NCBI RefSeq assembly: GCF_021283545.2
Contig: NZ_CP128540.1
Span: forward strand, 1,833,501-1,897,500
Source: Pseudomonas alloputida
GTDB taxonomy: Bacteria; Pseudomonadota; Gammaproteobacteria; Pseudomonadales; Pseudomonadaceae
Direction of reading: 5' to 3'
DNA: 64,000 nt
The position numbers and the translations under genes were made by a program. Under the pieces are notes generated by a model. That model had not been told where the DNA came from. It did no database searches and was given only the letters and a program-made list of their open reading frames with translations. This document shows positions 1 through 64,000 of this stretch, in pieces. Position 1 is the stretch's first letter. Each line of letters starts with the position of its first letter.

Positions 1-638
1 AGGTCGTACTTGATCTGCGGGTTGAAGTGCAGGTTGGCCTGGTAGGTGCCGCGGCGGTTCTCGTCGTTGTCCACCACCCAGTCCATGAAACCGTCGATCA
101 GCACGTCGGAATCGCCGACCGGAATGGTGTACGACCACACCGGGGTGATCTGCCACACGTTGTCACCGGCGCGGCTGCCGTCGGTGGTGCGGTTGTAGAA
201 GTTCAGCTGGAAGTAGTCGAAGCCCGGGATGGCCAGGTCGAAGCCCGGGCCGATCAGGTAGGACTCGGTGTCACCCTCGCCAAACTCGTAGGTCATTGCC
301 AGCAGCACGTCCTTGACCGGGCCAAACTCGATCTTCTGGTCGAAAATCTTGCCGAACGACAGGCGTGGGCTGATCTCACCGTAGTAGGTGTTCGGGCCGT
401 TGCCGGCGTCTTTCTGGCCCTGGTAGAAGATCTTGTCGACGAAAATGAAGTTGTCGCCATACTTCCAGCCATCGGCGTGCTCGAAGGTGACGGTTTGCTG
501 AATCGCCGGGTTGACCTTGAAGTTCTTGCCCCACAGGTAGGTCAGGCTGTTGTTCTGCCATTGCAGCAGGTCGCCGCCGAAGGTGGTGCCGCAGGCCAGC
601 AGGCCGCCGGCGAGGATCAGGCTCTTGATAGTACGCAT
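1..638 (-). CDS. Tsx-like outer-membrane nucleoside channel (3' end cut by window)
   Basis: The product resembles the Tsx family of 12-strand outer-membrane channels for nucleosides. The visible 212 residues begin MRTIKSLILAGGLLACGTTF, a lipidless signal peptide, followed by alternating aromatic/charged beta-strand segments (WQNNSLTYLWG, DKIFYQG, GEISPRLSFGKIFD). It is clearly paralogous to the next gene upstream, with the same segments in the same order. The C-terminus lies outside the window. It is the last gene of the minus-strand purine operon, so a role in nucleoside or purine entry is likely, but substrate is inference. The start is the ATG just after the GGGAGCG ribosome-binding stretch. 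Confidence 0.8.
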   Translation of the reverse strand, partial: MRTIKSLILAGGLLACGTTFGGDLLQWQNNSLTYLWGKNFKVNPAIQQTVTFEHADGWKYGDNFIFVDKIFYQGQKDAGNGPNTYYGEISPRLSFGKIFDQKIEFGPVKDVLLAMTYEFGEGDTESYLIGPGFDLAIPGFDYFQLNFYNRTTDGSRAGDNVWQITPVWSYTIPVGDSDVLIDGFMDWVVDNDENRRGTYQANLHFNPQIKYD

Positions 639-991
639 TGCGAGTGTCGCTCCCTTGATTGATCTGTTGTCAGCGCTCGGTGTCGGCGCTTTTTTTGTCT
701 TTTGAGTCAGCTTTTTTCGATAGGCCACAGCTGTTTGGCAAGGGTTGGGCCAACTTTTCCGGGTTGGCAAAACCTTCCTGCTCGACTTCGTTCTGAACGG
801 ATGAAAAGGGTATTTCAGGCTGGCAACACGTTGGCCAACCGCCCGAATTCATTGACTGAGCGGTCAGTAAACGCAGGCAGAATCCGTTCTGCCCTGATCG
901 AGGGGGCGCGCAGATTACTGGCTTGCGCGCCGCGCCTCAAGTGCTCCGTCCTGGAGCGGGGTGATTCAAACTTGTGCGTTTGGTCAACTTC
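639..991. other. Intergenic region between two tsx-like genes
   Basis: No convincing gene in about 350 bases. It holds a plus-strand stem-loop AGCGC-N9-GCGCT followed by seven T at about 672-697, and a palindrome TTGAC-N6-GTCAG (see separate entry). These suggest the downstream tsx-like gene may have its own control region. Confidence 0.5.
852..867. promoter_or_regulatory. Candidate regulator site TTGAC-N6-GTCAG
   Basis: An inverted repeat with the same half-sites and spacing as sites in front of the NCS2 permease (9474) and xdhA (17462). The three share TGAC-N6-GTCA. Assignment to a GntR-family regulator is inference. Confidence 0.35.
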
Positions 992-1777
992 CTAGAAGTG
1001 CACCTTGATCAGCGCACTGGCGACGCTTTGGTTGCTGTCCAGGTTGCCACGGCTGTCAATGCCGTACTTGTCTTTCCAGTAGCTGTATTCAAAGCCGACG
1101 TAGAGCTGCTTGGCGCCCAGGTTCAGCGCCTTGCCCAGGTCGTATTTGACCTGCGGGTTGAAGTGCAGGTTGGCGTGATAGGTGCCACGGCGGGTTTGGT
1201 CGTTGTCGGTAACCCAGTCCATGTAACCGTCGATCAGAATGTCTGACCGGCCTACAGGGAGGGTGTACGACCAGCCGGGGGTAATCTGCCAGACGTTGTC
1301 ACCGGGGCGGCTGCCTTCGGTGTTACGCACGTAGAAATTGAGGGTGAAATAGTTGAAGCCGGGGATGTTCAAGTCGAAGCCGGGGCCGATCAGGTAGGCC
1401 TCGTTGTCGCCTTCACCGCGCTCGTAGGTCATGGCCAGCAGCACGTCCTTGATCGGACCGAAGGCAAGCTTGCGGTCGAAGATCTTGCCCAATGACAGGC
1501 GTGGGCTGAACTCGCCGTAGTAGGTGGTCACACCTTTGCCGGGGTCGGCCTTGCCGTTGTAGAAGATCTTGTCGACGAACATGAAGGTGTCGCCGTACTT
1601 CCATTTGTTGGCGTGCTCGAAGGTGATGGTCTGCTGGATATCAGGGTTGACCTTGAAGTCCTTGCCGTACAGGTAGGTCAGGCTTTCGCCGTGCCATTGC
1701 AGCCATTCGCCTGCGTGCGAGGGTAGGGTGGCCAGCAGGCTGCTGCCCAACAACAGGGACGTGGTGATGCGCTTCAT
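992..1777 (-). CDS. Tsx-like outer-membrane nucleoside channel
   Basis: A complete 261-residue member of the Tsx channel family. The start chosen is MKRITTSLLLGSSLLATLPS, giving a signal peptide cleaved near SHA-GEW; the open frame runs further upstream but without a signal sequence. The mature part shows beta-barrel features: WHGESLTYLYGKDF, DKIFYNG, GEFSPRLSLGKIFDRK, and a C-terminal strand ending in aromatic KVHF, typical of outer-membrane proteins recognised by the Bam machinery. It follows the urate permease gene by about 140 bases on the same strand. With its downstream paralogue it probably brings nucleosides or purines across the outer membrane. Family is well supported, substrate inferred. 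Confidence 0.85.
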   Translation of the reverse strand: MKRITTSLLLGSSLLATLPSHAGEWLQWHGESLTYLYGKDFKVNPDIQQTITFEHANKWKYGDTFMFVDKIFYNGKADPGKGVTTYYGEFSPRLSLGKIFDRKLAFGPIKDVLLAMTYERGEGDNEAYLIGPGFDLNIPGFNYFTLNFYVRNTEGSRPGDNVWQITPGWSYTLPVGRSDILIDGYMDWVTDNDQTRRGTYHANLHFNPQVKYDLGKALNLGAKQLYVGFEYSYWKDKYGIDSRGNLDSNQSVASALIKVHF

Positions 1778-1916
1778 GTTGTGATTCCCGGACTTATTGT
1801 TTTTGTTGGCGTTTTTTTGGCGCGCAGGCGCCCCGGGCGACCCATTCCGGCGGGTCGACGGCGTAGCGGTTACTGCAGAGGTGAACGAGGGGCAGCCATG
1901 CACCGCCCCCCTTGGC

Positions 1917-3272
1917 TCAATGCTGGTGACAGACGTCGTTGTGCATTGCGCGGTCGGCACCGCCAAGGATGTTGAACAGTACGTTCAACACCAGGGCACA
2001 GACCGTGGCCATGGCGATACCGCTGTGGGTGATGGGCTCCATCCACTGTGGCATCTGGGCAAAGAACTCCGGACGCACCACGGGGATCAACCCGAAGCCG
2101 ACGCTCACGGCAACCAACAGCTGGTTGCGGCGGTCGCCGATGTCCGCCTCCTGAAGAATCTTGATCCCGGTGGCGGTGACCATGCCGAACATGGCGATGG
2201 ACGCGCCGCCCAGTACTGCGGGCGGGATCGAGGCAATCAGGAAGGCCGCCTTGGGCAGCAGGCTGAGCAGGATCAGCAGTGCACCGGCCACGATGGTGAC
2301 ATAGCGGCAGCGCACCCCGGTCATCTGCACCAGGCCGATGTTCTGGGCGAACGAGGAGTGGGTGAAGGTGTTGAAGAAGCCCGCAATGAACGACGCACCG
2401 GCATCGCACAGCAGGCCGCGACGCAGCATGCCAGGGGTTACTTCACGATCAGTCACCTTGCCCAGGGCCAGGAACATGCCGGTGGACTCGACGAAGATGA
2501 TCACCACTACCAGGCACATGGACAGAATCGGCGCCAGGCTGAAGGTCGGCATGCCGAAGTGCAGTGGGGTGACCACCTGCAACCACGGTGCTTCATTCAG
2601 GCCCGACAGGTCGACCATACCGATGGAACCGGCCAGGATGTAGCCAAGGCCCATGCCCACCAGTACCGACACGTTTACCCAGAAACCGCGCATGAAGCGG
2701 TTGATCAGCAGGATCACGGCCAGTACCAGGCCGGCCACCAGCAGGTAGATCGGCGAGCCGAACGTTTCTGCTTCATGGCCGCCACCGGCCCAGTTGACAG
2801 CCACCGGGAACAGCGACAGGCCAATCGAGGTGATCACCGTACCGGTGACCAGCGGTGGGAAGAAGCGGACAACCTTGGACATGAACGGCGCGATCAGCAT
2901 GCCGAAGAACCCGGCAGCGATGGTCGCGCCGAAGATCCCCTGCAGGCCCACGCCGGGCATGCCGGCCATGGCCACCATGCTGCCGACGGCAGCGAAACTG
3001 GCACCCATCATCACCGGCATGCGGATGCCCACCGGGCCGATACCGAACGACTGGATGATGGTAGCGACGCCAGCGACAAGCAGGTCGGCGTTGATCAGGA
3101 AAGCGACTTCTTCACGGGACAACCCGGCGGCCTGGCCAATGATCAACGGCACGGCGATCGCGCCACCGTACATCAGCAGAACGTGTTGCAGGCCAACCAG
3201 GATCAGTTGGAACAGGGGCAAGGGTTCGCGCGGCGGCGCAATGGGGATATACGCCTTGCGTGACTCGGACAT
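1917..3272 (-). CDS. uacT: NCS2-family urate/xanthine:cation symporter
   Basis: An inner-membrane nucleobase:cation symporter-2 of 451 residues with about 14 hydrophobic segments. The family signature is visible as QNIGLVQMTGVRCRY near residue 310 (Q-N-x-G-x4-T-G), and the first-helix region has QHVLLMYGGAIAVPLIIG. It lies directly downstream of puuD (urate oxidase) in the same direction, so urate is the most likely substrate; xanthine is the alternative. A REP-like palindrome sits in the 186-base gap to puuD. A second, unrelated-subfamily purine permease lies at 8028. The symbol is by family and context, not by direct evidence of specificity. Confidence 0.85.
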   Translation of the reverse strand: MSESRKAYIPIAPPREPLPLFQLILVGLQHVLLMYGGAIAVPLIIGQAAGLSREEVAFLINADLLVAGVATIIQSFGIGPVGIRMPVMMGASFAAVGSMVAMAGMPGVGLQGIFGATIAAGFFGMLIAPFMSKVVRFFPPLVTGTVITSIGLSLFPVAVNWAGGGHEAETFGSPIYLLVAGLVLAVILLINRFMRGFWVNVSVLVGMGLGYILAGSIGMVDLSGLNEAPWLQVVTPLHFGMPTFSLAPILSMCLVVVIIFVESTGMFLALGKVTDREVTPGMLRRGLLCDAGASFIAGFFNTFTHSSFAQNIGLVQMTGVRCRYVTIVAGALLILLSLLPKAAFLIASIPPAVLGGASIAMFGMVTATGIKILQEADIGDRRNQLLVAVSVGFGLIPVVRPEFFAQMPQWMEPITHSGIAMATVCALVLNVLFNILGGADRAMHNDVCHQH

Positions 3273-3382
3273 GCAGCACCTCGAGTTTTGTTTTTATTCT
3301 CGGATCCAAGCGGCAGGCTTCATGCCTGCGCGCTCGATGCTTGCTTGTTGCGTAACACATGGAGCTTGAGGCTGGGGCTATC

Positions 3383-3413
3383 GGCCTCTTCGCGGGCAAG
3401 CCCGCTCCTGCAG
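3383..3413. repeat. Single REP-like palindrome
   Basis: GCGGGC-AAGC-CCGC core within a CCTCTTCGCGGG...CCGCTCCTGC context, the usual Pseudomonas REP form. It lies between puuD and the urate permease gene. Confidence 0.7.
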
Positions 3414-3458
3414 GGGAAGGTGATTCCCTTGGGGGGCGGGTTGCCTGGCGAGGTGCTG

Positions 3459-4799
3459 TCAGTTGACCTGGGCGCCTTTGGCGATCCAGTCGCCGACGAG
3501 CTTGCGCTCTTCGGTGGTCATCTGGGTGATGTTGCCCAGCGGCATGATCTGGCTGGCAACCGCTTGCGCCTGAATGCGCGCGGCCTGGGCCTGGATCTGC
3601 TGTGGAGTGTCGAACATCACGCCGGCAGGGGCGGTGCTGAACAGTGGGCTGGTCGGCTTGGACGAGTGGCACACAGTGCAGCGTTCCTGGATGACATTGT
3701 GGATCTTGTCGAATTCGCCACCTCCGGCCTGGGCAGCGGCCTGGGCAGCGGCCTGGGCCGGTGCTTGCGCAGGTGCGGCGGGTGCTTCGGCAGCCTTGGC
3801 GGCGTCCTCGGCACGCTGCTCGGCAGCCGTCTTGCCGCCTACCGCAGTTGCCGGCAGCGGCTGGTACTCGATCTTCGCTGCGGCTTGCTCAGGGCTTACG
3901 GCAATCGGTTTCGGGCCGGTAACGTAAGCCAGGCAGATCATCGCCAGAGCGCCGACGGGCAGGGTCCAGGCGTACTTGTTGCTGTCGTGGCGGGTGTTGA
4001 AGTAGTGGCGGATCAGAACCGCGGCTACTGCGATACCGGCCAGGATCAGCCAGTTGTACTGGCTACCGTAGGTGCTCGGGAAATGGTTGCTGATCATGAT
4101 GAACAGCACCGGCAGGGTGAAGTAGTTGTTGTGACGCGAGCGCAGCAGGCCCTTGGCCGGCAGGACCGGGTCGGGCGTCTGGTTGTTCTCGATCGCCGCC
4201 ACCAGCTGGCGTTGGGCCGGCATGATGATGCGGAACACGTTACCGACCATGATGGTGCCGATGATCGCGCCGGTGTGCAGGTAGGCGCCACGGCCGCTGA
4301 ACACCAGGCTGAAGCCCCAGCAGGCAGCGATGATCAGCACGAACAGCACAGCACCGAGCAGCGCTGGCTTCTTGCCCAGGGGCGAGTCGCACAGGAAGTC
4401 GTAGATGAACCATCCCGCGATCAGCGAACCGATACCGATGGCCACGCCTTCGGCACCGCTCAGGGTGCTGCCAGGTGCCAGCAGGTACAGGGTCGGGTTC
4501 CAGTAGAACACCACGCACAGCAGGGCGATACCGGACATCCAGGTGAAGTAGGCTTCCCATTTGAACCAGTGCAGGTTCTCGGGCATTTTCGGGGGGGCGA
4601 GCTTGTATTTCTCCAGGTGGTAGATACCACCGCCGTGAATCGCCCAGAGATCACCTGACAACCCATCGCGCGGGTTGCTTCGGTTCAGGTGGTTCTCCAG
4701 CCAGACGAAGTAGAACGATGCACCGATCCAGGCGACGCCGGTGATCATGTGAACCCAGCGAATGCTCAGGTTCAGCCATTCGTGAAGGTGTGCTTCCAC
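3459..4799 (-). CDS. puuD: Membrane urate oxidase (hydroxylase) with C-terminal cytochrome c domain
   Basis: PuuD replaces soluble uricase: it oxidises urate to 5-hydroxyisourate in the inner membrane and passes electrons to the respiratory chain rather than making peroxide. Residues 1-300 carry eight or so membrane helices (HEWLNLSIRWVHMITGVAWIG at the start). An Ala/Pro/Gln-rich linker at about 325-355 leads to a cytochrome c domain with CTVCH at 374-378 and a likely axial Met419 in QIMPLGN. At 446 residues the length fits the family. Translation starts at GTG, with AGAGG about nine bases upstream; no ATG fits. It lies between allA and the urate permease in the ureide operon. Confidence 0.93.
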   Translation of the reverse strand: MEAHLHEWLNLSIRWVHMITGVAWIGASFYFVWLENHLNRSNPRDGLSGDLWAIHGGGIYHLEKYKLAPPKMPENLHWFKWEAYFTWMSGIALLCVVFYWNPTLYLLAPGSTLSGAEGVAIGIGSLIAGWFIYDFLCDSPLGKKPALLGAVLFVLIIAACWGFSLVFSGRGAYLHTGAIIGTIMVGNVFRIIMPAQRQLVAAIENNQTPDPVLPAKGLLRSRHNNYFTLPVLFIMISNHFPSTYGSQYNWLILAGIAVAAVLIRHYFNTRHDSNKYAWTLPVGALAMICLAYVTGPKPIAVSPEQAAAKIEYQPLPATAVGGKTAAEQRAEDAAKAAEAPAAPAQAPAQAAAQAAAQAGGGEFDKIHNVIQERCTVCHSSKPTSPLFSTAPAGVMFDTPQQIQAQAARIQAQAVASQIMPLGNITQMTTEERKLVGDWIAKGAQVN

Positions 4800-4843
4800 A
4801 GTATGTACCTCTGCCAGTCACCGAGAAGATGACTGACCTTTTC

Positions 4844-5347
4844 TTATTGGTGGGGATTGAGGATCAGCATCTGTTCCTCGGTGAAGTAATGCTCATCGCA
4901 GTTGTTGCCAGAACCACTGCGATCAACCACCAGGAAATCATCCCGCTTTTCGATCGTCAGCACCGGGTGGTGCCAGACGCCGCGATGGTAATTAACGCCC
5001 TGCCTGCCATTACTGCGGAAGGCTCGGACCAAGCCTGATACAGGTGCATCGCCAACGGGCGCGACCACGATCAGAAAGGGGTTGCCGAGCAGCGGGATGA
5101 AAGCCTGGCTGCCCAGCGGATGGCGTTCCAGCATGCGCACGGTCAGCGGCATGTCCTGCGCGTCGGCGCGGAAGATGCTGATGATCGCCTTGTCTTCAGG
5201 CTCGGCGGTTTCGACCGTGGCGAGCTTGTGAAAGCGCATGGTCGAGCCGTTGTTGATCATGAAGTGGTCGCTGCCGTCGGTTTCGATCACGTCTCCGAAC
5301 TGGGCGAAGGCTTCTTTGGTCAAGGGCTCGATCATAAGGGTGCGCAT
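4844..5347 (-). CDS. allA: Ureidoglycolate lyase
   Basis: AllA cleaves ureidoglycolate to glyoxylate and urea, the last step of ureide breakdown. The 167-residue cupin-like protein shows the family features FHKLATVE, LERHPLGSQAFIPL, and the metal/substrate region GVNYHRGVWHHPVL near residue 118. It sits 44 bases before puuD and 49 bases after uraD in one operon. A gene for allantoicase is not seen in this window, so the step between allantoate and ureidoglycolate must be encoded elsewhere. Start ATG is the first one in frame. Confidence 0.93.
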   Translation of the reverse strand: MRTLMIEPLTKEAFAQFGDVIETDGSDHFMINNGSTMRFHKLATVETAEPEDKAIISIFRADAQDMPLTVRMLERHPLGSQAFIPLLGNPFLIVVAPVGDAPVSGLVRAFRSNGRQGVNYHRGVWHHPVLTIEKRDDFLVVDRSGSGNNCDEHYFTEEQMLILNPHQ

Positions 5348-5396
5348 GCGGTTATCTCTTCTATTGTTCGTTTTCTGAATAAGGTTCGGCTGTTGC

Positions 5397-5912
5397 TTAC
5401 AGCTGCAGCAAGCGGAACAGGGCGATCAGGTTGATCTGTGCCAGGGCTTCCTTGAACTCGGCATCGGCATCGTTGTGGATGCGCTTTTCAAAGGCGGCGA
5501 GAATCTGGTGCCGGTTGCTGCCCTTCACCGCCATGATGAACGGGAACTGAAACTTGGCTTTATAGGCATCGTTCAGCTCGGTGAAACGGGCGAACTCCTC
5601 GGCGGTGCACTGGTGAATGCCGGCGCCGGCCTGTTCGTTGGTGCTCGATTCGGTCAGCTCGCCCTGGATGGCTGCCTTGCCGGCCAGGTCCGGGTGAGCG
5701 TTGATCAGCGCCAGCTGGTCGGCGTGGTTGGCGCTGAGCAGGATGTCGCTCATGCGCTGGTGCAGCGCCTCGATCTCGTCCAGCTCGCCCAGTTGGCCCA
5801 GGTCGTAGGCTTTTTCGGCAACCCACGGCGAGTGCTCGTAGATGTCGGCGAAGGCCTTGACGAAGGCGTCACGGTCCAGGGTGGATGGTTTGAGGGTATT
5901 GAAGGCGGTCAT
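5397..5912 (-). CDS. uraD: OHCU decarboxylase
   Basis: UraD (2-oxo-4-hydroxy-4-carboxy-5-ureidoimidazoline decarboxylase) gives S-(+)-allantoin, the third step from urate after PuuD and UraH. The 171-residue all-helical protein carries the family motifs HPDLAGKAA (residues ~72-80), the ELNDAYKAKFQFPFIMAVKG stretch with the catalytic-region FPFI, and an N-terminal EHSPWVAE. The ATG overlaps the TGA of puuE by one base (TGATG), indicating translational coupling. Confidence 0.95.
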   Translation of the reverse strand: MTAFNTLKPSTLDRDAFVKAFADIYEHSPWVAEKAYDLGQLGELDEIEALHQRMSDILLSANHADQLALINAHPDLAGKAAIQGELTESSTNEQAGAGIHQCTAEEFARFTELNDAYKAKFQFPFIMAVKGSNRHQILAAFEKRIHNDADAEFKEALAQINLIALFRLLQL

Positions 5913-6838
5913 CAGGCGTTCTCATTCTTGTACGGGTGGGTGGCGTGCCAGTGGCGGGCGATATCCACGCGACGGGCGAACCAGACCTGGTCATGACTTT
6001 TTGCGTAATCGACGAAGCGCTTGAGTGCAGCCAGGCGTGCCGGGCGGCCGACCAGGCGGCAGTGCAGGCCGATGGAAAGCATTTTCGGTGCGTCGGCGCC
6101 TTCGGCGTACAGCACATCAAAGGCGTCTTTCAGGTACTGGAAGAACTGCTCGCCGCAGTTGAAGCCCTGTACCTGGGTGAAGCGCATGTCGTTGGTGTCC
6201 AGGGTGTAGGGGATCACCAGGTGCGGCTTGCCGGTGGGGTTGTTCGGCTCCCAGTAGGGCAGGTCGTCGTCGTAGGTGTCGCTGTCATAGAGGAAACCAC
6301 CTTCCTCCATCACCAGGCGGCGGGTGTTCGGGCCGGTACGGCCGGTGTACCAGCCCAGCGGGCGCTCGCCGGTGAGTTCGGTGAGGATACGGATGGCTTC
6401 GAGCATGTGCTCGCGCTCCTGGGCCTCGTCCATGTTCTGGTAGTCGATCCAGCGGTAGCCATGGCTGCAGATCTCGTGGCCGGCTTCGACCATGGCGCGG
6501 ATCACGTCGGGGTGGCGCTGGGCGGCCATGGCCACGGCGAAGATGGTGAGTGGCACGCCGCTGTCCTTGAACAGCTTCAGCAGGCGCCATACACCGGCAC
6601 GGCTGCCGTATTCATACAGCGACTCCATGCTCATGTTGCGCTGGCCCTGCAGGGGTTGGGCAGCGACCATCTCGGACAGGAAGGCTTCGGATTCCTTGTC
6701 ACCGTGCAGGATGTTGCGTTCGCCACCTTCCTCGTAATTGAGGACGAAAGACAGCGCGATGCGGGCGTTGCCCGGCCATTGCGGGTGAGGAGGGTTGTTG
6801 CCGTAACCGATCAGGTCGCGAGGGTAATCAGCGCTCAC
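5912..6838 (-). CDS. puuE: Cofactor-independent allantoinase, polysaccharide-deacetylase fold
   Basis: PuuE hydrolyses allantoin to allantoate and belongs to the carbohydrate-esterase-4/polysaccharide-deacetylase fold, unlike the amidohydrolase allantoinases. The 308-residue protein starts MSADYPRDLIGYGNNPPHP, has ALSFVLNYEEGGE, the HEICSHGYRWIDYQ motif at about 120-133, and RPLGWYTGRTGPNTRRL, all typical of PuuE. It is the first gene of the minus-strand operon puuE-uraD-allA-puuD-permease-tsx-tsx. Its promoter region is shared with the divergent uraH and contains two copies of the TTGTnnACAA palindrome. Confidence 0.95.
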   Translation of the reverse strand: MSADYPRDLIGYGNNPPHPQWPGNARIALSFVLNYEEGGERNILHGDKESEAFLSEMVAAQPLQGQRNMSMESLYEYGSRAGVWRLLKLFKDSGVPLTIFAVAMAAQRHPDVIRAMVEAGHEICSHGYRWIDYQNMDEAQEREHMLEAIRILTELTGERPLGWYTGRTGPNTRRLVMEEGGFLYDSDTYDDDLPYWEPNNPTGKPHLVIPYTLDTNDMRFTQVQGFNCGEQFFQYLKDAFDVLYAEGADAPKMLSIGLHCRLVGRPARLAALKRFVDYAKSHDQVWFARRVDIARHWHATHPYKNENA

Positions 6839-6914
6839 TGCAGTCTTCCTTCTTGTGCGTTAGTGCGGGGGGTGGGCGGGCCGCGTCGGTATGTCGCACC
6901 ACCGGATGGGCTGA

Positions 6915-6924
6915 TTGTATACAA
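6915..6924. promoter_or_regulatory. Candidate GntR operator TTGTATACAA (puuE side)
   Basis: Perfect palindrome TTGTATACAA, about 77 bases before the puuE start. It matches the TTGTGTACAA copies near uraH, the NCS2 permease and the gntR gene at 9658. Confidence 0.6.
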
Positions 6925-7119
6925 CTTCTGAAATCTTTTGTAAGCCTGTTTTTCCGCATTTCTTCCCTTTTGTCGCCTCGCAGCGACCTGGAAATACAGT
7001 GCAAGAAACCTGCCTGTTTGGTCAGCTAATGAGGTTGGCATCGTTATGGTGCGTGTATTTGCGACCGATGGGTCGTTTATGGGCAGCAAATGGAGGGTGT
7101 GACAGAAGGGATCAAAAAA

Positions 7120-7129
7120 TTGTGTACAA
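7120..7129. promoter_or_regulatory. Candidate GntR operator TTGTGTACAA (uraH side)
   Basis: TTGTGTACAA within ATTGTGTACAAT, about 109 bases before the uraH ATG. Same decamer as at 9514. Confidence 0.6.
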
Positions 7130-7237
7130 TCCTTGGATGGAATGTCTTAATAACGTCATTCCCGCCTGCCGCAGGCGCTAAGCTGGTGCGATGGCTGAGT
7201 ATTTTTTGCCCACAGATTGAACAAGAGGCGACACGCA

Positions 7238-7591
7238 ATGGGACGTTTGACCACACACGTACTGGATGCCGCGCATGGCTGCCCGGGTAGCTCGATCAAG
7301 GTCGAGCTGTACCGCGTCGAAGGCCAGCAGCTGGAACTGGTGAACACCGCCCTGACCAACAGCGATGGCCGTGTCGACGCGCCGCTGCTGCAGGGGGACG
7401 ATTACCGCACTGGCGTTTACCAGTTGCAGTTCAGCGCTGGGGATTACTACCGCGCCCGTGGCGTGCAATTGCCGGCCCAGGCGTTTCTGGATGTTGTCGT
7501 GCTGCGCTTTGGCATCGACGAGTCGCAGGAGCACTACCACGTGCCGCTGCTGATTTCGCCGTACAGCTATTCGACCTATCGTGGAAGCTAG
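7238..7591 (+). CDS. uraH: 5-hydroxyisourate hydrolase (transthyretin-related)
   Basis: UraH hydrolyses 5-hydroxyisourate, the PuuD product, to OHCU. The 117-residue protein begins GRLTTHVLDAAHGCPG and ends with the family's diagnostic C-terminal tetrapeptide YRGS; the His and Arg of these motifs form the active site at the tetramer interface. The ATG was chosen over an upstream TTG in frame because the ribosome-binding stretch AAGAGGCG lies between them. It is transcribed divergently from puuE and is followed by a strong terminator. Confidence 0.96.
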   Translation: MGRLTTHVLDAAHGCPGSSIKVELYRVEGQQLELVNTALTNSDGRVDAPLLQGDDYRTGVYQLQFSAGDYYRARGVQLPAQAFLDVVVLRFGIDESQEHYHVPLLISPYSYSTYRGS

Positions 7592-7624
7592 TTGGTCGCT
7601 AGAAGAATCTTCGTAGGTCCTTTG

Positions 7625-7653
7625 GCCCGCTCTCACACTGGCGGGCTTTTTTT
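7625..7653 (+). terminator. Rho-independent terminator of uraH
   Basis: GCCCGC stem, ten-base loop, GCGGGC, then seven T, 33 bases after the uraH stop. Confidence 0.85.
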
Positions 7654-7679
7654 CGTCTGCTGTTTTTTGCGTTGCCTGT

Positions 7680-8020
7680 GCCGGCCTCTTCGCGGGTGAA
7701 CCCGCTCCTACGACGGGCTGTGTCCAACTGTCCACCCCGTGGTAGGAGCGGGTTTACCCGCGAATGCGGTGGTGGCGGCAACGGTGAACGGCGGGTAGGG
7801 ATTGGCCAGCAGGGCCGGCCTCTTCGCGGGTGAACCCGCTCCTACGGCGGGCTGTATCCAACTGTCCACCACCGTTGTAGGAGCGGGTTTACCCGCGAAT
7901 ACGGTGGCGGCAGCAACGGTGAACGGCGGGTGGGGATTGGCCAGCAGGGCCGGCCCTTTCGCGGGTGAACCCGCTCCTACGACGGGCTGTATCCAACTGT
8001 CCACCCCCGGGGTAGAAGCG
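7680..8020. repeat. REP cluster in ~134-bp tandem units
   Basis: The module [CTCTTCGCGGGTGAACCCGC, spacer GGCTGTATCCAACTGTCCAC, GGAGCGGGTTTACCCGCGAA, spacer with GGTGAACGGCGGGT, GGATTGGCCAGCAGG] starts near 7683, 7818 and 7951. There are two full units and one partial, about five REP palindromes in alternating orientation. It separates convergent uraH and the NCS2 permease gene. Confidence 0.9.
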
Positions 8021-8027
8021 CCCTCGG

Positions 8028-9377
8028 TCAGAGGAACACGAACTTGGCAATGAAGATCGCGCACAGCACCCACAGGCTGGCCGAGATTTCCTTGTACTTG
8101 CCGGTACCCGCCTTCAATGCCACATAGCTGATGAAGCCCAGGGCAATACCATCGGCGACCGAGAACGTCAGCGGCATCATGATCACTGTGACGATCGCCG
8201 GAATGCTGTCGGTGGCCTCATCCCAATGGATGTGCGCCATGCTGCCCATCATCAGCATCGCAACGTAGATCAGTGCACCTGCTGTCGCATAGGCCGGAAT
8301 CATCCCGGCCAGCGGCGCGAAGAACATCGCGGCGATGAACAGCAGGCCTACCACCACAGCCGTCAGGCCAGTTCGGCCACCTGCGGCAACCCCCGCAGCA
8401 CTCTCCACATAGCTGGTCACCGGCGGTACACCGACCACCGCGCCGAACACACTCGAGGCACTGTCAGCCTTCAACGCCTTCGACAGGTTCTCGATCCGCC
8501 CGTCCGGCGCCACCAGGTTGGCCCGTTGCGCGACGCCCATCAGGGTGCCGGCAGTGTCGAACATGTGCACGAACAAGAACGCCAGCACCACGCTGATCAT
8601 GCTGACGTTGAACACGCCAGCCACGTCCATGGCCATCCAGGTGGGCGCCAGGCTCGGCGGCATCGACATCACCCCGCCAAACTTGACCAGGCCCAGGCCC
8701 CAGCCGGCCAGGGTGACACCCATGATGCTGATCAGGATCGCGCCGAATACCCGCTTGTAGCTGAGGATGGCGATCAGCAGGAAGCACACGGCCGCCAGCA
8801 GCGGCCCCGGCTCATGCAGCGAGCCCAGCTTGATCAGGGTGGCGGGGCTGTCGACGATGATGCCTGCAGTCTTCAGGCCGATCAGCCCGAGAAACAATCC
8901 GACGCCGGCCCCCATGGCATGGCGCAGGCTGACCGGAATGCTGTTGAGCAGCCATTCGCGCACTTTCGACAAGGTCAGGAACATGAACAACACGCCCGAG
9001 ACGAATACCGCCCCCAGCGCCGTTTCCCAGTTGTAGCCCATGGTGCCGACCACGGTGTAGGTAAAGAAGGCATTGAGCCCCATGCCCGGCGCCAGGCCCA
9101 CCGGCCAGTTGGCGTACAGGCCCATCAGCAGGCAGCCCAGCGCGGCGGCGATGCAGGTGGCGACAAAAGCGGCACCATGGTCGATGCCGGCGTCGGCCAT
9201 GATGTTGGGGTTGACGAAGATGATGTAGGCCATGGTGATGAAGGTGGTCACCCCAGCGATCATTTCGGTTCTGACGGTGCTGCCGTGTTGCTTGAGTTTG
9301 AAAATCCGCTCCAGCCAGCTCGTTTCGAGCGGTGGGGCAAGATCCAGCGTAGGGGCTTCGGATTTGCGGCTTTCCAC
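8028..9377 (-). CDS. AzgA-like NCS2 adenine/guanine/hypoxanthine permease
   Basis: A 449-residue inner-membrane purine permease of the AzgA-like branch of NCS2, which imports adenine, guanine or hypoxanthine by proton symport. Typical landmarks are the N-terminal LKQHGSTVRTEMIAGVTTFI, GLAPGMGLNAFFTY near residue 95, and PPVTSYVESAAGVAAGGRTG near 320. It complements the urate-type permease at 1917 and matches the substrates of guaD and xdhAB next door. Its 280-base upstream region, shared with a divergent gntR, contains both regulator-like motifs found elsewhere in the purine cluster. Exact substrate is inferred. Confidence 0.88.
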   Translation of the reverse strand: MESRKSEAPTLDLAPPLETSWLERIFKLKQHGSTVRTEMIAGVTTFITMAYIIFVNPNIMADAGIDHGAAFVATCIAAALGCLLMGLYANWPVGLAPGMGLNAFFTYTVVGTMGYNWETALGAVFVSGVLFMFLTLSKVREWLLNSIPVSLRHAMGAGVGLFLGLIGLKTAGIIVDSPATLIKLGSLHEPGPLLAAVCFLLIAILSYKRVFGAILISIMGVTLAGWGLGLVKFGGVMSMPPSLAPTWMAMDVAGVFNVSMISVVLAFLFVHMFDTAGTLMGVAQRANLVAPDGRIENLSKALKADSASSVFGAVVGVPPVTSYVESAAGVAAGGRTGLTAVVVGLLFIAAMFFAPLAGMIPAYATAGALIYVAMLMMGSMAHIHWDEATDSIPAIVTVIMMPLTFSVADGIALGFISYVALKAGTGKYKEISASLWVLCAIFIAKFVFL

Positions 9378-9473
9378 AGCGAGTACTCCTCAAGTCGTTC
9401 TTGTTGTTATGGAGCCAGTTTCCTGAGCGATGCACTTGGCGGCTCCGCGGGAAGGCAGACGTCTGACCGTTTG

Positions 9474-9489
9474 TTGACTTATGGGTCAA
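9474..9489. promoter_or_regulatory. Candidate regulator site TTGAC-N6-GTCAA
   Basis: Inverted repeat TTGACTTATGGGTCAA upstream of the permease gene. The extended stretch matches the xdhA/gntR site at 17462 at nearly every position (TGACTyAwGGGTCAAGAA). Confidence 0.5.
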
Positions 9490-9513
9490 GAAGTTGCTCG
9501 GTGGATTATGCTT

Positions 9514-9523
9514 TTGTGTACAA
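9514..9523. promoter_or_regulatory. Candidate GntR operator TTGTGTACAA (permease side)
   Basis: Exact copy of the decamer upstream of uraH, about 137 bases before the permease start. Confidence 0.6.
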
Positions 9524-9612
9524 ATAAAGCAAATAATGTTTTATGTTTTGTGTGCGCAATGTGTCATACAACGGCTATATAGGTAAAACGCCCCCTGCGG
9601 AATCGCCTCAGC

Positions 9613-9622
9613 CTGTGTACAA
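9613..9622. promoter_or_regulatory. Candidate GntR operator CTGTGTACAA (gntR side)
   Basis: One-base variant of the same decamer, 36 bases before the gntR start, in a position suited to autorepression. Confidence 0.55.
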
Positions 9623-9657
9623 TGGCGCCATACTTTCTCTTCGTGCCTCGAGAGCCC

Positions 9658-10413
9658 ATGAACGAACAGCTGCAACCTCTGAAGAAACCTGCACGAGTCG
9701 GCAAGGCCGGCCGCAGCGGTACCCAGGACGACATCGTCTACGCGCATATTTTCGAGGCGATCCTCGAGCAGCGTCTGGCTCCGGGCACCAAGTTGAGCGA
9801 GGAAGCGCTGGGCGAGATCTTTGGCGTCAGCCGCACCATCATCCGCCGCGCCTTGTCGCGCCTGGCCCACGAAAGCGTGGTGCTGCTGCGACCGAACCGC
9901 GGTGCGGTGGTGGCCAGCCCGACCGTCGAAGAGGCGCGCCAGGTGTTCTTCTCGCGGCGCATGGTCGAACGCGCCATCACCGAGCTGGCGGTGCAGCATG
10001 CCACCCCCGAGCAGCTCAACGAGCTGCGGCAGATGGTGCGCGAAGAGCGCGACAGCTTCTCGCGCGGTGACCGGGGTGCCGGTATCCGCCTTTCCGGTGA
10101 GTTCCACCTCAAGCTGGCCGAAGCGGCGGGCAATGCGCCGCTGGTGAGTTTCCAGCGCAGCCTGGTCTCGCAGACTTCGCTGATCATTGCCCAGTACGAA
10201 AGCGGCAACCGCTCCCACTGCTCTTACGATGAACACATGCAGCTCATCGATGCCATCGAGGCACGCGATGCCGAGCAGGCGGTGAGCCTGATGATGCATC
10301 ACATGGACCACATCGACAGCAAGCTGAATCTGGACGAGGAGAGCGCCTCGGACGATTTGCATGCCGTGTTCTCGCATCTGTTGAAAAAACCCAAGGTTTC
10401 CGTCAAGGGTTGA
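9658..10413 (+). CDS. GntR/FCD-family regulator, probable purine-catabolism regulator
   Basis: A 251-residue transcription factor of the FadR subfamily of GntR. A winged helix occupies about residues 25-95 (EEALGEIFGVSRTIIRRALSRL as recognition region), followed by the helical FCD ligand domain with conserved histidines (EFHLKLAE, SYDEHMQLIDAIEARD, MMHHMDHID) that bind a metal and small acids. The start ATG chosen gives MNEQLQPLKKP; an upstream in-frame ATG lies inside the operator-like repeat and is less likely. Divergent from the purine permease, next to aqpZ and guaD, so a purine or ureide effector is likely. Confidence 0.88.
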   Translation: MNEQLQPLKKPARVGKAGRSGTQDDIVYAHIFEAILEQRLAPGTKLSEEALGEIFGVSRTIIRRALSRLAHESVVLLRPNRGAVVASPTVEEARQVFFSRRMVERAITELAVQHATPEQLNELRQMVREERDSFSRGDRGAGIRLSGEFHLKLAEAAGNAPLVSFQRSLVSQTSLIIAQYESGNRSHCSYDEHMQLIDAIEARDAEQAVSLMMHHMDHIDSKLNLDEESASDDLHAVFSHLLKKPKVSVKG

Positions 10414-10564
10414 TCGTTTGCCTGCGTGATCGAGGGGCTGCAAGGCAGCCCTTCCAGCCACTACTGGCCATAACCCAAAGGTCTGCTAAATTCTTGTGAG
10501 CAAACCTTCATCAAGCAGTTGGGCTTGCGCATTCGTTGCGTTCAACTTCTTGAGGAATGGATTC

Positions 10565-11263
10565 ATGAGCATGTCCCTGGGTAAACGCATGGGGGCCGAA
10601 CTGATCGGCACCTTCTGGCTGGTCCTTGGTGGCTGTGGCAGTGCGGTACTCGCAGCCAGTTCCCCTCTCGGCATCGGTGTGCTCGGTGTCGCCTTCGCCT
10701 TCGGCCTCACCGTACTGACCATGGCCTTCGCCATCGGCCATATTTCTGGTTGCCATCTAAACCCTGCCGTGTCGTTCGGGCTGGTGGTGGGCGGGCGCTT
10801 CCCGGCAAAAGAGCTGCTGCCTTATGTGATCGCCCAGGTGATCGGTGCCATCCTGGCGGCCGGTGTGATCTACCTCATCGCCAGCGGCAAGGCCGGTTTC
10901 GAGCTGTCTGCGGGGTTGGCTTCAAACGGCTACGCCGACCACTCGCCCGGTGGCTATACGCTGGGTGCAGGCTTTGTCAGTGAAGTGGTGATGACGGCGA
11001 TGTTCCTGGTGGTCATCATGGGGGCGACCGACGCCCGCGCACCGGCAGGTTTTGCACCCATCGCCATCGGCCTGGCCCTGACCCTGATCCACCTGATCTC
11101 GATCCCGGTGACCAATACCTCTGTCAACCCCGCGCGTAGCACGGGGCCGGCCCTGTTCGTCGGTGGCTGGGCCCTGCAGCAGCTGTGGCTGTTCTGGGTG
11201 GCGCCGCTGATCGGTGCTGCTATCGGCGGCGCGCTGTATCGGGGCCTGGCGAAAGAACCTTAA
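10565..11263 (+). CDS. aqpZ: Aquaporin Z
   Basis: A water channel of the MIP family, 232 residues with six membrane helices. Both pore NPA boxes are present: HLNPAVSFG (near residue 63) and [12 protein letters not shown] (near 186), with the arginine after the second NPA that narrows the aquaporin filter. The start was placed at ATGAGCATGTCC after GAGGA; the open frame extends 23 codons further upstream without homology. The stop codon overlaps the convergent guaD stop (TTAA). No link with purine use is evident beyond location. Confidence 0.93.
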
Positions 11264-12564
11264 CGCTGGTGCACGCAGCGCCCGGCGGCGTAGGTTTCAC
11301 GTACGGTACGGTCATCGCCCAGGGTGGTGAGCACGAACAAGGTTTCTTCGATGCTGTTGGACTGCTGGATGCGGTAGTCCAGCAGTGGCGTGGCCTTGTA
11401 GTCCAGCACCACGAAGTCGGCATCGTTGCCCGGGCGCAGGCTACCGATACGGTCGTCCAGGCGTAGCGCGCGGGCGCCGCCGAGGGTGGCCAGGTACAGC
11501 GATTTGTACGGATGCAGGCGCGCGCCTTGCAGCTGCATCACCTTGTATGCCTCGTTCAGGGTGTTTAGCAGAGAGAAGCTGGTGCCGGCGCCAACGTCGG
11601 TACCCAGGCCCACGTTGACCCCGAACCGCTCGGCCTGGGGCAGGTTGAACAGGCCGCTGCCGAGGAACAGGTTGGAGGTGGGGCAGAAGGCCACGGCCGA
11701 GCCGGTTTCGGCCAGGCGTTGGCACTCTTCGTCGCACAGGTGTACGCCGTGGGCAAACACCGAGCGCTCGCCCAGCAGCTCGAAGTGATCGTAGACGTCC
11801 AGATAACCCTTCTGCTCGGGGAACAGCGACTTGACCCAGTCGATTTCCTTGAGGTTTTCCGACAGGTGCGTGTGCATGTACACGCCGGGGTGTTCCTTGA
11901 GCAATTGGCCGGCCAGGGTCAATTGTTCCGGTGTGCTGGTTGGGGCGAAGCGCGGGGTGACTGCATAGTGCAGGCGGCCCTTGCCATGCCAGCGCTCGAT
12001 CAGTGCCTTGCTTTCGGCATAGCCCGATTCGGCGGTGTCGGTCAGGTAGTCCGGCGCGTTGCGATCCATCATTACCTTGCCGGCGATCAGGCGCAGGTCC
12101 AGGCGTTCAGCCTCTTCGAACAGGGCATTCACCGACTCTGGGTGCACGCTGCCGAATACCAGCGCAGTGGTGGTGCCGTTGCGCAGCAGTTCCTTGAGGA
12201 AGATCTTCGCCACCTGGTCGGCGTGGCCTTTGTCGGCGAACTGTTTTTCGCAGGGGAAGGTGTAGGTATTGAGCCAATCCAGCAGCTGCTCGCCGTAGGA
12301 ACCGATCATGCCGGTCTGCGGGAAGTGGATGTGGGTATCGATGAAGCCCGGGGTGATCAGCGCGTCCTGGTAGTGCTCGACCGGGATGCCGGCATCCAGC
12401 GTCGGCAGCAGTTCACTGGCGTGCCCAACGGCGCTGATGCGGCCATCGTCGACCACCAGCAGTCCGTCTTCGTAGTATTCATGGGAAGCCTCCAGGCCCA
12501 CCTCGGCCGGGTCGGCAATGCTGTGCAGGATGGCGGCACGGTAGGCTTTGCGGGTAACGGTCAT
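11260..12564 (-). CDS. guaD: Guanine deaminase
   Basis: GuaD deaminates guanine to xanthine, feeding xanthine dehydrogenase. This 434-residue zinc amidohydrolase has the first metal ligands in [10 protein letters not shown] (~residue 85), further histidines in HTHLSEN and [11 protein letters not shown], and the metal Asp in [17 protein letters not shown]. The start was set at [15 protein letters not shown]; the frame runs 40 codons further upstream into xdhC. It follows xdhC by 10 bases and ends the xdhABC-guaD operon. Confidence 0.95.
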
Positions 12565-12574
12565 AACACACTCG

Positions 12575-13420
12575 TCAAATGGCTTGGCTGCGCCGGGAGG
12601 GCGGCAGCAACTGGGCAATGGGGCCGGCATTGGCGGCAGCGTCGTGCTGGCCGAAGCAGGCGTTGTAAGTGGCAATGATTTCACCGGCGATGGACACGGC
12701 GATCTCGATGGGCAGCTTGCCTTTGACCTCGGCCAGGCCCATCGGGCAGCGCATGCGGGCCATCACGGCCTCGTCAAAGCCTCGTTCGCGCAGGCGGTGC
12801 TCGAACTTGACCCGTTTGGTCTTCGAGCCGATCAGGCCGAACCAGGTGAAATCGTTGCGCTTGAGAATGGCGGCAGTCAGTTCCAGGTCGAGCTGGTGGT
12901 TGTGGGTCATGACGATGCAGTAGCTGCCGGGCGGCAGGTCAGCGACTTCGTCGACCGGTTCCTCACTGACGACCTTGGTCACCCCATTGGGGATGAGTTC
13001 GGGGAATTCCTGTTCACGCGAGTCGATCCAGCGCACCCGGCAGGGGAGCGCGGCGAGCAAGGGTACCAGAGCCCTGCCGACATGGCCCGCGCCGAACACG
13101 GCGATCTGCGCCTGCACCGCGGCCATCGGCTCGAACAGCAGTACGGTGGCGCCGCCGCAACACTGGCCCAGGCTGGCACCGAGGCTGAAGCGCTCCAGGT
13201 GCGGGGTGGTGCGCTGCTCTTCGAGCATTTGCCGGGCGATGTGCAGCGCCTTGTATTCCAGGTGGCCGCCGCCGATGGTGTCGAACAGGCCGCTGGCGCT
13301 GACCACCATCTTCGAGCCTGCGTTGCGCGGGGTAGAGCCGCGCTCTTCGATGATGGTCACCAGCACGCAGGCTTCGCCACGGGACTGGTGGTCGGCGAGG
13401 GCGTTGATCCATTGGTGCAT
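12575..13420 (-). CDS. xdhC: Xanthine dehydrogenase accessory protein XdhC
   Basis: XdhC binds molybdenum cofactor and helps insert its sulfurated form into XdhB. The 281-residue protein has the N-terminal XdhC/CoxI domain with CVLVTIIEERGSTPRNAGSK and a C-terminal Rossmann-like domain beginning AQIAVFGAGHVGRALVPLL (about residue 108). The family motif GLIGSKTKRVKFEHRL is present. It is third in the xdh operon, separated from xdhB by a gap that holds a REP pair. Confidence 0.94.
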   Translation of the reverse strand: MHQWINALADHQSRGEACVLVTIIEERGSTPRNAGSKMVVSASGLFDTIGGGHLEYKALHIARQMLEEQRTTPHLERFSLGASLGQCCGGATVLLFEPMAAVQAQIAVFGAGHVGRALVPLLAALPCRVRWIDSREQEFPELIPNGVTKVVSEEPVDEVADLPPGSYCIVMTHNHQLDLELTAAILKRNDFTWFGLIGSKTKRVKFEHRLRERGFDEAVMARMRCPMGLAEVKGKLPIEIAVSIAGEIIATYNACFGQHDAAANAGPIAQLLPPSRRSQAI

Positions 13421-13452
13421 GATGCAACCTCTCTAAGCCATGCTGCCGACCC

Positions 13453-13535
13453 TGGTAGGAGCGGGTTTACCCGCGAATGTAGCGTTGGAGCTGATATCGC
13501 ATTCGCGGGTAAACCCGCTCCTACAAGGGCCTTGC
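13453..13535. repeat. REP pair between xdhB and xdhC
   Basis: GTAGGAGCGGGTTTACCCGC and its inverted copy GCGGGTAAACCCGCTCCTAC face each other across about 35 bases. Confidence 0.85.
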
Positions 13536-13539
13536 GTTG

Positions 13540-15939
13540 TCAGGGGGTGATGGTTTCCAGTTCCCGTTCGCGCGACTGTGTTTCAGCCACTGCCTTGCGC
13601 ATCTGCTCGCAGCCCCACAGCACCCGCTCCGGCGTTGCCGGCGCATCCACCTGCGGCTGCACGCGGTAATCAGCCAGGCTGGCCACGGCATCCTTGATTG
13701 CACACCAGGCAGCAATGCCGAGCATGAACGGGGGCTCGCCCACGGCCTTGGAGTGGAACACGGTGTCTTCCGGGTTCTTGCGGTTCTCCACCAGCTTCAC
13801 CCGCAAGTCCAGTGGCATGTCGGCCACGGCCGGGATCTTGTAGCTGGCCGGGCCGTTGGTCATCAGCTTGCCTTTGGCGTTCCACACCAGCTCTTCGGTG
13901 GTCAGCCAGCCCATGCCCTGGATGAAACCACCCTCCACCTGGCCGATGTCGATCGCAGGGTTCAGCGAATCGCCCACGTCGTGCAGGATGTCGGCGCGCA
14001 ACATCTTGTATTCGCCGGTCAGCGTATCGACGATCACTTCCACGCAGGCAGCGCCAAAGGCGAAGTAGTAGAACGGCCGGCCGCGGGCCTGGCTGCGGTC
14101 GTAGAAGATCTTCGGCGTGCGGTAGAACCCGGTGCTGGACAGCGACACCTGGGCGAAGTAGGCCTGCTGCACCAGTTGCTCGAAGCTGACGATCTGGTCG
14201 CGCACCCGCACATGGCCGTTGCGAAATTCGACGTCTTCCTCGGTCACTTGATAGTGCCGTGCGGCAAACTCGGTCAGGCGTTTCTTGAGGATTTCGGCGG
14301 CGTTCTGCGCCGCCTTGCCGTTCAGGTCGGCGCCGCTGGAAGCAGCCGTAGGCGAGGTGTTAGGCACCTTGTCGGTGTTGGTAGCGGTGATCTGGATGCG
14401 GCTGAAATCCACCTGGAAGATCTGCGCCACCACCTGGGCCACCTTGGTGTTCAGGCCCTGGCCCATTTCGGTGCCGCCGTGGTTCAGGTGAATGCTGCCG
14501 TCGGTGTAGATATGGATCAGTGCACCGGCCTGGTTGAGGAAGGTGGCGGTGAACGAAATGCCGAACTTGACCGGTGTCAGTGCCAGGCCTTTCTTCAGGA
14601 TCGGGCTGTTGGCGTTGAAGCGGCGGATCGACTCGCGTCGCTCGGCGTAGTCGCTGCTGGCCTCCAGCTCGGCGGTCATCTCTTCGAGCATGTTGTGCTC
14701 GACGGTCTGGTAGTAGTGGGTGACGTTGCGTTCGGTCTTGCCGTAATAGTTGGCCTTGCGCACGGCCAGCGGGTCGCGGCCCAGATGACGGGCGATATGG
14801 TCCATCACCTGCTCGATGGCGACCATGCCCTGTGGGCCGCCAAAGCCGCGGTAGGCAGTGTTGGAGGCGGTGTTGGTCTTGCAGCGGTGGCCGTGGACGG
14901 TGGCATCGCCCAGGTAGTAAGCGTTGTCGGAGTGGAACATGGCACGGTCGACGATCGAACCGGACAGGTCGGGCGAATAGCCACAGTTGCCAGCCAGGTC
15001 GAAATTGATACCGTGCAGCCGGCCGTTGTCGTCGAAGCCCACGTCATACTCGACGTAGAACGGGTGGCGCTTGCCGGTCATGGTCATGTCTTCGACCCGC
15101 GGCAGGCGCATCTTGGTTGGCTGGCCGGTCAGGCGCGCAATTACCGCGCACAAGCATGCCGGGCTGGCGGCCTGGGTTTCCTTGCCGCCAAAACCGCCGC
15201 CCATGCGGCGCATGTCCAGCACCACCTTGTTCATCGGCACGTCGAGTACTTCGGCGACCAGTTTCTGCACTTCGGTGGGGTTCTGTGTGGAGCAGTAGAC
15301 GATCATGCCGCCGTCTTCGGTAGGCATGACCGAGGAAATCTGCGTTTCCAGGTAGAAGTGCTCCTGGCCGCCGATGTGCAGGGTGCCCTGAATGCGATGC
15401 GGGGCGCTGGCCAGGGCGGCAGCCGAATCGCCGCGCTGATGGGTGTGGCTATCGAGCACGAAGTGCTTCTTGCGCAGCGCCTCGACCACGTCCAGCACCG
15501 GTTCCAGGTCTTCGTACTCGACGATGGCGGCCATGGCCGCTTTGCGTGCGGTTTCAAGATCGCGGGCAGCGACAGCGAGCACCGGCTGGCCGAAGAACTC
15601 GACCTTGTCGATGGCCAGCAGCGGGTCGCCGGCCACCACCGGGCCGATGTCCTTCAGGCCGGGGATGTCTTCGTGGGTGATGGCGATACGCACACCCTCG
15701 AAGGCATAGCACGGCGTGGTGTCGATGCGCAGGATGCGCGCATGGGCGCGGTCGGCGGTACGTGCATACACATGCAACTGGTTAGGGAATTCCAGGCGAT
15801 CGTCAATGTACAGCGCCTCCCCCGATACATGCTTGTCGGCGCTGTCGTGCTTGACGCCGCGGCCGACCCCGGTGGTCAGGTCCTGGCTGAACAGTTCGGC
15901 CATCTCGGCCTGGCTCTTGGCTACGTGATGGTTAGACAT
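13540..15939 (-). CDS. xdhB: Xanthine dehydrogenase, molybdopterin-binding subunit
   Basis: The large subunit holds the molybdenum site that oxidises hypoxanthine and xanthine to urate. At 799 residues the length fits bacterial XdhB. It starts MSNHHVAKSQAEMAELFSQD and carries GVGRGVKHDSADKHVSGEA near the N-terminus, GGFGGKETQAASPACLCAV (molybdopterin-contact), NTAYRGFGGPQGM with the substrate-site Arg, and the C-terminal GVGEPPF-like KAVGEPPFMLGIAAW with the catalytic Glu. The start overlaps the xdhA end by 8 bases, so the two are translationally coupled. Confidence 0.96.
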   Translation of the reverse strand: MSNHHVAKSQAEMAELFSQDLTTGVGRGVKHDSADKHVSGEALYIDDRLEFPNQLHVYARTADRAHARILRIDTTPCYAFEGVRIAITHEDIPGLKDIGPVVAGDPLLAIDKVEFFGQPVLAVAARDLETARKAAMAAIVEYEDLEPVLDVVEALRKKHFVLDSHTHQRGDSAAALASAPHRIQGTLHIGGQEHFYLETQISSVMPTEDGGMIVYCSTQNPTEVQKLVAEVLDVPMNKVVLDMRRMGGGFGGKETQAASPACLCAVIARLTGQPTKMRLPRVEDMTMTGKRHPFYVEYDVGFDDNGRLHGINFDLAGNCGYSPDLSGSIVDRAMFHSDNAYYLGDATVHGHRCKTNTASNTAYRGFGGPQGMVAIEQVMDHIARHLGRDPLAVRKANYYGKTERNVTHYYQTVEHNMLEEMTAELEASSDYAERRESIRRFNANSPILKKGLALTPVKFGISFTATFLNQAGALIHIYTDGSIHLNHGGTEMGQGLNTKVAQVVAQIFQVDFSRIQITATNTDKVPNTSPTAASSGADLNGKAAQNAAEILKKRLTEFAARHYQVTEEDVEFRNGHVRVRDQIVSFEQLVQQAYFAQVSLSSTGFYRTPKIFYDRSQARGRPFYYFAFGAACVEVIVDTLTGEYKMLRADILHDVGDSLNPAIDIGQVEGGFIQGMGWLTTEELVWNAKGKLMTNGPASYKIPAVADMPLDLRVKLVENRKNPEDTVFHSKAVGEPPFMLGIAAWCAIKDAVASLADYRVQPQVDAPATPERVLWGCEQMRKAVAETQSRERELETITP

Positions 15940-17386
15940 AAGCGGTCACCCGGGTTTCGATGTACGGTGTTTGCTGTTCGATGAAATACTTGCGCAGCAG
16001 GTTCTGCGCGGTCAGCAGGCGGTATTCCTTGCTGGCGCGGAAGTCGCTGAGCGGGGTGAAGTCCTCGGCCAGGGCCTGGCAGGCGCGCTCGATGGCAGCC
16101 TGGTCCCACGGCTTGCCGCGCAGCGCCGCCTCACAGGCGCGGGCGCGCTTGGGAATCGCCGCCATGCCGCCGAAGGCGATACGCACACCGCTGACCACAC
16201 CGTCTTCGATGCTCAGGTTGAAGGCTGCGCACACGGCGGAGATGTCATCGTCCAGGCGCTTGGACACTTTATAGGCGCGGAACGCCCAGTCATTGGAGGC
16301 GCGCGGTACGATGATCTTCTCGATGAACTCGCTGTCCTGGCGAGCCGTGATGCGGTAGTCGATGAAGTAGTCTTCCAGCGGCATCACCCGTTGGCGTTCA
16401 CCCTGGCGCAGCACCACCTGCGCGTCCAGGGCGATCAGCAGGGGTGGCGAGTCGCCGATTGGCGAGGCGTTGCCGATGTTGCCGCCGAGGGTGCCCTGGT
16501 TGCGGATCTGCAGCGAGGCGAAGCGGTGCAGCAGTGCCCCGAAGTCAGGGTACTCCTCGTTCAGCGCGGCGTAGCAGTCAGTCAGTGGCGTGGCGGCGCC
16601 GATCTCCAGGTGGCTGGCGGTTTTCTCGATGCGCTTGAGTTCTGCCACATGGCCAACGTAGATCATCACCGGCAAGGTCTTGTGGAACTGGGTGACTTCC
16701 AGCGCCAGGTCGGTACCACCGGCCAGCAGTCGCGCTTCGGGGTGCGAGCTGTACAGGTCGGCCAGATCCGCCACGGTCAGCGGCACCAGGCAGCGCTTGT
16801 CGCCGCTGTTCAGCTCGCCGGTCTGGGTCGGGGCAATGGCCTTGAGGCGGCTGATGGTTTGCGCCTGCTGGGTATCGAACTGGTCGCGGCAGGGCTGGCG
16901 GCAGCTCTGCTCGGCGGCGTCGAGGATCGGTCGGTAACCGGTGCAGCGGCACAGGTTGCCAGCCAGGGCTTCCTGGGCCTGATGCAGGTCGGGGCCGCTG
17001 CTGTTCTTTTGCAGGGCAAACAGTGACATGACGAAGCCGGGCGTGCAGAAGCCGCATTGCGATCCGTGGCAGTCCGCCATCGCTTGCTGAACGCTGTGCA
17101 GTTGACCCTGTTGTTTGAGCCCCTCGACGCTGATCAGTTGCTTGCCGTGCAGCGACGACACAAAGGTCAGGCACGAATTGAGGCTGCGGTAGCGCAGGCT
17201 GTCGTTACCCTGGTCGTCCTGGATCAGTTCGCCGACCACCACGGTGCAAGCGCCGCAGTCTCCACTGGCGCAGCCCTCCTTGGTGCCGGTTTTGCCCAGG
17301 TGCTCGCGCAGGTACTGCAGCACCGTCATGTTAGGGTCCAGGGCGTGCTCACTACGCAGCTCCTGGTTGACGAGAAACTGGATCAC
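15932..17386 (-). CDS. xdhA: Xanthine dehydrogenase, iron-sulfur/FAD subunit
   Basis: The small subunit moves electrons from the molybdenum site to FAD. The plant-type [2Fe-2S] ligands are Cys39, Cys44 and Cys47 (GCASGDCGACTV), with the fourth further on. The second, four-helix cluster has CGFCTPGFVMS and GNLCRCTGYRPI, and the FAD domain follows from about residue 195 (LLAGGTDLALEV, LGGNIGNASPIGD). At 484 residues it is a complete XdhA. It is the first gene of the operon; its 268-base upstream region is shared with a divergent FCD-type gntR and holds two palindromes. Confidence 0.96.
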   Translation of the reverse strand: MIQFLVNQELRSEHALDPNMTVLQYLREHLGKTGTKEGCASGDCGACTVVVGELIQDDQGNDSLRYRSLNSCLTFVSSLHGKQLISVEGLKQQGQLHSVQQAMADCHGSQCGFCTPGFVMSLFALQKNSSGPDLHQAQEALAGNLCRCTGYRPILDAAEQSCRQPCRDQFDTQQAQTISRLKAIAPTQTGELNSGDKRCLVPLTVADLADLYSSHPEARLLAGGTDLALEVTQFHKTLPVMIYVGHVAELKRIEKTASHLEIGAATPLTDCYAALNEEYPDFGALLHRFASLQIRNQGTLGGNIGNASPIGDSPPLLIALDAQVVLRQGERQRVMPLEDYFIDYRITARQDSEFIEKIIVPRASNDWAFRAYKVSKRLDDDISAVCAAFNLSIEDGVVSGVRIAFGGMAAIPKRARACEAALRGKPWDQAAIERACQALAEDFTPLSDFRASKEYRLLTAQNLLRKYFIEQQTPYIETRVTAYV

Positions 17387-17435
17387 GGGGAAGGCCTCGC
17401 AATGGTTTTATTGTTGTTGGGCGGACTCTAAGCAA

Positions 17436-17452
17436 GACCTGTCTAGCAGGTC
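17436..17452. promoter_or_regulatory. Palindrome GACCTG-N5-CAGGTC before xdhA
   Basis: Inverted repeat 50 bases upstream of the xdhA ATG, in operator position. Binding protein unknown; the adjacent GntR regulator is the obvious candidate. Confidence 0.4.
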
Positions 17453-17461
17453 AATATTTTT

Positions 17462-17477
17462 CTGACTCAAGGGTCAA
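17462..17477. promoter_or_regulatory. Candidate regulator site CTGAC-N6-GTCAA
   Basis: CTGACTCAAGGGTCAA, flanked by TTTT and AAAA arms, matches the permease-upstream site at 9474 closely. A shared regulator of xdhA and the permease is suggested. Confidence 0.5.
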
Positions 17478-17654
17478 GAAAATGCACATGTCCATGCCCA
17501 GCCGCACACACTGCCTCTATTACAAGCATAGATCGCGCCGAGCGCGTGGCTGTCTGAAAGGTCAAATAAACCGCCTGGCCCCTCTGCGCGATTACCGCCC
17601 AAGTACGCTACAATTCGCCCCTTGTGCCCAGTTCAATGATTTTGAAGGAAAACC

Positions 17655-18314
17655 ATGACGTTCAAGGCCCCGGACAGCCTCTCCGAGCAGATTGCCGATT
17701 ACCTGGCCGAACGCATCATCCGCGGCGAGCTGGCGCCAGGCGAACGTATCCAGGAGCAGAAAGTTACCCAGGCGCTCAACGTCAGCCGCGGCTCGGTGCG
17801 CGAAGCACTGCTGATCCTCGAACGCCGTCATCTGGTGGCGATCCTGCCGCGCCGGGGCGCCCATGTGACCCAGCTGGACGAGCGCAGTGTTCGCAGCCTG
17901 TGCTCGCTGATGGGCGAGTTCTACATCCTGCTGGGCAATGCGGTTGCGCAAAAATGGCGCACCGAAGCCGACCTGCGCCCGTTTCTGGAAATCCAGCAGC
18001 GGCTGCAGCGTGCCCATGACCAGCTCGACATCAAGACCTTCGTCGCCGACAGTTTTGCGGTCATGCGTGCGGCCTATCCGTTCGCCGACAACCCGTTCCT
18101 GCAGGAAACCGTGGAAAACCTGCAGCCGGCCATGAGCCGTGCCTATTACCTGTCGCTGGACCAGCGCCAGGCCAACATGATCGACTATCTCGACCTGTTC
18201 GCCCGCTTGCTCGAAGCCGTGGTCTCGCGTGACCTGCCGCGCATTCGCGAGGTGCTCACCGCCTATGGCCAGCGCAGCTGCGAACTGGTGCTGGCGGCAC
18301 TGGCCAGAGGCTGA
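17655..18314 (+). CDS. GntR/FCD-family regulator beside xdhABC
   Basis: A 219-residue transcription factor. The N-terminal winged helix (SEQIADYLAERIIRGELAPG, QALNVSRGSVREALLILERR) is followed by an all-helical FCD domain. It is divergent from xdhA, and its stop lies three bases before the smc ATG, so it may be co-transcribed into smc. Control of xdhABC-guaD is inferred from position only. It is clearly distinct from the GntR at 9658, with a short N-terminus and few histidines in the FCD part, so it may sense a different ligand or none. Confidence 0.85.
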   Translation: MTFKAPDSLSEQIADYLAERIIRGELAPGERIQEQKVTQALNVSRGSVREALLILERRHLVAILPRRGAHVTQLDERSVRSLCSLMGEFYILLGNAVAQKWRTEADLRPFLEIQQRLQRAHDQLDIKTFVADSFAVMRAAYPFADNPFLQETVENLQPAMSRAYYLSLDQRQANMIDYLDLFARLLEAVVSRDLPRIREVLTAYGQRSCELVLAALARG

Positions 18315-18317
18315 CCG

Positions 18318-21300
18318 ATGCGCCTGAAGTGCATTCGCCTGGCCGGGTTCAAGTCGTTCGTCGACCCGACCACGGTCAACTTCCCCAGCAACATGGCTGC
18401 CGTGGTCGGCCCAAACGGCTGCGGCAAGTCCAATATCATCGACGCGGTGCGTTGGGTGATGGGCGAGAGTTCGGCGAAGAACCTGCGCGGCGAGTCGATG
18501 ACCGACGTCATCTTCAACGGCTCCAGTGGCCGCAAGCCGGTCAGCCAGGCCAGTATCGAGCTGGTGTTCGACAACAGCGAAACCACCCTGGTCGGCGAGT
18601 ATGCCGCCTACGCCGAGATTTCGATCCGCCGCAAGGTTACCCGCGACGGGCAGAACAGCTATTACCTCAACGGCACCAAGTGCCGCCGGCGTGACATCAC
18701 GGATATTTTCCTTGGGACGGGTCTGGGGCCGCGCAGCTACTCGATCATCGAGCAGGGCATGATCTCCAAGCTGATCGAGGCCAAGCCCGAGGAGCTGCGC
18801 AACTTCATCGAGGAAGCGGCTGGCATTTCCAAATACAAGGAGCGCCGCCGCGAAACCGAGAACCGCATCCGCCGCACCCAGGAAAACCTGGCGCGCCTGA
18901 CCGACCTGCGCGAAGAGCTCGAGCGCCAGCTGGAGCGTCTGCATCGCCAGGCCCAGGCAGCCGAAAAGTACCGTGAGTACAAGGCTCAGGAGCGGCAGCT
19001 GAAAGCGCGCCTGTCTGCCTTGCGCTGGCGAGACCTGGACGAACAAGTACGCCAGCGCGAATCGGTGATCGGCGATCAGGGCGTTTCTCACGAGGCACTG
19101 GTGGCCGAGCAGCGCAATGCCGATGCCAGTATCGAACGCCTGCGCGACGGTCATCACGAACTGTCCGAACGCTTCAACCAGGTGCAGGGCCGTTTCTACT
19201 CGGTGGCCGGTGACATCGCCCGGGTCGAGCAGAGCATTCAGCACGGCCAGCAGCGCCTGCGGCAGTTGCAGGACGACTTCAAGGAAGCCGAGCGCACACG
19301 CCTGGAAACCGAATCGCACCTGGGGCACGACCGCACCCTGCTGGCGACTTTGGGCGAAGAGCTGGCCATGCTCGAACCCGAGCAGGAAATGACCCTGGCT
19401 GCTGCCGAGGAAGCCGCTGCCGCGCTTGAAGAGGCCGAGCTGGGCATGCACGGCTGGCAGGAACAGTGGGACAGCTTCAACAGCCGCTCCGCCGAACCGC
19501 GCCGCCAGGCCGAAGTGCAGCAGGCGCGCCTGCAGCAGCTGGAAACCAGCCTTGAGCGCCAGGCCGAGCGCCAGCGCAAGTTGGTCGAGGAGCGCGAGCA
19601 ACTGGGCAGCGACCCGCAGGATGCCGCCATGCTCGAACTGGCCGAGCAACTGGCCAGCAGCGAAATGCTGCTGGAAGAACTGCAGCTCTGCGAAGAGCAG
19701 GTGATCGAGCGCCTGGAAAGCGCGCGCGAGCAACTGCAGCAGGCCACCCAGGCGCAACAGCAGGCACAGGGCGACCTGCAGCGCCTGGGTGGGCGCCTGG
19801 CCTCGCTGGAAGCCTTGCAGCAGGCCGCCCTGGAGCCGGGCGCAGGTGCTGCGCAATGGCTGCACGGCCAAGGGCTGGAGCAACAGCCGCGGCTGGCCGA
19901 AGGCTTGCGGGTGGAGCCGGGTTGGGAGCTGGCGGTAGAGACGGTGCTTGGCGCCGATCTGCAGGCTGTGCTGGTGGACGATTTCAACGACCTTGATTTT
20001 GCCGGCCTGGAACAGGGTGAGCTGCGCTTGCTGCTGGCCGTCGGCGCGGGGGCGACGTTGCCCGGCAGCTTGCTGGAGAAGGTCGAGGGCCGTATCGACC
20101 TGGCGCCCTGGCTGGGCCAGGTCAGGCCTGTGGAAGACCTGGCTCAGGCACTGGAGCAGCGCGGATCGCTCGGCGAAGGGCAGAGCCTGGTCAGTCGCGA
20201 TGGCTACTGGGTCGGCCGGCACTTCCTGCGGGTACGCCGGGGTGGCGAGGCCGAAGGCGGCGTGCTGGCGCGCGGCCAGGAAATCGAACGCCTGGGCCAG
20301 GAACAACTGGAACAGGAAGCGGCGCTGGAACAACTCGATCAACAGTTGCAGGCCCTGCGCGAGCAGCAACTGGACCTGGAGGAGCAGCGCGAACAGTTGC
20401 GCCGCCGCACCCAGGATGAAAACCGCCTGCACGGCGAACTGAAGGCCAGTCTTTCGGCCAGCCGCGCGCGCGCCGAGCAGGTCGAGCTGCGCCGCCGCCG
20501 CCTGCAGGAAGAGCTGAGCGAGCTGGAAGAACAGCGCGCCCTGGAACACGAGCAACTGGGCGAAGCGCGCCTGCTGCTGCAAGAGGCTTTGGAGCTCATG
20601 GCCCAGGACACCGAGCAGCGCGAACAGTTGATGGCCCGCCGCGATACCTTGCGCGAAAGCCTTGACCGGGTGCGTCAGGAAGCCCGCCAGCACAAGGACC
20701 ACGCTCACCAGCTGGCGGTGCGTCTGGGGTCGCTGCGTGCCCAGCACGACTCTACCCGCCAGGCGCTGGAGCGTCTGGAGCAGCAAGCTGCGCGCCTGAC
20801 CGAACGCCAGGAACAACTGAGCCTGAACCTGGAGGAGGGTGAAGCCCCGCAGGAAGAACTGCGTCTGAAGCTGGAGGAGCTGCTGGAGCGGCGCATGAGC
20901 GTCGACGAGGAAATGCGCCTGGCTCGCCTGCACATGGACGAAGCTGACCGCGAACTGCGCGATGCCGAAAAACGCCGCACCCAGGCCGAGCAGCAGGCCC
21001 AGCTGCTGCGTGGTCAACTGGAGCAGCTGCGCCTGGAGTGCCAAGGCCTGGATGTGCGGCGCAAGACCTTGCAGGAACAGTTGCTGGCCGACGGCTATGA
21101 CCTGCAAGGCGTGCTCGCCACCCTGGAAGCCGAGGCCAGCGAGCAGGGCACCGAGCAGGAGCTGGAACAGCTTGAAGCGCGCATCCAGCGCCTGGGGGCG
21201 ATCAACCTGGCGGCCATCGAAGAATACGAGCAGCAGTCCGAGCGCAAACGTTACCTGGACGCCCAGGACGCCGACCTGGTCGAAGCGCTGGAGACCCTCG

Positions 21301-21806
21301 AAAACGTCATCCGCAAGATCGACAAGGAAACCCGCAACCGCTTCAAGGATACCTTTGATCAGATAAATGCCGGATTACAGGCACTTTTCCCAAAAGTTTT
21401 CGGGGGTGGCAGCGCTTATCTGGAACTGACGGGCGAAGATTTACTCGATACAGGGGTGACGATCATGGCGCGCCCACCGGGCAAGAAGAACAGCACCATC
21501 CATTTGCTGTCCGGCGGCGAGAAGGCACTGACCGCCTTGGCGCTGGTGTTTGCCATCTTCAAGTTGAACCCCGCACCGTTCTGCATGCTCGACGAGGTCG
21601 ATGCGCCGCTGGACGATGCCAACGTCGGGCGCTACGCGCGTCTGGTCAAGGAAATGAGTGAAAGCGTGCAGTTCATCTACATCACCCATAACAAGATTGC
21701 CATGGAGATGGCGGACCAATTGATGGGGGTGACCATGCATGAACCAGGTTGTTCACGCCTTGTTGCGGTTGATGTGGAGGCGGCCATGGCCATGGTCGAC
21801 GCTTGA
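18318..21806 (+). CDS. smc: Chromosome segregation protein SMC
   Basis: SMC is the condensin ATPase that folds and separates chromosomes. The 1162-residue protein has an N-terminal head with the Walker A box GPNGCGKSNIIDAVRW (~residue 32), two long Glu/Gln/Arg-rich coiled coils, a hinge at about 510-660 (GAAQWLHGQGLEQQPRLAEG onward), and a C-terminal head with the ABC signature LLSGGEKALTALAL and Walker B FCMLDEVDAPLDDANVGRY. The two heads pair into the ATP-binding dimer. zipA and ligA follow on the same strand, an order usual for Pseudomonas. Kleisin partners are not in this window. Confidence 0.97.
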   Translation: MRLKCIRLAGFKSFVDPTTVNFPSNMAAVVGPNGCGKSNIIDAVRWVMGESSAKNLRGESMTDVIFNGSSGRKPVSQASIELVFDNSETTLVGEYAAYAEISIRRKVTRDGQNSYYLNGTKCRRRDITDIFLGTGLGPRSYSIIEQGMISKLIEAKPEELRNFIEEAAGISKYKERRRETENRIRRTQENLARLTDLREELERQLERLHRQAQAAEKYREYKAQERQLKARLSALRWRDLDEQVRQRESVIGDQGVSHEALVAEQRNADASIERLRDGHHELSERFNQVQGRFYSVAGDIARVEQSIQHGQQRLRQLQDDFKEAERTRLETESHLGHDRTLLATLGEELAMLEPEQEMTLAAAEEAAAALEEAELGMHGWQEQWDSFNSRSAEPRRQAEVQQARLQQLETSLERQAERQRKLVEEREQLGSDPQDAAMLELAEQLASSEMLLEELQLCEEQVIERLESAREQLQQATQAQQQAQGDLQRLGGRLASLEALQQAALEPGAGAAQWLHGQGLEQQPRLAEGLRVEPGWELAVETVLGADLQAVLVDDFNDLDFAGLEQGELRLLLAVGAGATLPGSLLEKVEGRIDLAPWLGQVRPVEDLAQALEQRGSLGEGQSLVSRDGYWVGRHFLRVRRGGEAEGGVLARGQEIERLGQEQLEQEAALEQLDQQLQALREQQLDLEEQREQLRRRTQDENRLHGELKASLSASRARAEQVELRRRRLQEELSELEEQRALEHEQLGEARLLLQEALELMAQDTEQREQLMARRDTLRESLDRVRQEARQHKDHAHQLAVRLGSLRAQHDSTRQALERLEQQAARLTERQEQLSLNLEEGEAPQEELRLKLEELLERRMSVDEEMRLARLHMDEADRELRDAEKRRTQAEQQAQLLRGQLEQLRLECQGLDVRRKTLQEQLLADGYDLQGVLATLEAEASEQGTEQELEQLEARIQRLGAINLAAIEEYEQQSERKRYLDAQDADLVEALETLENVIRKIDKETRNRFKDTFDQINAGLQALFPKVFGGGSAYLELTGEDLLDTGVTIMARPPGKKNSTIHLLSGGEKALTALALVFAIFKLNPAPFCMLDEVDAPLDDANVGRYARLVKEMSESVQFIYITHNKIAMEMADQLMGVTMHEPGCSRLVAVDVEAAMAMVDA

Positions 21807-22010
21807 TGCACGACGATAGGGGCACATTCTGCAGCGAAATGCCCCGCCGTGTGCGACAGACGGTGTAAAGTTGTCTTTGGTCGTGCTAGCTTAATGTCAC
21901 TCGTTTTTTGCGTGGGTAAAACGCCTGTCAGAACATAGAGTTGGCGCCACGTGTTAAAGGGCTTTGAACCCTTTGTTTTCAAGCATATTTTTATAGAGGC
22001 ACGGGATTAC

Positions 22011-22904
22011 ATGGAAATCGGTCTGCGCGAGTGGCTGATCCTCATCGGCATCATTGTTATCGCCGGGATTCTTTTCGACGGCTGGCGCCGCATGCGCGGC
22101 GGGAAAGGCAAGTTGAAATTCCGTCTGGATCGCAGTTATTCCAACCTGCCGGACGAAGAGGGTGGCAGTGCCGAAGTGCTCGGCCCGTCGCGAGTGCTCG
22201 ATACCCACAAGGAGCCTGAGCTGGACGAAAGCGACCTGCCGTCGCTCAGCGCGTCTGCGCGTGATCGCGAGCGTGAGCCCAAGCCGGTCAAGGCCAGCAA
22301 GCGCGGCAAGCGTGCCAGTGCGGCTGCCGATGTGCACCAGGGTGACCTGAACCTGAGCGCCGAGCCGCGCGAGCCCGACCTGTTTTCCGACAGCGATGAC
22401 GACTTTGCCGCCGACAACAACCGTAGCAGCGGCGCAGCGCCTGCCAGCAACAGCGTCAAGGAGTTGCCGCCTGCCGAAGAGGTGCTGGTCATCAGCGTGA
22501 TCTCGCGCGACGAGGGTGGCTTCAAGGGCCCGGCGCTGCTGCAGAACATCCTGGAAAGCGGCTTGCGCTTCGGCGAAATGGACATCTTCCACCGCCACGA
22601 GAGCATGGCTGGTCACGGCGAGGTGCTGTTCTCGATGGCCAACGCAGTCAAGCCTGGCGTGTTCGACCTGGACGACATCGATCACTTCAGCACTCGCGCT
22701 GTGAGCTTCTTCCTCGGCTTGCCGGGCCCACGTCATCCGAAGCAGGCTTTCGACGTGATGGTTGCCGCGGCACGCAAGCTGGCCCACGAACTGAACGGTG
22801 AGCTCAAGGACGACCAGCGCAGCGTGCTGACCGCCCAGACCATCGAGCACTACCGCCAGCGTATCGTCGAGTTCGAGCGCCGTGCGCTAACCCAGAAGCG
22901 CTGA
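22011..22904 (+). CDS. zipA: Cell division protein ZipA
   Basis: ZipA anchors FtsZ to the inner membrane at the division site. This 297-residue protein starts [20 protein letters not shown], an N-out single membrane helix, continues with a basic then acidic/Ser-Ala-rich unstructured linker (about 35-155), and ends in the FtsZ-binding domain ([21 protein letters not shown] to [16 protein letters not shown]). The ATG was chosen because the frame upstream lacks any homology and has no good ribosome site. It stands between smc and ligA. Confidence 0.94.
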
Positions 22905-22971
22905 CAGATCCAGACGAAAGAGCAGCCTGAGGGCGTGCTGGCCGGTTCGGGTATCGTCGTTGCCTGTGCCG

Positions 22972-25471
<2,500 letters not shown>

Positions 25472-25536
25472 GCATCCGTGCCCCCCTGTGGGGGGCAACT
25501 GTCTTCTCAAAACTTGAAAAGCCTGCGCGGTCGCCC

Positions 25537-25566
25537 GTAGGAGCGGGTTTACCCGCGAAGAGGCCC
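25537..25566. repeat. Single REP palindrome after ligA
   Basis: GTAGGAGCGGGTTTACCCGC followed by GAAGAGGC, about 65 bases after the ligA stop. Confidence 0.8.
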
Positions 25567-25627
25567 GTCCAGGCCATCTCGACCCTGACAAGTCATTGAG
25601 AAATGATGACTTTTTCTGCCGCAGTGG

Positions 25628-25655
25628 TTGTATCTGCTCCAAAGACCGGTACAAT
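25628..25655 (+). promoter_or_regulatory. Sigma-70 promoter of ffs
   Basis: TTGTAT, 16-base spacer, TACAAT, about 30 bases before the start of the mature 4.5S RNA. Only the left ffs copy has it. Confidence 0.7.
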
Positions 25656-25684
25656 GGCGCCACTCGCTGCTCAGCGAGACATGT

Positions 25685-25799
25685 AGTGGTGGCCCCATCG
25701 GTCCCCCCGCATTGATTACCCGTTAACCTGGTCAGGCCCGGAAGGGAGCAGCCATAGCGGGAACATCGAGTGCCGGGGTGTGGCTGGTGGGGCCGCCTC
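25685..25799 (+). ncRNA. ffs: 4.5S RNA of the signal recognition particle
   Basis: The RNA partner of Ffh in co-translational targeting. The universally conserved apical domain is present: CCTGGTCAGGCCCGGAAGGG, AGCAGCCATAGCGGGA and TGCCGGGGTG. The 5' GGTGGCCCCATCGG pairs with 3' GCTGGTGGGGCCGCC to close the long hairpin. This copy keeps its promoter, so it should be the functional one. Its 3' part is now element-derived DNA identical to the displaced host sequence, because a mobile element has integrated here; a second, promoterless copy lies at the other end of that element. Confidence 0.92.
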
Positions 25800-25803
25800 C
25801 ATT
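25726..25803. repeat. attL: 78-bp direct repeat (left copy)
   Basis: Runs from ACCTGGTCAGGCCCGGAAGG to GGGGCCGCCTCCATT and is identical to the copy at 38779. It includes the conserved SRP-RNA apical loop and the 3' strand of the stem. Confidence 0.9.
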
Positions 25804-25849
25804 ACGCAAGTCCTTAATTTTAAAGGGCTTTGCTCGCTAAAAATCTCGA

Positions 25850-25860
25850 AGTGGACCAGT
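25850..25860. promoter_or_regulatory. Candidate integrase arm site near attL
   Basis: AGTGGACCAGT, identical to the first of three tandem copies near attR (38615), 46 bases inside the left repeat. Confidence 0.5.
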
Positions 25861-26066
25861 GCCGTAGTACACCTAAGTGGTGCACCGTGCTGAACATTCT
25901 AGCTTCGTCATCTTGCCTCTCCAATACCCTTCTCTGGTTACGCCTATCCCGGCGCAATCCTGTCATCCGCTCATGCGGCTGTTTATCCCTGCCTCTCACT
26001 GTGATTTGCAATTGCCAGTACGGTGGCTGTGCTACTAGGATGTGGCATCTGAGCGAGGAGCTAGAG

Positions 26067-27149
26067 ATGGAATTCGTAGAGCGACTGAACGCGTTATCAG
26101 CCAAAATCCGCCAGCAGGGTCCTGCTATCCAAACTGAAGAGGCAACCAAAATTGCCTTTGTCATGCCCTTCATCAACTCCGTTCTGGGCTACGACGTCTT
26201 TGATCCCTCGGAGGTGACCCCAGAGTACGTCTGCGACGTGGGGACGAAGAAGGGCGAGAAGATCGACTACGCCATAATGAAGAACGGCGAGATTCAGATC
26301 CTGATCGAGTGCAAGAAGATCGGCGAGCCGCTGCATATCAATCACGCGAGCCAACTCTTCCGGTACTTTCACGTTACCACAGCTCGTATCTCGATCCTTA
26401 CCAACGGCCAGGTATATCGGTTCTTCACCGACCTTGATGCGCCTAACAAGATGGATGAGAAGCCATTCTTGGAGCTGGATCTTCTAGATATAGATGAACA
26501 CGCTCTCCCTGAGCTTCAGAAGCTAACCAAGTCTGCGTTCGATGTTGACTCGATCATCAGTGCTGCTGGAGAACTGAAGTACGTTGGTCAGATCAAGAAA
26601 GAGATGGCTTCGCAGTTCAGTCAGCCTAGTGACGAGTTCGTGAAGTTCTTCGCTACTCGGGTTTACGACGGGATCATTACTCAGAAGGTTAGGGAGCAGT
26701 TCACGACCCTGACCCGTAAAGCTGCGATCCAGTTCTTGGGGGATCAGATCAATGACCGACTGAAGTCGGCCATGAGCGGTGCAGTTGAGCCTTCATATGC
26801 TATGGAGGCTGTGGAAAGTAGCCCGGTTTCAGAGTCTGCTGAAGATAATGCTGAAGACCAGATCCAGACGACACTTGAAGAGTTGGAAGGGTTTCATATC
26901 GTCAAGGCAATCGTTAGGGCGGTTGTTGATGCGAAACGAATTGTCCATCGTGATACTAAGAGTTATTTTGGGGTCTTGCTTGATGATAATAACCGCAAGC
27001 CAATTTGCCGCTTGCACTTTAATCGGAGTCAGAAGTACATTGGGCTATTTGACTCTGATAAGAATGAGACTCGACATCCAATCGCCTCCTTGGATGAGAT
27101 ATATGGCTTTGCAGAGCAGTTGAAGAGTACTATCTCCTTGTATGAGTGA
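26067..27149 (+). CDS. PD-(D/E)XK nuclease-like protein with HsdR N-terminal-type domain
   Basis: A 360-residue protein of the family often annotated as type I restriction enzyme R subunit N-terminal-domain protein. It is much shorter than HsdR and has no helicase motifs. The PD-(D/E)XK nuclease core is visible as Asp67 (KKGEKIDYAIM) and Glu81-Cys-Lys83 (ILIECKK), preceded by a helix with TEEATKIAFVMPFI. Start ATG follows GAGGAG with ideal spacing; an upstream frame extension has no ribosome site. It is the first gene inside the left end of the ffs element, followed by two HNH proteins, and GC is well below the chromosome. A restriction or anti-phage role is inferred; no methylase accompanies it. 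Confidence 0.72.
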   Translation: MEFVERLNALSAKIRQQGPAIQTEEATKIAFVMPFINSVLGYDVFDPSEVTPEYVCDVGTKKGEKIDYAIMKNGEIQILIECKKIGEPLHINHASQLFRYFHVTTARISILTNGQVYRFFTDLDAPNKMDEKPFLELDLLDIDEHALPELQKLTKSAFDVDSIISAAGELKYVGQIKKEMASQFSQPSDEFVKFFATRVYDGIITQKVREQFTTLTRKAAIQFLGDQINDRLKSAMSGAVEPSYAMEAVESSPVSESAEDNAEDQIQTTLEELEGFHIVKAIVRAVVDAKRIVHRDTKSYFGVLLDDNNRKPICRLHFNRSQKYIGLFDSDKNETRHPIASLDEIYGFAEQLKSTISLYE

Positions 27150-27276
27150 GTTTGCTTGCCGTATCCGTGTCGATGGTTATGGCGGCCTAGACACGGTTAA
27201 GGTGGTGTCTGAAGTGGTAGGGATTTGCTTAGTGGTCCTGCCTGCTCTGCTGTGATTTGTTGATTGAGGGGGATTA

Positions 27277-28416
27277 GTGAAAGAGTGTGTGCTTTGTGAT
27301 AGTCCTCTCTCGGACGCTAATGACTCCGAAGAGCACATTGTAATTAACGCTATTGGTGGGCGTTATAAAGTATCCGGTGTGCTTTGTGTGCAGTGCAACA
27401 ATGGTGCAGGACAGACTTGGGATAGTGCTTTGGCCAAGGATCTTCAGTCGCTGGGGCTGTTGATTGGGGTTAAGAGGGAGCGCGGAGTATTGCCCTCTCT
27501 CGCAGTTGAGAATCTCGATGGTGAACAACTATTGCTGCATGCGGATGGTAGCATGAGCCCGGCTAGAGCTAGTTTTAGTCAAACTCCTGAAAGTTATGGG
27601 TCGATGAGGATTGAGCTCGTTGCTCGTAGTGTTGAAGAGGCGCGTAAGATACTTAAGGGCGTTAAGCGCAAGTACTCTAACTTTGATTTGGAGTCGGCAA
27701 TTGCCAGCGCTGGCGTGCAGTCAAGGTATTCGAGGAGTCCACTGAGCTTCTCAATGGAGTTTGGTGGTGCTCTCTCGGGGCGCTCGCTCGTTAAGTCTGT
27801 ACTCTGCTTTGCTGTGGTTAACGGCGTAGTAGCAAAAGATTGTACCAATGCCAGGCAGTACTTGCTGGAGGACGGAGCAGAGGCATGCTTCGGGTATTGG
27901 TATGAAAGTGATCTGATGCTGCATAGACCGGAAGGAGTTCCTCTTCACTTTGTGGCAGTGAGTAACCAAGGCACGGATGGTCAGTTACTTGGGTATATAG
28001 AGTTCTTTGGCGTCAGGCGCATGGTTGTCTGTTTGGCTGAAAGTTACTCGGGTGCGGCTGTGCACGCTAGCTACTGCATTGATCCAAGAAGCTCCGAAAG
28101 AATAAATGTAGAGTTTGACCTCGGTCTAGATAGAGTCGATATCCGGGCTTCATACAACTACGATCGCATTCCAGATGGCAGCATTGAGCGTGCGTTTGAC
28201 TCTATATTGCGTCAAGCGGTTAAACGCTCAGCCGTTAAGGCAAGAGATCAAGCTATTGATAGGGCCGTACAGTATGCATTCAGCAACCTTGGTGTGGATG
28301 AGGGCGCCATTCTTACTGAGCGGGATGTTCAAAAGCTATCCGACTTGCTCATGCATGAGCTGACACCTTACGTTACACATGTCATTGGGAATAGGCGGCG
28401 ACGGGATGCGCGCTGA
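27277..28416 (+). CDS. HNH_5-type endonuclease-like protein
   Basis: A 379-residue protein whose first 45 residues form a zinc-binding HNH_5-like motif: Cys4-x2-Cys7, the EEH triad at 18-20, then Cys37-x2-Cys40-Asn. The remaining 330 residues are not recognised; they include a mixed alpha/beta stretch (FGVRRMVVCLAES) and an Arg/Lys-rich C-terminus. Translation starts at GTG right after a strong GAGGGGG ribosome site; no ATG is suitable. It lies 127 bases after the PD-(D/E)XK gene on the same strand. DNA or RNA cleavage as defence is plausible but unproven. Confidence 0.65.
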   Translation: MKECVLCDSPLSDANDSEEHIVINAIGGRYKVSGVLCVQCNNGAGQTWDSALAKDLQSLGLLIGVKRERGVLPSLAVENLDGEQLLLHADGSMSPARASFSQTPESYGSMRIELVARSVEEARKILKGVKRKYSNFDLESAIASAGVQSRYSRSPLSFSMEFGGALSGRSLVKSVLCFAVVNGVVAKDCTNARQYLLEDGAEACFGYWYESDLMLHRPEGVPLHFVAVSNQGTDGQLLGYIEFFGVRRMVVCLAESYSGAAVHASYCIDPRSSERINVEFDLGLDRVDIRASYNYDRIPDGSIERAFDSILRQAVKRSAVKARDQAIDRAVQYAFSNLGVDEGAILTERDVQKLSDLLMHELTPYVTHVIGNRRRRDAR

Positions 28417-28675
28417 TCTTGTTAGCGTATAACCAGTTTCTTCCAGGTTATCCTAGCTAAGTCGTGAAGTAGTTGGGATGATGGCGTAAAGCGTTGGTGG
28501 TCAGGGCCGTTCTCAAGGATGCTAAGCAGATTCCTTATTGAGGAATTATTGTTAGTGCCGCTAAGCTTGTAATCGTTTATTGTAATTGCGGCTAAATTCT
28601 ACTGTGGTGTGGTCTCTGAGCGGGGGTGGAGATGAAATTCGTAAAGCGGATAATTGCAGGGAATGGCCTGTGTCA

Positions 28676-29833
28676 ATGACTCCTGCGGAAGACGACGTGT
28701 TTACTGCCTTCTTGCGAGAGAAGGCAGCAGAAGCTCAGCGGGCTGTTAAGTACAAGCCTAATGAGTTTTTAAAGATGCTTGGCTCAATCGGTGGTTATAA
28801 GACAGCCGTATCACTGCTCACTAAGCCTAAGGTCTCCGATGGATTTACCAGGCTCTATCTGGAGCGTAGGCTGGATCTGACCGTTGAGGCAGTGATTCTA
28901 GAGAGTCGATGGGCAAGGTACTTTGACGAACACTTGATCTCATCTGCTGAAGAACGGCTTATCAAGGTTGGCTACACGGTCGTGCGGCCGGAGTTGAGTG
29001 CAGATGCTTTCTCAGGGGTAATGGATGAAACTTTAGATGTTGAGGTTTCGACTAAATCCTGTCTTGGTTCTGGTGTCAAGAGTTTGTCATTTAATGTTGG
29101 GCAAGAATACACCAGGGCGGGAGTATTTGCTTTGCTCGGCATTCCACGCCCCAATGGTGGTAAATGGTACACCGGGCATTTTGATCATGCCGGCAACCAC
29201 TTCTTGTTTTGCAATATAGGTGGTGCGGGTAGAACTGGTCACGATTATAATAATCACTTCATTGACGGTCGATTGGTTTGGTATGCTAGATCTGACGCTA
29301 AGTTGAGACATTCGCTTGTTTCCGAGCTGGTTAGTCAAGAAGGGATTGTCTTTGTCTTCTATCGTCTGGGTGATAGAGATCCATTTATGTTTGCTGGAGT
29401 CGCAACGCCATTTCAAGTGACGGACGCTACTGATGAGAGTCCTTTAAATGTGGTGTGGGATTTTAGCTCTCGGGATTTGCAGGATACGGAAGAGAATCCG
29501 GCCTCTATCACCGTCGTTGAAGGTGCTGCTTCAATGAAGTTGGTTAAGGTGTATGAGCGGGATCGTGGAGCTCGATTGCAATGTGTAAAGCGTTGGGGGC
29601 GGAAGTGCTTTGTTTGTAGCTTCGAGTTCGAGAAGGTTTATGGGGAGCTAGGCAAAGGGTTTATACATGTTCATCACCTTAAGCCTTTATCGGAACAAGG
29701 TGGGGAGTATAATTTGGACCCAGAGCAGGATCTGCGTCCGGTTTGCCCTAATTGTCACGCGATGCTTCATCGCTCAGTACCAGCGCTTACAATCGAAGAG
29801 CTTCAGCGTCAGATGTATCTGGCTTCTTTATAG
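28676..29833 (+). CDS. Two-domain HNH endonuclease with PUA/DUF3427-like reader, candidate type IV restriction enzyme
   Basis: A 385-residue protein in three parts. Residues 1-100 are a helical N-terminal domain (TAFLREKAAEAQRAVKYKPN). Residues about 144-245 resemble the DUF3427/PUA-like fold linked with modified-base recognition (EYTRAGVFALLGIPRPNGG, FLFCNIGGAGRTGHDYNNHF, FMFAGVATP). Residues about 300-370 are an HNH nuclease with Cys311-x2-Cys314, HVHHLKPLSE (331-340), Cys357-x2-Cys360-His361 and a last His365. The reader-plus-HNH layout is that of McrA-like modification-dependent nucleases. The ATG starting MTPAEDDV was preferred; 30 upstream in-frame codons show no homology. Specificity is unknown and the reader assignment is by eye. 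Confidence 0.68.
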   Translation: MTPAEDDVFTAFLREKAAEAQRAVKYKPNEFLKMLGSIGGYKTAVSLLTKPKVSDGFTRLYLERRLDLTVEAVILESRWARYFDEHLISSAEERLIKVGYTVVRPELSADAFSGVMDETLDVEVSTKSCLGSGVKSLSFNVGQEYTRAGVFALLGIPRPNGGKWYTGHFDHAGNHFLFCNIGGAGRTGHDYNNHFIDGRLVWYARSDAKLRHSLVSELVSQEGIVFVFYRLGDRDPFMFAGVATPFQVTDATDESPLNVVWDFSSRDLQDTEENPASITVVEGAASMKLVKVYERDRGARLQCVKRWGRKCFVCSFEFEKVYGELGKGFIHVHHLKPLSEQGGEYNLDPEQDLRPVCPNCHAMLHRSVPALTIEELQRQMYLASL

Positions 29834-30244
29834 TGTAATGCGTCATCTGGTGGCGGAGCTAAGAACCTTGGCTATTCGCTGTCGTCGCTAGTTTCAGTAT
29901 ATGGCAGATGCGGTCGTTAGCTAGGGCGCAGCTGCTCTATTGCTGAAGCTATTGCTTCCGAGGTAGAGTTCAGCGGTTCTAGCGCCGCCATCACGTTATG
30001 GTAGGCGTTCACGCTGGCTCGCTGTCGTAAAAGATACGGACTTCCTCGTTGAGTGCCTTTAACGCAGTCTGGTTCATCAGTAGTACTGGCGCGGTTCACT
30101 GAATGCTAGCTTCTCGCCACGGCCGCCCCTCTCTTGATTTTCAAAATTGACCTCTGCCCTTTGCAAATGACGCCCGCTATTCCAGGGTCGTAATATGCAG
30201 CGGGGCCGTGGGGAGTGGTGCTTAAAATCCAGCGACTGAGGGGC
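29834..30244. other. Intergenic region before the Tn402-like module
   Basis: About 410 bases without a supported gene. A 60-codon minus-strand frame (29917-30099) has neither a ribosome site nor recognisable homology. The last stretch abuts the inverted repeat of the module. Confidence 0.5.
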
Positions 30245-30269
30245 TGTCATTTTCAGAAGACGACTGCAC
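30245..30269 (+). repeat. Left 25-bp inverted repeat, Tn402/Tn5053-type end
   Basis: TGTCATTTTCAGAAGACGAC followed by TGCAC: the terminal sequence of Tn402/Tn5053-family transposons. A second 18-bp repeat of the inner motif (ATCAGGAGTCGGCTGCAC) follows at 30275, matching the repeated transposase sites of that family. Confidence 0.8.
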
Positions 30270-30275
30270 GGAATA

Positions 30276-30842
30276 TCAGGAGTCGGCTGCACTGGTGGAT
30301 TGCAGCGCGGTGTACAGGGCCGTCTTGCTCACCTTGAGCCGTGTAGCGGCCTCTCGGACATTAAGCCCGTTGGCGATGTGCTCCCGCGCTCGCTGCAACT
30401 TGTCGGCGGTGACAACCGGCTTTCGCCCGCCCTTCCTCCCACGAGCGGCGGCGGCAGTCAACCCGGCCTTGGTGCGCTCGCGGATCAAGTCGCGCTCGAA
30501 CTGGCCCAGCGCGCCGAACACGTGGAAGATGAGCCGCCCGCCTGGCGTGGTGGTGTCGATGGCTTCCGTCAGAGAACGGAAGCCGACGCCTCGCGCTTCC
30601 AGCGCGCCTATCGTTTCGATTAGGTGCGGCATAGAGCGCCCGAGCCGATCCAGCCGCCAGACGGCCAGCACGTCGCCGTCGCGCAGGTAGGCCAGCGCAT
30701 CAGCCAAGCCGGGGCGGTCGGCCTTGGCCCCGGAAGCCGTGTCCTCGAAAACGCGCTCGCAGCCTGCCTTGCGTAGCGCATCCGTCTGCAAGGCGGTGTC
30801 CTGTTCCGCCGTCGATACCCGCGCATAGCCGATCAGTGCCAT
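30276..30842 (-). CDS. Serine recombinase (resolvase), TniR/TnpR type
   Basis: A 188-residue small serine recombinase that resolves transposon cointegrates. The N-terminal catalytic domain has the nucleophile Ser in MALIGYARVSTAEQD, the conserved LAVWRLDRLGRS, and FGALGQFERDLIRERTKAGL with the E-helix. The C-terminus has a helix-turn-helix (LNVREAATRLKVSKTALYTAL). Start ATG follows GAGAGG; an upstream extension is non-homologous. The stop lies seven bases inside the Tn402-type end, and the res-like sites lie just upstream, facing the toxin-antitoxin genes. Confidence 0.9.
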   Translation of the reverse strand: MALIGYARVSTAEQDTALQTDALRKAGCERVFEDTASGAKADRPGLADALAYLRDGDVLAVWRLDRLGRSMPHLIETIGALEARGVGFRSLTEAIDTTTPGGRLIFHVFGALGQFERDLIRERTKAGLTAAAARGRKGGRKPVVTADKLQRAREHIANGLNVREAATRLKVSKTALYTALQSTSAADS

Positions 30843-30879
30843 TTGCCGCCTCTCTTGTCCGTCATTCCGTCCGCCTATC

Positions 30880-30962
30880 TTAATGTCCGACAACCCGTTG
30901 TGCAATAACTTTGCTGGACAGTGTCCGGCATGGCCGACTAATGATCGTTTGACGGACATTGA
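30880..30962. promoter_or_regulatory. res-like recombination region
   Basis: Repeated TGTCCG/CGGACA half-sites between the resolvase and antitoxin genes: TGTCCGACA near 30882, TGGACAGTGTCCGG near 30913, GACGGACATTGACGG near 30951. This spacing pattern is usual for resolvase sub-sites. Confidence 0.6.
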
Positions 30963-31023
30963 CGGTAAGGCATTTTTGCATTACTATGTGAAGCATCAAC
31001 CTTGATTGCGAGGGCAAACCACC

Positions 31024-31275
31024 ATGACCACATTGACCGTTACCGCACGGGGACAAGTGACGTTTCGGAAGGACGTACTGCAACACCTCGGCATCAGGCC
31101 AGGCGACAAGATCGAGCTGGACTTGTTGCCAGACGGTCGGGGCGTGCTCAAGGCGGCACGGCCCGCAGGGACGATAGCCAGCTTTGTCGGCCTGCTCGCG
31201 GGCAAGACGCAGAAGGTTGCCACCATCGAAGAAATCAACGAGGCGGCGGCGCAAGGCTGGGCAGGTAAGCAATGA
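31024..31275 (+). CDS. vapB: AbrB/MazE-family antitoxin (VapB type)
   Basis: An 83-residue antitoxin with an N-terminal swapped-hairpin AbrB domain (TLTVTARGQVTFRKDVLQHL, then GIRPGDKIELDLL), which binds its own promoter, and a C-terminal tail that would wrap the toxin (TIEEINEAAAQGWAG). The stop overlaps the toxin start as ATGA. It lies within the Tn402-bounded module, downstream of the res-like region, and probably stabilises the element in its host. Confidence 0.85.
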   Translation: MTTLTVTARGQVTFRKDVLQHLGIRPGDKIELDLLPDGRGVLKAARPAGTIASFVGLLAGKTQKVATIEEINEAAAQGWAGKQ

Positions 31276-31667
31276 AGGTCGCAGTCGATACCAACGTCCT
31301 TGTGCGTGCGGTTGTGCGTGACGATCCCGCACAAGCGGACGTTGCCGCCGCAGTCTTGACCGACGCCGAGTTGATCGCGGTCGCGCTGCCGTGCCTATGC
31401 GAATTTGTTTGGGTGCTGCTGCGTGTCTACGGCTTCCAGCAAGCCGACGCGGCCAGCGCGATCCGGGCACTACTGGCCGCCGCGAATGTGGAAGTGAACC
31501 GGCCTGCCGTGGAGGCTGGCTTGCTGGTGCTCGACGCGGGCGGAGACTTTGCCGATGGCGTCATTGCCTACGAAGGCAACTGGCTTGGCGGGGAAACCTT
31601 CGTTTCCTTCGATAAGAAGGCGGTGGCACTTCTCACGGCGCAAGGGCAATCAACGCGCCTTTTGTGA
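31272..31667 (+). CDS. vapC: PIN-domain toxin (VapC type)
   Basis: A 131-residue PIN-domain ribonuclease. The four acidic active-site positions are visible: Asp in VAVDTNVLVRAVV (residue 6), Glu44 in PCLCEFVWVL, Asp93/Asp97-region in AGGDFADGVIA, and Asp115 in FVSFDKKA. VapC toxins cut tRNA or rRNA loops when the antitoxin is lost. It overlaps the antitoxin gene by four bases and the next gene by four, so three genes form one operon. Confidence 0.88.
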   Translation: MKVAVDTNVLVRAVVRDDPAQADVAAAVLTDAELIAVALPCLCEFVWVLLRVYGFQQADAASAIRALLAAANVEVNRPAVEAGLLVLDAGGDFADGVIAYEGNWLGGETFVSFDKKAVALLTAQGQSTRLL

Positions 31668-32215
31668 CGGACATGAGCATGAACGAATTCCGCCGACTGG
31701 CCGCGAAGATCGACCAACACATGCAGCAGCTTGCCGCCCAGGGTGTCAGCGAGGCCCATGCCATCATCAATCGCATGATGGGGTACGGGCCTGACCTGCA
31801 CAGGATTTGGGTCGGCACATCCGATCAGCAGCTCATGGCGCTGTCCCGCGAGTTCCCAGGGTTCTACCGCTACGCCCGCATCATGGAAGAGGCATCCGAA
31901 GCCGAGCGCCGCAAGGCTTCGCGGCCCTATGACGGCATGGCCGAGTTCTCCGAACAGCACAAGCAAATGGGCGCGCAACTGCTGACCACGGCGGCCACGC
32001 TTGAGCGTGGCTACCAGGCGTTTCGTGCGAGCGGCAGTCTCCAAGACTTCCGGCCTCAGCTCGACGAGCTGGGCCGCCTGCATCGGCAATGGCTGTCCGA
32101 CCTGGAAGCCTTCAAAGACTCGCTGCGCACGCAGGGCGCAGAACCCAAGGTGCTGGAATACGTGAACGAGGCTTTCGGCCGCCTGGCCGAGCGCATCAAG
32201 CAGCTTGCCGGTTGA
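31664..32215 (+). CDS. Unknown 183-residue protein coupled to vapBC
   Basis: Not recognised. The protein is soluble and largely helical, with GYGPDLHRIWVGTSDQQLMA near residue 45 and a heptad-like second half (LRTQGAEPKVLEYVNEAFGR). The GTG start overlaps the vapC stop (GTGA), matching the coupling used between vapB and vapC; ATG codons three and five codons later are alternatives. Its place inside the Tn402-type ends suggests it travels with the toxin-antitoxin pair. Confidence 0.6.
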   Translation: MTDMSMNEFRRLAAKIDQHMQQLAAQGVSEAHAIINRMMGYGPDLHRIWVGTSDQQLMALSREFPGFYRYARIMEEASEAERRKASRPYDGMAEFSEQHKQMGAQLLTTAATLERGYQAFRASGSLQDFRPQLDELGRLHRQWLSDLEAFKDSLRTQGAEPKVLEYVNEAFGRLAERIKQLAG

Positions 32216-32296
32216 TCGCCGGAATTTTCGGCGGTTCCGGCTTTGTCGCGCCGTGCACAAGAGTTCTGAGCAATTCCGATCTCTCGCGGCGCTTCG

Positions 32297-32338
32297 TGCA
32301 TAGAACTTCTGACCGTTCCCGGTCAGAAGTTCTATGCA
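32297..32338. repeat. Perfect 18-bp inverted repeat
   Basis: TGCATAGAACTTCTGACC, six-base loop GTTCCC, then the exact complement. A weaker relative (AGTTCTGAGCAATTCCGATC) lies at about 32261. There is no T-run, so it is not a classical terminator; it lies between the last module gene and the right Tn402-type end. Confidence 0.8.
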
Positions 32339-32364
32339 CACACGGCGGCCAGCCCAGTGAACTG

Positions 32365-32389
32365 GTGCAGTCGCCTTCTGAAAACGACA
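32365..32389 (-). repeat. Right 25-bp inverted repeat, Tn402/Tn5053-type end
   Basis: On the minus strand TGTCGTTTTCAGAAGGCGAC then TGCAC, two mismatches to the left end. The continuation CAGTTCACTGGG also resembles the inner part of Tn402-type ends. Confidence 0.8.
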
Positions 32390-32547
32390 ACCAGCTGTGG
32401 TCGGTTAGGTAGAGGCCAATGAATACATGGCGGGAGTGAGCCTGTACGACGGTTGAGACTCTTTCCGACTAGAGGTGCTATGAGTGATCTTGATGGTTAG
32501 TCACTTCAGGACTAATACTTGGGTGTCTGCCAGGGGAGGCATCAGAG

Positions 32548-32784
32548 ATGCAACCGAGATTTGTTCTTGTCCCGGCTGTTCCTGTCGAAAGTAATTCATT
32601 CCGTGTAGGTACGAGGTTCTACGCTGAGACGGTTTCAGCGGGCTTTGATATCTATGACAACCAAGAGAAGGTGAGGCTCAAGCACCAGTTCCCTACTAGG
32701 CAAGAAGGGGTTGAAGCCTGTGCCAAGATGAATGCAGACGCTCGTAGTCCTAATGAGCGATTTCCGGTACTGAGAGCTGAGTAG
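32548..32784 (+). CDS. Small hypothetical protein
   Basis: A 78-residue protein with no recognised family. It has alternating hydrophobic strands (FVLVPAVPVESNSFRVG, YAETVSAGFDIYDNQEKVRL) and a final helix (GVEACAKMNADARS). A good GGGGAGG ribosome site precedes the ATG. It stands alone just outside the right Tn402-type end and is within the ffs element. Confidence 0.5.
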   Translation: MQPRFVLVPAVPVESNSFRVGTRFYAETVSAGFDIYDNQEKVRLKHQFPTRQEGVEACAKMNADARSPNERFPVLRAE

Positions 32785-32797
32785 TTGAACCCGAAGC

Positions 32798-33067
32798 CTA
32801 TAGACCTGTTGGCGGGCTCGCCCCGTCACCATCATTGGCTGGCTGGAACCTCCTACCTGAGATCTCCGTGAGAGCCCCGATTGCTGGTTCGATCTCGTAG
32901 CTGGAGTCCAGAAGCCTCTTGGATAGCTGCATTACCCGTAAAGCCTGATCAGGGTGCCCGGTCTCCGTAAGCAGCAGCGCCAGGGCATGAAGGGCCTCGC
33001 ACATGGCCATTTGATTACCCCAGAGGCGTGTTACCACTGTGGTGATGCACACTTCTTGTTCCGACAT
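32798..33067 (-). CDS. Small hypothetical helical protein
   Basis: An 89-residue protein, unrecognised, predicted all-helical (NQMAMCEALHALALLLTETG, PDQALRVMQLSKRLLDSSYE), the shape of a single TPR-like pair. A strong GGGAGG site lies seven bases upstream of the ATG. It converges with the preceding small gene. Confidence 0.5.
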   Translation of the reverse strand: MSEQEVCITTVVTRLWGNQMAMCEALHALALLLTETGHPDQALRVMQLSKRLLDSSYEIEPAIGALTEISGRRFQPANDGDGASPPTGL

Positions 33068-33358
33068 GACGTTTGCCTCCCTGCTCTCCGATCACTACCG
33101 CAGCTCAGTAGCGCTGCTGGCTGCATAAATAGTGCCCCTAGGGTTCTTCGCCGGGTGAGTGGAATGCTGAGCTGCCTCTAATTCCATGCCAATCATAAGG
33201 TTAATGCTTCAGAAGGCCCTTTTGCTTGACTCCGCTCGTATCAATCCCAGCATTCATAGGGGGTAGAGGTAAGGCTAGCTGTCAGAGACGCACGCATAGG
33301 GCTAGTTGGCGATTAGCAACCTATTAGATAAAGCGTTGGCGTGTAGTGGCTTGGGGGC

Positions 33359-33589
33359 TCACATGCCTTCGAAGAGAGCAGAGATGCTGACGCCCAGGGC
33401 ATCGGCCAGCACCTTGATCGCGTTAATGGAGGGGTTTGCGCCCCCTGTCTCGATGCGAGACATATACGTCCTGGCGAAGCCACACCGATCAGCAAATGCT
33501 TCCTGACTCATGCCCATAGACACACGCAGCTCCCTGACTCGGGTGCCGAACTGGTGCTGAAGCGCTGGAGACGGAGGGGGTGCAGGCAT
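33359..33589 (-). CDS. XRE-family HTH repressor
   Basis: A 76-residue Cro/CI-like DNA-binding protein consisting of one helix-turn-helix domain: FGTRVRELRVSMGMSQEAFA, RCGFARTYMSRIETGGANPS, INAIKVLADALGVSISALF. Such single-domain regulators often control integrase or toxin genes of islands, or phage lysogeny. Two direct CTAATCG repeats lie just upstream of its start. The next plus-strand gene is 280 bases away and may be its target. Confidence 0.8.
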   Translation of the reverse strand: MPAPPPSPALQHQFGTRVRELRVSMGMSQEAFADRCGFARTYMSRIETGGANPSINAIKVLADALGVSISALFEGM

Positions 33590-33613
33590 TCCCCAATGGT
33601 CCAGAGATGTGAT

Positions 33614-33635
33614 CTAATCGGACACACACTAATCG
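33614..33635. promoter_or_regulatory. Direct repeats CTAATCG, candidate operator of the XRE regulator
   Basis: CTAATCG at 33614 and 33629, 15 bases apart, just upstream of the regulator start. Confidence 0.35.
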
Positions 33636-33786
33636 TGACATCGAGATGCTGATCGACCTCAGCCTCTGAGGATTGGTGTCAAGGGTGAAGGCTAGACCTA
33701 TGTCTCTCTGCCAAGGTAGGCACGAGCTGGCTTGGTTGTTAGCTTTGCCCTGTAGCTCGCGTGAGGCGTGAGCTGTAAGTCCCCTG

Positions 33787-33830
33787 GTAAGTCAATCAGT
33801 AAGAAACCCAGTAAGACCGTAAGACGTAAG
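33787..33830. repeat. Five GTAAG iteron-like repeats
   Basis: GTAAG at 33787, 33799, 33811, 33819 and 33826; the first three are exactly 12 bases apart. They lie just upstream of the winged-helix gene. Confidence 0.6.
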
Positions 33831-33867
33831 GCCACAGACCAAACCTACCTCTCACTGGAGAATACTG

Positions 33868-34215
33868 ATGAGTGACCAACACGTTCCAACCCGCGCCGCC
33901 TCTGATGGTGATCAGGACAAGCTGTATGTTAACCAAACCACTTTTGCGGAACTGGGCAACCTAAGCCTAGTAAATCCTCAAAATGTGTCGGTCATGCTGA
34001 CTCTGATGTCTGTTGTTGGCAGTAATGGCATTGTACAGATCCCACAGGCAGCACTGGCAGACCATTGTAAGATCACGTTAAAGGAACTCGGGAAAGCAAT
34101 TGCTGACCTTACTGCGTTAGGAGCGATTAGCTCTGTAGAGCTTAGCCCTGAGCGAGGTGGTTTGTTCACTTGTGTGGTAAGCCCGGAGCTCGTAACGACA
34201 GAGAAGCCTGAGTAA
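33868..34215 (+). CDS. Small winged-helix DNA-binding protein
   Basis: A 115-residue protein whose residues 25-110 look like a winged helix: SVMLTLMSVVGSNGIVQIPQ, AALADHCKITLKELGKAIAD, LTALGAISSVELSPERGGLF, resembling RepL-type or MarR-like folds. A GGAG site precedes the ATG. Iteron-like GTAAG repeats lie immediately upstream, so a self-regulator or replication initiator role is possible. Inference only; sequence identity with known initiators could not be tested. Confidence 0.55.
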   Translation: MSDQHVPTRAASDGDQDKLYVNQTTFAELGNLSLVNPQNVSVMLTLMSVVGSNGIVQIPQAALADHCKITLKELGKAIADLTALGAISSVELSPERGGLFTCVVSPELVTTEKPE

Positions 34216-34456
34216 TACGTGTAAACTCTGGTCATCTTATGTTGGTCTGTCTTGGCTGTTCTTCATGTTGAAGCATGGCAGCCAGGGCAGATCATACCAA
34301 CTCCATCGGCTGGTTACCTGGCTGATTATCGTCAGTACCCTCTGCCCAGCTTCAGACCAAATTCTGTTTAAGCAAGGGTAGGGCGGATGCGTAGCAGAGA
34401 TATACATCTATGCCCACTCGGGCAGTGAACACTTTCAGAACCTAAAGGATATTGTT

Positions 34457-35113
34457 ATGGCAAGGACCTTCCGCAACCCTGCGAATGGACACGTTGAAGA
34501 AGTGAGCGGGGAAGCTGCTGGACTGGTAATACTGCTTGGTCCCATCTACCTTGCATTTAAGGGCCTCTGGGGGCACTTCTTCCTATGGCTGCTTGTGGTG
34601 GGAGGCTTCTCGTTAGCAACTGGAGGGTATGGAATTGTCTTTGCTCTACCTATCGCAACCATCGCTTATGCAGCAACCATAAACAAGATGATTGTAAACT
34701 CCTACCTCCGCAGGGGTTGGCAAGAAGTACACGTAGAAGCAGATCAGACTACAGGCCAGGCAGTTGTAACTATCAGCGGCCAGAGAGACTGCCCCTATTG
34801 TGCGGAGCTGATCAAGGCCCAAGCCAAGAAGTGTAAGCATTGTGGTTCAGAGGTAGAGCCTCTGGCTCAAGGGGATTCAAATACTGTTAGTAAAGAGCAA
34901 TGGTTTGTAACCTTGCCCTTCGCTTCTAATAAGGAGTGCAGAGAGATAACTGATAAGGTTCGAAGCAGTGGTTATGAAGTGCCATCAGAGACTTCTAAGT
35001 ATATCCGGGTAGGCCCTTATACTACTGAAGCCCTGGCTTCTAATGCTCTTCACTCGCTTGCAGGTGATCTTGGCCTTCAAGGTGGCGCCTTAGAGAGTGC
35101 TTCAGCTCTGTAG
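34457..35113 (+). CDS. Membrane protein with zinc ribbon and SPOR-like domain
   Basis: A 218-residue protein with an unusual layout: two membrane helices at about 20-40 and 45-70 (LVILLGPIYLAFKGLWGHFF, FFLWLLVVGGFSLATGGYGI), a zinc ribbon at about 113-132 (CPYCAELIKAQAKKCKHCGS), and a C-terminal SPOR-like fold (EQWFVTLPFASNKECREITD, KVRSSGYEVPSE, IRVGPYTTEALA) at 148-210. SPOR domains bind septal peptidoglycan when periplasmic; here the zinc ribbon sits next to it, so topology is unclear. Function unknown. A hairpin follows the stop by about 12 bases. Confidence 0.6.
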   Translation: MARTFRNPANGHVEEVSGEAAGLVILLGPIYLAFKGLWGHFFLWLLVVGGFSLATGGYGIVFALPIATIAYAATINKMIVNSYLRRGWQEVHVEADQTTGQAVVTISGQRDCPYCAELIKAQAKKCKHCGSEVEPLAQGDSNTVSKEQWFVTLPFASNKECREITDKVRSSGYEVPSETSKYIRVGPYTTEALASNALHSLAGDLGLQGGALESASAL

Positions 35114-35823
35114 TTTGCTAGGGAGTGGGGCAGAGCACAAGCCCCACAAAGCTATATGGGATTACTGCTGCTTTATATGTAGTGACGTAGCCGTCACGGC
35201 GGATTACTTTGAGTGAAAGCCAGAAGAAGAGCAGGGTGGTGCTGCTCCACTCCACCCCTGATTGAAGAGTTAACCTGCGCCTGTAGGCTTGGTTCCTTTA
35301 GTGGGCAGGGGAGCAACAGCCCAATATACCTTTGGTTCAGCTCTCTCATTAACCTGTGACGCACCGTCACGTGCTAATACACCTATGCCGCTGGGCATAA
35401 TTAGGATCAAGAGCTAAAGCGAAGAGGGGCAGCACAGCCCCTTCCTCTCCTTCTGGTGATAGAGTTGATATCTCGCCTCACGGCATGTTTGTAGCTGGGG
35501 GCAGGGCGGAAAGCCCCCGGAGCTTTTGATCTTAACCTTGCAGATATACGGTGACGGCCCGTCACGCAGTAATAACTTTTAAAGGAGTAGAGCAAGATCA
35601 AGAGCAAGGGGCTTGCTTGCCCCCCTTCTCTGCTGCATAGAGGTGTTAATCGTGCTTCAGGCACGGTCTGTCCTGCCATGGCGTAGACGCCATGATGTAA
35701 TTTATTAATGGTCAAATTCTGTCGTGTCTGGAATTGCCGTGTCATATAGTATGGTAGGCGCGGTTTACGACTTCCAGACAAATAGGAATGGATCTCGACT
35801 CTAGAAGCTTCGGGTTGGAGAAA
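35114..35823. other. Palindrome array between two convergent genes
   Basis: A 710-base region without a gene. It has three GTGACG-N3/4-CGTCAC palindromes at 35182, 35356 and 35551 (174 and 195 bases apart), each followed within about 45-65 bases by a purine-rich tract and a second GC hairpin: GGTGG-type near 35240, GGGGC-AGCACA-GCCCC near 35425, GGGGC-TTGCTT-GCCCC near 35610. A fourth such hairpin (GTGGGGC...GCCCCAC) lies at 35125. Units are degenerate, about 175-195 bases. Confidence 0.75.
35182..35565. repeat. Three GTGACG...CGTCAC palindromes
   Basis: Six-base arms conserved exactly in three copies (35182-35197, 35356-35370, 35551-35565) while the 3-4 centre bases vary (TAGC, CAC, GCC). 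This pattern suggests protein recognition or RNA hairpin pairing. Confidence 0.8.
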
Positions 35824-36621
35824 CTAGATCCATTCCTGGGCCTCAACGAAGTCAAGGAAGTGATCACGTCCAGACGGCTCAGGATAGTAGTCTGGTTTCT
35901 CAATCTCACCGTGCCACGAGAATTCCACGTCAGGGTTGCCTTCAAGCTCACCTACTAACTTTGTTGATCTATTCAATAGCTTTTGGATGGGCTCCTTGCC
36001 GTAATCAGGCACCGCCAGCTTCCAGAGAAATCGTAATGTTGCGTAACGTTGCTTGATGCGAGCTACCACTCCGTCATCGCTGTCATCCCCTTGTCTGCTT
36101 CCATGAACTGCCATGTATTCGGCTACATACTCTTCAATCCGGCTATTAAGGTCCGATGCGGCACTGACCATAAAGTTAAAGCTTGCGCGGGGAGAGCATT
36201 CATCAATCCAGTCTGCTATGAAGATTACGTTGCTGCCTTCCTCGAGTGCCCGCTCTCGTGCTTTCGCTTTAATGCGTTTGATGGTGTCTTGAGTGTAATT
36301 GCTCTCGTAGTAGCCATTTGAGCAGTCCCACGTGCTACGGTATTCCTGGTGTAGGATGTCGCGTAGTTCGTAGTCCCTAATGCCGTTGGTGCGGCAAGCC
36401 AGCGGATACACTCTTTCGAAGGTTCTATCAAACGGTTTGAGTATCTTTGGTGCTCTTTGCAATGTCTTCTTAGGCTTCACAATTCCCTTCGTTAATGCCT
36501 TGATTCGTCGCTCGGGTACGCCTGTCTCATCTTTGATCTTGTCGTAAGCCATTCCTTCATTGCGAAGTTCGATAACTCGGTGCTCGGCGGGAGTTGTTGG
36601 AGTCGTGTTAATTGTACTCAT
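35824..36621 (-). CDS. HTH-containing protein of unknown function
   Basis: A 265-residue protein, unrecognised. Residues about 12-45 look like a resolvase/transposase-type helix-turn-helix (HRVIELRNEGMAYDKIKDET, GVPERRIKALTKG). The rest is mixed helical (FIADWIDECSPRASFNFMVS, RIKQRYATLRFLWKLAVP). It starts after AAGGAAG; the frame extends 19 codons upstream without a ribosome site. It ends beside the palindrome array, so it could act on that DNA. Codon use is low-GC like the rest of the island. Confidence 0.5.
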   Translation of the reverse strand: MSTINTTPTTPAEHRVIELRNEGMAYDKIKDETGVPERRIKALTKGIVKPKKTLQRAPKILKPFDRTFERVYPLACRTNGIRDYELRDILHQEYRSTWDCSNGYYESNYTQDTIKRIKAKARERALEEGSNVIFIADWIDECSPRASFNFMVSAASDLNSRIEEYVAEYMAVHGSRQGDDSDDGVVARIKQRYATLRFLWKLAVPDYGKEPIQKLLNRSTKLVGELEGNPDVEFSWHGEIEKPDYYPEPSGRDHFLDFVEAQEWI

Positions 36622-37278
36622 GGTTCTTCCTTGATTTAATTGTGTGCAGGTGCAAACCTCCGATCTTCCTGGCGGCATAGGAAACGATTGGCCTAATAGC
36701 AGGCAGCACGAAACCCGCTCTGCTCAGTGGCCTATTGGCTTGAACAAGCGAGATAGTGATCTAGTAGGGGAGGTGTTGCGGATGTCAGTGGCTCTGACAG
36801 GGTGGGGATGATACAGATTTGTTTTGGTAAGTCAAGCGATAAGTTGGTGGCTAAGTTTAGGGCGCCTACCGTGATGTATATTGCAGCATGGATCATGCTG
36901 CAACTAAGCAAGCTATGTAAGCCTGGTTGTAAGTTCGCTATGGGGCTGTGATGCTATTTGCGTGGCTGCCAATCATTTCGTTGCTGAAGCCCAGGCGGTG
37001 CAGGGGTCATTCACGCCCCTGAACGGTTTGGCGACTTGCGCTTCCAGTCGCGCTATCGGTCGGTGACGCTGGCTCGCAGTGGAGCACTACAGCCGGTCGC
37101 CTCCTTCGTTCATATCCCTACCAATCTTGGAGTGTCCCGCATGTCGTTCGTGTGGAGCTTGCCAGCTACCTCTGCAATCTCAGGGCTACTCATGGCCAAC
37201 GACGTATCTGGACACCCTGCGTTGTAGGTTGCCCAGAACAGTCATCGCTTGATGCTTGGCCTCACGTCGTAGTATCGA
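36622..37278. other. Intergenic region between HTH gene and integrase gene
   Basis: About 660 bases without a supported gene. It contains a perfect 10-bp inverted repeat with 3-bp centre (see next entry). The 37036-37227 plus-strand frame has no ribosome site and no homology. Confidence 0.5.
36881..36903. promoter_or_regulatory. Perfect palindrome TTGCAGCATG-GAT-CATGCTGCAA
   Basis: 23 bases, arms of ten with no mismatch, about 260 bases upstream of the HTH gene. Operator or recombination-accessory site; binding protein unknown. Confidence 0.5.
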
Positions 37279-38601
37279 CTACCAACGAGGTCTGCAAGCC
37301 GTTGCTGTCATCGGTATTGTAAGCAGCGCCTCCAGCATCGCCTTCAGAGGCGTACGGCTGCCATAGACACTGAACGTAACGGCTGCATCCTCGTGGCCAG
37401 CAATACGCTTGATCAGGGAGTCCTGCACCCCGGCGTCACGTAAGTCGTCAATGAGCGTATGGCGGAAGCTGTGAAAGGTCTTGCGGGGATCGGTGATACC
37501 TAGCTTTGTCTTATATCGACCGAACCACTTCGATGGGGCATGGCCCAGCTTCCCTCGAACGGCTTCCAACTCAGGGAATACTCGATCAGCGCCGCTAGCT
37601 TTGACTGATTCAACGTACTGAAGCAATCCCATGTCTAAAAGGGCTGAGTGCAGAGGTAGCAAGCGACGACTGCTGGCGTTTTTCAGGTTCTGCCCTTCAC
37701 GGCTGTCATCAATGCGGATGCACTGAATCCCCTGTTGCTCAGTGAAATCATCAACCCGCAATTGGCACAGCTCTTCCAGTCGCGCCCCAGTAACTCGTCC
37801 CATTAGAGGCAACCAGTAACGCCACGGGTGCTTGCGTGCTTCCTTCCATAGCGCCTCATGGCTCAGCAGTGCAGTCAGATCATGGCGGTCAAATGACAGG
37901 CGTGCTTCCTTTGCTGAGCCCGTCATGACCTTCATCCCAGCCAAAGGGTTCTCAGCGACATACCCGTTGGCCTTGCACCAGTTCAGGAAGGCAGTGAGCT
38001 TGCGTAGCCGGTTGTTCACCGTCACGGCGGTGATGGTCTTGTAGGTGCTGCCCGACTCGACCACCTGCCTCAGCGTTTTGCCCTTGAACTCTGGGCGTAA
38101 GCCAAAGTACTGGGGGCAGCGGCTGAGTCGCTCTTTCAATAAGCGTGCTTGATGGGCATCAAAGGCTGCCGCTGGCATGTCACCCATCAGCTCGAAAAGG
38201 TCAGCTAGGGCGCGTTCTACATCGTCGATACTGCCTTGCCGCCATGTGCCACCGCGTTTGCCTTCTGCAATATAAAGCTTGGAAAGGGTTGCCAGGGCAG
38301 GGCTGCTACTTGTTTGCTTCGCTGTGGGGCCCGAAGCGTGCTGTAGAGCAGTGTGAATGACTGGCATGGGGGACGAGTCACGCAACTGCATGCAGAGCTC
38401 ACGGAGCATCTCAGGGGGCGTCAGGGGGTGTTCGCATAGGTGCTTGCTCACTTGCTCCACTAACGATGTTGCGAGAAACAGAGCAACCTGCCGCTCTCGT
38501 ACTCGCAGGGAAATCCGAAGGGTATGGCGGTTGGGGAACAGATGCTTCGGTAGTCGAAGGTTGAGGTAGTAAACGGACTGGCGGCGGACGATGTAGGCCA
38601 T
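37279..38601 (-). CDS. int: Tyrosine-family site-specific integrase
   Basis: A 440-residue integrase responsible for insertion into, and probably excision from, ffs. The C-terminal catalytic domain shows the first Arg in RVTGARLEELCQLRVDDFT, the H-x2-R motif in FHSFRHTLIDDLRDAG, and the late His and the nucleophile Tyr in AGHEDAAVTFSVYG. An SAM-like core-binding domain precedes it (about 170-280). The start chosen (MAYIVRRQSVYYLNLRLP) leaves 178 bases to the attR repeat; a longer in-frame start would run through the arm-type repeats. The ribosome site is weak. It is transcribed away from attR, into the element. Confidence 0.9.
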   Translation of the reverse strand: MAYIVRRQSVYYLNLRLPKHLFPNRHTLRISLRVRERQVALFLATSLVEQVSKHLCEHPLTPPEMLRELCMQLRDSSPMPVIHTALQHASGPTAKQTSSSPALATLSKLYIAEGKRGGTWRQGSIDDVERALADLFELMGDMPAAAFDAHQARLLKERLSRCPQYFGLRPEFKGKTLRQVVESGSTYKTITAVTVNNRLRKLTAFLNWCKANGYVAENPLAGMKVMTGSAKEARLSFDRHDLTALLSHEALWKEARKHPWRYWLPLMGRVTGARLEELCQLRVDDFTEQQGIQCIRIDDSREGQNLKNASSRRLLPLHSALLDMGLLQYVESVKASGADRVFPELEAVRGKLGHAPSKWFGRYKTKLGITDPRKTFHSFRHTLIDDLRDAGVQDSLIKRIAGHEDAAVTFSVYGSRTPLKAMLEALLTIPMTATACRPRW

Positions 38602-38614
38602 GAATGAACACCAG

Positions 38615-38651
38615 AGTGGACCAGTAAAGTGGACCAATTGAGTGGAACAAT
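38615..38651. repeat. Three 13-bp-spaced arm-type repeats near attR
   Basis: AGTGGACCAGT (38615), AGTGGACCAAT (38628) and AGTGGAACAAT (38641), exactly 13 bases apart, immediately upstream of the integrase gene. A copy of the first lies near attL. Confidence 0.75.
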
Positions 38652-38732
38652 TCTGGTCACACCCCGAGTCTTGAGTGCCCGTGCTGACTAGCTGCACGAG
38701 TAGATGGCATGCTACCTCATCAGCCTGAAACC

Positions 38733-38852
38733 CTTGCCCCATAAGGCCCGCATTGATTATCGAGCATGCTTGCATGCTACCTGGTCAGGCCCGGAAGGGA
38801 GCAGCCATAGCGGGAACATCGAGTGCCGGGGTGTGGCTGGTGGGGCCGCCTC
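38733..38852 (+). pseudogene. Promoterless degenerate second copy of ffs
   Basis: The 3' part is the 78-bp repeat. Upstream, element DNA still resembles the 5' half of ffs (GCCCCAT, then CCCGCATTGATTA shared exactly), but the bases before the repeat are replaced by a palindrome AGCATGCTTGCATGCT. No promoter like that at 25628 is present, so this copy is probably silent. Confidence 0.65.
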
Positions 38853-38856
38853 CATT
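38779..38856. repeat. attR: 78-bp direct repeat (right copy)
   Basis: Identical at all 78 positions to the copy at 25726. Sequence diverges at once on both sides. Confidence 0.9.
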
Positions 38857-38873
38857 TCTGGGGTCGGAAAACC

Positions 38874-39293
38874 TCAATCTGTAACGAACGCCTTCGTTCT
38901 TGCCTGCTTTTCGCCCAATGCTCCCGCCGCCGACAGCTTCATCAGCTGCTGGAATTTCGGGCATGCCAGATGATCTTTCTCAGGGCATTGCGCGGCATGC
39001 CGCAACCCCTTGCTCATCGCCTGCAACCGCTTGATCCGCGCATCCAGCTCGTCCGCCTTGGCCATCAGCATCTGCCGGTCGACCTGCAGGTCCACCAGCA
39101 TCGCCCCCACTTCATCCAGCGAAAACCCCGCAGCCTGCCCCAGGGCGATCAGCGCCAACCGGTCTGCCACATCGGCTGCAAACTGTCGACGCTGGCCGCG
39201 CCCGGCCAAGGACTTGAGCAAGCCTTTCTTCTCGTAGTAACGCAGTGTCGATGCAGGTACGCCAGTGCGTTTGGCGACGTCGGCAATGTCCAT
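38874..39293 (-). CDS. MerR-family regulator
   Basis: A 139-residue MerR-type activator. The N-terminal winged helix reads MDIADVAKRTGVPASTLRYY with the EKKGLL turn, followed by a dimerisation helix and a C-terminal tail with Cys in AAQCPEKDHLACPKF that might sense a thiol-reactive or metal signal. Start ATG was chosen at the canonical MDIADVAK; ten in-frame upstream codons run into the promoter. It is divergent from the membrane gene at 39377, whose promoter has the 19-base spacer typical of MerR targets. This gene is the first host gene after the element. Confidence 0.85.
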   Translation of the reverse strand: MDIADVAKRTGVPASTLRYYEKKGLLKSLAGRGQRRQFAADVADRLALIALGQAAGFSLDEVGAMLVDLQVDRQMLMAKADELDARIKRLQAMSKGLRHAAQCPEKDHLACPKFQQLMKLSAAGALGEKQARTKAFVTD

Positions 39294-39302
39294 TTCGGGC
39301 CC

Positions 39303-39333
39303 TTGACTTGAAGTTGACTTCAACTTCTATGCT
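39303..39333 (+). promoter_or_regulatory. MerR-type promoter, 19-base spacer with palindrome
   Basis: -35 TTGACT, 19-base spacer, -10 TATGCT. The spacer contains the perfect inverted repeat GAAGTTGA-CT-TCAACTTC, the layout of MerR-activated promoters. Confidence 0.8.
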
Positions 39334-39376
39334 GCGCGGCATGGTAATGACCGTCAACCTTCGAGGGCTTGTTCAA

Positions 39377-39865
39377 ATGACGTTTACTGCGATGTTTCTA
39401 GCTGCATTGCCGATTGGCATTGGTGCCACTGTAGTGATGGACCTGTGGGGGTTGCTGCTGAGGCGGTTAGGTATCGCAACGCTGAATTTCGCCATGGTCG
39501 GACGTTGGGCGGGGCACCTGCTAGGCGGGCGTGTTTCTCATCAGGCGATTGCCAAAGCGGAACCGGTGCAAAATGAGTTGGCGTGGGGATGGGTGATTCA
39601 CTACGCCACCGGCGTGCTTTTCGCGATGCTGCTGGTTGTGATCGTAGGGGAGGGCTGGTTGCGGTCGCCTACTCTTTTACCTGCAGTAGTTGTGGGTGTG
39701 GGTACAGCCGTGGCGCCGCTGTGCTTCATGCAGCCAGCGATGGGGGCAGGGTTCTTTTCGTCCAGGACGCCGACGCCTGCGCGTAACTGCCTGAAGAGCC
39801 TGGCCACGCATTTTGTGTTTGGTGTGGGGTTGTTCTTGAGTGCGGGTTTACTTGCTTTAGTGTGA
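39377..39865 (+). CDS. DUF2938-like inner-membrane protein
   Basis: A 162-residue protein with four or five hydrophobic segments (MFLAALPIGIGATVVMDLWG, HYATGVLFAMLLVVIVGEGW, LLPAVVVGVGTAVAPLCFMQ, HFVFGVGLFLSAGLLALV). Family assigned from the overall pattern of DUF2938 proteins, function unknown. ATG preceded by GAGGG was chosen; earlier in-frame ATGs lie at the transcription start of the MerR-type promoter. It is the likely target of the divergent MerR regulator. Confidence 0.7.
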   Translation: MTFTAMFLAALPIGIGATVVMDLWGLLLRRLGIATLNFAMVGRWAGHLLGGRVSHQAIAKAEPVQNELAWGWVIHYATGVLFAMLLVVIVGEGWLRSPTLLPAVVVGVGTAVAPLCFMQPAMGAGFFSSRTPTPARNCLKSLATHFVFGVGLFLSAGLLALV

Positions 39866-39880
39866 CGGCAGGGAGTTGGG

Positions 39881-40060
39881 TCAGAGCGAGCGCAAAATCA
39901 GCATGCCTGCTAACAGCAGTACCCCTGTAGAGATTGCGCCGATGTAAAAAAGGAGCACACCCGTCCATGGCGAAGACGCTCGAAGGTTGCGCATTTCTTC
40001 GGCGAACGCTTCTGCTTCATTCAGTGCTGTTCTGGTGTGATCCTGGGCGGCGCGGTGCAT
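39881..40060 (-). CDS. Small single-helix membrane protein (59 residues)
   Basis: Begins MHRAAQDHTRTALNEAEAFA; a basic amphipathic start is followed by one membrane helix (TGVLLFYIGAISTGVLLLAG, MLILRSL). A strong AAGGAG site precedes the ATG. It lies 33 bases downstream of another small membrane-associated gene in the same direction, so the pair may be an operon. Function unknown. Confidence 0.6.
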   Translation of the reverse strand: MHRAAQDHTRTALNEAEAFAEEMRNLRASSPWTGVLLFYIGAISTGVLLLAGMLILRSL

Positions 40061-40092
40061 TTGTTACTCCTTGTGGCTGGATTAATCGAAGC

Positions 40093-40287
40093 TCAGAGCT
40101 TGCTGGCCAGTGCCATTACGCCAACTATGGTCGTGACAACTGCTGAACCCGTTGCGATTGGGTACCAGAACGCCTCCTGCCGGAGCTTACGCGCTTCCGC
40201 TACAAATTTCTGTGCCTCGGCCCTTAACTTGCGGCCTTCATTTTGTAACTTCTCAAGTTCGAGATGTTCACGATCATCCTGATGCAT
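40093..40287 (-). CDS. Small coiled-coil membrane protein (64 residues)
   Basis: Residues 1-40 form a charged heptad helix (DREHLELEKLQNEGRKLRAE, AQKFVAEARKLRQE), and residues 42-64 a membrane helix (YPIATGSAVVTTIVGVMALA). No good ribosome site. Function unknown; organisation is that of small Pseudomonas membrane proteins. Confidence 0.55.
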   Translation of the reverse strand: MHQDDREHLELEKLQNEGRKLRAEAQKFVAEARKLRQEAFWYPIATGSAVVTTIVGVMALASKL

Positions 40288-40555
40288 CGGGCTGTCTATT
40301 CTGTTGCGGCGAAGGTGCTGGGGGGCGGGCTTGATTGTGTGCGGTTTGGTTCGGTCGCGAAACCGCCGTCTTCCAGTGAGTGTTGTAGTCCAATTGCGAT
40401 CAAGATCGTCATGTATGTCACGTCGGAGTAATTTTAGACGGATCTGATATCAATCGAAGAAAGCTCCTACATGTCAGGTAGGTATAGCGAATTATCCTAC
40501 GATCTCCGTCGACTCCCGCCTGATTGTCCCGGTCAACCTCGCCCACTAGGCTTTT

Positions 40556-40743
40556 TCGGTCGCTGTCAGTTCAGCGATCGGGTGTGGAAGCCTGGGTGGT
40601 TTGGCGGCTGTCGATATGACGGTTGTGCGTGGGAGGCCTTCGGGCCTGCCGGGTTTGCCATACCCCTGGTCTTCCACCCCGCGTACAACTGTCACCCTAA
40701 GTGTGGAAGCGAAAGGGTGCTATCAGCCCGGTATGGTGAACTC
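40556..40743 (+). ncRNA. Structured leader upstream of a DUF3077-like gene
   Basis: No gene in these 190 bases, but the sequence looks strongly structured: AGGCC-TTCG-GGCCT hairpin with a UUCG loop at 40634-40647, TGGAAGCC and GGTCTTCCACCC as possible partners, and CTGTC-N-ATGAC repeats. From memory, similar leaders precede many paralogous DUF3077-type genes of Pseudomonas; this needs a search. Confidence 0.45.
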
Positions 40744-41019
40744 ATGAAAAAACTGGTCCCCGATCCGCCCCACGTCTTCGATCTTCCCCAAGGCAAATCC
40801 CTTTCCCGCGCGATCAGCGAAGGCATCGTCCCGATGGAGTTCGCGTTGATGAATGTTTCCCACTACCTGATGTTCGCCTACAGCGATAGCCGGCGGGCGC
40901 TTGAGCGTATTCAGGACGAAGAAACCAGGCAGTTATTGGAGCATGGGTTGCGGGCCATGCAGATTGCCTGGGGGCAGGCGGATGCTGTCAGCGTGGCGTT
41001 TGAACGTAAAGGCCGGTGA
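40744..41019 (+). CDS. DUF3077-like protein
   Basis: A 91-residue protein starting MKKLVPDPPHVFDLPQGKSL, with two helices (EFALMNVSHYLMFAYSDSRR, ALERIQDEETRQLLEHGLRA). The KLVPDPP start and length match the small, paralogous DUF3077/DUF6124-type proteins of Pseudomonas, function unknown. The ATG was chosen over a longer frame because homology begins here and the upstream stretch is a structured leader. Confidence 0.65.
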   Translation: MKKLVPDPPHVFDLPQGKSLSRAISEGIVPMEFALMNVSHYLMFAYSDSRRALERIQDEETRQLLEHGLRAMQIAWGQADAVSVAFERKGR

Positions 41020-41057
41020 CGTTGAGTTTGTGATAGAGATTGTGAATGTGCCGCACA

Positions 41058-41154
41058 ATGCTGTGGGAGCGGGCATGCCCGCGAAGAATATAGCGCGGTG
41101 GATGGCACGGGCTTCGCCCGTGTTCGCGGGCAAGCCCGCTCCCACAGGGATCGC
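41058..41154. repeat. REP pair (GGGAGCGGGCATGCCCGCGA type)
   Basis: GTGGGAGCGGGCATGCCCGC and inverted CGCGGGCAAGCCCGCTCCCA, with CACGGGC-TTC-GCCCGTG between them. Confidence 0.8.
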
Positions 41155-41214
41155 GCCAGCTTTTAGAAATTGAGCAAGACAGTTGCGCAAGCGGTCGCGA
41201 AATGAGCAGGGCCG

Positions 41215-42021
41215 TTAGTTGCGCTGGCTGTGTGCCGGCATTTTGCTGGGTATTTCGGGCCGGGCCACAGACATACTGTCCGGGTCGCCCGTCGCTTCAT
41301 ACCGCTGCAAAATCCGCTCTATCTCCCCCGACTGCTTCATCCTTACCAACGCCCGCAACAGCCCTTGTGTCGGTATCGCCGGATCGTTGCGCACCATGCA
41401 CCCCAAATCCTGTTCGTCCAGCACCGCCAGCGCTTGCAATTGCTGCTCCGCTGGCAACCCTTGGTTGAACCACTGCAACGACAACTGGTTGCTCACCGCA
41501 TGGCGATACCGGCCGGCCTGCAGCTTTTGCAGTACCAGCAACTGGTTGCGGCTGTCCTCACGGTGCAACTGGCCGTGGTCCAGCAGTGGTTGCAGGGTTG
41601 AATAGGTGTAGCCCAGCACCGTGCCGATCGCCTGGGGTGGCAGTTGCTCCGGGGGCATCGGGGTGCTGTCGCCGGGGCGGCCAACCAGTACGTCGCGCTG
41701 ATGAATCAGCGGGATACTCCACACAAAATCCCTTGGACGGTCGTTGAGCCACTGGGTACTGACGTAGCAACGCACATCAATATCGCCGCTGCTCATGGCC
41801 TCCTCCAGGCGCAGGCGGGCCATGACGTGGAACTCGGGGCGAGCGCCCACTTGCCTGGCAACGGCTTGCATCAGGTCGTAAAGCAATCCCTCCACTGGCT
41901 GATCGCCTTCGATGCGTACCAGGGGCATGCTCCAGCTCTCGGCTACGGAGAAGCGCAGCACCGGCTGGTCAGCCAGGCTGTTTGTAGACCACAGCAGTAA
42001 CAGGGCCAGCAGTCTTCGCAA
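41215..42021 (-). CDS. Periplasmic solute-binding-like protein (family 3)
   Basis: A 268-residue secreted protein resembling the amino-acid-binding domain of family-3 solute-binding proteins, with no transporter genes next to it. A signal peptide (RRLLALLLLWSTNSLA) leads to LRFSVAESWSMPLVR, EGLLYDLMQAVARQVG, and the second lobe DSRNQLLVLQKLQAGRYRHA. The start is TTG, seven bases after GGGAGG; an earlier in-frame TTG overlaps that ribosome site. Ligand unknown; a sensing rather than uptake role is possible. Confidence 0.75.
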   Translation of the reverse strand: MRRLLALLLLWSTNSLADQPVLRFSVAESWSMPLVRIEGDQPVEGLLYDLMQAVARQVGARPEFHVMARLRLEEAMSSGDIDVRCYVSTQWLNDRPRDFVWSIPLIHQRDVLVGRPGDSTPMPPEQLPPQAIGTVLGYTYSTLQPLLDHGQLHREDSRNQLLVLQKLQAGRYRHAVSNQLSLQWFNQGLPAEQQLQALAVLDEQDLGCMVRNDPAIPTQGLLRALVRMKQSGEIERILQRYEATGDPDSMSVARPEIPSKMPAHSQRN

Positions 42022-42142
42022 AGGCAATCCTCCCTGGACAATGCGCCATTCCAAGCTTAGACGAGTTGCGCAGGGTGCAATTTTGCCCCCGCTCCGCTAG
42101 CATTAGCGATCTTCCGCTCGATCAGGCTACGATGGTTTTTCG

Positions 42143-44218
42143 ATGAGTTATCAGGTTCTTGCACGAAAATGGCGTCCGCGCTCGTTCCGCGAAATGGTCG
42201 GCCAGACCCATGTGCTCAAGGCCTTGATCAATGCCTTGGACAACCAGCGCCTGCACCATGCCTACCTGTTCACCGGTACCCGCGGGGTGGGCAAGACGAC
42301 CATCGCCCGTATTATCGCCAAGTGCCTGAACTGTGAAACCGGCATCACCTCCACGCCCTGTGGCACCTGTTCGGTGTGCCGGGAAATCGACGAAGGCCGT
42401 TTCGTCGACCTGATCGAGATCGACGCCGCCAGCCGTACCAAGGTAGAGGACACTCGCGAACTGCTCGATAACGTGCAGTACGCCCCTAGCCGTGGGCGCT
42501 TCAAGGTCTACCTGATCGACGAAGTGCACATGCTCTCGACCCACTCATTCAACGCCTTGCTCAAGACGCTGGAAGAGCCGCCGCCCTACGTCAAGTTCAT
42601 CCTCGCCACCACCGACCCGCAGAAGCTGCCGGCCACCATCCTGTCGCGCTGCCTGCAGTTCTCGTTGAAGAACATGAGCCCGGAGCGGGTGGTGGAGCAC
42701 CTCAGCCACGTACTTGCCGCCGAGAACGTGCCGTTCGAGGAAGATGCCCTGTGGCTGCTGGGGCGGGCGGCCGACGGCTCCATGCGTGATGCCATGAGCC
42801 TGACCGACCAGGCCATCGCCTTCGGTGAAGGCAAGGTACTGGCCGCCGATGTACGTGCCATGTTGGGTAGCCTCGACCATGGCCAGGTGTATGGGGTCTT
42901 GCAGGCACTGCTCGAAGGCGATGCCAGGGCTTTGCTGGAGGCCGTGCGTAATCTGGCCGAGCAAGGGCCGGACTGGTCGGGCGTTCTGGCCGAAATGCTC
43001 AATGTGCTGCACCGTGTAGCCATTGCCCAGGCGCTGCCCGAAGCGGTAGACAACGGCCAGGGTGATCGCGAGCGGGTATTGGCGCTGGCTTCGGCGCTGC
43101 CGGCCGAGGATGTGCAGTTCTATTATCAGATGGGCCTGATTGGCCGCCGTGATCTGCCCCTTGCGCCGGACCCGCGCGGTGGCTTCGAGATGGTGCTGCT
43201 GCGTATGCTGGCGTTCCGCCCGGCAGACACGGACGACGCACCGAAGCCGGTGCTAAAGCCAACGGGGATCAGCCAGGCCACAGCTGATCCTGCAGGGCAG
43301 GTGGCAGCTGCGGCGCCGGTCGCGCTTTCACCGCCTGTCGCGGCTGTGCCGGCGGAGCCTGTTGCGCAAGCCCCGCAGCTGGAGGTGCCAGCACCCGCGA
43401 CGGCTGATCATGAGCCGGAGGCCGAGGCAGATGTTGAGCTGAAGGCCGAAGCCGAGGCCATCTCCGTACCTGAGCCGGTCGCCGAAGTGGTCGACCTGCC
43501 GTGGGAAGAGCCTGCCGTTGCCCCCGCGCCGTTAGCGGCTGAACCTGCGCCTGAACCGGCACCTGCGCCCGAGCCTGTTGCCCCGGTGGCGCCCACACAG
43601 GCCGCCCCGGCACACGACGAGCCGCCTTTCGACCCGTCTGCCTACGCTGCCGTGGGGATGGAGCGCGACGATGAGCCGCCGCTTGACGAAGACTATTACG
43701 GTGGCGAAAGCGATCCGGCAGGTTTCAGCTACCTGGACGAATTGGCCGAACATGTTCAGGAAGACGTGTCCAAACCGGCTGCCGAACCGTTGCCGGCAGC
43801 CAAACCGGCCACCGGCCTGGCCTTGCAATGGCTGGAATTATTCCCACAGTTGCCTGTGTCCGGGATGACAGGCAACATCGCGGCAAACTGTACGCTGATT
43901 GCCGCCGATGGCGACGACTGGTTGCTGCACCTGGACCCTGGCCAGGGGGCGCTGTTCAACGCCACCCAGCAGCGGCGCCTGAACGAAGCGCTCAACCAGC
44001 ACCTGGGGCGCACGCTGAACCTGCGCATCGAGCTGATCCTGCCAGAGCAGGAAACCCCGGCTCAGGCGGCGGCACGCAAGCGAGCCGAGCGCCAGCAGGA
44101 CGCCGTCGCGTCGATCGAGCAGGATCCGTTGATCCAGCAGATGATCAAGTTGTTCGGCGCCAAGGTGCGGCAGGATACTATTGAGCCTGTAGAAGCCCTG
44201 GCTAGTCAGGGCCAGTAA
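42143..44218 (+). CDS. dnaX: DNA polymerase III subunits tau/gamma
   Basis: The clamp-loader ATPase. The 691-residue protein has Walker A GTRGVGKTTIARIIAK, a four-Cys zinc module (CLNCETGITSTPCGTCSVC), Walker B-type VYLIDEVHMLS and the sensor LSRCLQFSLK. A long Ala/Pro/Glu-rich linker (about 370-530) leads to the C-terminal tau domain that binds polymerase and DnaB. I saw no A6-type slippage sequence of the kind used in E. coli for gamma, so a shorter form is not evident. It is followed by ybaB and recR. Confidence 0.96.
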   Translation: MSYQVLARKWRPRSFREMVGQTHVLKALINALDNQRLHHAYLFTGTRGVGKTTIARIIAKCLNCETGITSTPCGTCSVCREIDEGRFVDLIEIDAASRTKVEDTRELLDNVQYAPSRGRFKVYLIDEVHMLSTHSFNALLKTLEEPPPYVKFILATTDPQKLPATILSRCLQFSLKNMSPERVVEHLSHVLAAENVPFEEDALWLLGRAADGSMRDAMSLTDQAIAFGEGKVLAADVRAMLGSLDHGQVYGVLQALLEGDARALLEAVRNLAEQGPDWSGVLAEMLNVLHRVAIAQALPEAVDNGQGDRERVLALASALPAEDVQFYYQMGLIGRRDLPLAPDPRGGFEMVLLRMLAFRPADTDDAPKPVLKPTGISQATADPAGQVAAAAPVALSPPVAAVPAEPVAQAPQLEVPAPATADHEPEAEADVELKAEAEAISVPEPVAEVVDLPWEEPAVAPAPLAAEPAPEPAPAPEPVAPVAPTQAAPAHDEPPFDPSAYAAVGMERDDEPPLDEDYYGGESDPAGFSYLDELAEHVQEDVSKPAAEPLPAAKPATGLALQWLELFPQLPVSGMTGNIAANCTLIAADGDDWLLHLDPGQGALFNATQQRRLNEALNQHLGRTLNLRIELILPEQETPAQAAARKRAERQQDAVASIEQDPLIQQMIKLFGAKVRQDTIEPVEALASQGQ

Positions 44219-44227
44219 TGGATAACC

Positions 44228-44255
44228 ATGCGGCCGGCCCGGTGCCGGGCCGCAT
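44228..44255. promoter_or_regulatory. Hairpin between dnaX and ybaB
   Basis: ATGCGGCC, 12-base loop, GGCCGCAT, no T-run. Probably an mRNA hairpin rather than a terminator. Confidence 0.4.
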
Positions 44256-44281
44256 CACATGACCCAATCGAGGTATACCCC

Positions 44282-44617
44282 ATGATGAAAGGTGGCATGG
44301 CCGGCCTGATGAAGCAGGCCCAGCAGATGCAGGAAAAAATGCAGAAGATGCAGGAAGAACTGGCCAACGCCGAAGTCACCGGTCAGTCGGGTGGCGGTCT
44401 GGTGAGCGTGGTGATGACCGGTCGTCACGACGTCAAGCGCGTCAGCATCGACCAGAGCCTGATGTCGACTGATGAAGACGACAAGGAAGTACTGGAGGAC
44501 CTCATTGCCGCTGCGCTGAACGACGCAGTGCGCAAGGTCGAGCAGAGCAGTCAGGAAAAGATGGGCGGCATGACCGCCGGCATGCAGCTGCCGCCGGGCT
44601 TCAAGATGCCGTTCTAA
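44282..44617 (+). CDS. ybaB: Nucleoid-associated protein YbaB/EbfC
   Basis: A 111-residue small DNA-binding protein that bends nucleoid DNA. Starts [20 protein letters not shown]; an N-terminal coiled coil (to about 30) precedes a mixed fold with [26 protein letters not shown] is preceded by GAGG. Located between dnaX and recR, the typical order, with a strong terminator afterwards. Confidence 0.93.
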
Positions 44618-44634
44618 GGGCATTGCGATACTCA

Positions 44635-44668
44635 AAACCGCCGCTGACAACAGTGGCGGTTTTTTTTG
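44635..44668 (+). terminator. Rho-independent terminator after ybaB
   Basis: AACCGCC stem, loop, GGCGGTT, continuing into eight T. Confidence 0.9.
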
Positions 44669-44702
44669 CGGAGATTTCAACCCAGTTGCGGTCTGCTTTT
44701 TT

Positions 44703-44819
44703 GTGGGAGCGGCCTTGTGTCGCGAAAGGGGCGCGAAGCGGCCCCGGGATTTCAGCTTCGCAGCACAGAGTGCCGGGGCTGCTTCGCAGCCCTTTCGCGA
44801 CACAAGGCCGCTCCCACAA
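44703..44819. repeat. Inverted repeat pair of the GGCCTTGTGTCGCGA type
   Basis: GTGGGAGCGGCCTTGTGTCG and its inverted copy CGACACAAGGCCGCTCCCAC, enclosing inverted GCTGCTTCGCAGCC elements. A second class of Pseudomonas intergenic palindrome. Confidence 0.85.
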
Positions 44820-44913
44820 AAAAGCAGACCTTGCAGGCTTTGGGCGAGGTGATTTGACGCCACCGCCCCCGCTGGGTATAAACCGCCTCTTATTGAATTG
44901 TCAGGCCTTTCCC

Positions 44914-45516
44914 ATGAGCTTCAGCCCTCTCATCCGCCAACTGATCGACGGCCTGCGCATCTTGCCAGGTGTCGGTCAGAAAACCGCCCAGCGCATGGCC
45001 CTGCAACTGCTCGAGCGCGACCGCAGTGGCGGGCTGCGCCTGGCTCAGGCCTTGACCCAGGCCATGGAAGGGGTAGGGCATTGCCGCCAGTGTCGCACCC
45101 TCACCGAGCAGGAGCTGTGCCCGCAGTGCGCCGACCCGCGCCGTGACGACACACAGCTGTGCGTGGTCGAGGGGCCGACCGATGTGTATGCGGTGGAGCA
45201 GACTGGCTACCGTGGCCGTTACTTCGTGCTCAAGGGGCACCTGTCGCCGCTGGATGGCCTGGGGCCTGAGGCAATCGGTATTCCGCAGCTGATGGCGCGG
45301 ATCGAAGAGCAGGGCACCTTTACCGAGGTGATCCTGGCGACCAACCCGACAGTGGAGGGGGAGGCGACGGCGCATTACATTGCCCAGTTGCTGAGCGAGA
45401 AGGGCTTGGTGGCGTCTCGCATTGCCCATGGTGTGCCACTGGGCGGCGAGCTGGAGATGGTGGACGGCGGTACCCTGGCCCATGCCTTTGCAGGGCGCCG
45501 GCCCATTTCGCTCTGA
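44914..45516 (+). CDS. recR: Recombination mediator RecR
   Basis: RecR helps RecO load RecA at gaps. The 200-residue protein has an N-terminal HhH ([20 protein letters not shown]), a four-Cys zinc module ([16 protein letters not shown]), and a Toprim domain ([34 protein letters not shown]). It starts at MSFSPLIRQ; earlier in-frame ATGs lie in the upstream repeat region. Confidence 0.95.
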
Positions 45517-45539
45517 TTCATTGGGGCCGCTTGGCGGCC

Positions 45540-45607
45540 CATTCGCGGGTAAACCCGCGCCTACAAAACATACGCGGCTTTCGTAGGAGCGGGTTTACCC
45601 GCGAATG
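45540..45607. repeat. REP pair between recR and apt
   Basis: ATTCGCGGGTAAACCCGC and inverted GTAGGAGCGGGTTTACCCGC, between convergent genes. Confidence 0.85.
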
Positions 45608-45634
45608 GGCTGCAAAGCAGCCCCAAAAGCCCAC

Positions 45635-46183
45635 TCAATACTCGCTGAGGGAAAACTCGGTCAGGCAGAAGGTAGGCACCCCGGCCGCTTGCAACCGACG
45701 CGACCCGTCCAGTTCCGGCAGGTCGATGATCGCCGCCGCCTCGAACACCTGCGCCCCGGTACGACGCACCAGGTTGGCCGCCGCCAGAAGCGTACCGCCA
45801 GTAGCAATCAGGTCATCGAAGATCAGCACCGAGTCGCCTTCACACAGGCTGTCGGCATGCACTTCCAGGAAGGCCTCGCCGTACTCGGTCTGGTAACCCT
45901 CGCTCAACACGTCGGCTGGCAGCTTGCCCTGCTTGCGGAACAGGATCAGCGGCTTGTTCAGCTGGTGGGCGATGATCGAGCCGATCAGGAAGCCCCGCGC
46001 GTCCATGGCGCCGATGTGGCTGAATTCCGCCTCGACATAGCGCTCGATGAACTGGTCGGCCACATAGCGCAGCCCGCGTGGCGACTGGAATAACGGGGTA
46101 ATGTCGCGGAAGATCACGCCCGGTTTGGGGAAGTCCACTACCGGGCGGATCAGGGCTTTGAGGTCGAAGGCGTCGCTGTGCAT
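45635..46183 (-). CDS. apt: Adenine phosphoribosyltransferase
   Basis: Apt salvages adenine to AMP with PRPP. The 182-residue protein carries the PRPP-binding motif [17 protein letters not shown] near residue 125, the [13 protein letters not shown] start region, and [13 protein letters not shown]. The start [11 protein letters not shown] was chosen after AGGA; 11 upstream in-frame codons lack homology. It faces recR across a REP pair. Confidence 0.95.
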
Positions 46184-46238
46184 TGTTGCGGGTATCCTGG
46201 GAAAACGAATGCCCAAGTATACCCGCTAAAGACCAGCG

Positions 46239-46973
46239 TCAGGCCTCGATTGCACCACCTGCCAGCGCGCACAGCTGGATCGGGTCGAGGATGTGCACTT
46301 CCTTGCCCTCGGCGCGCAGCAGGCCGTTCTGCTGGAAGCGGGTGAACACCCGCGACACGGTTTCTACCGCCAGGCCAAGGTAATTGCCGATTTCGTTGCG
46401 CGACATGCTCAGGCGGAACTGATTGGCCGAATAGCCGCGGGCGCGGAAGCGCGCCGACAGGTTGACCAGGAAGGTGGCAATGCGCTCGTCGGCGGTCTTT
46501 TTCGACAGCAGCAGCATCATTTGCTGGTCGTCGCGGATTTCACGGCTCATTACCCGCATCAGCTGGCGGCGTAGCTGTGGCAGTTGCACCGACAGCTCGT
46601 CCAGCCGCTCGAAGGGGATTTCACACACCGAAGTGGTTTCCTGAGCCTGGGCCGATACCGGGTAGGCCTCGGTATCCATGCCCGACAGGCCGACCAGTTC
46701 GCTGGGCAGGTGGAAGCCCGTGATCTGCTCTTCGCCGCTGTCGCTGAGGCTGAAGGTTTTCAGGGCCCCGGACCGTACTGCGTAGACCGAGCCAAAACTG
46801 TCACCCTGGCGGAACAGGAACTCGCCTTTCTTGAGCGGCCGCCCGCGTTTGACGATTTCATCCAGCGCGTCCATGTCTTCCAGGTTCAGCGAAAGAGGCA
46901 GGCACAGGGGGGCCAGGCTGCAGTCCTTGCAATGGGCCTGGTTGTGTGGGCGCAGTTTGACTGGCTCGGACAT
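46239..46973 (-). CDS. anr: Anaerobic regulator ANR (FNR type)
   Basis: An oxygen-sensing activator of the CRP/FNR family. N-terminal Cys15, Cys18 and Cys24 ([11 protein letters not shown]) plus Cys in TTSVCEIPF hold the [4Fe-4S] cluster that opens with oxygen. The C-terminal HTH reads [20 protein letters not shown], whose E-x2-SR recognition matches TTGAT-N4-ATCAA sites. Length 244 fits ANR. It precedes hemN and the cbb3 genes, and sites of its type lie at 48606 and 61325. The frame extends 46 codons upstream; [12 protein letters not shown] is the accepted start region. Confidence 0.96.
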
Positions 46974-47073
46974 TTGAATCGATCCTTGTGGGAAAGCACA
47001 CATAAGTCGTAAGGGTAACTCACGACACAGGGTGTAGGCCAGTGTGCGCGATGATGGTGCGCGCTGGCGAAAC

Positions 47074-47094
47074 CCCGGCAGGTGGCCTGCCGGG
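47074..47094 (-). terminator. Hairpin after hemN
   Basis: CCCGGCAGG-TGG-CCTGCCGGG, nine-base perfect stem, followed on the minus strand by GGTTTC, a weak T-run. Confidence 0.55.
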
Positions 47095-47159
47095 AGTCCT
47101 TGTGTGCTCATAGTGTGCCTGACAAGGAAGCTTGTCCATGCGGTTGAACGCCTTGTTTT

Positions 47160-48542
47160 TCAGATCACTCGCGAGAAACGCTGGCGGTTGTGCATCGCCA
47201 GATACGCGTCGAACACCATGCATACCGAGCGCGCCAGCAGCCGGCCGGCGGGCAGGATGCGAATGCCCTTGTCGTCCAGGCTGATCAGGCCGTCGCGCTG
47301 CAAGGTCAGCAGCTCGGGCCAGAGGTCGTTGAAGTAACCGCGAAAATCCAGGGTGAAAGCCTGTTCGATGGGTTCGAAATCCAGCTCGAAATGGCAGATC
47401 AGTTGCTGGATCACTGCCCGGCGTATGCGGTCGTCGTGGTTGCACAGCAAGCCGCGCTGGGTGGCCAGCTGGGCGTTGGACAGGCTGTCCTGGTAGGTGT
47501 TGAGGTCACTGCTGTTCTGGCAGTACAGGTCGCCGATCTGGCTGATCGCCGACACGCCCAGGCCAATCAGGTCGCAGTGCCCGTGGGTGGTGTAGCCCTG
47601 GAAGTTGCGCTGCAAGGTGCCTTCTTCCTGGGCAATGGCCAGTTCGTCGTCGGGCAGGGCGAAGTGGTCCATGCCGATGTAGCGGTAACCGGCGGCGGTC
47701 AGTTGGTCGATGGTGGCGTGCAGCATCTCCAACTTGGCGGCGGCGCTGGGCAGGTCGTTGCTGTCGATGCGCCGTTGCGGCATGAAGCGCTCGGGCAGGT
47801 GGGCATAGTTGAACACCGACAGGCGGTCGGGCTGCAGGCGGATCACTTCTTCCACGGTGCGGGCAAAGCCTTCCGGGGTTTGCTTGGGCAGGCCGTAGAT
47901 CAGGTCGAGGTTGACCGAGCGAAACTGCAGCGTGCGCGCAGCCTCGATCAGGGTACGGGTCTGTTCCAGGCTCTGCAGGCGGTTGATCGCGCGCTGCACG
48001 GCCGGGTCGAGGTCCTGTACACCCAGGCTGACGCGGTTGAAGCCCAGTTCGCGAAGCAGGCCCATGGTCGACCAGTCGGCTTCGCGAGGATCGATCTCGA
48101 TGCCGTAGTCGCCGGAATCGTCGTCCAGCAGGTGGAAGTGCTGGCGCAGGGTGGCCATCAGCTGGCGCAGTTCCACATGGCTGAGGAAGGTCGGTGTGCC
48201 GCCGCCAAAATGCAACTGTTCAACACGTTGTTTAGGGTCCAGGTGGCAGGCGACCAGCTGGATTTCCTGCTCCAGGCGCTGCAGGTAGGGCGCAGCGCGG
48301 GCGCGGTCTTTGGTGATGACCTTGTTGCAGGCGCAGTAGTAGCAGATGTTGGCGCAGAACGGCACATGCACGTACAGCGACAGCGGGCGCACGGCCCGTC
48401 GGCTCTCGCGCAGGGCGTTGAGCAGGTCGAACGAACCCACCTCGCTGTGCAGTTGCACGGCGGTTGGGTAAGAGGTGTAGCGTGGCCCGGCGAGATCGTA
48501 GCGGCGGATCAGGTCGGTATCCCAACGGAGGTCGTCGAGCAT
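47160..48542 (-). CDS. hemN: Oxygen-independent coproporphyrinogen III oxidase
   Basis: HemN is a radical-SAM enzyme that makes protoporphyrinogen IX without oxygen. The cluster ligands are in VPFCANICYYCACNKVI (C-x3-C-x2-C), after TSYPTAVQLH, with the glycine-rich HFGGGTPTFLS following. At 460 residues the length fits. A perfect ANR box lies 64 bases before the start, so ANR very likely activates it in low oxygen, and haem made would serve the cbb3 oxidases next door. Confidence 0.97.
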   Translation of the reverse strand: MLDDLRWDTDLIRRYDLAGPRYTSYPTAVQLHSEVGSFDLLNALRESRRAVRPLSLYVHVPFCANICYYCACNKVITKDRARAAPYLQRLEQEIQLVACHLDPKQRVEQLHFGGGTPTFLSHVELRQLMATLRQHFHLLDDDSGDYGIEIDPREADWSTMGLLRELGFNRVSLGVQDLDPAVQRAINRLQSLEQTRTLIEAARTLQFRSVNLDLIYGLPKQTPEGFARTVEEVIRLQPDRLSVFNYAHLPERFMPQRRIDSNDLPSAAAKLEMLHATIDQLTAAGYRYIGMDHFALPDDELAIAQEEGTLQRNFQGYTTHGHCDLIGLGVSAISQIGDLYCQNSSDLNTYQDSLSNAQLATQRGLLCNHDDRIRRAVIQQLICHFELDFEPIEQAFTLDFRGYFNDLWPELLTLQRDGLISLDDKGIRILPAGRLLARSVCMVFDAYLAMHNRQRFSRVI

Positions 48543-48605
48543 GAGGGTAGTCCCCGGAAAGAGCAGCAGTGCACCGGAGTCTATGGCCGTCTGTAGGAAA
48601 CTGTG

Positions 48606-48619
48606 TTGATTTGTATCAA
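48606..48619. promoter_or_regulatory. ANR box before hemN
   Basis: TTGAT-TTGT-ATCAA, perfect match to the FNR/ANR consensus, 64 bases before the hemN ATG. Confidence 0.9.
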
Positions 48620-48647
48620 GGGCATTGGGGCTGCTTTGCAGCCCCCG

Positions 48648-49331
48648 TCAATGGCCCATCAGCCAGTGCTGGTGTGGGCCCGGCAGGGTCCAGATACCGA
48701 ATAGCATCACCAGCACACCGCCTGCCACTCGCACGCTGCGTCGCCGCAACAGGGCGTTCATCCGTTCGGCAGCCAGCCCGGTTGCCAGCAACACCGGCCA
48801 GGTGCCCACCCCGAACGCCAGCATCAACCCGGCGCTGTAGCCGGCATTGCCCTGGCTGGCCGCCCACAGCAGGGTGCTGTACACCAGCCCGCACGGCAGC
48901 CAGCCCCAGAGGGCGCCCAGCAGCAATGCCCGAGGGAGGCTGGACACTGGCAGCAATCGCGACGCCACCGGCTGGATATGCCGCCACAGCCCGCGGCCCA
49001 GTGCCTCGATACGGGTCAGCCCGCTCCACCAGCCGGCCAGGTACAGGCCCATGGCAATCAGCAGCAGTGCCGCGACCACCCGCAGCGCCAGCGCTGCCGG
49101 GCTGCTGGCCACGGCCCAGCCGGCCAGGCCCAGCAACAGGCCGGCGCAGGCATAGCTGAAAATGCGCCCCAGGTTGTACGCCAGCAACAGGCGCAGGCGC
49201 TTGCCGCGTTGTTCGGGGGGGATGGCCAAGGTTAGTGCGCCCATCAGGCCACCGCACATGCCCAGGCAGTGACCGCCCCCTAGCAGGCCAAGGACCAGTG
49301 CCGAGCCCAGCAGCGCAAGCAGGTCAGGCAC
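48648..49331 (-). CDS. Sulfite-exporter/UreH-like inner-membrane protein of the cbb3 cluster
   Basis: A 227-residue six-helix protein of the TauE/SafE-UreH_2 type usually found behind ccoS. Key motif GLLGGGHCLGMCGGLMGALT near residue 15, with two Cys likely to bind metal, and ALLLGALWGWLPCGLVYS in the middle. The GTG start (MPDLLALLG) was chosen, 8 bases into the ccoS end; an ATG 12 codons earlier is possible. Copper supply to cbb3 oxidase is proposed from the neighbours. Confidence 0.8.
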   Translation of the reverse strand: MPDLLALLGSALVLGLLGGGHCLGMCGGLMGALTLAIPPEQRGKRLRLLLAYNLGRIFSYACAGLLLGLAGWAVASSPAALALRVVAALLLIAMGLYLAGWWSGLTRIEALGRGLWRHIQPVASRLLPVSSLPRALLLGALWGWLPCGLVYSTLLWAASQGNAGYSAGLMLAFGVGTWPVLLATGLAAERMNALLRRRSVRVAGGVLVMLFGIWTLPGPHQHWLMGH

Positions 49332-49539
49332 GGGGTGGTGGTTCCTTGTCGGTGTCGGCTGCGGCATCGTCAGGCTTCACTGCCGCCTGGTGGCGCGGGT
49401 CCTGATCGTCGAACAGGATGCTGTGGGCGGGGCCTTCAAGGTCGTCGTACTGACCGCTGTCTACCGCCCAGAAGAAGATGTACACGGCCACGCCGACCAG
49501 CAGCAGGGCTGCCGGGATCATGACATAGAGGGCGGGCAT
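49324..49539 (-). CDS. ccoS: cbb3 oxidase maturation protein CcoS
   Basis: A 71-residue protein: one N-terminal membrane helix ([20 protein letters not shown]), the family motif [20 protein letters not shown], then LFDD and a charged tail. CcoS is needed for cofactor insertion in cbb3 oxidase. It starts 22 bases inside the ccoI end and overlaps the next gene, so all are one operon. Confidence 0.92.
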
Positions 49540-51992
49540 GGCGACTTCCTCCCGGGTAAAGGGGCTTCGTGGGGCAGCGGGCCCGAGGCCACGGGCATTC
49601 GGGTCAGGCGCAGGGCGTTGAGCACCACGATCAGCGAGCTGACCGACATGCCGATGGCGGCCCACACCGGCGTGATCCAGCCGAGCGCGGCGAACGGCAA
49701 CATCAGGCCATTATACAGGGTCGCCCACAGCAGGTTCTCGAGGATGTTGCGGCGGGTGCGGCGGGCCAGCTCGAACGCCTGCACCAGCGCTTGCAGGCGG
49801 TTGGACAGCAAGACGGCGTCGGCACTGGTCTTGGCCAGGTCGGTGGCGCTGCCCATGGCGATGCTGATATCGGCGGCGGCCAGTACCGGTACATCGTTGA
49901 CCCCGTCGCCGAGCATCAGCACCTTGCGCCCGTCAGCCTGCAGGGCTTTCAGGCGGTCCAGTTTGTCATCCGGGCGCAGGCCGCCAATGGCCTGGTCGAT
50001 ACCCAGCTGCGCGGCCACTTCGGCAACCATCGGCGAGCTGTCGCCCGACAGCAGCAGGGTGTGCCAGCCCCGCGCCTTGCAGGCAGCGAGCAGGGCCGGG
50101 GCATCGTCGCGCAGGCGGTCATCCAGGCCGAACCAGGCCAGTGGCCCCTGGCGGTCGCCCAGCAGCAGCCACTGGCCGCGCGGCTCGGGTACAGCGGGGA
50201 TTTCCGCACCACTCAAGGCGCAGACGAAGGTAGCCTGACCAATGCGCAGGCGCTGGCCGTCGACCACCCCCTCCAGGCCCAGGCCGGGTACGCTCTGTAC
50301 GTCATCGGCAGGTGTGGCGGTACGACCAAAGGCGCGAGCGATGGGGTGTTCAGAGCGGTTTTCCAGCGCCGCGGCCAGGGCCAGGCAGCGGTCGGCGGCC
50401 TGGCTGCCGAGCGGGCGGATGCTGCGCAAGGTCAGGCGGCCCTCGGTCAGTGTGCCGGTCTTGTCGAAGATCACCGTGTCGATCTGGTTCAGGCCTTCCA
50501 GCACGTGGCCGCGGGTCACCAGCAGGCCAAGCTTGTGCAGGGTTCCGGTGGCGGCGGTCAGTGCGGTTGGCGTAGCCAAAGACAGGGCACAAGGGCAGGT
50601 GGCCACGAGCATGGCCAGTACGATCCAGAACGCCCGTGTCGGGTCCAGGTGCCACCACCACAGGCCGATGGCAACGGCGGCCAGCAGCGAGAACAGCAGG
50701 AACCACTGCGAGGCGCGGTCGGCGATTTCCGCCAGGCGCGGTTTTTCGGTCTGGGCGCGTTCCAGCAGGCGGACGATGGCCGACAAGCGTGAGTCATGGC
50801 CGAGGGCTTCCACTTCCACATTCAGCGCGCTTTCAACGTTCAGCGTACCGCCAGTGACCCGCTCACCCACCCGGCGTGGTTGCGGCAGATACTCGCCGGT
50901 CAGCAGCGATTCGTCGACGCTGGAGCGGCCCTCGACGATGCGCCCGTCGGCAGGGATGACCGCGCCGGGCAGCACCTGCACGGTGTCGCCGCACTGTAAC
51001 TCGCTGAGCAGGATGCGTTCGCTGCGCCCGATGGCGTCCAGGCGCAGGCATGAGGCTGGCAGCAGGTTGACCAGCTGTGCAGTGGCCGCCGCTGTGCGCT
51101 CGCGGGCGCGGCGCTCCAGGTAGCGGCCGGTCAGCAGGAACAGGGCGAACATGCCCACCGTGTCGAAATAAAGCTCGCCGCTGCCAGTGATGGCTGTCCA
51201 GATGCCGGCACCGAACGCCAGGCCAATGGCCAGCGACACCGAAACGTCCATGGTCAGGTGGCGCGTTCGCAAGTCGCGCGCCGCGCCCTTGAAGAAGGGC
51301 GCGCAGCTGTAGAACACGATGGGAATTGTCAGGAACAGCGCCACCCAGCGCAGGATGGCATGCAACTCGGGTGTCAGGTCGATGTTGAATTCCGGCCAAG
51401 TGGCCATGGTCGCCATCATCGCCTGGAACCACAGCAGCCCGGCCACGCCCAGGCGGCGTAGGGCGCTGCGGTTTTCCCGGGCCAATTGCTCGGCGGCCTG
51501 GTCAGGCTGGTAGGGGTGGGCGGCGTAGCCGATCTGGCGAAGTTCGGCGAGGAGGCGCGACAGCGGTAGCTGCTTGTCATCCCAGTTCAGCAGCAGGCGG
51601 TGATTGGACAGGTTCAGGCGCGCTTCGGCGACACCGGGCAGGTTGCGCAGGTGCTTTTCGATCAGCCAGCCGCAGGCGGCGCAGCTGATGCCCTCGACAA
51701 GCAAGGTGGTTTCGGCCAGCTCACCCTGGTGGCGGACGAAGGTTTGCTGCACGTCGCTGCGGTCGTACAGGGCCAGTTCGTCCTGTAGTTGTTTGGGCAG
51801 GGCTTCGGGGTTGGCGCTGTTGTCGCTGCGGTGTTGGTAGTAATGTTCCAGGCCTCCAGCGACGATCGACTCGGCCACCGCCTGACAGCCGGGGCAGCAG
51901 AACTGCCGGGGCTGGCCGAGGACCACGGCGGTGAAGCGGCTGCCGGTGGGGACGGGCAGGGCGCAGTGGTAGCAGGGGGTCGGTTGGGTCAT
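49518..51992 (-). CDS. ccoI: Copper-translocating P1B-type ATPase CcoI
   Basis: CcoI exports copper to the periplasm for the CuB centre of cbb3 oxidase. The 824-residue protein has an N-terminal CYHC/CCPGC cysteine region, one heavy-metal domain ([12 protein letters not shown]) near residue 105, the CPC motif in [12 protein letters not shown], the phosphorylation site [10 protein letters not shown], and [12 protein letters not shown]. Eight membrane helices are expected. The start at [10 protein letters not shown] was used; the frame runs 58 codons upstream across a REP pair. Its metal-site and order after ccoH are typical. Confidence 0.96.
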
Positions 51993-52025
51993 AGGGCAGA
52001 CACTGCTCAGGCAGATAGGAAACCC

Positions 52026-52114
52026 TGTGGGAGCGGGCGCGCCCGCGAATGCGTCAGACCTGGAAATACCTTTGCCTGAGCTATCGCATTCGCGGGCGTG
52101 CCCGCTCCCACAGG
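52026..52114. repeat. REP pair between ccoI and ccoH
   Basis: CTGTGGGAGCGGGCGCGCCC and inverted GGGCGTGCCCGCTCCCACAG. Confidence 0.85.
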
Positions 52115-52128
52115 GATTTGCGGTGTTG

Positions 52129-52659
52129 CTACTGTTGGTGTTCGGCGCCTTGCAGGGCTTCGTCACCCAACTGCAAGGTCACACCATGCGCCACTTTTTC
52201 CTCTTCGAACAGGCGCCATACCTGGCCCCCTTCGCTACCCAGCAGTTCGACAAAACGGCGCCCGTCAACCTTGTCTTCCAGCTGCCCCACATAGCGCCCT
52301 GCTTCGACCCGGCTCAGCAGCACCTTGCGGTCCTTCTCTGGCTGGGTCGGCGAAATCAGGTTCAGTTCCAGGTTTTGCGGGCCACTGCTACCGGTCAGGC
52401 GCAGGTCCACTTCGCCGGTCAGTTCGTCCAGATGCACGCTGGCTTTCAGGCCCAACTGCTGCGCCAGCAGCTCGCGGTCCAGCGAGCGGTTGATGCCCTT
52501 GCCGGCCTCGTAGTAGTTGTCGTTCACCAGGTTGTCCGGGTTGTGCACAGCGATGCTGACCATGGTCAGGCTCAGGCACACCGAGGTGGTGAGGATGCCG
52601 ATGATGATCCAGGGCCAGAGGTGCTTGTACCAGGGGCTGGCGGCGGTGGCGGCAGGCAT
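52129..52659 (-). CDS. ccoH: FixH/CcoH-family cbb3 assembly protein
   Basis: A 176-residue protein with one N-terminal membrane helix ([20 protein letters not shown]) and a periplasmic domain of FixH type ([20 protein letters not shown], then [20 protein letters not shown]). FixH/CcoH stabilises subunits during cbb3 oxidase assembly. Fifteen bases separate it from ccoG. Confidence 0.9.
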
Positions 52660-52674
52660 TGTGCGTTATCTCTC

Positions 52675-54090
52675 TTAGCGGATCTGTGGGCCGATGAAAC
52701 GGCTCTTGGCTTCAACCTGGGCGTCGCTGTCGTCGGCGCTCTTGAGGATGAAGGTGATTTCGTTGGTGGTCGATGGCAGCTTCTCGGGGGCAACCGACAG
52801 CTGCACGGGAAGGCTGACGATGTCACCAGCGGCCACGCGGATCTCGCGCTGGCCTTCGAGCTTGAGGTCCGGCAGGCCGGCGGCGTCCAGCACGTAGAGG
52901 TGATCGCGCTGATCCTTGTTCATTACCTTCAGGCTGTACACGTTCTCGATCCGGCCCTGGGCGTTTTCGCGGTACAACACGCGGTCTTTGCTGACGTCGA
53001 AACCGACCAGCGAACGGGTGGCGAAGGCCGTCGCCAACCCGATCATCATCACCAGCAGTACCACGGCATAGCCGATCAGACGGGGGCGCAGCATGTGGGT
53101 CTTCTGCCCGGACAGGTTGTGCTCGGTGGTGTAGCTGATCAGCCCTTTGGGGTAGTTCATCTTGTCCATGATGCTGTCGCAGGCATCGATGCAGGCGGCG
53201 CAGCCGATGCACTCGATCTGCAGGCCGTCACGGATGTCGATGCCGGTCGGGCAGACCTGCACGCACATGGTGCAGTCGATGCAGTCACCCAGGCCCTGGG
53301 CCTTGTAGTCGGTATCTTTCTTGCGCGGGCCGCGGGTTTCGCCACGGCGTGGGTCGTAGGACACGATCAGCGTGTCCTTGTCGAACATCACGCTCTGGAA
53401 GCGGGCATAGGGGCACATGTACACGCACACCTGTTCGCGTAGCCAGCCGGCGTTGCCGTAAGTGGCGAGGGTGAAGAAGCCGACCCAGAAGTAGGCCCAG
53501 CCATCGGCCTGGCCCGTGAAGAATTCGATCGCCAGTTCACGGATCGGCGAGAAGTAGCCGACAAAGGTCATGCCGGTGACAAAGCCGATCAGCAGCCACA
53601 GGCTGTGCTTGGCGAATTTGCGCAGGAACTTGTTGCCGCTCATGGGGGCTTTGTCGAGCTTCATGCGCTGGTTGCGGTCACCCTCGGTGATCTTTTCGCA
53701 CCACATGAAAATCCAGGTCCACACGCTTTGCGGGCAGGTGTAGCCGCACCACACCCGGCCAGCGAACACCGTGATGAAGAACAGGCCGAAGGCGGCGACG
53801 ATGAGAATGCCCGAGAGCAGGATGAAGTCCTGCGGCCAGATGGTGGCGCCGAAGATGTAGAACTTGCGCTCGGGCAGGTTCCACCACACGGCCTGGTGCC
53901 CCTCCCAGTTCAGCCACACGGTGCCGAAGTACAGCAGGAACAGCACTGCACCGCCGACCATGCGCAGGCGACGGAACAGGCCGGTGAAGGCGCGGGTGTA
54001 GATCTTTTCCCGGGAAGCGTAGAGGTCGACGGAATCCTTCCCTTTGTTGGCAGGCGGGGTCACATCATGTACCGGAATTTGCTTGCTCAT
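52675..54090 (-). CDS. ccoG: Iron-sulfur cbb3 assembly protein CcoG
   Basis: A 471-residue membrane ferredoxin proposed to reduce copper for CcoN. N-terminal hydrophobic helices precede CGYTCPQSVWTWIF and two [4Fe-4S] sets in CIDCTMCVQVCPTGIDI and CIGCAACIDACD (about 250-285). A C-terminal Ig-like domain (YVLDAAGLPDLKLEGQRE) follows. Two ATG codons in tandem make 471 or 472 residues. An ANR-like site lies about 175 bases upstream. Confidence 0.94.
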   Translation of the reverse strand: MSKQIPVHDVTPPANKGKDSVDLYASREKIYTRAFTGLFRRLRMVGGAVLFLLYFGTVWLNWEGHQAVWWNLPERKFYIFGATIWPQDFILLSGILIVAAFGLFFITVFAGRVWCGYTCPQSVWTWIFMWCEKITEGDRNQRMKLDKAPMSGNKFLRKFAKHSLWLLIGFVTGMTFVGYFSPIRELAIEFFTGQADGWAYFWVGFFTLATYGNAGWLREQVCVYMCPYARFQSVMFDKDTLIVSYDPRRGETRGPRKKDTDYKAQGLGDCIDCTMCVQVCPTGIDIRDGLQIECIGCAACIDACDSIMDKMNYPKGLISYTTEHNLSGQKTHMLRPRLIGYAVVLLVMMIGLATAFATRSLVGFDVSKDRVLYRENAQGRIENVYSLKVMNKDQRDHLYVLDAAGLPDLKLEGQREIRVAAGDIVSLPVQLSVAPEKLPSTTNEITFILKSADDSDAQVEAKSRFIGPQIR

Positions 54091-54265
54091 CATCAAGTCC
54101 CACGGCAGTGGAGAAACGCCGCGGCCTGTGCGTGCGGGCCGCAGTCTCGCGCAATCTGCTAGCGCTCTGCGGCCCATGATACGCCGCTGATGGCAGTATG
54201 GGTTCGCACTGCGACCTTTAGTCGCGTTGGGTTCGTGGTATGAAACGTGTTATGGCGGGTGTCAA

Positions 54266-54279
54266 TTGATCCAGGTCAC
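54266..54279. promoter_or_regulatory. ANR-like box upstream of ccoG
   Basis: TTGAT-CCAG-GTCAC. The left half is perfect, the right half ATCAA is degenerate. Possible low-oxygen control of ccoGHIS. Confidence 0.45.
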
Positions 54280-54307
54280 TTGCCTGCGAGAAATGCTGTG
54301 CCAGTAC

Positions 54308-54377
54308 CGGCCTCTTCGCGGGTAAACCCGCTCCTACAAGGATCCTGTGTAGGAGCGGGTTTACCCGCGAAGAGGCC
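54308..54377. repeat. REP pair between ccoG and ccoP
   Basis: CTCTTCGCGGGTAAACCCGC and inverted GTAGGAGCGGGTTTACCCGC. Confidence 0.85.
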
Positions 54378-54386
54378 AGGCCTGCC

Positions 54387-55364
54387 TTACTCAGCCTTGG
54401 CCGGCTCAGCCTGGTGCGACAGGCTGTAGACGTAAGCCGCCAGCAAGTGCACCTTGTCGTTGCCCTGCAGTTGTTCCTGGGCCGGCATCTGCCCCTGGCG
54501 GCCATAACGAATGGTCTGCTGCAACTGGGCAAAGCTCGAGCCGTAGATGAACGCCTGCGGGTGGGTCAGGTTCGGAGCGCCCATGGCGGGCGTACCTTTG
54601 CCTTCCGGCCCGTGGCAGGCCACGCAGTTGGCTGCGAAGATCTTCTGCCCGTTCTCCACATCGGCCTTCGCACCCTCAGGCAGTGTGCGGCCATCGAGTT
54701 TGCTGACCACGAACGCAGCCACATCGGCCACGCCCTGGTCACCGATCACTTCGGCCCAGGCCGGCATCACGCCATGGCGACCGGCCATGATGGTGGTCTT
54801 GATGGTTTCCGGCTCGCCGCCCCAGCGCCAGTCATTGTCGGTGAGGTTGGGGAAGCCGAAGGCGCCCTTGGCGTCGGAACCGTGGCACACCGAGCAGTTG
54901 GAGGCGAACAGCCGCGCACCCATTTTCAATGCCTGCGGGTCCTTGGCCACTTCTTCGATCGGCATGGCCGCGAACTTGGCGAAGATCGGCCCGAAGCGGG
55001 CGTCGGCCTTGGCCATTTCCTTTTCCCATTCATGCACGCCGGTCCAGCCCGGCTGGCCGTTGGAAAACTCGGTCTGCTTGTCGTTATCCAGGTACGAATA
55101 GCCCGGCAGGACGCCTTTCCAGTTGCCCAGGCCCGGGTACAGCACCAGGTAACCGAGGGCGAAGACGATGGTGCCGACGAACAGCCAGAACCACCATTGC
55201 GGCAGCGGGTTGTCGTATTCCTCGATGCCATCGAAGGCATGCCCGACGGTTTCGTCGGTAACCTCTTCGCGCTGGCCCTTGCGGGTCGACAGCAGCAGCC
55301 AGGTCAACGAGAAGATGGTGCCCAGGGTCAGGACGGTAACGTACAGACTCCAGAAGGTTGTCAT
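54387..55364 (-). CDS. ccoP: cbb3 oxidase diheme subunit CcoP (first operon)
   Basis: A 325-residue membrane-anchored diheme cytochrome c. The N-terminus has one or two membrane helices ([20 protein letters not shown]), and two CxxCH sites, [14 protein letters not shown] and [14 protein letters not shown]. It accepts electrons from cytochrome c and passes them to CcoO. The start overlaps the ccoQ stop by four bases. Compared with the second operon copy it has an additional stretch ([17 protein letters not shown]) before the first haem domain, but the cytochrome region is almost the same even in DNA. Confidence 0.96.
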
Positions 55365-55552
55365 TGTTGTTTGCTCCCAGAAGCTTTTGCTTGCTCGACG
55401 TGCCGGGTGGCCTCGGGGTCATCCGCGAAGGGCAGTTGGGTCGCTTCGTCGAAGTCCTTTTTACGCCGTGGGTTGAACACCCATAGCGCCAGGCCCACGA
55501 ACGCCACCATCACCACGACGGTGCCCAGGCCGCGAATCATCCCGATATCCAT
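55361..55552 (-). CDS. ccoQ: cbb3 oxidase small subunit CcoQ (first operon)
   Basis: A 63-residue single-helix protein, [20 protein letters not shown] then [17 protein letters not shown], protecting or stabilising the oxidase. The ATG of MDIG was chosen as the family start; a GTG three codons earlier overlaps the ccoO stop (GTGA) and is an alternative. It overlaps ccoP. Confidence 0.9.
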
Positions 55553-55557
55553 CAGCG

Positions 55558-56165
55558 TCACCGTTTGCTCTTGATGATGGTGCCAAGACCTTGCAGGTAC
55601 GCGACGATGGCGTCCATTTCGGTCTTGCCCTTGACCGCGTCACGTGCGCCGGCAATGTCGGCGTCGGTGTACGGGGTGCCGAGTGTGCGCAGCACTTCCA
55701 TCTTCTTCGCGGTGTCCTTGCCGTCGAGCTTGTTCTCGACCAGCCACGGGTAGGAAGGCATCTTCGATTCCGGTACCACGTTGCGCGGGTTGTACAGGTG
55801 CGCTCGGTGCCAGTCATCGGAGTAGCGGCCGCCGACGCGGGCCAGGTCCGGGCCGGTACGCTTGGAGCCCCACAGGAACGGGTGATCCCACACGCTTTCA
55901 CCGGCTACCGAGTAGTGGCCGTAACGCTCGGTTTCGGCACGGAACGGGCGGATCATCTGCGAGTGGCAGCCCACGCAGCCTTCGCGGATGTAGATATCGC
56001 GGCCTTCCACCTCCAGCGCGGTGCGCGGCTTCATGCCCTCGACCGGCTTGTTGGTGACGTCCTGGAAAAACAGCGGGACGATCTGGGTCAGGCCACCGAC
56101 GCTCACGGCGATGACCATGAAGAAGGCCAGCAGGCCTATGTTCTTCTCGACGGCTTCATGCTTCA

Positions 56166-56166
<1 letters not shown>
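55558..56166 (-). CDS. ccoO: cbb3 oxidase monoheme subunit CcoO (first operon)
   Basis: A 202-residue membrane-anchored cytochrome c. One N-terminal membrane helix ([20 protein letters not shown]) and the haem site [16 protein letters not shown], with Met near [15 protein letters not shown] as axial ligand. It relays electrons from CcoP to CcoN. ATG overlaps the ccoN stop (TGATG). Confidence 0.96.
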
Positions 56167-57608
<1,442 letters not shown>

Positions 57609-57756
57609 TCTAAGGTTCCACGGTTTTGATGTTCTTGTTGGTCGAAAAATCGGCGCCAGTATTGATAACCAGCAAGGTTACCGCAACGCAACTTTGGTAC
57701 GCCGACCCGTGTCCAGACCCGTTCACTGATGTCCCGCAGGGATCGGGTCTGGGCGA

Positions 57757-57787
57757 TTGTACACAAATAAATATTTGTAATGTGTAC
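57757..57787. promoter_or_regulatory. TTGTACACAA and GTACACA...TGTGTAC palindrome
   Basis: TTGTACACAA at 57757-57766 is the exact complement of the decamer upstream of uraH and the permease. The wider palindrome GTACACA, 15 bases, TGTGTAC encloses ACAAAT-AAAT-ATTTGT-like arms. About 150 bases before ccoN. Confidence 0.5.
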
Positions 57788-58006
57788 CGTTTTTCATCTT
57801 TTTCTGATCGATCGGTCAAGCTTTTTCTGGGGCGGCGACAGGCCATGCGCCGCGTCTGCATCGGTCCTTTCGGAGCGAAGCCCACTGAGGCAACAAGCTT
57901 AGTTGTGTTCGGTGGGGGTGCAAGGGAAGGGGGCGGCGGTGGGGGTATGGTTTGAGGGGGATGGTGGGGCGGGGGTGTAAGGTTTGATGGTTATGGTGGG
58001 GCGGAT

Positions 58007-58034
58007 ATCGAGCGCCGCGCGGGCGGCGCTCGAT
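58007..58034 (-). terminator. Hairpin after second-operon ccoP
   Basis: ATCGAGCGCCGC, GCGG loop, GCGGCGCTCGAT: twelve-base perfect stem 31 bases after the ccoP stop, no T-run on the minus strand. Confidence 0.5.
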
Positions 58035-58064
58035 CTCACAGGCGGCAAATGCCTTTCGGCGAAC

Positions 58065-59006
58065 TCACTTGGCCGTCACAGCCTCAGCCGAACCATCCTG
58101 CGACAGGCTATACACGTAAGCCGCCAGCAGGTGCACCTTGTCATTCCCCTGGATCTCGGCCTGCGCCGGCATTTGCCCCTGGCGACCATAACGAATGGTC
58201 TGCTGCAGCTGGGCAAAGCTCGAACCGTAGATAAACGCCTGCGGATGGGTCAGGTTCGGAGCGCCCATGGCGGGCGTACCTTTGCCTTCCGGCCCGTGGC
58301 AGGCCACGCAGTTGGCTGCGAAGATCTTCTGCCCGTTCTCCACATCGGCCTTCGCGCCCTCAGGCAGTGTGCGGCCATCGAGTTTGCTGACCACGAACGC
58401 AGCCACATCGGCCACGCCCTGGTCACCGATCACTTCGGCCCAGGCCGGCATCACGCCATGGCGACCGCTCATGATGCTGGTCTTGATGGTTTCCGGATCG
58501 CCGCCCCAGCGCCAGTCATTGTCGGTGAGGTTGGGGAAGCCGAAGGCGCCCTTGGCGTCGGAACCGTGGCACACCGAGCAGTTGGAGGCAAACAGGCGGC
58601 TGCCCATTTTCAGCGCCTGCGGGTCCTTCGCCACTTCTTCTACGGGCATGGCGGCGTATTTGGCGAAGATCGGACCGAACCTGGCATCGGCCTTGTCCAT
58701 TTCCTTCTGCCATTCATTGGCGCCAGTCCAGCCATTTTCATAGCCCGGCAGGATGCCTTTCCAGTTGCCCAGGCCTGGGTAGAGGATCAGGTAGCCGACC
58801 GAGAACGCCAAGGTGCCAACGAACAGCCAGAACCACCACTTGGGCAGCGGGTTGTCGTACTCCTCTATGCCGTCGAAGCTGTGGCCCATGGTCTCGTCGG
58901 TGGTGTTGTTGCTCTGGCCCTTGCGCGTGGCGAGCAGCAGCCAGGTCAGGCCAATCAGGCTACCGATGGTCAGTACGCTGATGTACGTACTCCAGAAGGT
59001 GGTCAT
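58065..59006 (-). CDS. ccoP: cbb3 oxidase diheme subunit CcoP (second operon)
   Basis: A 313-residue diheme cytochrome c, with the same two haem sites as the first copy ([28 protein letters not shown]). The DNA of the cytochrome part is almost identical to the first copy over about 350 bases, while the N-terminal membrane part and the tail differ, which points to gene conversion. It lacks the short insertion before the first domain ([12 protein letters not shown] here). ATGA overlap with ccoQ. Confidence 0.96.
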
Positions 59007-59197
59007 TGCCCGTTACTCCTTTTTGCAGCAGGCTCCTGCCCGGCAGTGGGCAGGCGGTCGTCGACGAAGGGCAGCAGGCGCGCTTCGGCGAAATCACGGT
59101 CGCGGCGGCGGTTGAAGACCCACAGGGTGAGGCCGATGAAGGCAATCATCACCACCAGGGTGCCCAGCCCGCGGATCATGCCGATGTCCATTTCCAT
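59003..59197 (-). CDS. ccoQ: cbb3 oxidase small subunit CcoQ (second operon)
   Basis: A 64-residue single-helix protein starting [20 protein letters not shown] with [12 protein letters not shown] after the helix. The ATG following AAGAGGTGAG was chosen; an earlier in-frame GTG overlaps the ccoO stop and is less likely. Partner of the second-operon oxidase. Confidence 0.88.
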
Positions 59198-59202
59198 CGC
59201 AC

Positions 59203-59811
59203 TCACCTCTTGTTCTTGATCGCGGTGCCGAGCACCTGCAGGTAGGCGACCAGTGCATCCATCTCGGTCTTGCCTTTGACCGCTTCACGGGCGCCGGCAA
59301 TGTCGTCGTCGGTGTACGGCACGCCCAGGGTGCGCAGGGTGCGCATCTTGACGTCGGTGTGGCTGTTGTCGACCGGCTGGGCAACCAGCCACGGGTAGGA
59401 CGGCATCTTCGACTCCGGCACCACGTTGCGCGGGTTGTACAGGTGCGCACGGTGCCAGTCGTCCGAGTAGCGGCCACCGACTCGGGCCAGGTCCGGCCCA
59501 GTGCGCTTGGAGCCCCACAGGAACGGGTGGTCCCACACGCTTTCACCGGCCACCGAGTAGTGGCCGTAACGCTCGGTTTCGGCGCGGAACGGGCGGATCA
59601 TCTGCGAGTGACAGCCCACGCAACCTTCGCGGATGTAGACATCGCGGCCTTCCAGTTGCAGCGCGGTGTAGGGCTTCATGCCTTCGACCGGTTTGTTGGT
59701 GACGTCCTGGAAGAACAGCGGGACGATCTGGGTCAGGCCGCCGATGCTGACGGCAAATACCATCAGCAGGGCCATCAGGCCGACGTTTTTCTCGATGACT
59801 TCATGTTTCAT
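59203..59811 (-). CDS. ccoO: cbb3 oxidase monoheme subunit CcoO (second operon)
   Basis: A 202-residue cytochrome c with [16 protein letters not shown] and one N-terminal helix ([20 protein letters not shown]). It starts [11 protein letters not shown], equal in length to its paralogue; 16 upstream in-frame codons overlap ccoN and are not homologous. Confidence 0.95.
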
Positions 59812-59824
59812 CAGGCGTTTCTCC

Positions 59825-61249
<1,425 letters not shown>

Positions 61250-61299
61250 GTATGGGTTCCCATCCACGGTTATTTGGCAGGCTTTACAGCGAGGCAAGC

Positions 61300-61992
61300 A
61301 TGATTAATGGGCAAAGTGCCGGTATTGACGGGGATCAATGGGCGAAGGTCGCAAATGTCCCAGGCTTGCGCTGCGATCCTCCGCGGGTTGCAGGTCAGGA
61401 TGACTACAAGGGGTGCCTGATTCTGGCCCATGGCGCGGGCGCGCCGATGGACAGCGGGTTCATGGACGAAATGGCGCAAAGGCTTGCGGCTCTTGGGGTA
61501 GCGGTAGTGCGCTTCGAGTTCCCGTACATGGCCGAGCGCAGGGTTACCGGTGGCAAGCGGCCGCCGAACCCGCAGAAGGTGTTGCTTGAATGCTGGCGTG
61601 AGGTGTACCGGCAAGTGCGACCTTTGGTCGCGGGCAAGCTGGCCGTGGGGGGCAAGTCCATGGGCGGGCGCATGGCGAGCCTGCTGGCCGACGAACTGGG
61701 CGCGGATGCGCTGGTGTGCCTGGGCTATCCGTTCTACGCGGTGGGTAAGCCCGAGAAGCCACGGGTAGAGCACCTGGCCGAGTTGAAGACACCGACGTTG
61801 ATCGTGCAGGGCGAGCGGGATGCGCTGGGTAACCGCGAGGCGGTGGCGGGGTATGCGTTGTCGCCGGCGATCGAGGTGAGCTGGCTAGTGGCGGGGGACC
61901 ATGACCTGAAGCCGTTGAAGGCTTCGGGGTTCAGCCATGAGCAGCATTTGCAGGCGGCGGCTGAACGCGTTGCTGATTTTCTGAAGGATTAG
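61300..61992 (+). CDS. Alpha/beta-hydrolase-fold protein
   Basis: A 230-residue protein of the dienelactone-hydrolase-like branch. It has the [12 protein letters not shown] motif (oxyanion), the nucleophile elbow [11 protein letters not shown] (G-x-S-x-G), and a final His region [11 protein letters not shown]. Substrate unknown. The start [10 protein letters not shown] follows GAGG, but the ANR box of the divergent ccoN lies within its first codons, so a later start is possible. It is divergent from the second cco operon. Confidence 0.75.
61325..61338. promoter_or_regulatory. ANR box upstream of second-operon ccoN
   Basis: TTGAC-GGGG-ATCAA, one mismatch to the ANR consensus, 76 bases before the ccoN ATG on the opposite strand. 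It overlaps the first codons of the hydrolase gene. Confidence 0.8.
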
Positions 61993-62003
61993 TGCTGGAT
62001 TCT

Positions 62004-62090
62004 TCGCGGGTAAACCCGCACCTACAAGGACCGCACAACATCGAAGGTCGGCTCAGCACCCTGTAGGAGCGGGTTTACCCGCGAAGAGGC
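62004..62090. repeat. REP pair between the hydrolase and ppnP genes
   Basis: TTCGCGGGTAAACCCGC and the inverted GTAGGAGCGGGTTTACCCGC. Confidence 0.85.
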
Positions 62091-62106
62091 CGGAACAGGC
62101 CGGCGC

Positions 62107-62391
62107 TTAGTCGCGGTATTCGCACAGGTAAGCGGTATCCACCTTCACCTGCAGCTGGAACTTGCTGTCAGCCGGCACGTTGAACTTGTCACCGGCGTTG
62201 AAGGTTTCCCAGTTGTCGCTACCTGGCAGTTTCACGGTCAGCGCGCCCGATACCACATGCATGATCTCGCGCTTGGCAGTGCCGAATTCGTATTCGCCCG
62301 GAGCCATGACGCCGACAGTGGCCGGGCCTTCTTCGCCCGAGAATGCGATCGACTTGACGGTGCCGTTGAAGTACTCGTTGACCTGGAACAT
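62107..62391 (-). CDS. ppnP: Pyrimidine/purine nucleoside phosphorylase (cupin)
   Basis: A 94-residue single-domain cupin of the DUF1255 family, which phosphorolyses several nucleosides. Starts [20 protein letters not shown] and carries [36 protein letters not shown] and [25 protein letters not shown] precedes the ATG. The frame extends far upstream on the minus strand across the next gene without homology. Confidence 0.92.
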
Positions 62392-62465
62392 GGGCGACTC
62401 CTGAAAAGAGGTGCTGAAAAAGGGCTGGCCAGTATGCCCAAGCCCACAGGCGTCGTCATCTGCTT

Positions 62466-63017
62466 TCAGGGGCCGTTGGCGGGCAGGGTCAACGGTAATA
62501 GTCGCGCCGTGTTGCGCGCATCTTCCAGGGCCCTGTGCTGTTGCCCGCAAAAGTGCATGCCGGCCAGTTGCAGGGCGCCGTTCAGGCCGGTGGGGCGCTG
62601 CAGGTGGCGGGCCTTGGCAAAGCGTTGCTTGAGGTTGATGTGCGGCAATGTGCGCAGCAGGCTGTCGAGGCTGTACTGCTGCCACTCCTGGTGCAGTTGC
62701 TGGCGGTCGTAGTCGCCCCAGCTGACCCAGGCCTGAAGCTGCCCGCGGTGGTGCCCCAGCCAGCGCTCGAAGCTTGCCCACACCTCGCGAAACGGCGCGG
62801 CGCTGTCCACGTCGGCCTGGCTGATGTGGGTCAGCTCACGGCAGAACGGGGTCAGCTGCGGCCGCCGCCGTGGCTTTACAAAACGCTGGAAATGGTCGAC
62901 CTCGCGGCCTTCGCGGGTAACCAGGCTTGCGCCGATTTCAATGACTTCCATCTCTGTAACCGGCCACCCACCATCGTCGGTGGTGGCTTCCAGGTCGATC
63001 ACCAACCAATGGCCCAT
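62466..63017 (-). CDS. DEDDh 3'-5' exonuclease
   Basis: A 183-residue exonuclease of the DnaQ-like fold. The acidic positions are in [10 protein letters not shown] (motif I), the middle Asp in [12 protein letters not shown] (motif II), and [14 protein letters not shown] with the DEDDh His and Asp (motif III). The layout is that of ERI-1/KapD-type RNases. RNA or DNA substrate is not clear. It lies 74 bases upstream of ppnP. Confidence 0.85.
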
Positions 63018-63179
63018 ACCAGGCTCCCCTGCAGATCCTGCTAGAGCGTAGCCAATGTCCGGGCATACGGCATCCTATGGCATTTTGCCGCCTGCTTTGG
63101 CACAAAGAGCAGGCGTCAGTAGTTGTGTCGCCCCTGGAAAACGCCTAGCTTAAGCGCATACAGGCATAAACCGTGATGA

Positions 63180-63989
63180 GTGTCCGTCTTGACTCCAGCG
63201 CCCGGCCTCAAGGCCTTGTCCACCCTGATGCTGCTGGCCGTGTTCTGGTTGGCGGCACCGGTATGGGCTGGCGAGGCGGTTGAAGTGAAGATTGGCGCAG
63301 CCCATTTCCCGCCTTACACAGTGCGCCCCGAGCAAGGTGCCGATACCGGTTTGCTGCCGCAGTTGGTCGATGCACTCAACCGGGCGCAGCAGCACTATCA
63401 CTTCGTTCTGGTGCCTACGTCTATCCAGCGGCGCTTCGGTGATTTCCAGCAGGGCCGCACCGACATGGCGATTTTCGAGAACCCACAATGGGGCTGGGAG
63501 CAGATTGCCCATCAGGCCGTGGACATGGGCCTGGAAGATGCCGAAGTGTTCGTCGCCCGCAAGGCAAACGGCAATGATCCGCATTATTTCGATGACCTGC
63601 GCGGCAAACGCCTGGCCTTGTTCAACGGCTACCACTACGCGTTTGCCAGCTTCAACGCTGACCCGGACTACCTGCGCAAGACATACAACGCAACCCTGAC
63701 CTACTCCCACGACAGCAACCTGCTGATGGTGCAGGCCGGCCGCGCCGATATTGCCCTGGTCACGCGTTCCTACCTCAGCGATTTCCTGGCACGCAACCCG
63801 GCGAGCAGGGCGCAGCTGGTGCCTTCACAACGCATTGACCAGGTCTATCACCACTACGCCTTGCTGCGCCCGGGGGCGCCTATCGGCGAGCAGTCGTTCG
63901 CTGCCCTGCTGCGTGGCTTGCGTGACAGCGGTGAACTGGCGCGCATCTTCGAGCCGTACCGAATCAAAGTGGCTGCACCGCAAGACTAA
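63180..63989 (+). CDS. Periplasmic solute-binding-like protein (family 3)
   Basis: A 269-residue secreted protein related to amino-acid-binding domains, with a signal peptide (LKALSTLMLLAVFWLAAPVW-AG) and binding-lobe motifs EVKIGAAHFPPYTVRPEQG, LLPQLVDALNRAQQ and MVQAGRADIALVTRSYL. There are no permease genes near. The start is GTG, or a TTG three codons later. The ligand is unknown. Confidence 0.75.
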   Translation: MSVLTPAPGLKALSTLMLLAVFWLAAPVWAGEAVEVKIGAAHFPPYTVRPEQGADTGLLPQLVDALNRAQQHYHFVLVPTSIQRRFGDFQQGRTDMAIFENPQWGWEQIAHQAVDMGLEDAEVFVARKANGNDPHYFDDLRGKRLALFNGYHYAFASFNADPDYLRKTYNATLTYSHDSNLLMVQAGRADIALVTRSYLSDFLARNPASRAQLVPSQRIDQVYHHYALLRPGAPIGEQSFAALLRGLRDSGELARIFEPYRIKVAAPQD

Positions 63990-64000
63990 ATTCCCGCGTT

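Follow-up and report, generated by a model that had tools for sequence, protein, structure and literature searches.

Islands in which a tyrosine integrase targets an RNA gene, restores that gene at one end and leaves a displaced fragment of it at the other have been described, and the ffs islands reported here resemble that system in all three respects, judging from the relevant passages of PMC4383910. The dusA-targeting integrase family offers a second parallel, since it too is bound to a single conserved gene (PMC4482086), as we find for the clade at ffs, the gene for 4.5S/SRP RNA. The TIGER/Islander text has only tRNA/tmRNA, protein-coding, and intergenic site classes and makes no mention of ffs (PMC12424338); the resource itself probably contains ffs islands. 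In the literature searched, including passages of the few candidate papers, we recognized no report of the ffs/SRP RNA gene as an integration site. Based on our findings, we propose, with a probability of roughly 0.94, that the element in our window (the whole 64,000-nucleotide stretch of Pseudomonas alloputida DNA analysed) is a site-specific integrative island and that its tyrosine integrase comes from a clade linked with the 3′ end of ffs.

Structure of the island and its two ffs copies

The first-pass annotation had claimed that identical 78-bp repeats bound about 13 kb of DNA with an integrase at one end, and we confirmed both the repeat and a tyrosine integrase ORF. The direct repeat is exact (25726-25803 and 38779-38856, 13,053 bp from start to start), consists of the 3′ region of ffs, and occurs at these two places only in the whole genome; its 53-nt core has no third site in the window at up to 3 mismatches (0/100 shuffles). 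The features of the island are as follows.

25696..25792, + strand: complete ffs (4.5S/SRP RNA), attL, host promoter side retained; RF00169 79.1 bits, model 1-97; fold z -5.3
25726..25803, + strand: left repeat copy, 78 bp, direct and exact
25806..25833, + strand: element-supplied hairpin directly 3′ of ffs, read from the element sequences
25850..25858, + strand: left arm-type site AGTGGACCA, place conserved (within 1 nt) in 32/34 elements
25830..27149, + strand: ORF of an HsdR-N-type nuclease protein whose real start is probably farther in; PF04313, E 2.2e-12
27277..28416, + strand: HNH endonuclease; PF14279, E 1e-11
28586..29833, + strand: HNH protein, type IV restriction-like; PF01844, E 4.8e-7; PADLOC mREase_IV, E 8.3e-6
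30242..32392, no strand: nested transposon-like unit, 2.15 kb, terminal inverted repeats of 28 bp; near-identical plasmid copies
30276..30959, - strand: small serine recombinase (resolvase) within the nested unit; PF00239, E 4.1e-47
31024..31667, + strand: antitoxin (AbrB/MazE-like) with PIN toxin (VapC-type), both within the nested unit; Pfam matches weak to moderate, plasmid annotation
34457..35113, + strand: zinc-ribbon protein, cargo; PF13248, slightly below cut-off
35824..36678, - strand: cargo protein without Pfam match; cluster in 3/34 elements
37279..38775, - strand: tyrosine integrase ORF, likely start about 38601 (MAYIVRR); PF00589, E 1.6e-13
38615..38649, + strand: right arm array AGTGGACCA, AGTGGACCA, AGTGGAACA, spacing 13 bp
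38763..38778, + strand: small palindrome (hairpin) just 5′ of the right repeat; stems vary, pairing kept across elements
38779..38856, + strand: right repeat copy, attR, truncated ffs; exact repeat; fold z +1.3

An Rfam scan of the window returned one complete small SRP RNA, at the left end, and this copy folds far better than its shuffles; for the right copy, 181 of 200 shuffles folded equally well. A complete ffs stands at the left end, a truncated fragment of it at the right. The target is RF00169 and no tRNA or tmRNA gene lies in the window, which sets the island apart from the tRNA/tmRNA islands of Islander. The G+C content per kb is 0.48-0.62 within the island (26-38 kb) and 0.55-0.69 outside, overlapping ranges that make the contrast valid for most, not all, of the island. 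The claimed rarity of ffs as a target agrees with our survey of 274 sampled gammaproteobacterial genomes, whose filters drop some weak matches: an SRP RNA family match was present in 244, and two matches were present in the window genome only.

Association of the integrase clade with ffs and the probable point of crossover

The integrase ORF begins 3 bp from the right repeat copy, and the motifs TGAR, HSFRH, and GHE..Y, which we take to be the catalytic motifs of a tyrosine integrase, are visible in it. Because many relatives have stops in the matched stretch, which we place ahead of position 38601, the true start is likely to lie near that position and not at the ORF start. Within the genus, 31 of 398 genomes carry an integrase match with 44% identity or more across at least about 290 aa, and in all 31 a piece of ffs stands beside its 5′ end, always at the same end and either overlapping it or within about 190 bp, counting from where the match starts. 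The named loci L032-L062 likewise have an ffs piece there, in 31 of 31 cases. Close relatives of the integrase adjoin ffs, a point that the earlier annotation had put up for checking, and what we saw elsewhere were fragments of lesser length or relatives farther removed (at most 42% identity). The count of 31 omits shorter pieces (at least 45% identity, 105-167 aa) in G024, G166, G289, G178 (second contig), G316, and G319, of which those in G024, G166, and G289 adjoin ffs pieces. Four other fragments (L063-L066), C-terminal pieces 81-87% identical, had no ffs in the DNA examined. Among the distant relatives, one (L067, 42% identical over 168 aa) lies less than 1 kb from a tmRNA gene and two still more distant ones (L068, L069) less than 1 kb from tRNA genes, and a lineage only 33-39% identical is also found at ffs. 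In the integrase tree, which has long branches and a bootstrap that had not settled, ffs lineage B groups with the tmRNA-adjacent and one tRNA-adjacent relative; the two ffs lineages may or may not share one origin. Beyond the genus sample, both IMG/VR contigs carrying the integrase have an adjoining ffs (2/2), the 75 plasmid and 13 phage records that match it are all below 60% identity, and at E<=1e-40 the clade is absent from the 273 other sampled gammaproteobacterial genomes. Related islands at ffs number in the dozens across Pseudomonas and its sister genera.

Empty sites were found in three related species (G227, G390, G117), where a single ffs, and not both copies, is joined to both flanks, exact to the base. 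Target-end direct repeats, a border integrase, a restored target gene, and empty sites in relatives, which mark an integrative island, are seen here. No excised circle or same-strain empty site was seen among the assemblies. Two candidate circular contigs (L058, L108) were rejected: in both genomes the ffs matches found stop at one common point, where the contig ends, and do so on other contigs as well, so that the repeat is probably where these assemblies broke.

Across elements, differences between the left and right copies fall at nt 30-67, at nt 82 (one element), and from nt 93 onward. In two informative elements the left copy is host-type up to nt 94 (L038) or nt 93 (L056) while the right copies carry other bases, which suggests a crossover after about nt 93-94 of ffs and led us to reject one at the repeat's left border, around nt 31. 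For the window element, whose two repeat copies are identical, we infer the place of the crossover. The ffs-like stretch of the right copy before this point would then be the element's own. With a crossover near nt 93-94, the host would retain nearly the whole of ffs, and the island would add its last bases and the hairpin. The first-pass annotation had held that ffs is preserved by the element's copy of its 3′ part; the left gene is indeed complete and folds, but the restored part would be far smaller than was supposed.

We suggest the following mechanism for the insertion. The integrase would pair attP, an element site with an ffs-like stretch, with the chromosomal ffs, and strands would be exchanged close to the final bases of that gene. 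On the host side the promoter and gene body would be kept, the island side would supply the last few bases and the downstream hairpin so that ffs stays whole, and the displaced fragment would come to lie at the far end. The island would also be able to excise and transfer. The probable binding sites of the integrase are the arm-type repeats near the two ends: the left motif keeps its place in nearly all of the 34 elements with both ends, and the density of the motif, which was picked from the same sequences in which it was counted, is 3.8 per kb in element ends and 0.015 per kb elsewhere, with none at the right end in 5/34. The hairpin at 25806..25833 is terminator-like in some relatives and has its stem altered on both sides in some; a pattern scan for terminators did not call it.

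Alternative origins of the locus

The least probable reading is that the island arrived by homologous recombination or by duplication of ffs, with the integrase adjoining it incidentally. Many right copies do match the host subtype, and those of L119, L128, L130, L132, L135, and L137 match ffs back to nt 1-19, which suggests that gene conversion has since acted between the copies. Against this reading stand the integrase's constant end and short distance from the ffs piece in every genus-sample carrier, the fixed left arm motif, and the base-exact empty sites. It is also very improbable that the element brings a complete alternative SRP RNA and that its right copy is expressed as an additional, modified 4.5S RNA. 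The right copies of L119 and L049 are full-length and score as SRP RNA, those of L128, L132, L130, and L044 also exceed the cut-off, and main-type right ends have ffs-like sequence from about nt 12 plus an added paired palindrome. The window's right copy, however, lacks an upstream ffs promoter region, and its failure to fold better than shuffles led us to reject it as a functional second SRP RNA.

Unlikely, though less remote, is an origin from a larger prophage or conjugative element, of which the island would be the remains and which would have used ffs by chance. In one relative (G057) the ffs copies lie 72 kb apart, and 58% of the islands in a large resource are uncategorised by gene content (PMC12424338). 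Against this, the 34 two-ended elements, which do not include G057, span only 2.7-19.6 kb, and no phage structural or conjugation family appeared among the 25 listed of 68 Pfam and 25 listed of 97 PHROG families from 96 cargo proteins. Packaging, capsid, or helper-hijack genes did not appear among those listed PHROG families. A scan of ten proteins, nine from the element and one from a flank, showed no relaxase or type IV secretion protein.

Cargo, significance, and comparison with known systems

A small serine recombinase is present in 32/34 elements, mid-element and on the integrase strand in 31 of the 32; at 45% identity these proteins fall into groups of 15, 9, 3, 2, and 2 plus the window's own. 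The latter belongs to the nested transposon-like unit, near-identical copies of which occur on plasmids. Relatives of the HsdR-N-type gene occur in 5/34 elements, the window element counted, and the zinc-ribbon cluster in 4/34; the other cargo is mostly private and partly defence-like. It is conceivable, though we hold it doubtful, that the ffs islands form a distinct two-recombinase family in which the tyrosine integrase docks at ffs and an exchangeable serine recombinase (at least five divergent subgroups) is part of the machine, making ffs a standing entry for defence genes in Pseudomonadaceae. If so, the serine recombinase might resolve multimers or swap cargo blocks; its near-constant pairing with ffs islands poses a testable question.

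With ffs, the landing sites of mobile DNA come to include the gene of a structural RNA that is essential, single-copy, and not a tRNA, and the island shows how a target gene stays whole after insertion. As a chromosomal hotspot that recurs across the genus with one integrase clade, it is a place to seek defence-type cargo, and genome engineering in Pseudomonas could use the integrase together with ffs as a landing site. In this regard, Ppu_Y-Int_1 of Integrase-On-Demand belongs to an island of 9.9 kb in CP010979.1, a record that also yielded Ppu_Y-Int_2, has a 66-bp attB in P. putida S12, and is functional in S12 and KT2440; the main text passages leave its target gene unnamed (PMC12884075). 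Protein P0098, 79% identical to the window integrase, is a candidate for Ppu_Y-Int_1, whose target may then be ffs. As far as the cited passages go, our islands differ from the system of PMC4383910 in that the target is ffs, and from the dusA family, which targets the 5′ end of a protein gene, in that the ffs clade targets the 3′ end of an RNA gene (PMC4482086). The ffs islands are a known kind of element, the RNA-gene-targeting island, with ffs as a new target gene, and possibly a two-recombinase variant.

The island at ffs and its empty counterparts

About 13 kb of DNA, mostly lower in G+C than its surroundings, lies between two copies of an exact 78-bp repeat that covers ffs, the SRP RNA gene, from nt 31 to 11 bp beyond the gene; no third place for this repeat was found in the genome.

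25696-25792: ffs, small SRP RNA gene, the sole complete one in the window
25726-25803 and 38779-38856: the exact 78-bp repeat
42143: dnaX, right flank
44228: ybaB, right flank

Compared with shuffles, the left copy folds much more stably (z -5.3), and the right copy, an ffs fragment, shows no such gain (z +1.3). Only 3 bp separate the right copy from the start of a tyrosine integrase ORF on the minus strand. The right flank, with dnaX and ybaB, is ordinary chromosome. The interval from ffs to dnaX also holds a C4 antisense RNA with its a1/b1 target motif (40546-40699), in chromosomal DNA beyond the island.

For the empty site, both window flanks were joined around one ffs and set against 25 loci that include the right flank, one of them the window's own. 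Three of the 25 (G227, G390, G117) have one full ffs, contiguous with the flanks to the base: G227 is 85% identical in the left flank, 100% in ffs and 88% in the right flank, and ffs identity is 99% in G390 and 98% in G117. G278, G340 and G218 have a single ffs and flank with about 35 to 155 additional bases, and the close relative G081 holds a different 8.9-kb island at the same place.

An integrase clade beside ffs

In our first genus sample, ffs was present in all 199 genomes, with two matches in 27, counting G007, where one gene is in two pieces. A long match to an integrase of the window's clade adjoins the extra copy in 18 of the 27; G185 has a distant relative of the integrase instead, and 8 lack an intact integrase of this kind, with fragments in G024 and G166. 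Across 398 genus genomes the integrase query matches 95 at E<=1e-20 and 31 at 44% identity or more over about 290 aa or more, and an ffs piece lies beside the integrase 5' end in 31 of these 31. This count includes a match split in two (G323) and several frames with stops, which mostly precede the likely start; it omits all weaker matches and shorter pieces of 45-84% identity (G024, G166, G289, the second contig of G178, G316, G319); the short pieces in G024, G166 and G289 adjoin ffs pieces. A named set of 38 loci shares at least ten genomes with the 398, so the counts are not additive: ffs is present in the first 31 (L032-L062), and none was seen within the locus sequence examined in the other seven, which are integrase fragments (L063-L066) and distant relatives (L067-L069). 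The fragments are C-terminal pieces 81-87% identical to the window-clade integrase; part of a different integrase adjoins in L066 and lies within 10 kb in L065. Two IMG/VR contigs likewise carry integrase and ffs.

Among 59 Pseudomonadaceae genomes, 56 have an ffs match and six have two: in G712, G725 and G735 a 54%-identical integrase adjoins the extra copy, and in G694, G734 and G740 an integrase 31-40% identical lies near an ffs. Under stricter filters, RF00169 was found in 244 of 274 Gammaproteobacteria, with two matches in the window's own genome only, and the window-clade integrase was found at E<=1e-40 in none of the 273 other sampled Gammaproteobacteria. In G057 (C1:3156416-3228854, loci L109-L112), 72 kb separates two ffs copies, with one window-clade integrase and five serine recombinase matches; the stretch is an ffs island that is large or has been invaded repeatedly.

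Five further ffs loci (L102, L105-L108), of a lineage we call B, have integrases 33-39% identical to the window's, each adjoining the 3' end of the left ffs copy and reading away from it. In L102, L106 and L107, the loci that carry both copies, the repeat spans approximately the whole gene. Arm-like repeats follow the second full copy in L102 (after 6812) and L107 (after 10997), as though another lineage B island, or what is left of one, lay in tandem. Among the closest relatives situated at other genes, L067 (42% over 168 aa) lies within 1 kb of tmRNA, and L068 and L069 lie within 1 kb of tRNA genes. The integrase tree is compatible with ffs use having arisen once or twice.

Crossover position and element ends

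We compared left and right copies in the 34 elements with both ends available. Differences are confined to nt 30-67, 82 (L053), 93-94 (L056, L038) and about 95 onward; the window's copies are identical to nt 108. In L038 the left copy has GCAGCGGTGAC at 58-68 and A at 94, matching five of five genomes of genus g23, whose right flank sequence L038 shares and which we infer from that flank to be its genus; the right copy carries the P. putida-type ATAGCGGGAAC, with G at 94, and continues into g23 flank. L056 shows the same pattern at nt 59-67 and 93. In L038 and L056, then, the host retains nt 1 to 93-94 and the crossover falls just after. In every aligned native ffs of sister genera, nt 1-2 can pair with nt 93-94, G-T allowed. 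Beyond the crossover, the element contributes the last ffs bases and a hairpin. This hairpin, in whose stem changes on both sides preserve pairing in some relatives, is probably a terminator; a pattern scan called none in the window.

With the crossover after nt 93-94, the ffs sequence that precedes nt 94 in the right copy belongs to the element. Right copies often match the host subtype there, which suggests gene conversion between copies, and in some the match to ffs reaches nt 1-19, which fits such conversion. In L049 and L119 the right copy has full length and scores as complete SRP RNA, and L119 shows two copies of this kind.

A putative arm site, AGTG[GT][AG][AC]CA, follows ffs at the same place in 32 of 34 elements. 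Near the right end, two or three sites spaced 13 or 26 bp occur in 18 of 34, at 202-254 bp from the end; another 11 carry one site in that position (one with a second further in) and five have none. In the window this array directly precedes the likely integrase start. The motif, derived from the same sequences as counted, occurs 96 times in 25 kb of ends vs 10 times in 681 kb elsewhere (both strands). Directly before the right repeat lies a small palindrome (38763-38778 in the window); 38 of 44 right ends retain five or more of these pairs vs 6.5% of shuffles, scored identically as the best of several registers with G-T allowed; stem sequences differ, and CTTG is the commonest loop.

Serine recombinase, cargo and comparison with known islands

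The integrase is present in 34 of 34 elements and a small serine recombinase in 32; in 31 of the 32 it shares the integrase's strand. L098, without one, is 2.7 kb, barely more than the integrase; L101 has a short fragment only, and its integrase is broken. At 45% identity the recombinases form groups of 15, 9, 3, 2 and 2 plus the window's own, and one representative from each group matches PF00239. This family has 108 matches in 59 genus genomes. For genomes of about 6 Mb this amounts to about 0.3 per Mb, which predicts about 0.1 across the 366 kb of element DNA; G039 and G049 have no such gene other than the island's. The recombinase is also present in partial islands (L033, L036, L041, L043, L049, L055, L117), the three islands with 54%-identical integrases and lineage B loci L102, L106, L107, L108 and L198; none was found in the portion of L105 examined. 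The window's own gene is weak evidence for this rule: it lies inside a nested 2.15-kb transposon-like unit (30242-32392) that is nearly identical on plasmids (796 records match, 331 at 99% or more, and 158 cover 80% or more of the unit), and the window may therefore have lost a resident one. The unit has 28-bp inverted repeats and a VapC-type toxin-antitoxin pair in addition to the recombinase.

ORFs of 80 aa or more number 378 in the 34 elements and form 230 clusters, of which 180 contain one ORF each. Apart from the integrase and serine recombinase clusters, the cargo has 98 representatives that are 165 aa or longer; we scanned 96, all but two window ORFs. Among the 25 of 68 Pfam families listed are HNH (3), reverse transcriptase (2), DarT, NADAR antitoxin, HamA, AbiJ, a DncV-like synthase and an ABC-3C domain. 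PADLOC matches 239 families, those listed being mostly reverse-transcriptase models matched by two proteins. The window's cargo includes an HsdR-N-type protein and two HNH proteins.

The P0098 integrase is 79% identical to the window's, and its record may be CP010979.1, the source of Ppu_Y-Int_1 (PMC12884075). Functional data for the clade may already exist through Ppu_Y-Int_1. In the literature searched, whose coverage is incomplete, we found no report of ffs as an integration target. Mechanistically these elements behave like islands in tRNA and tmRNA genes; the target here is ffs.
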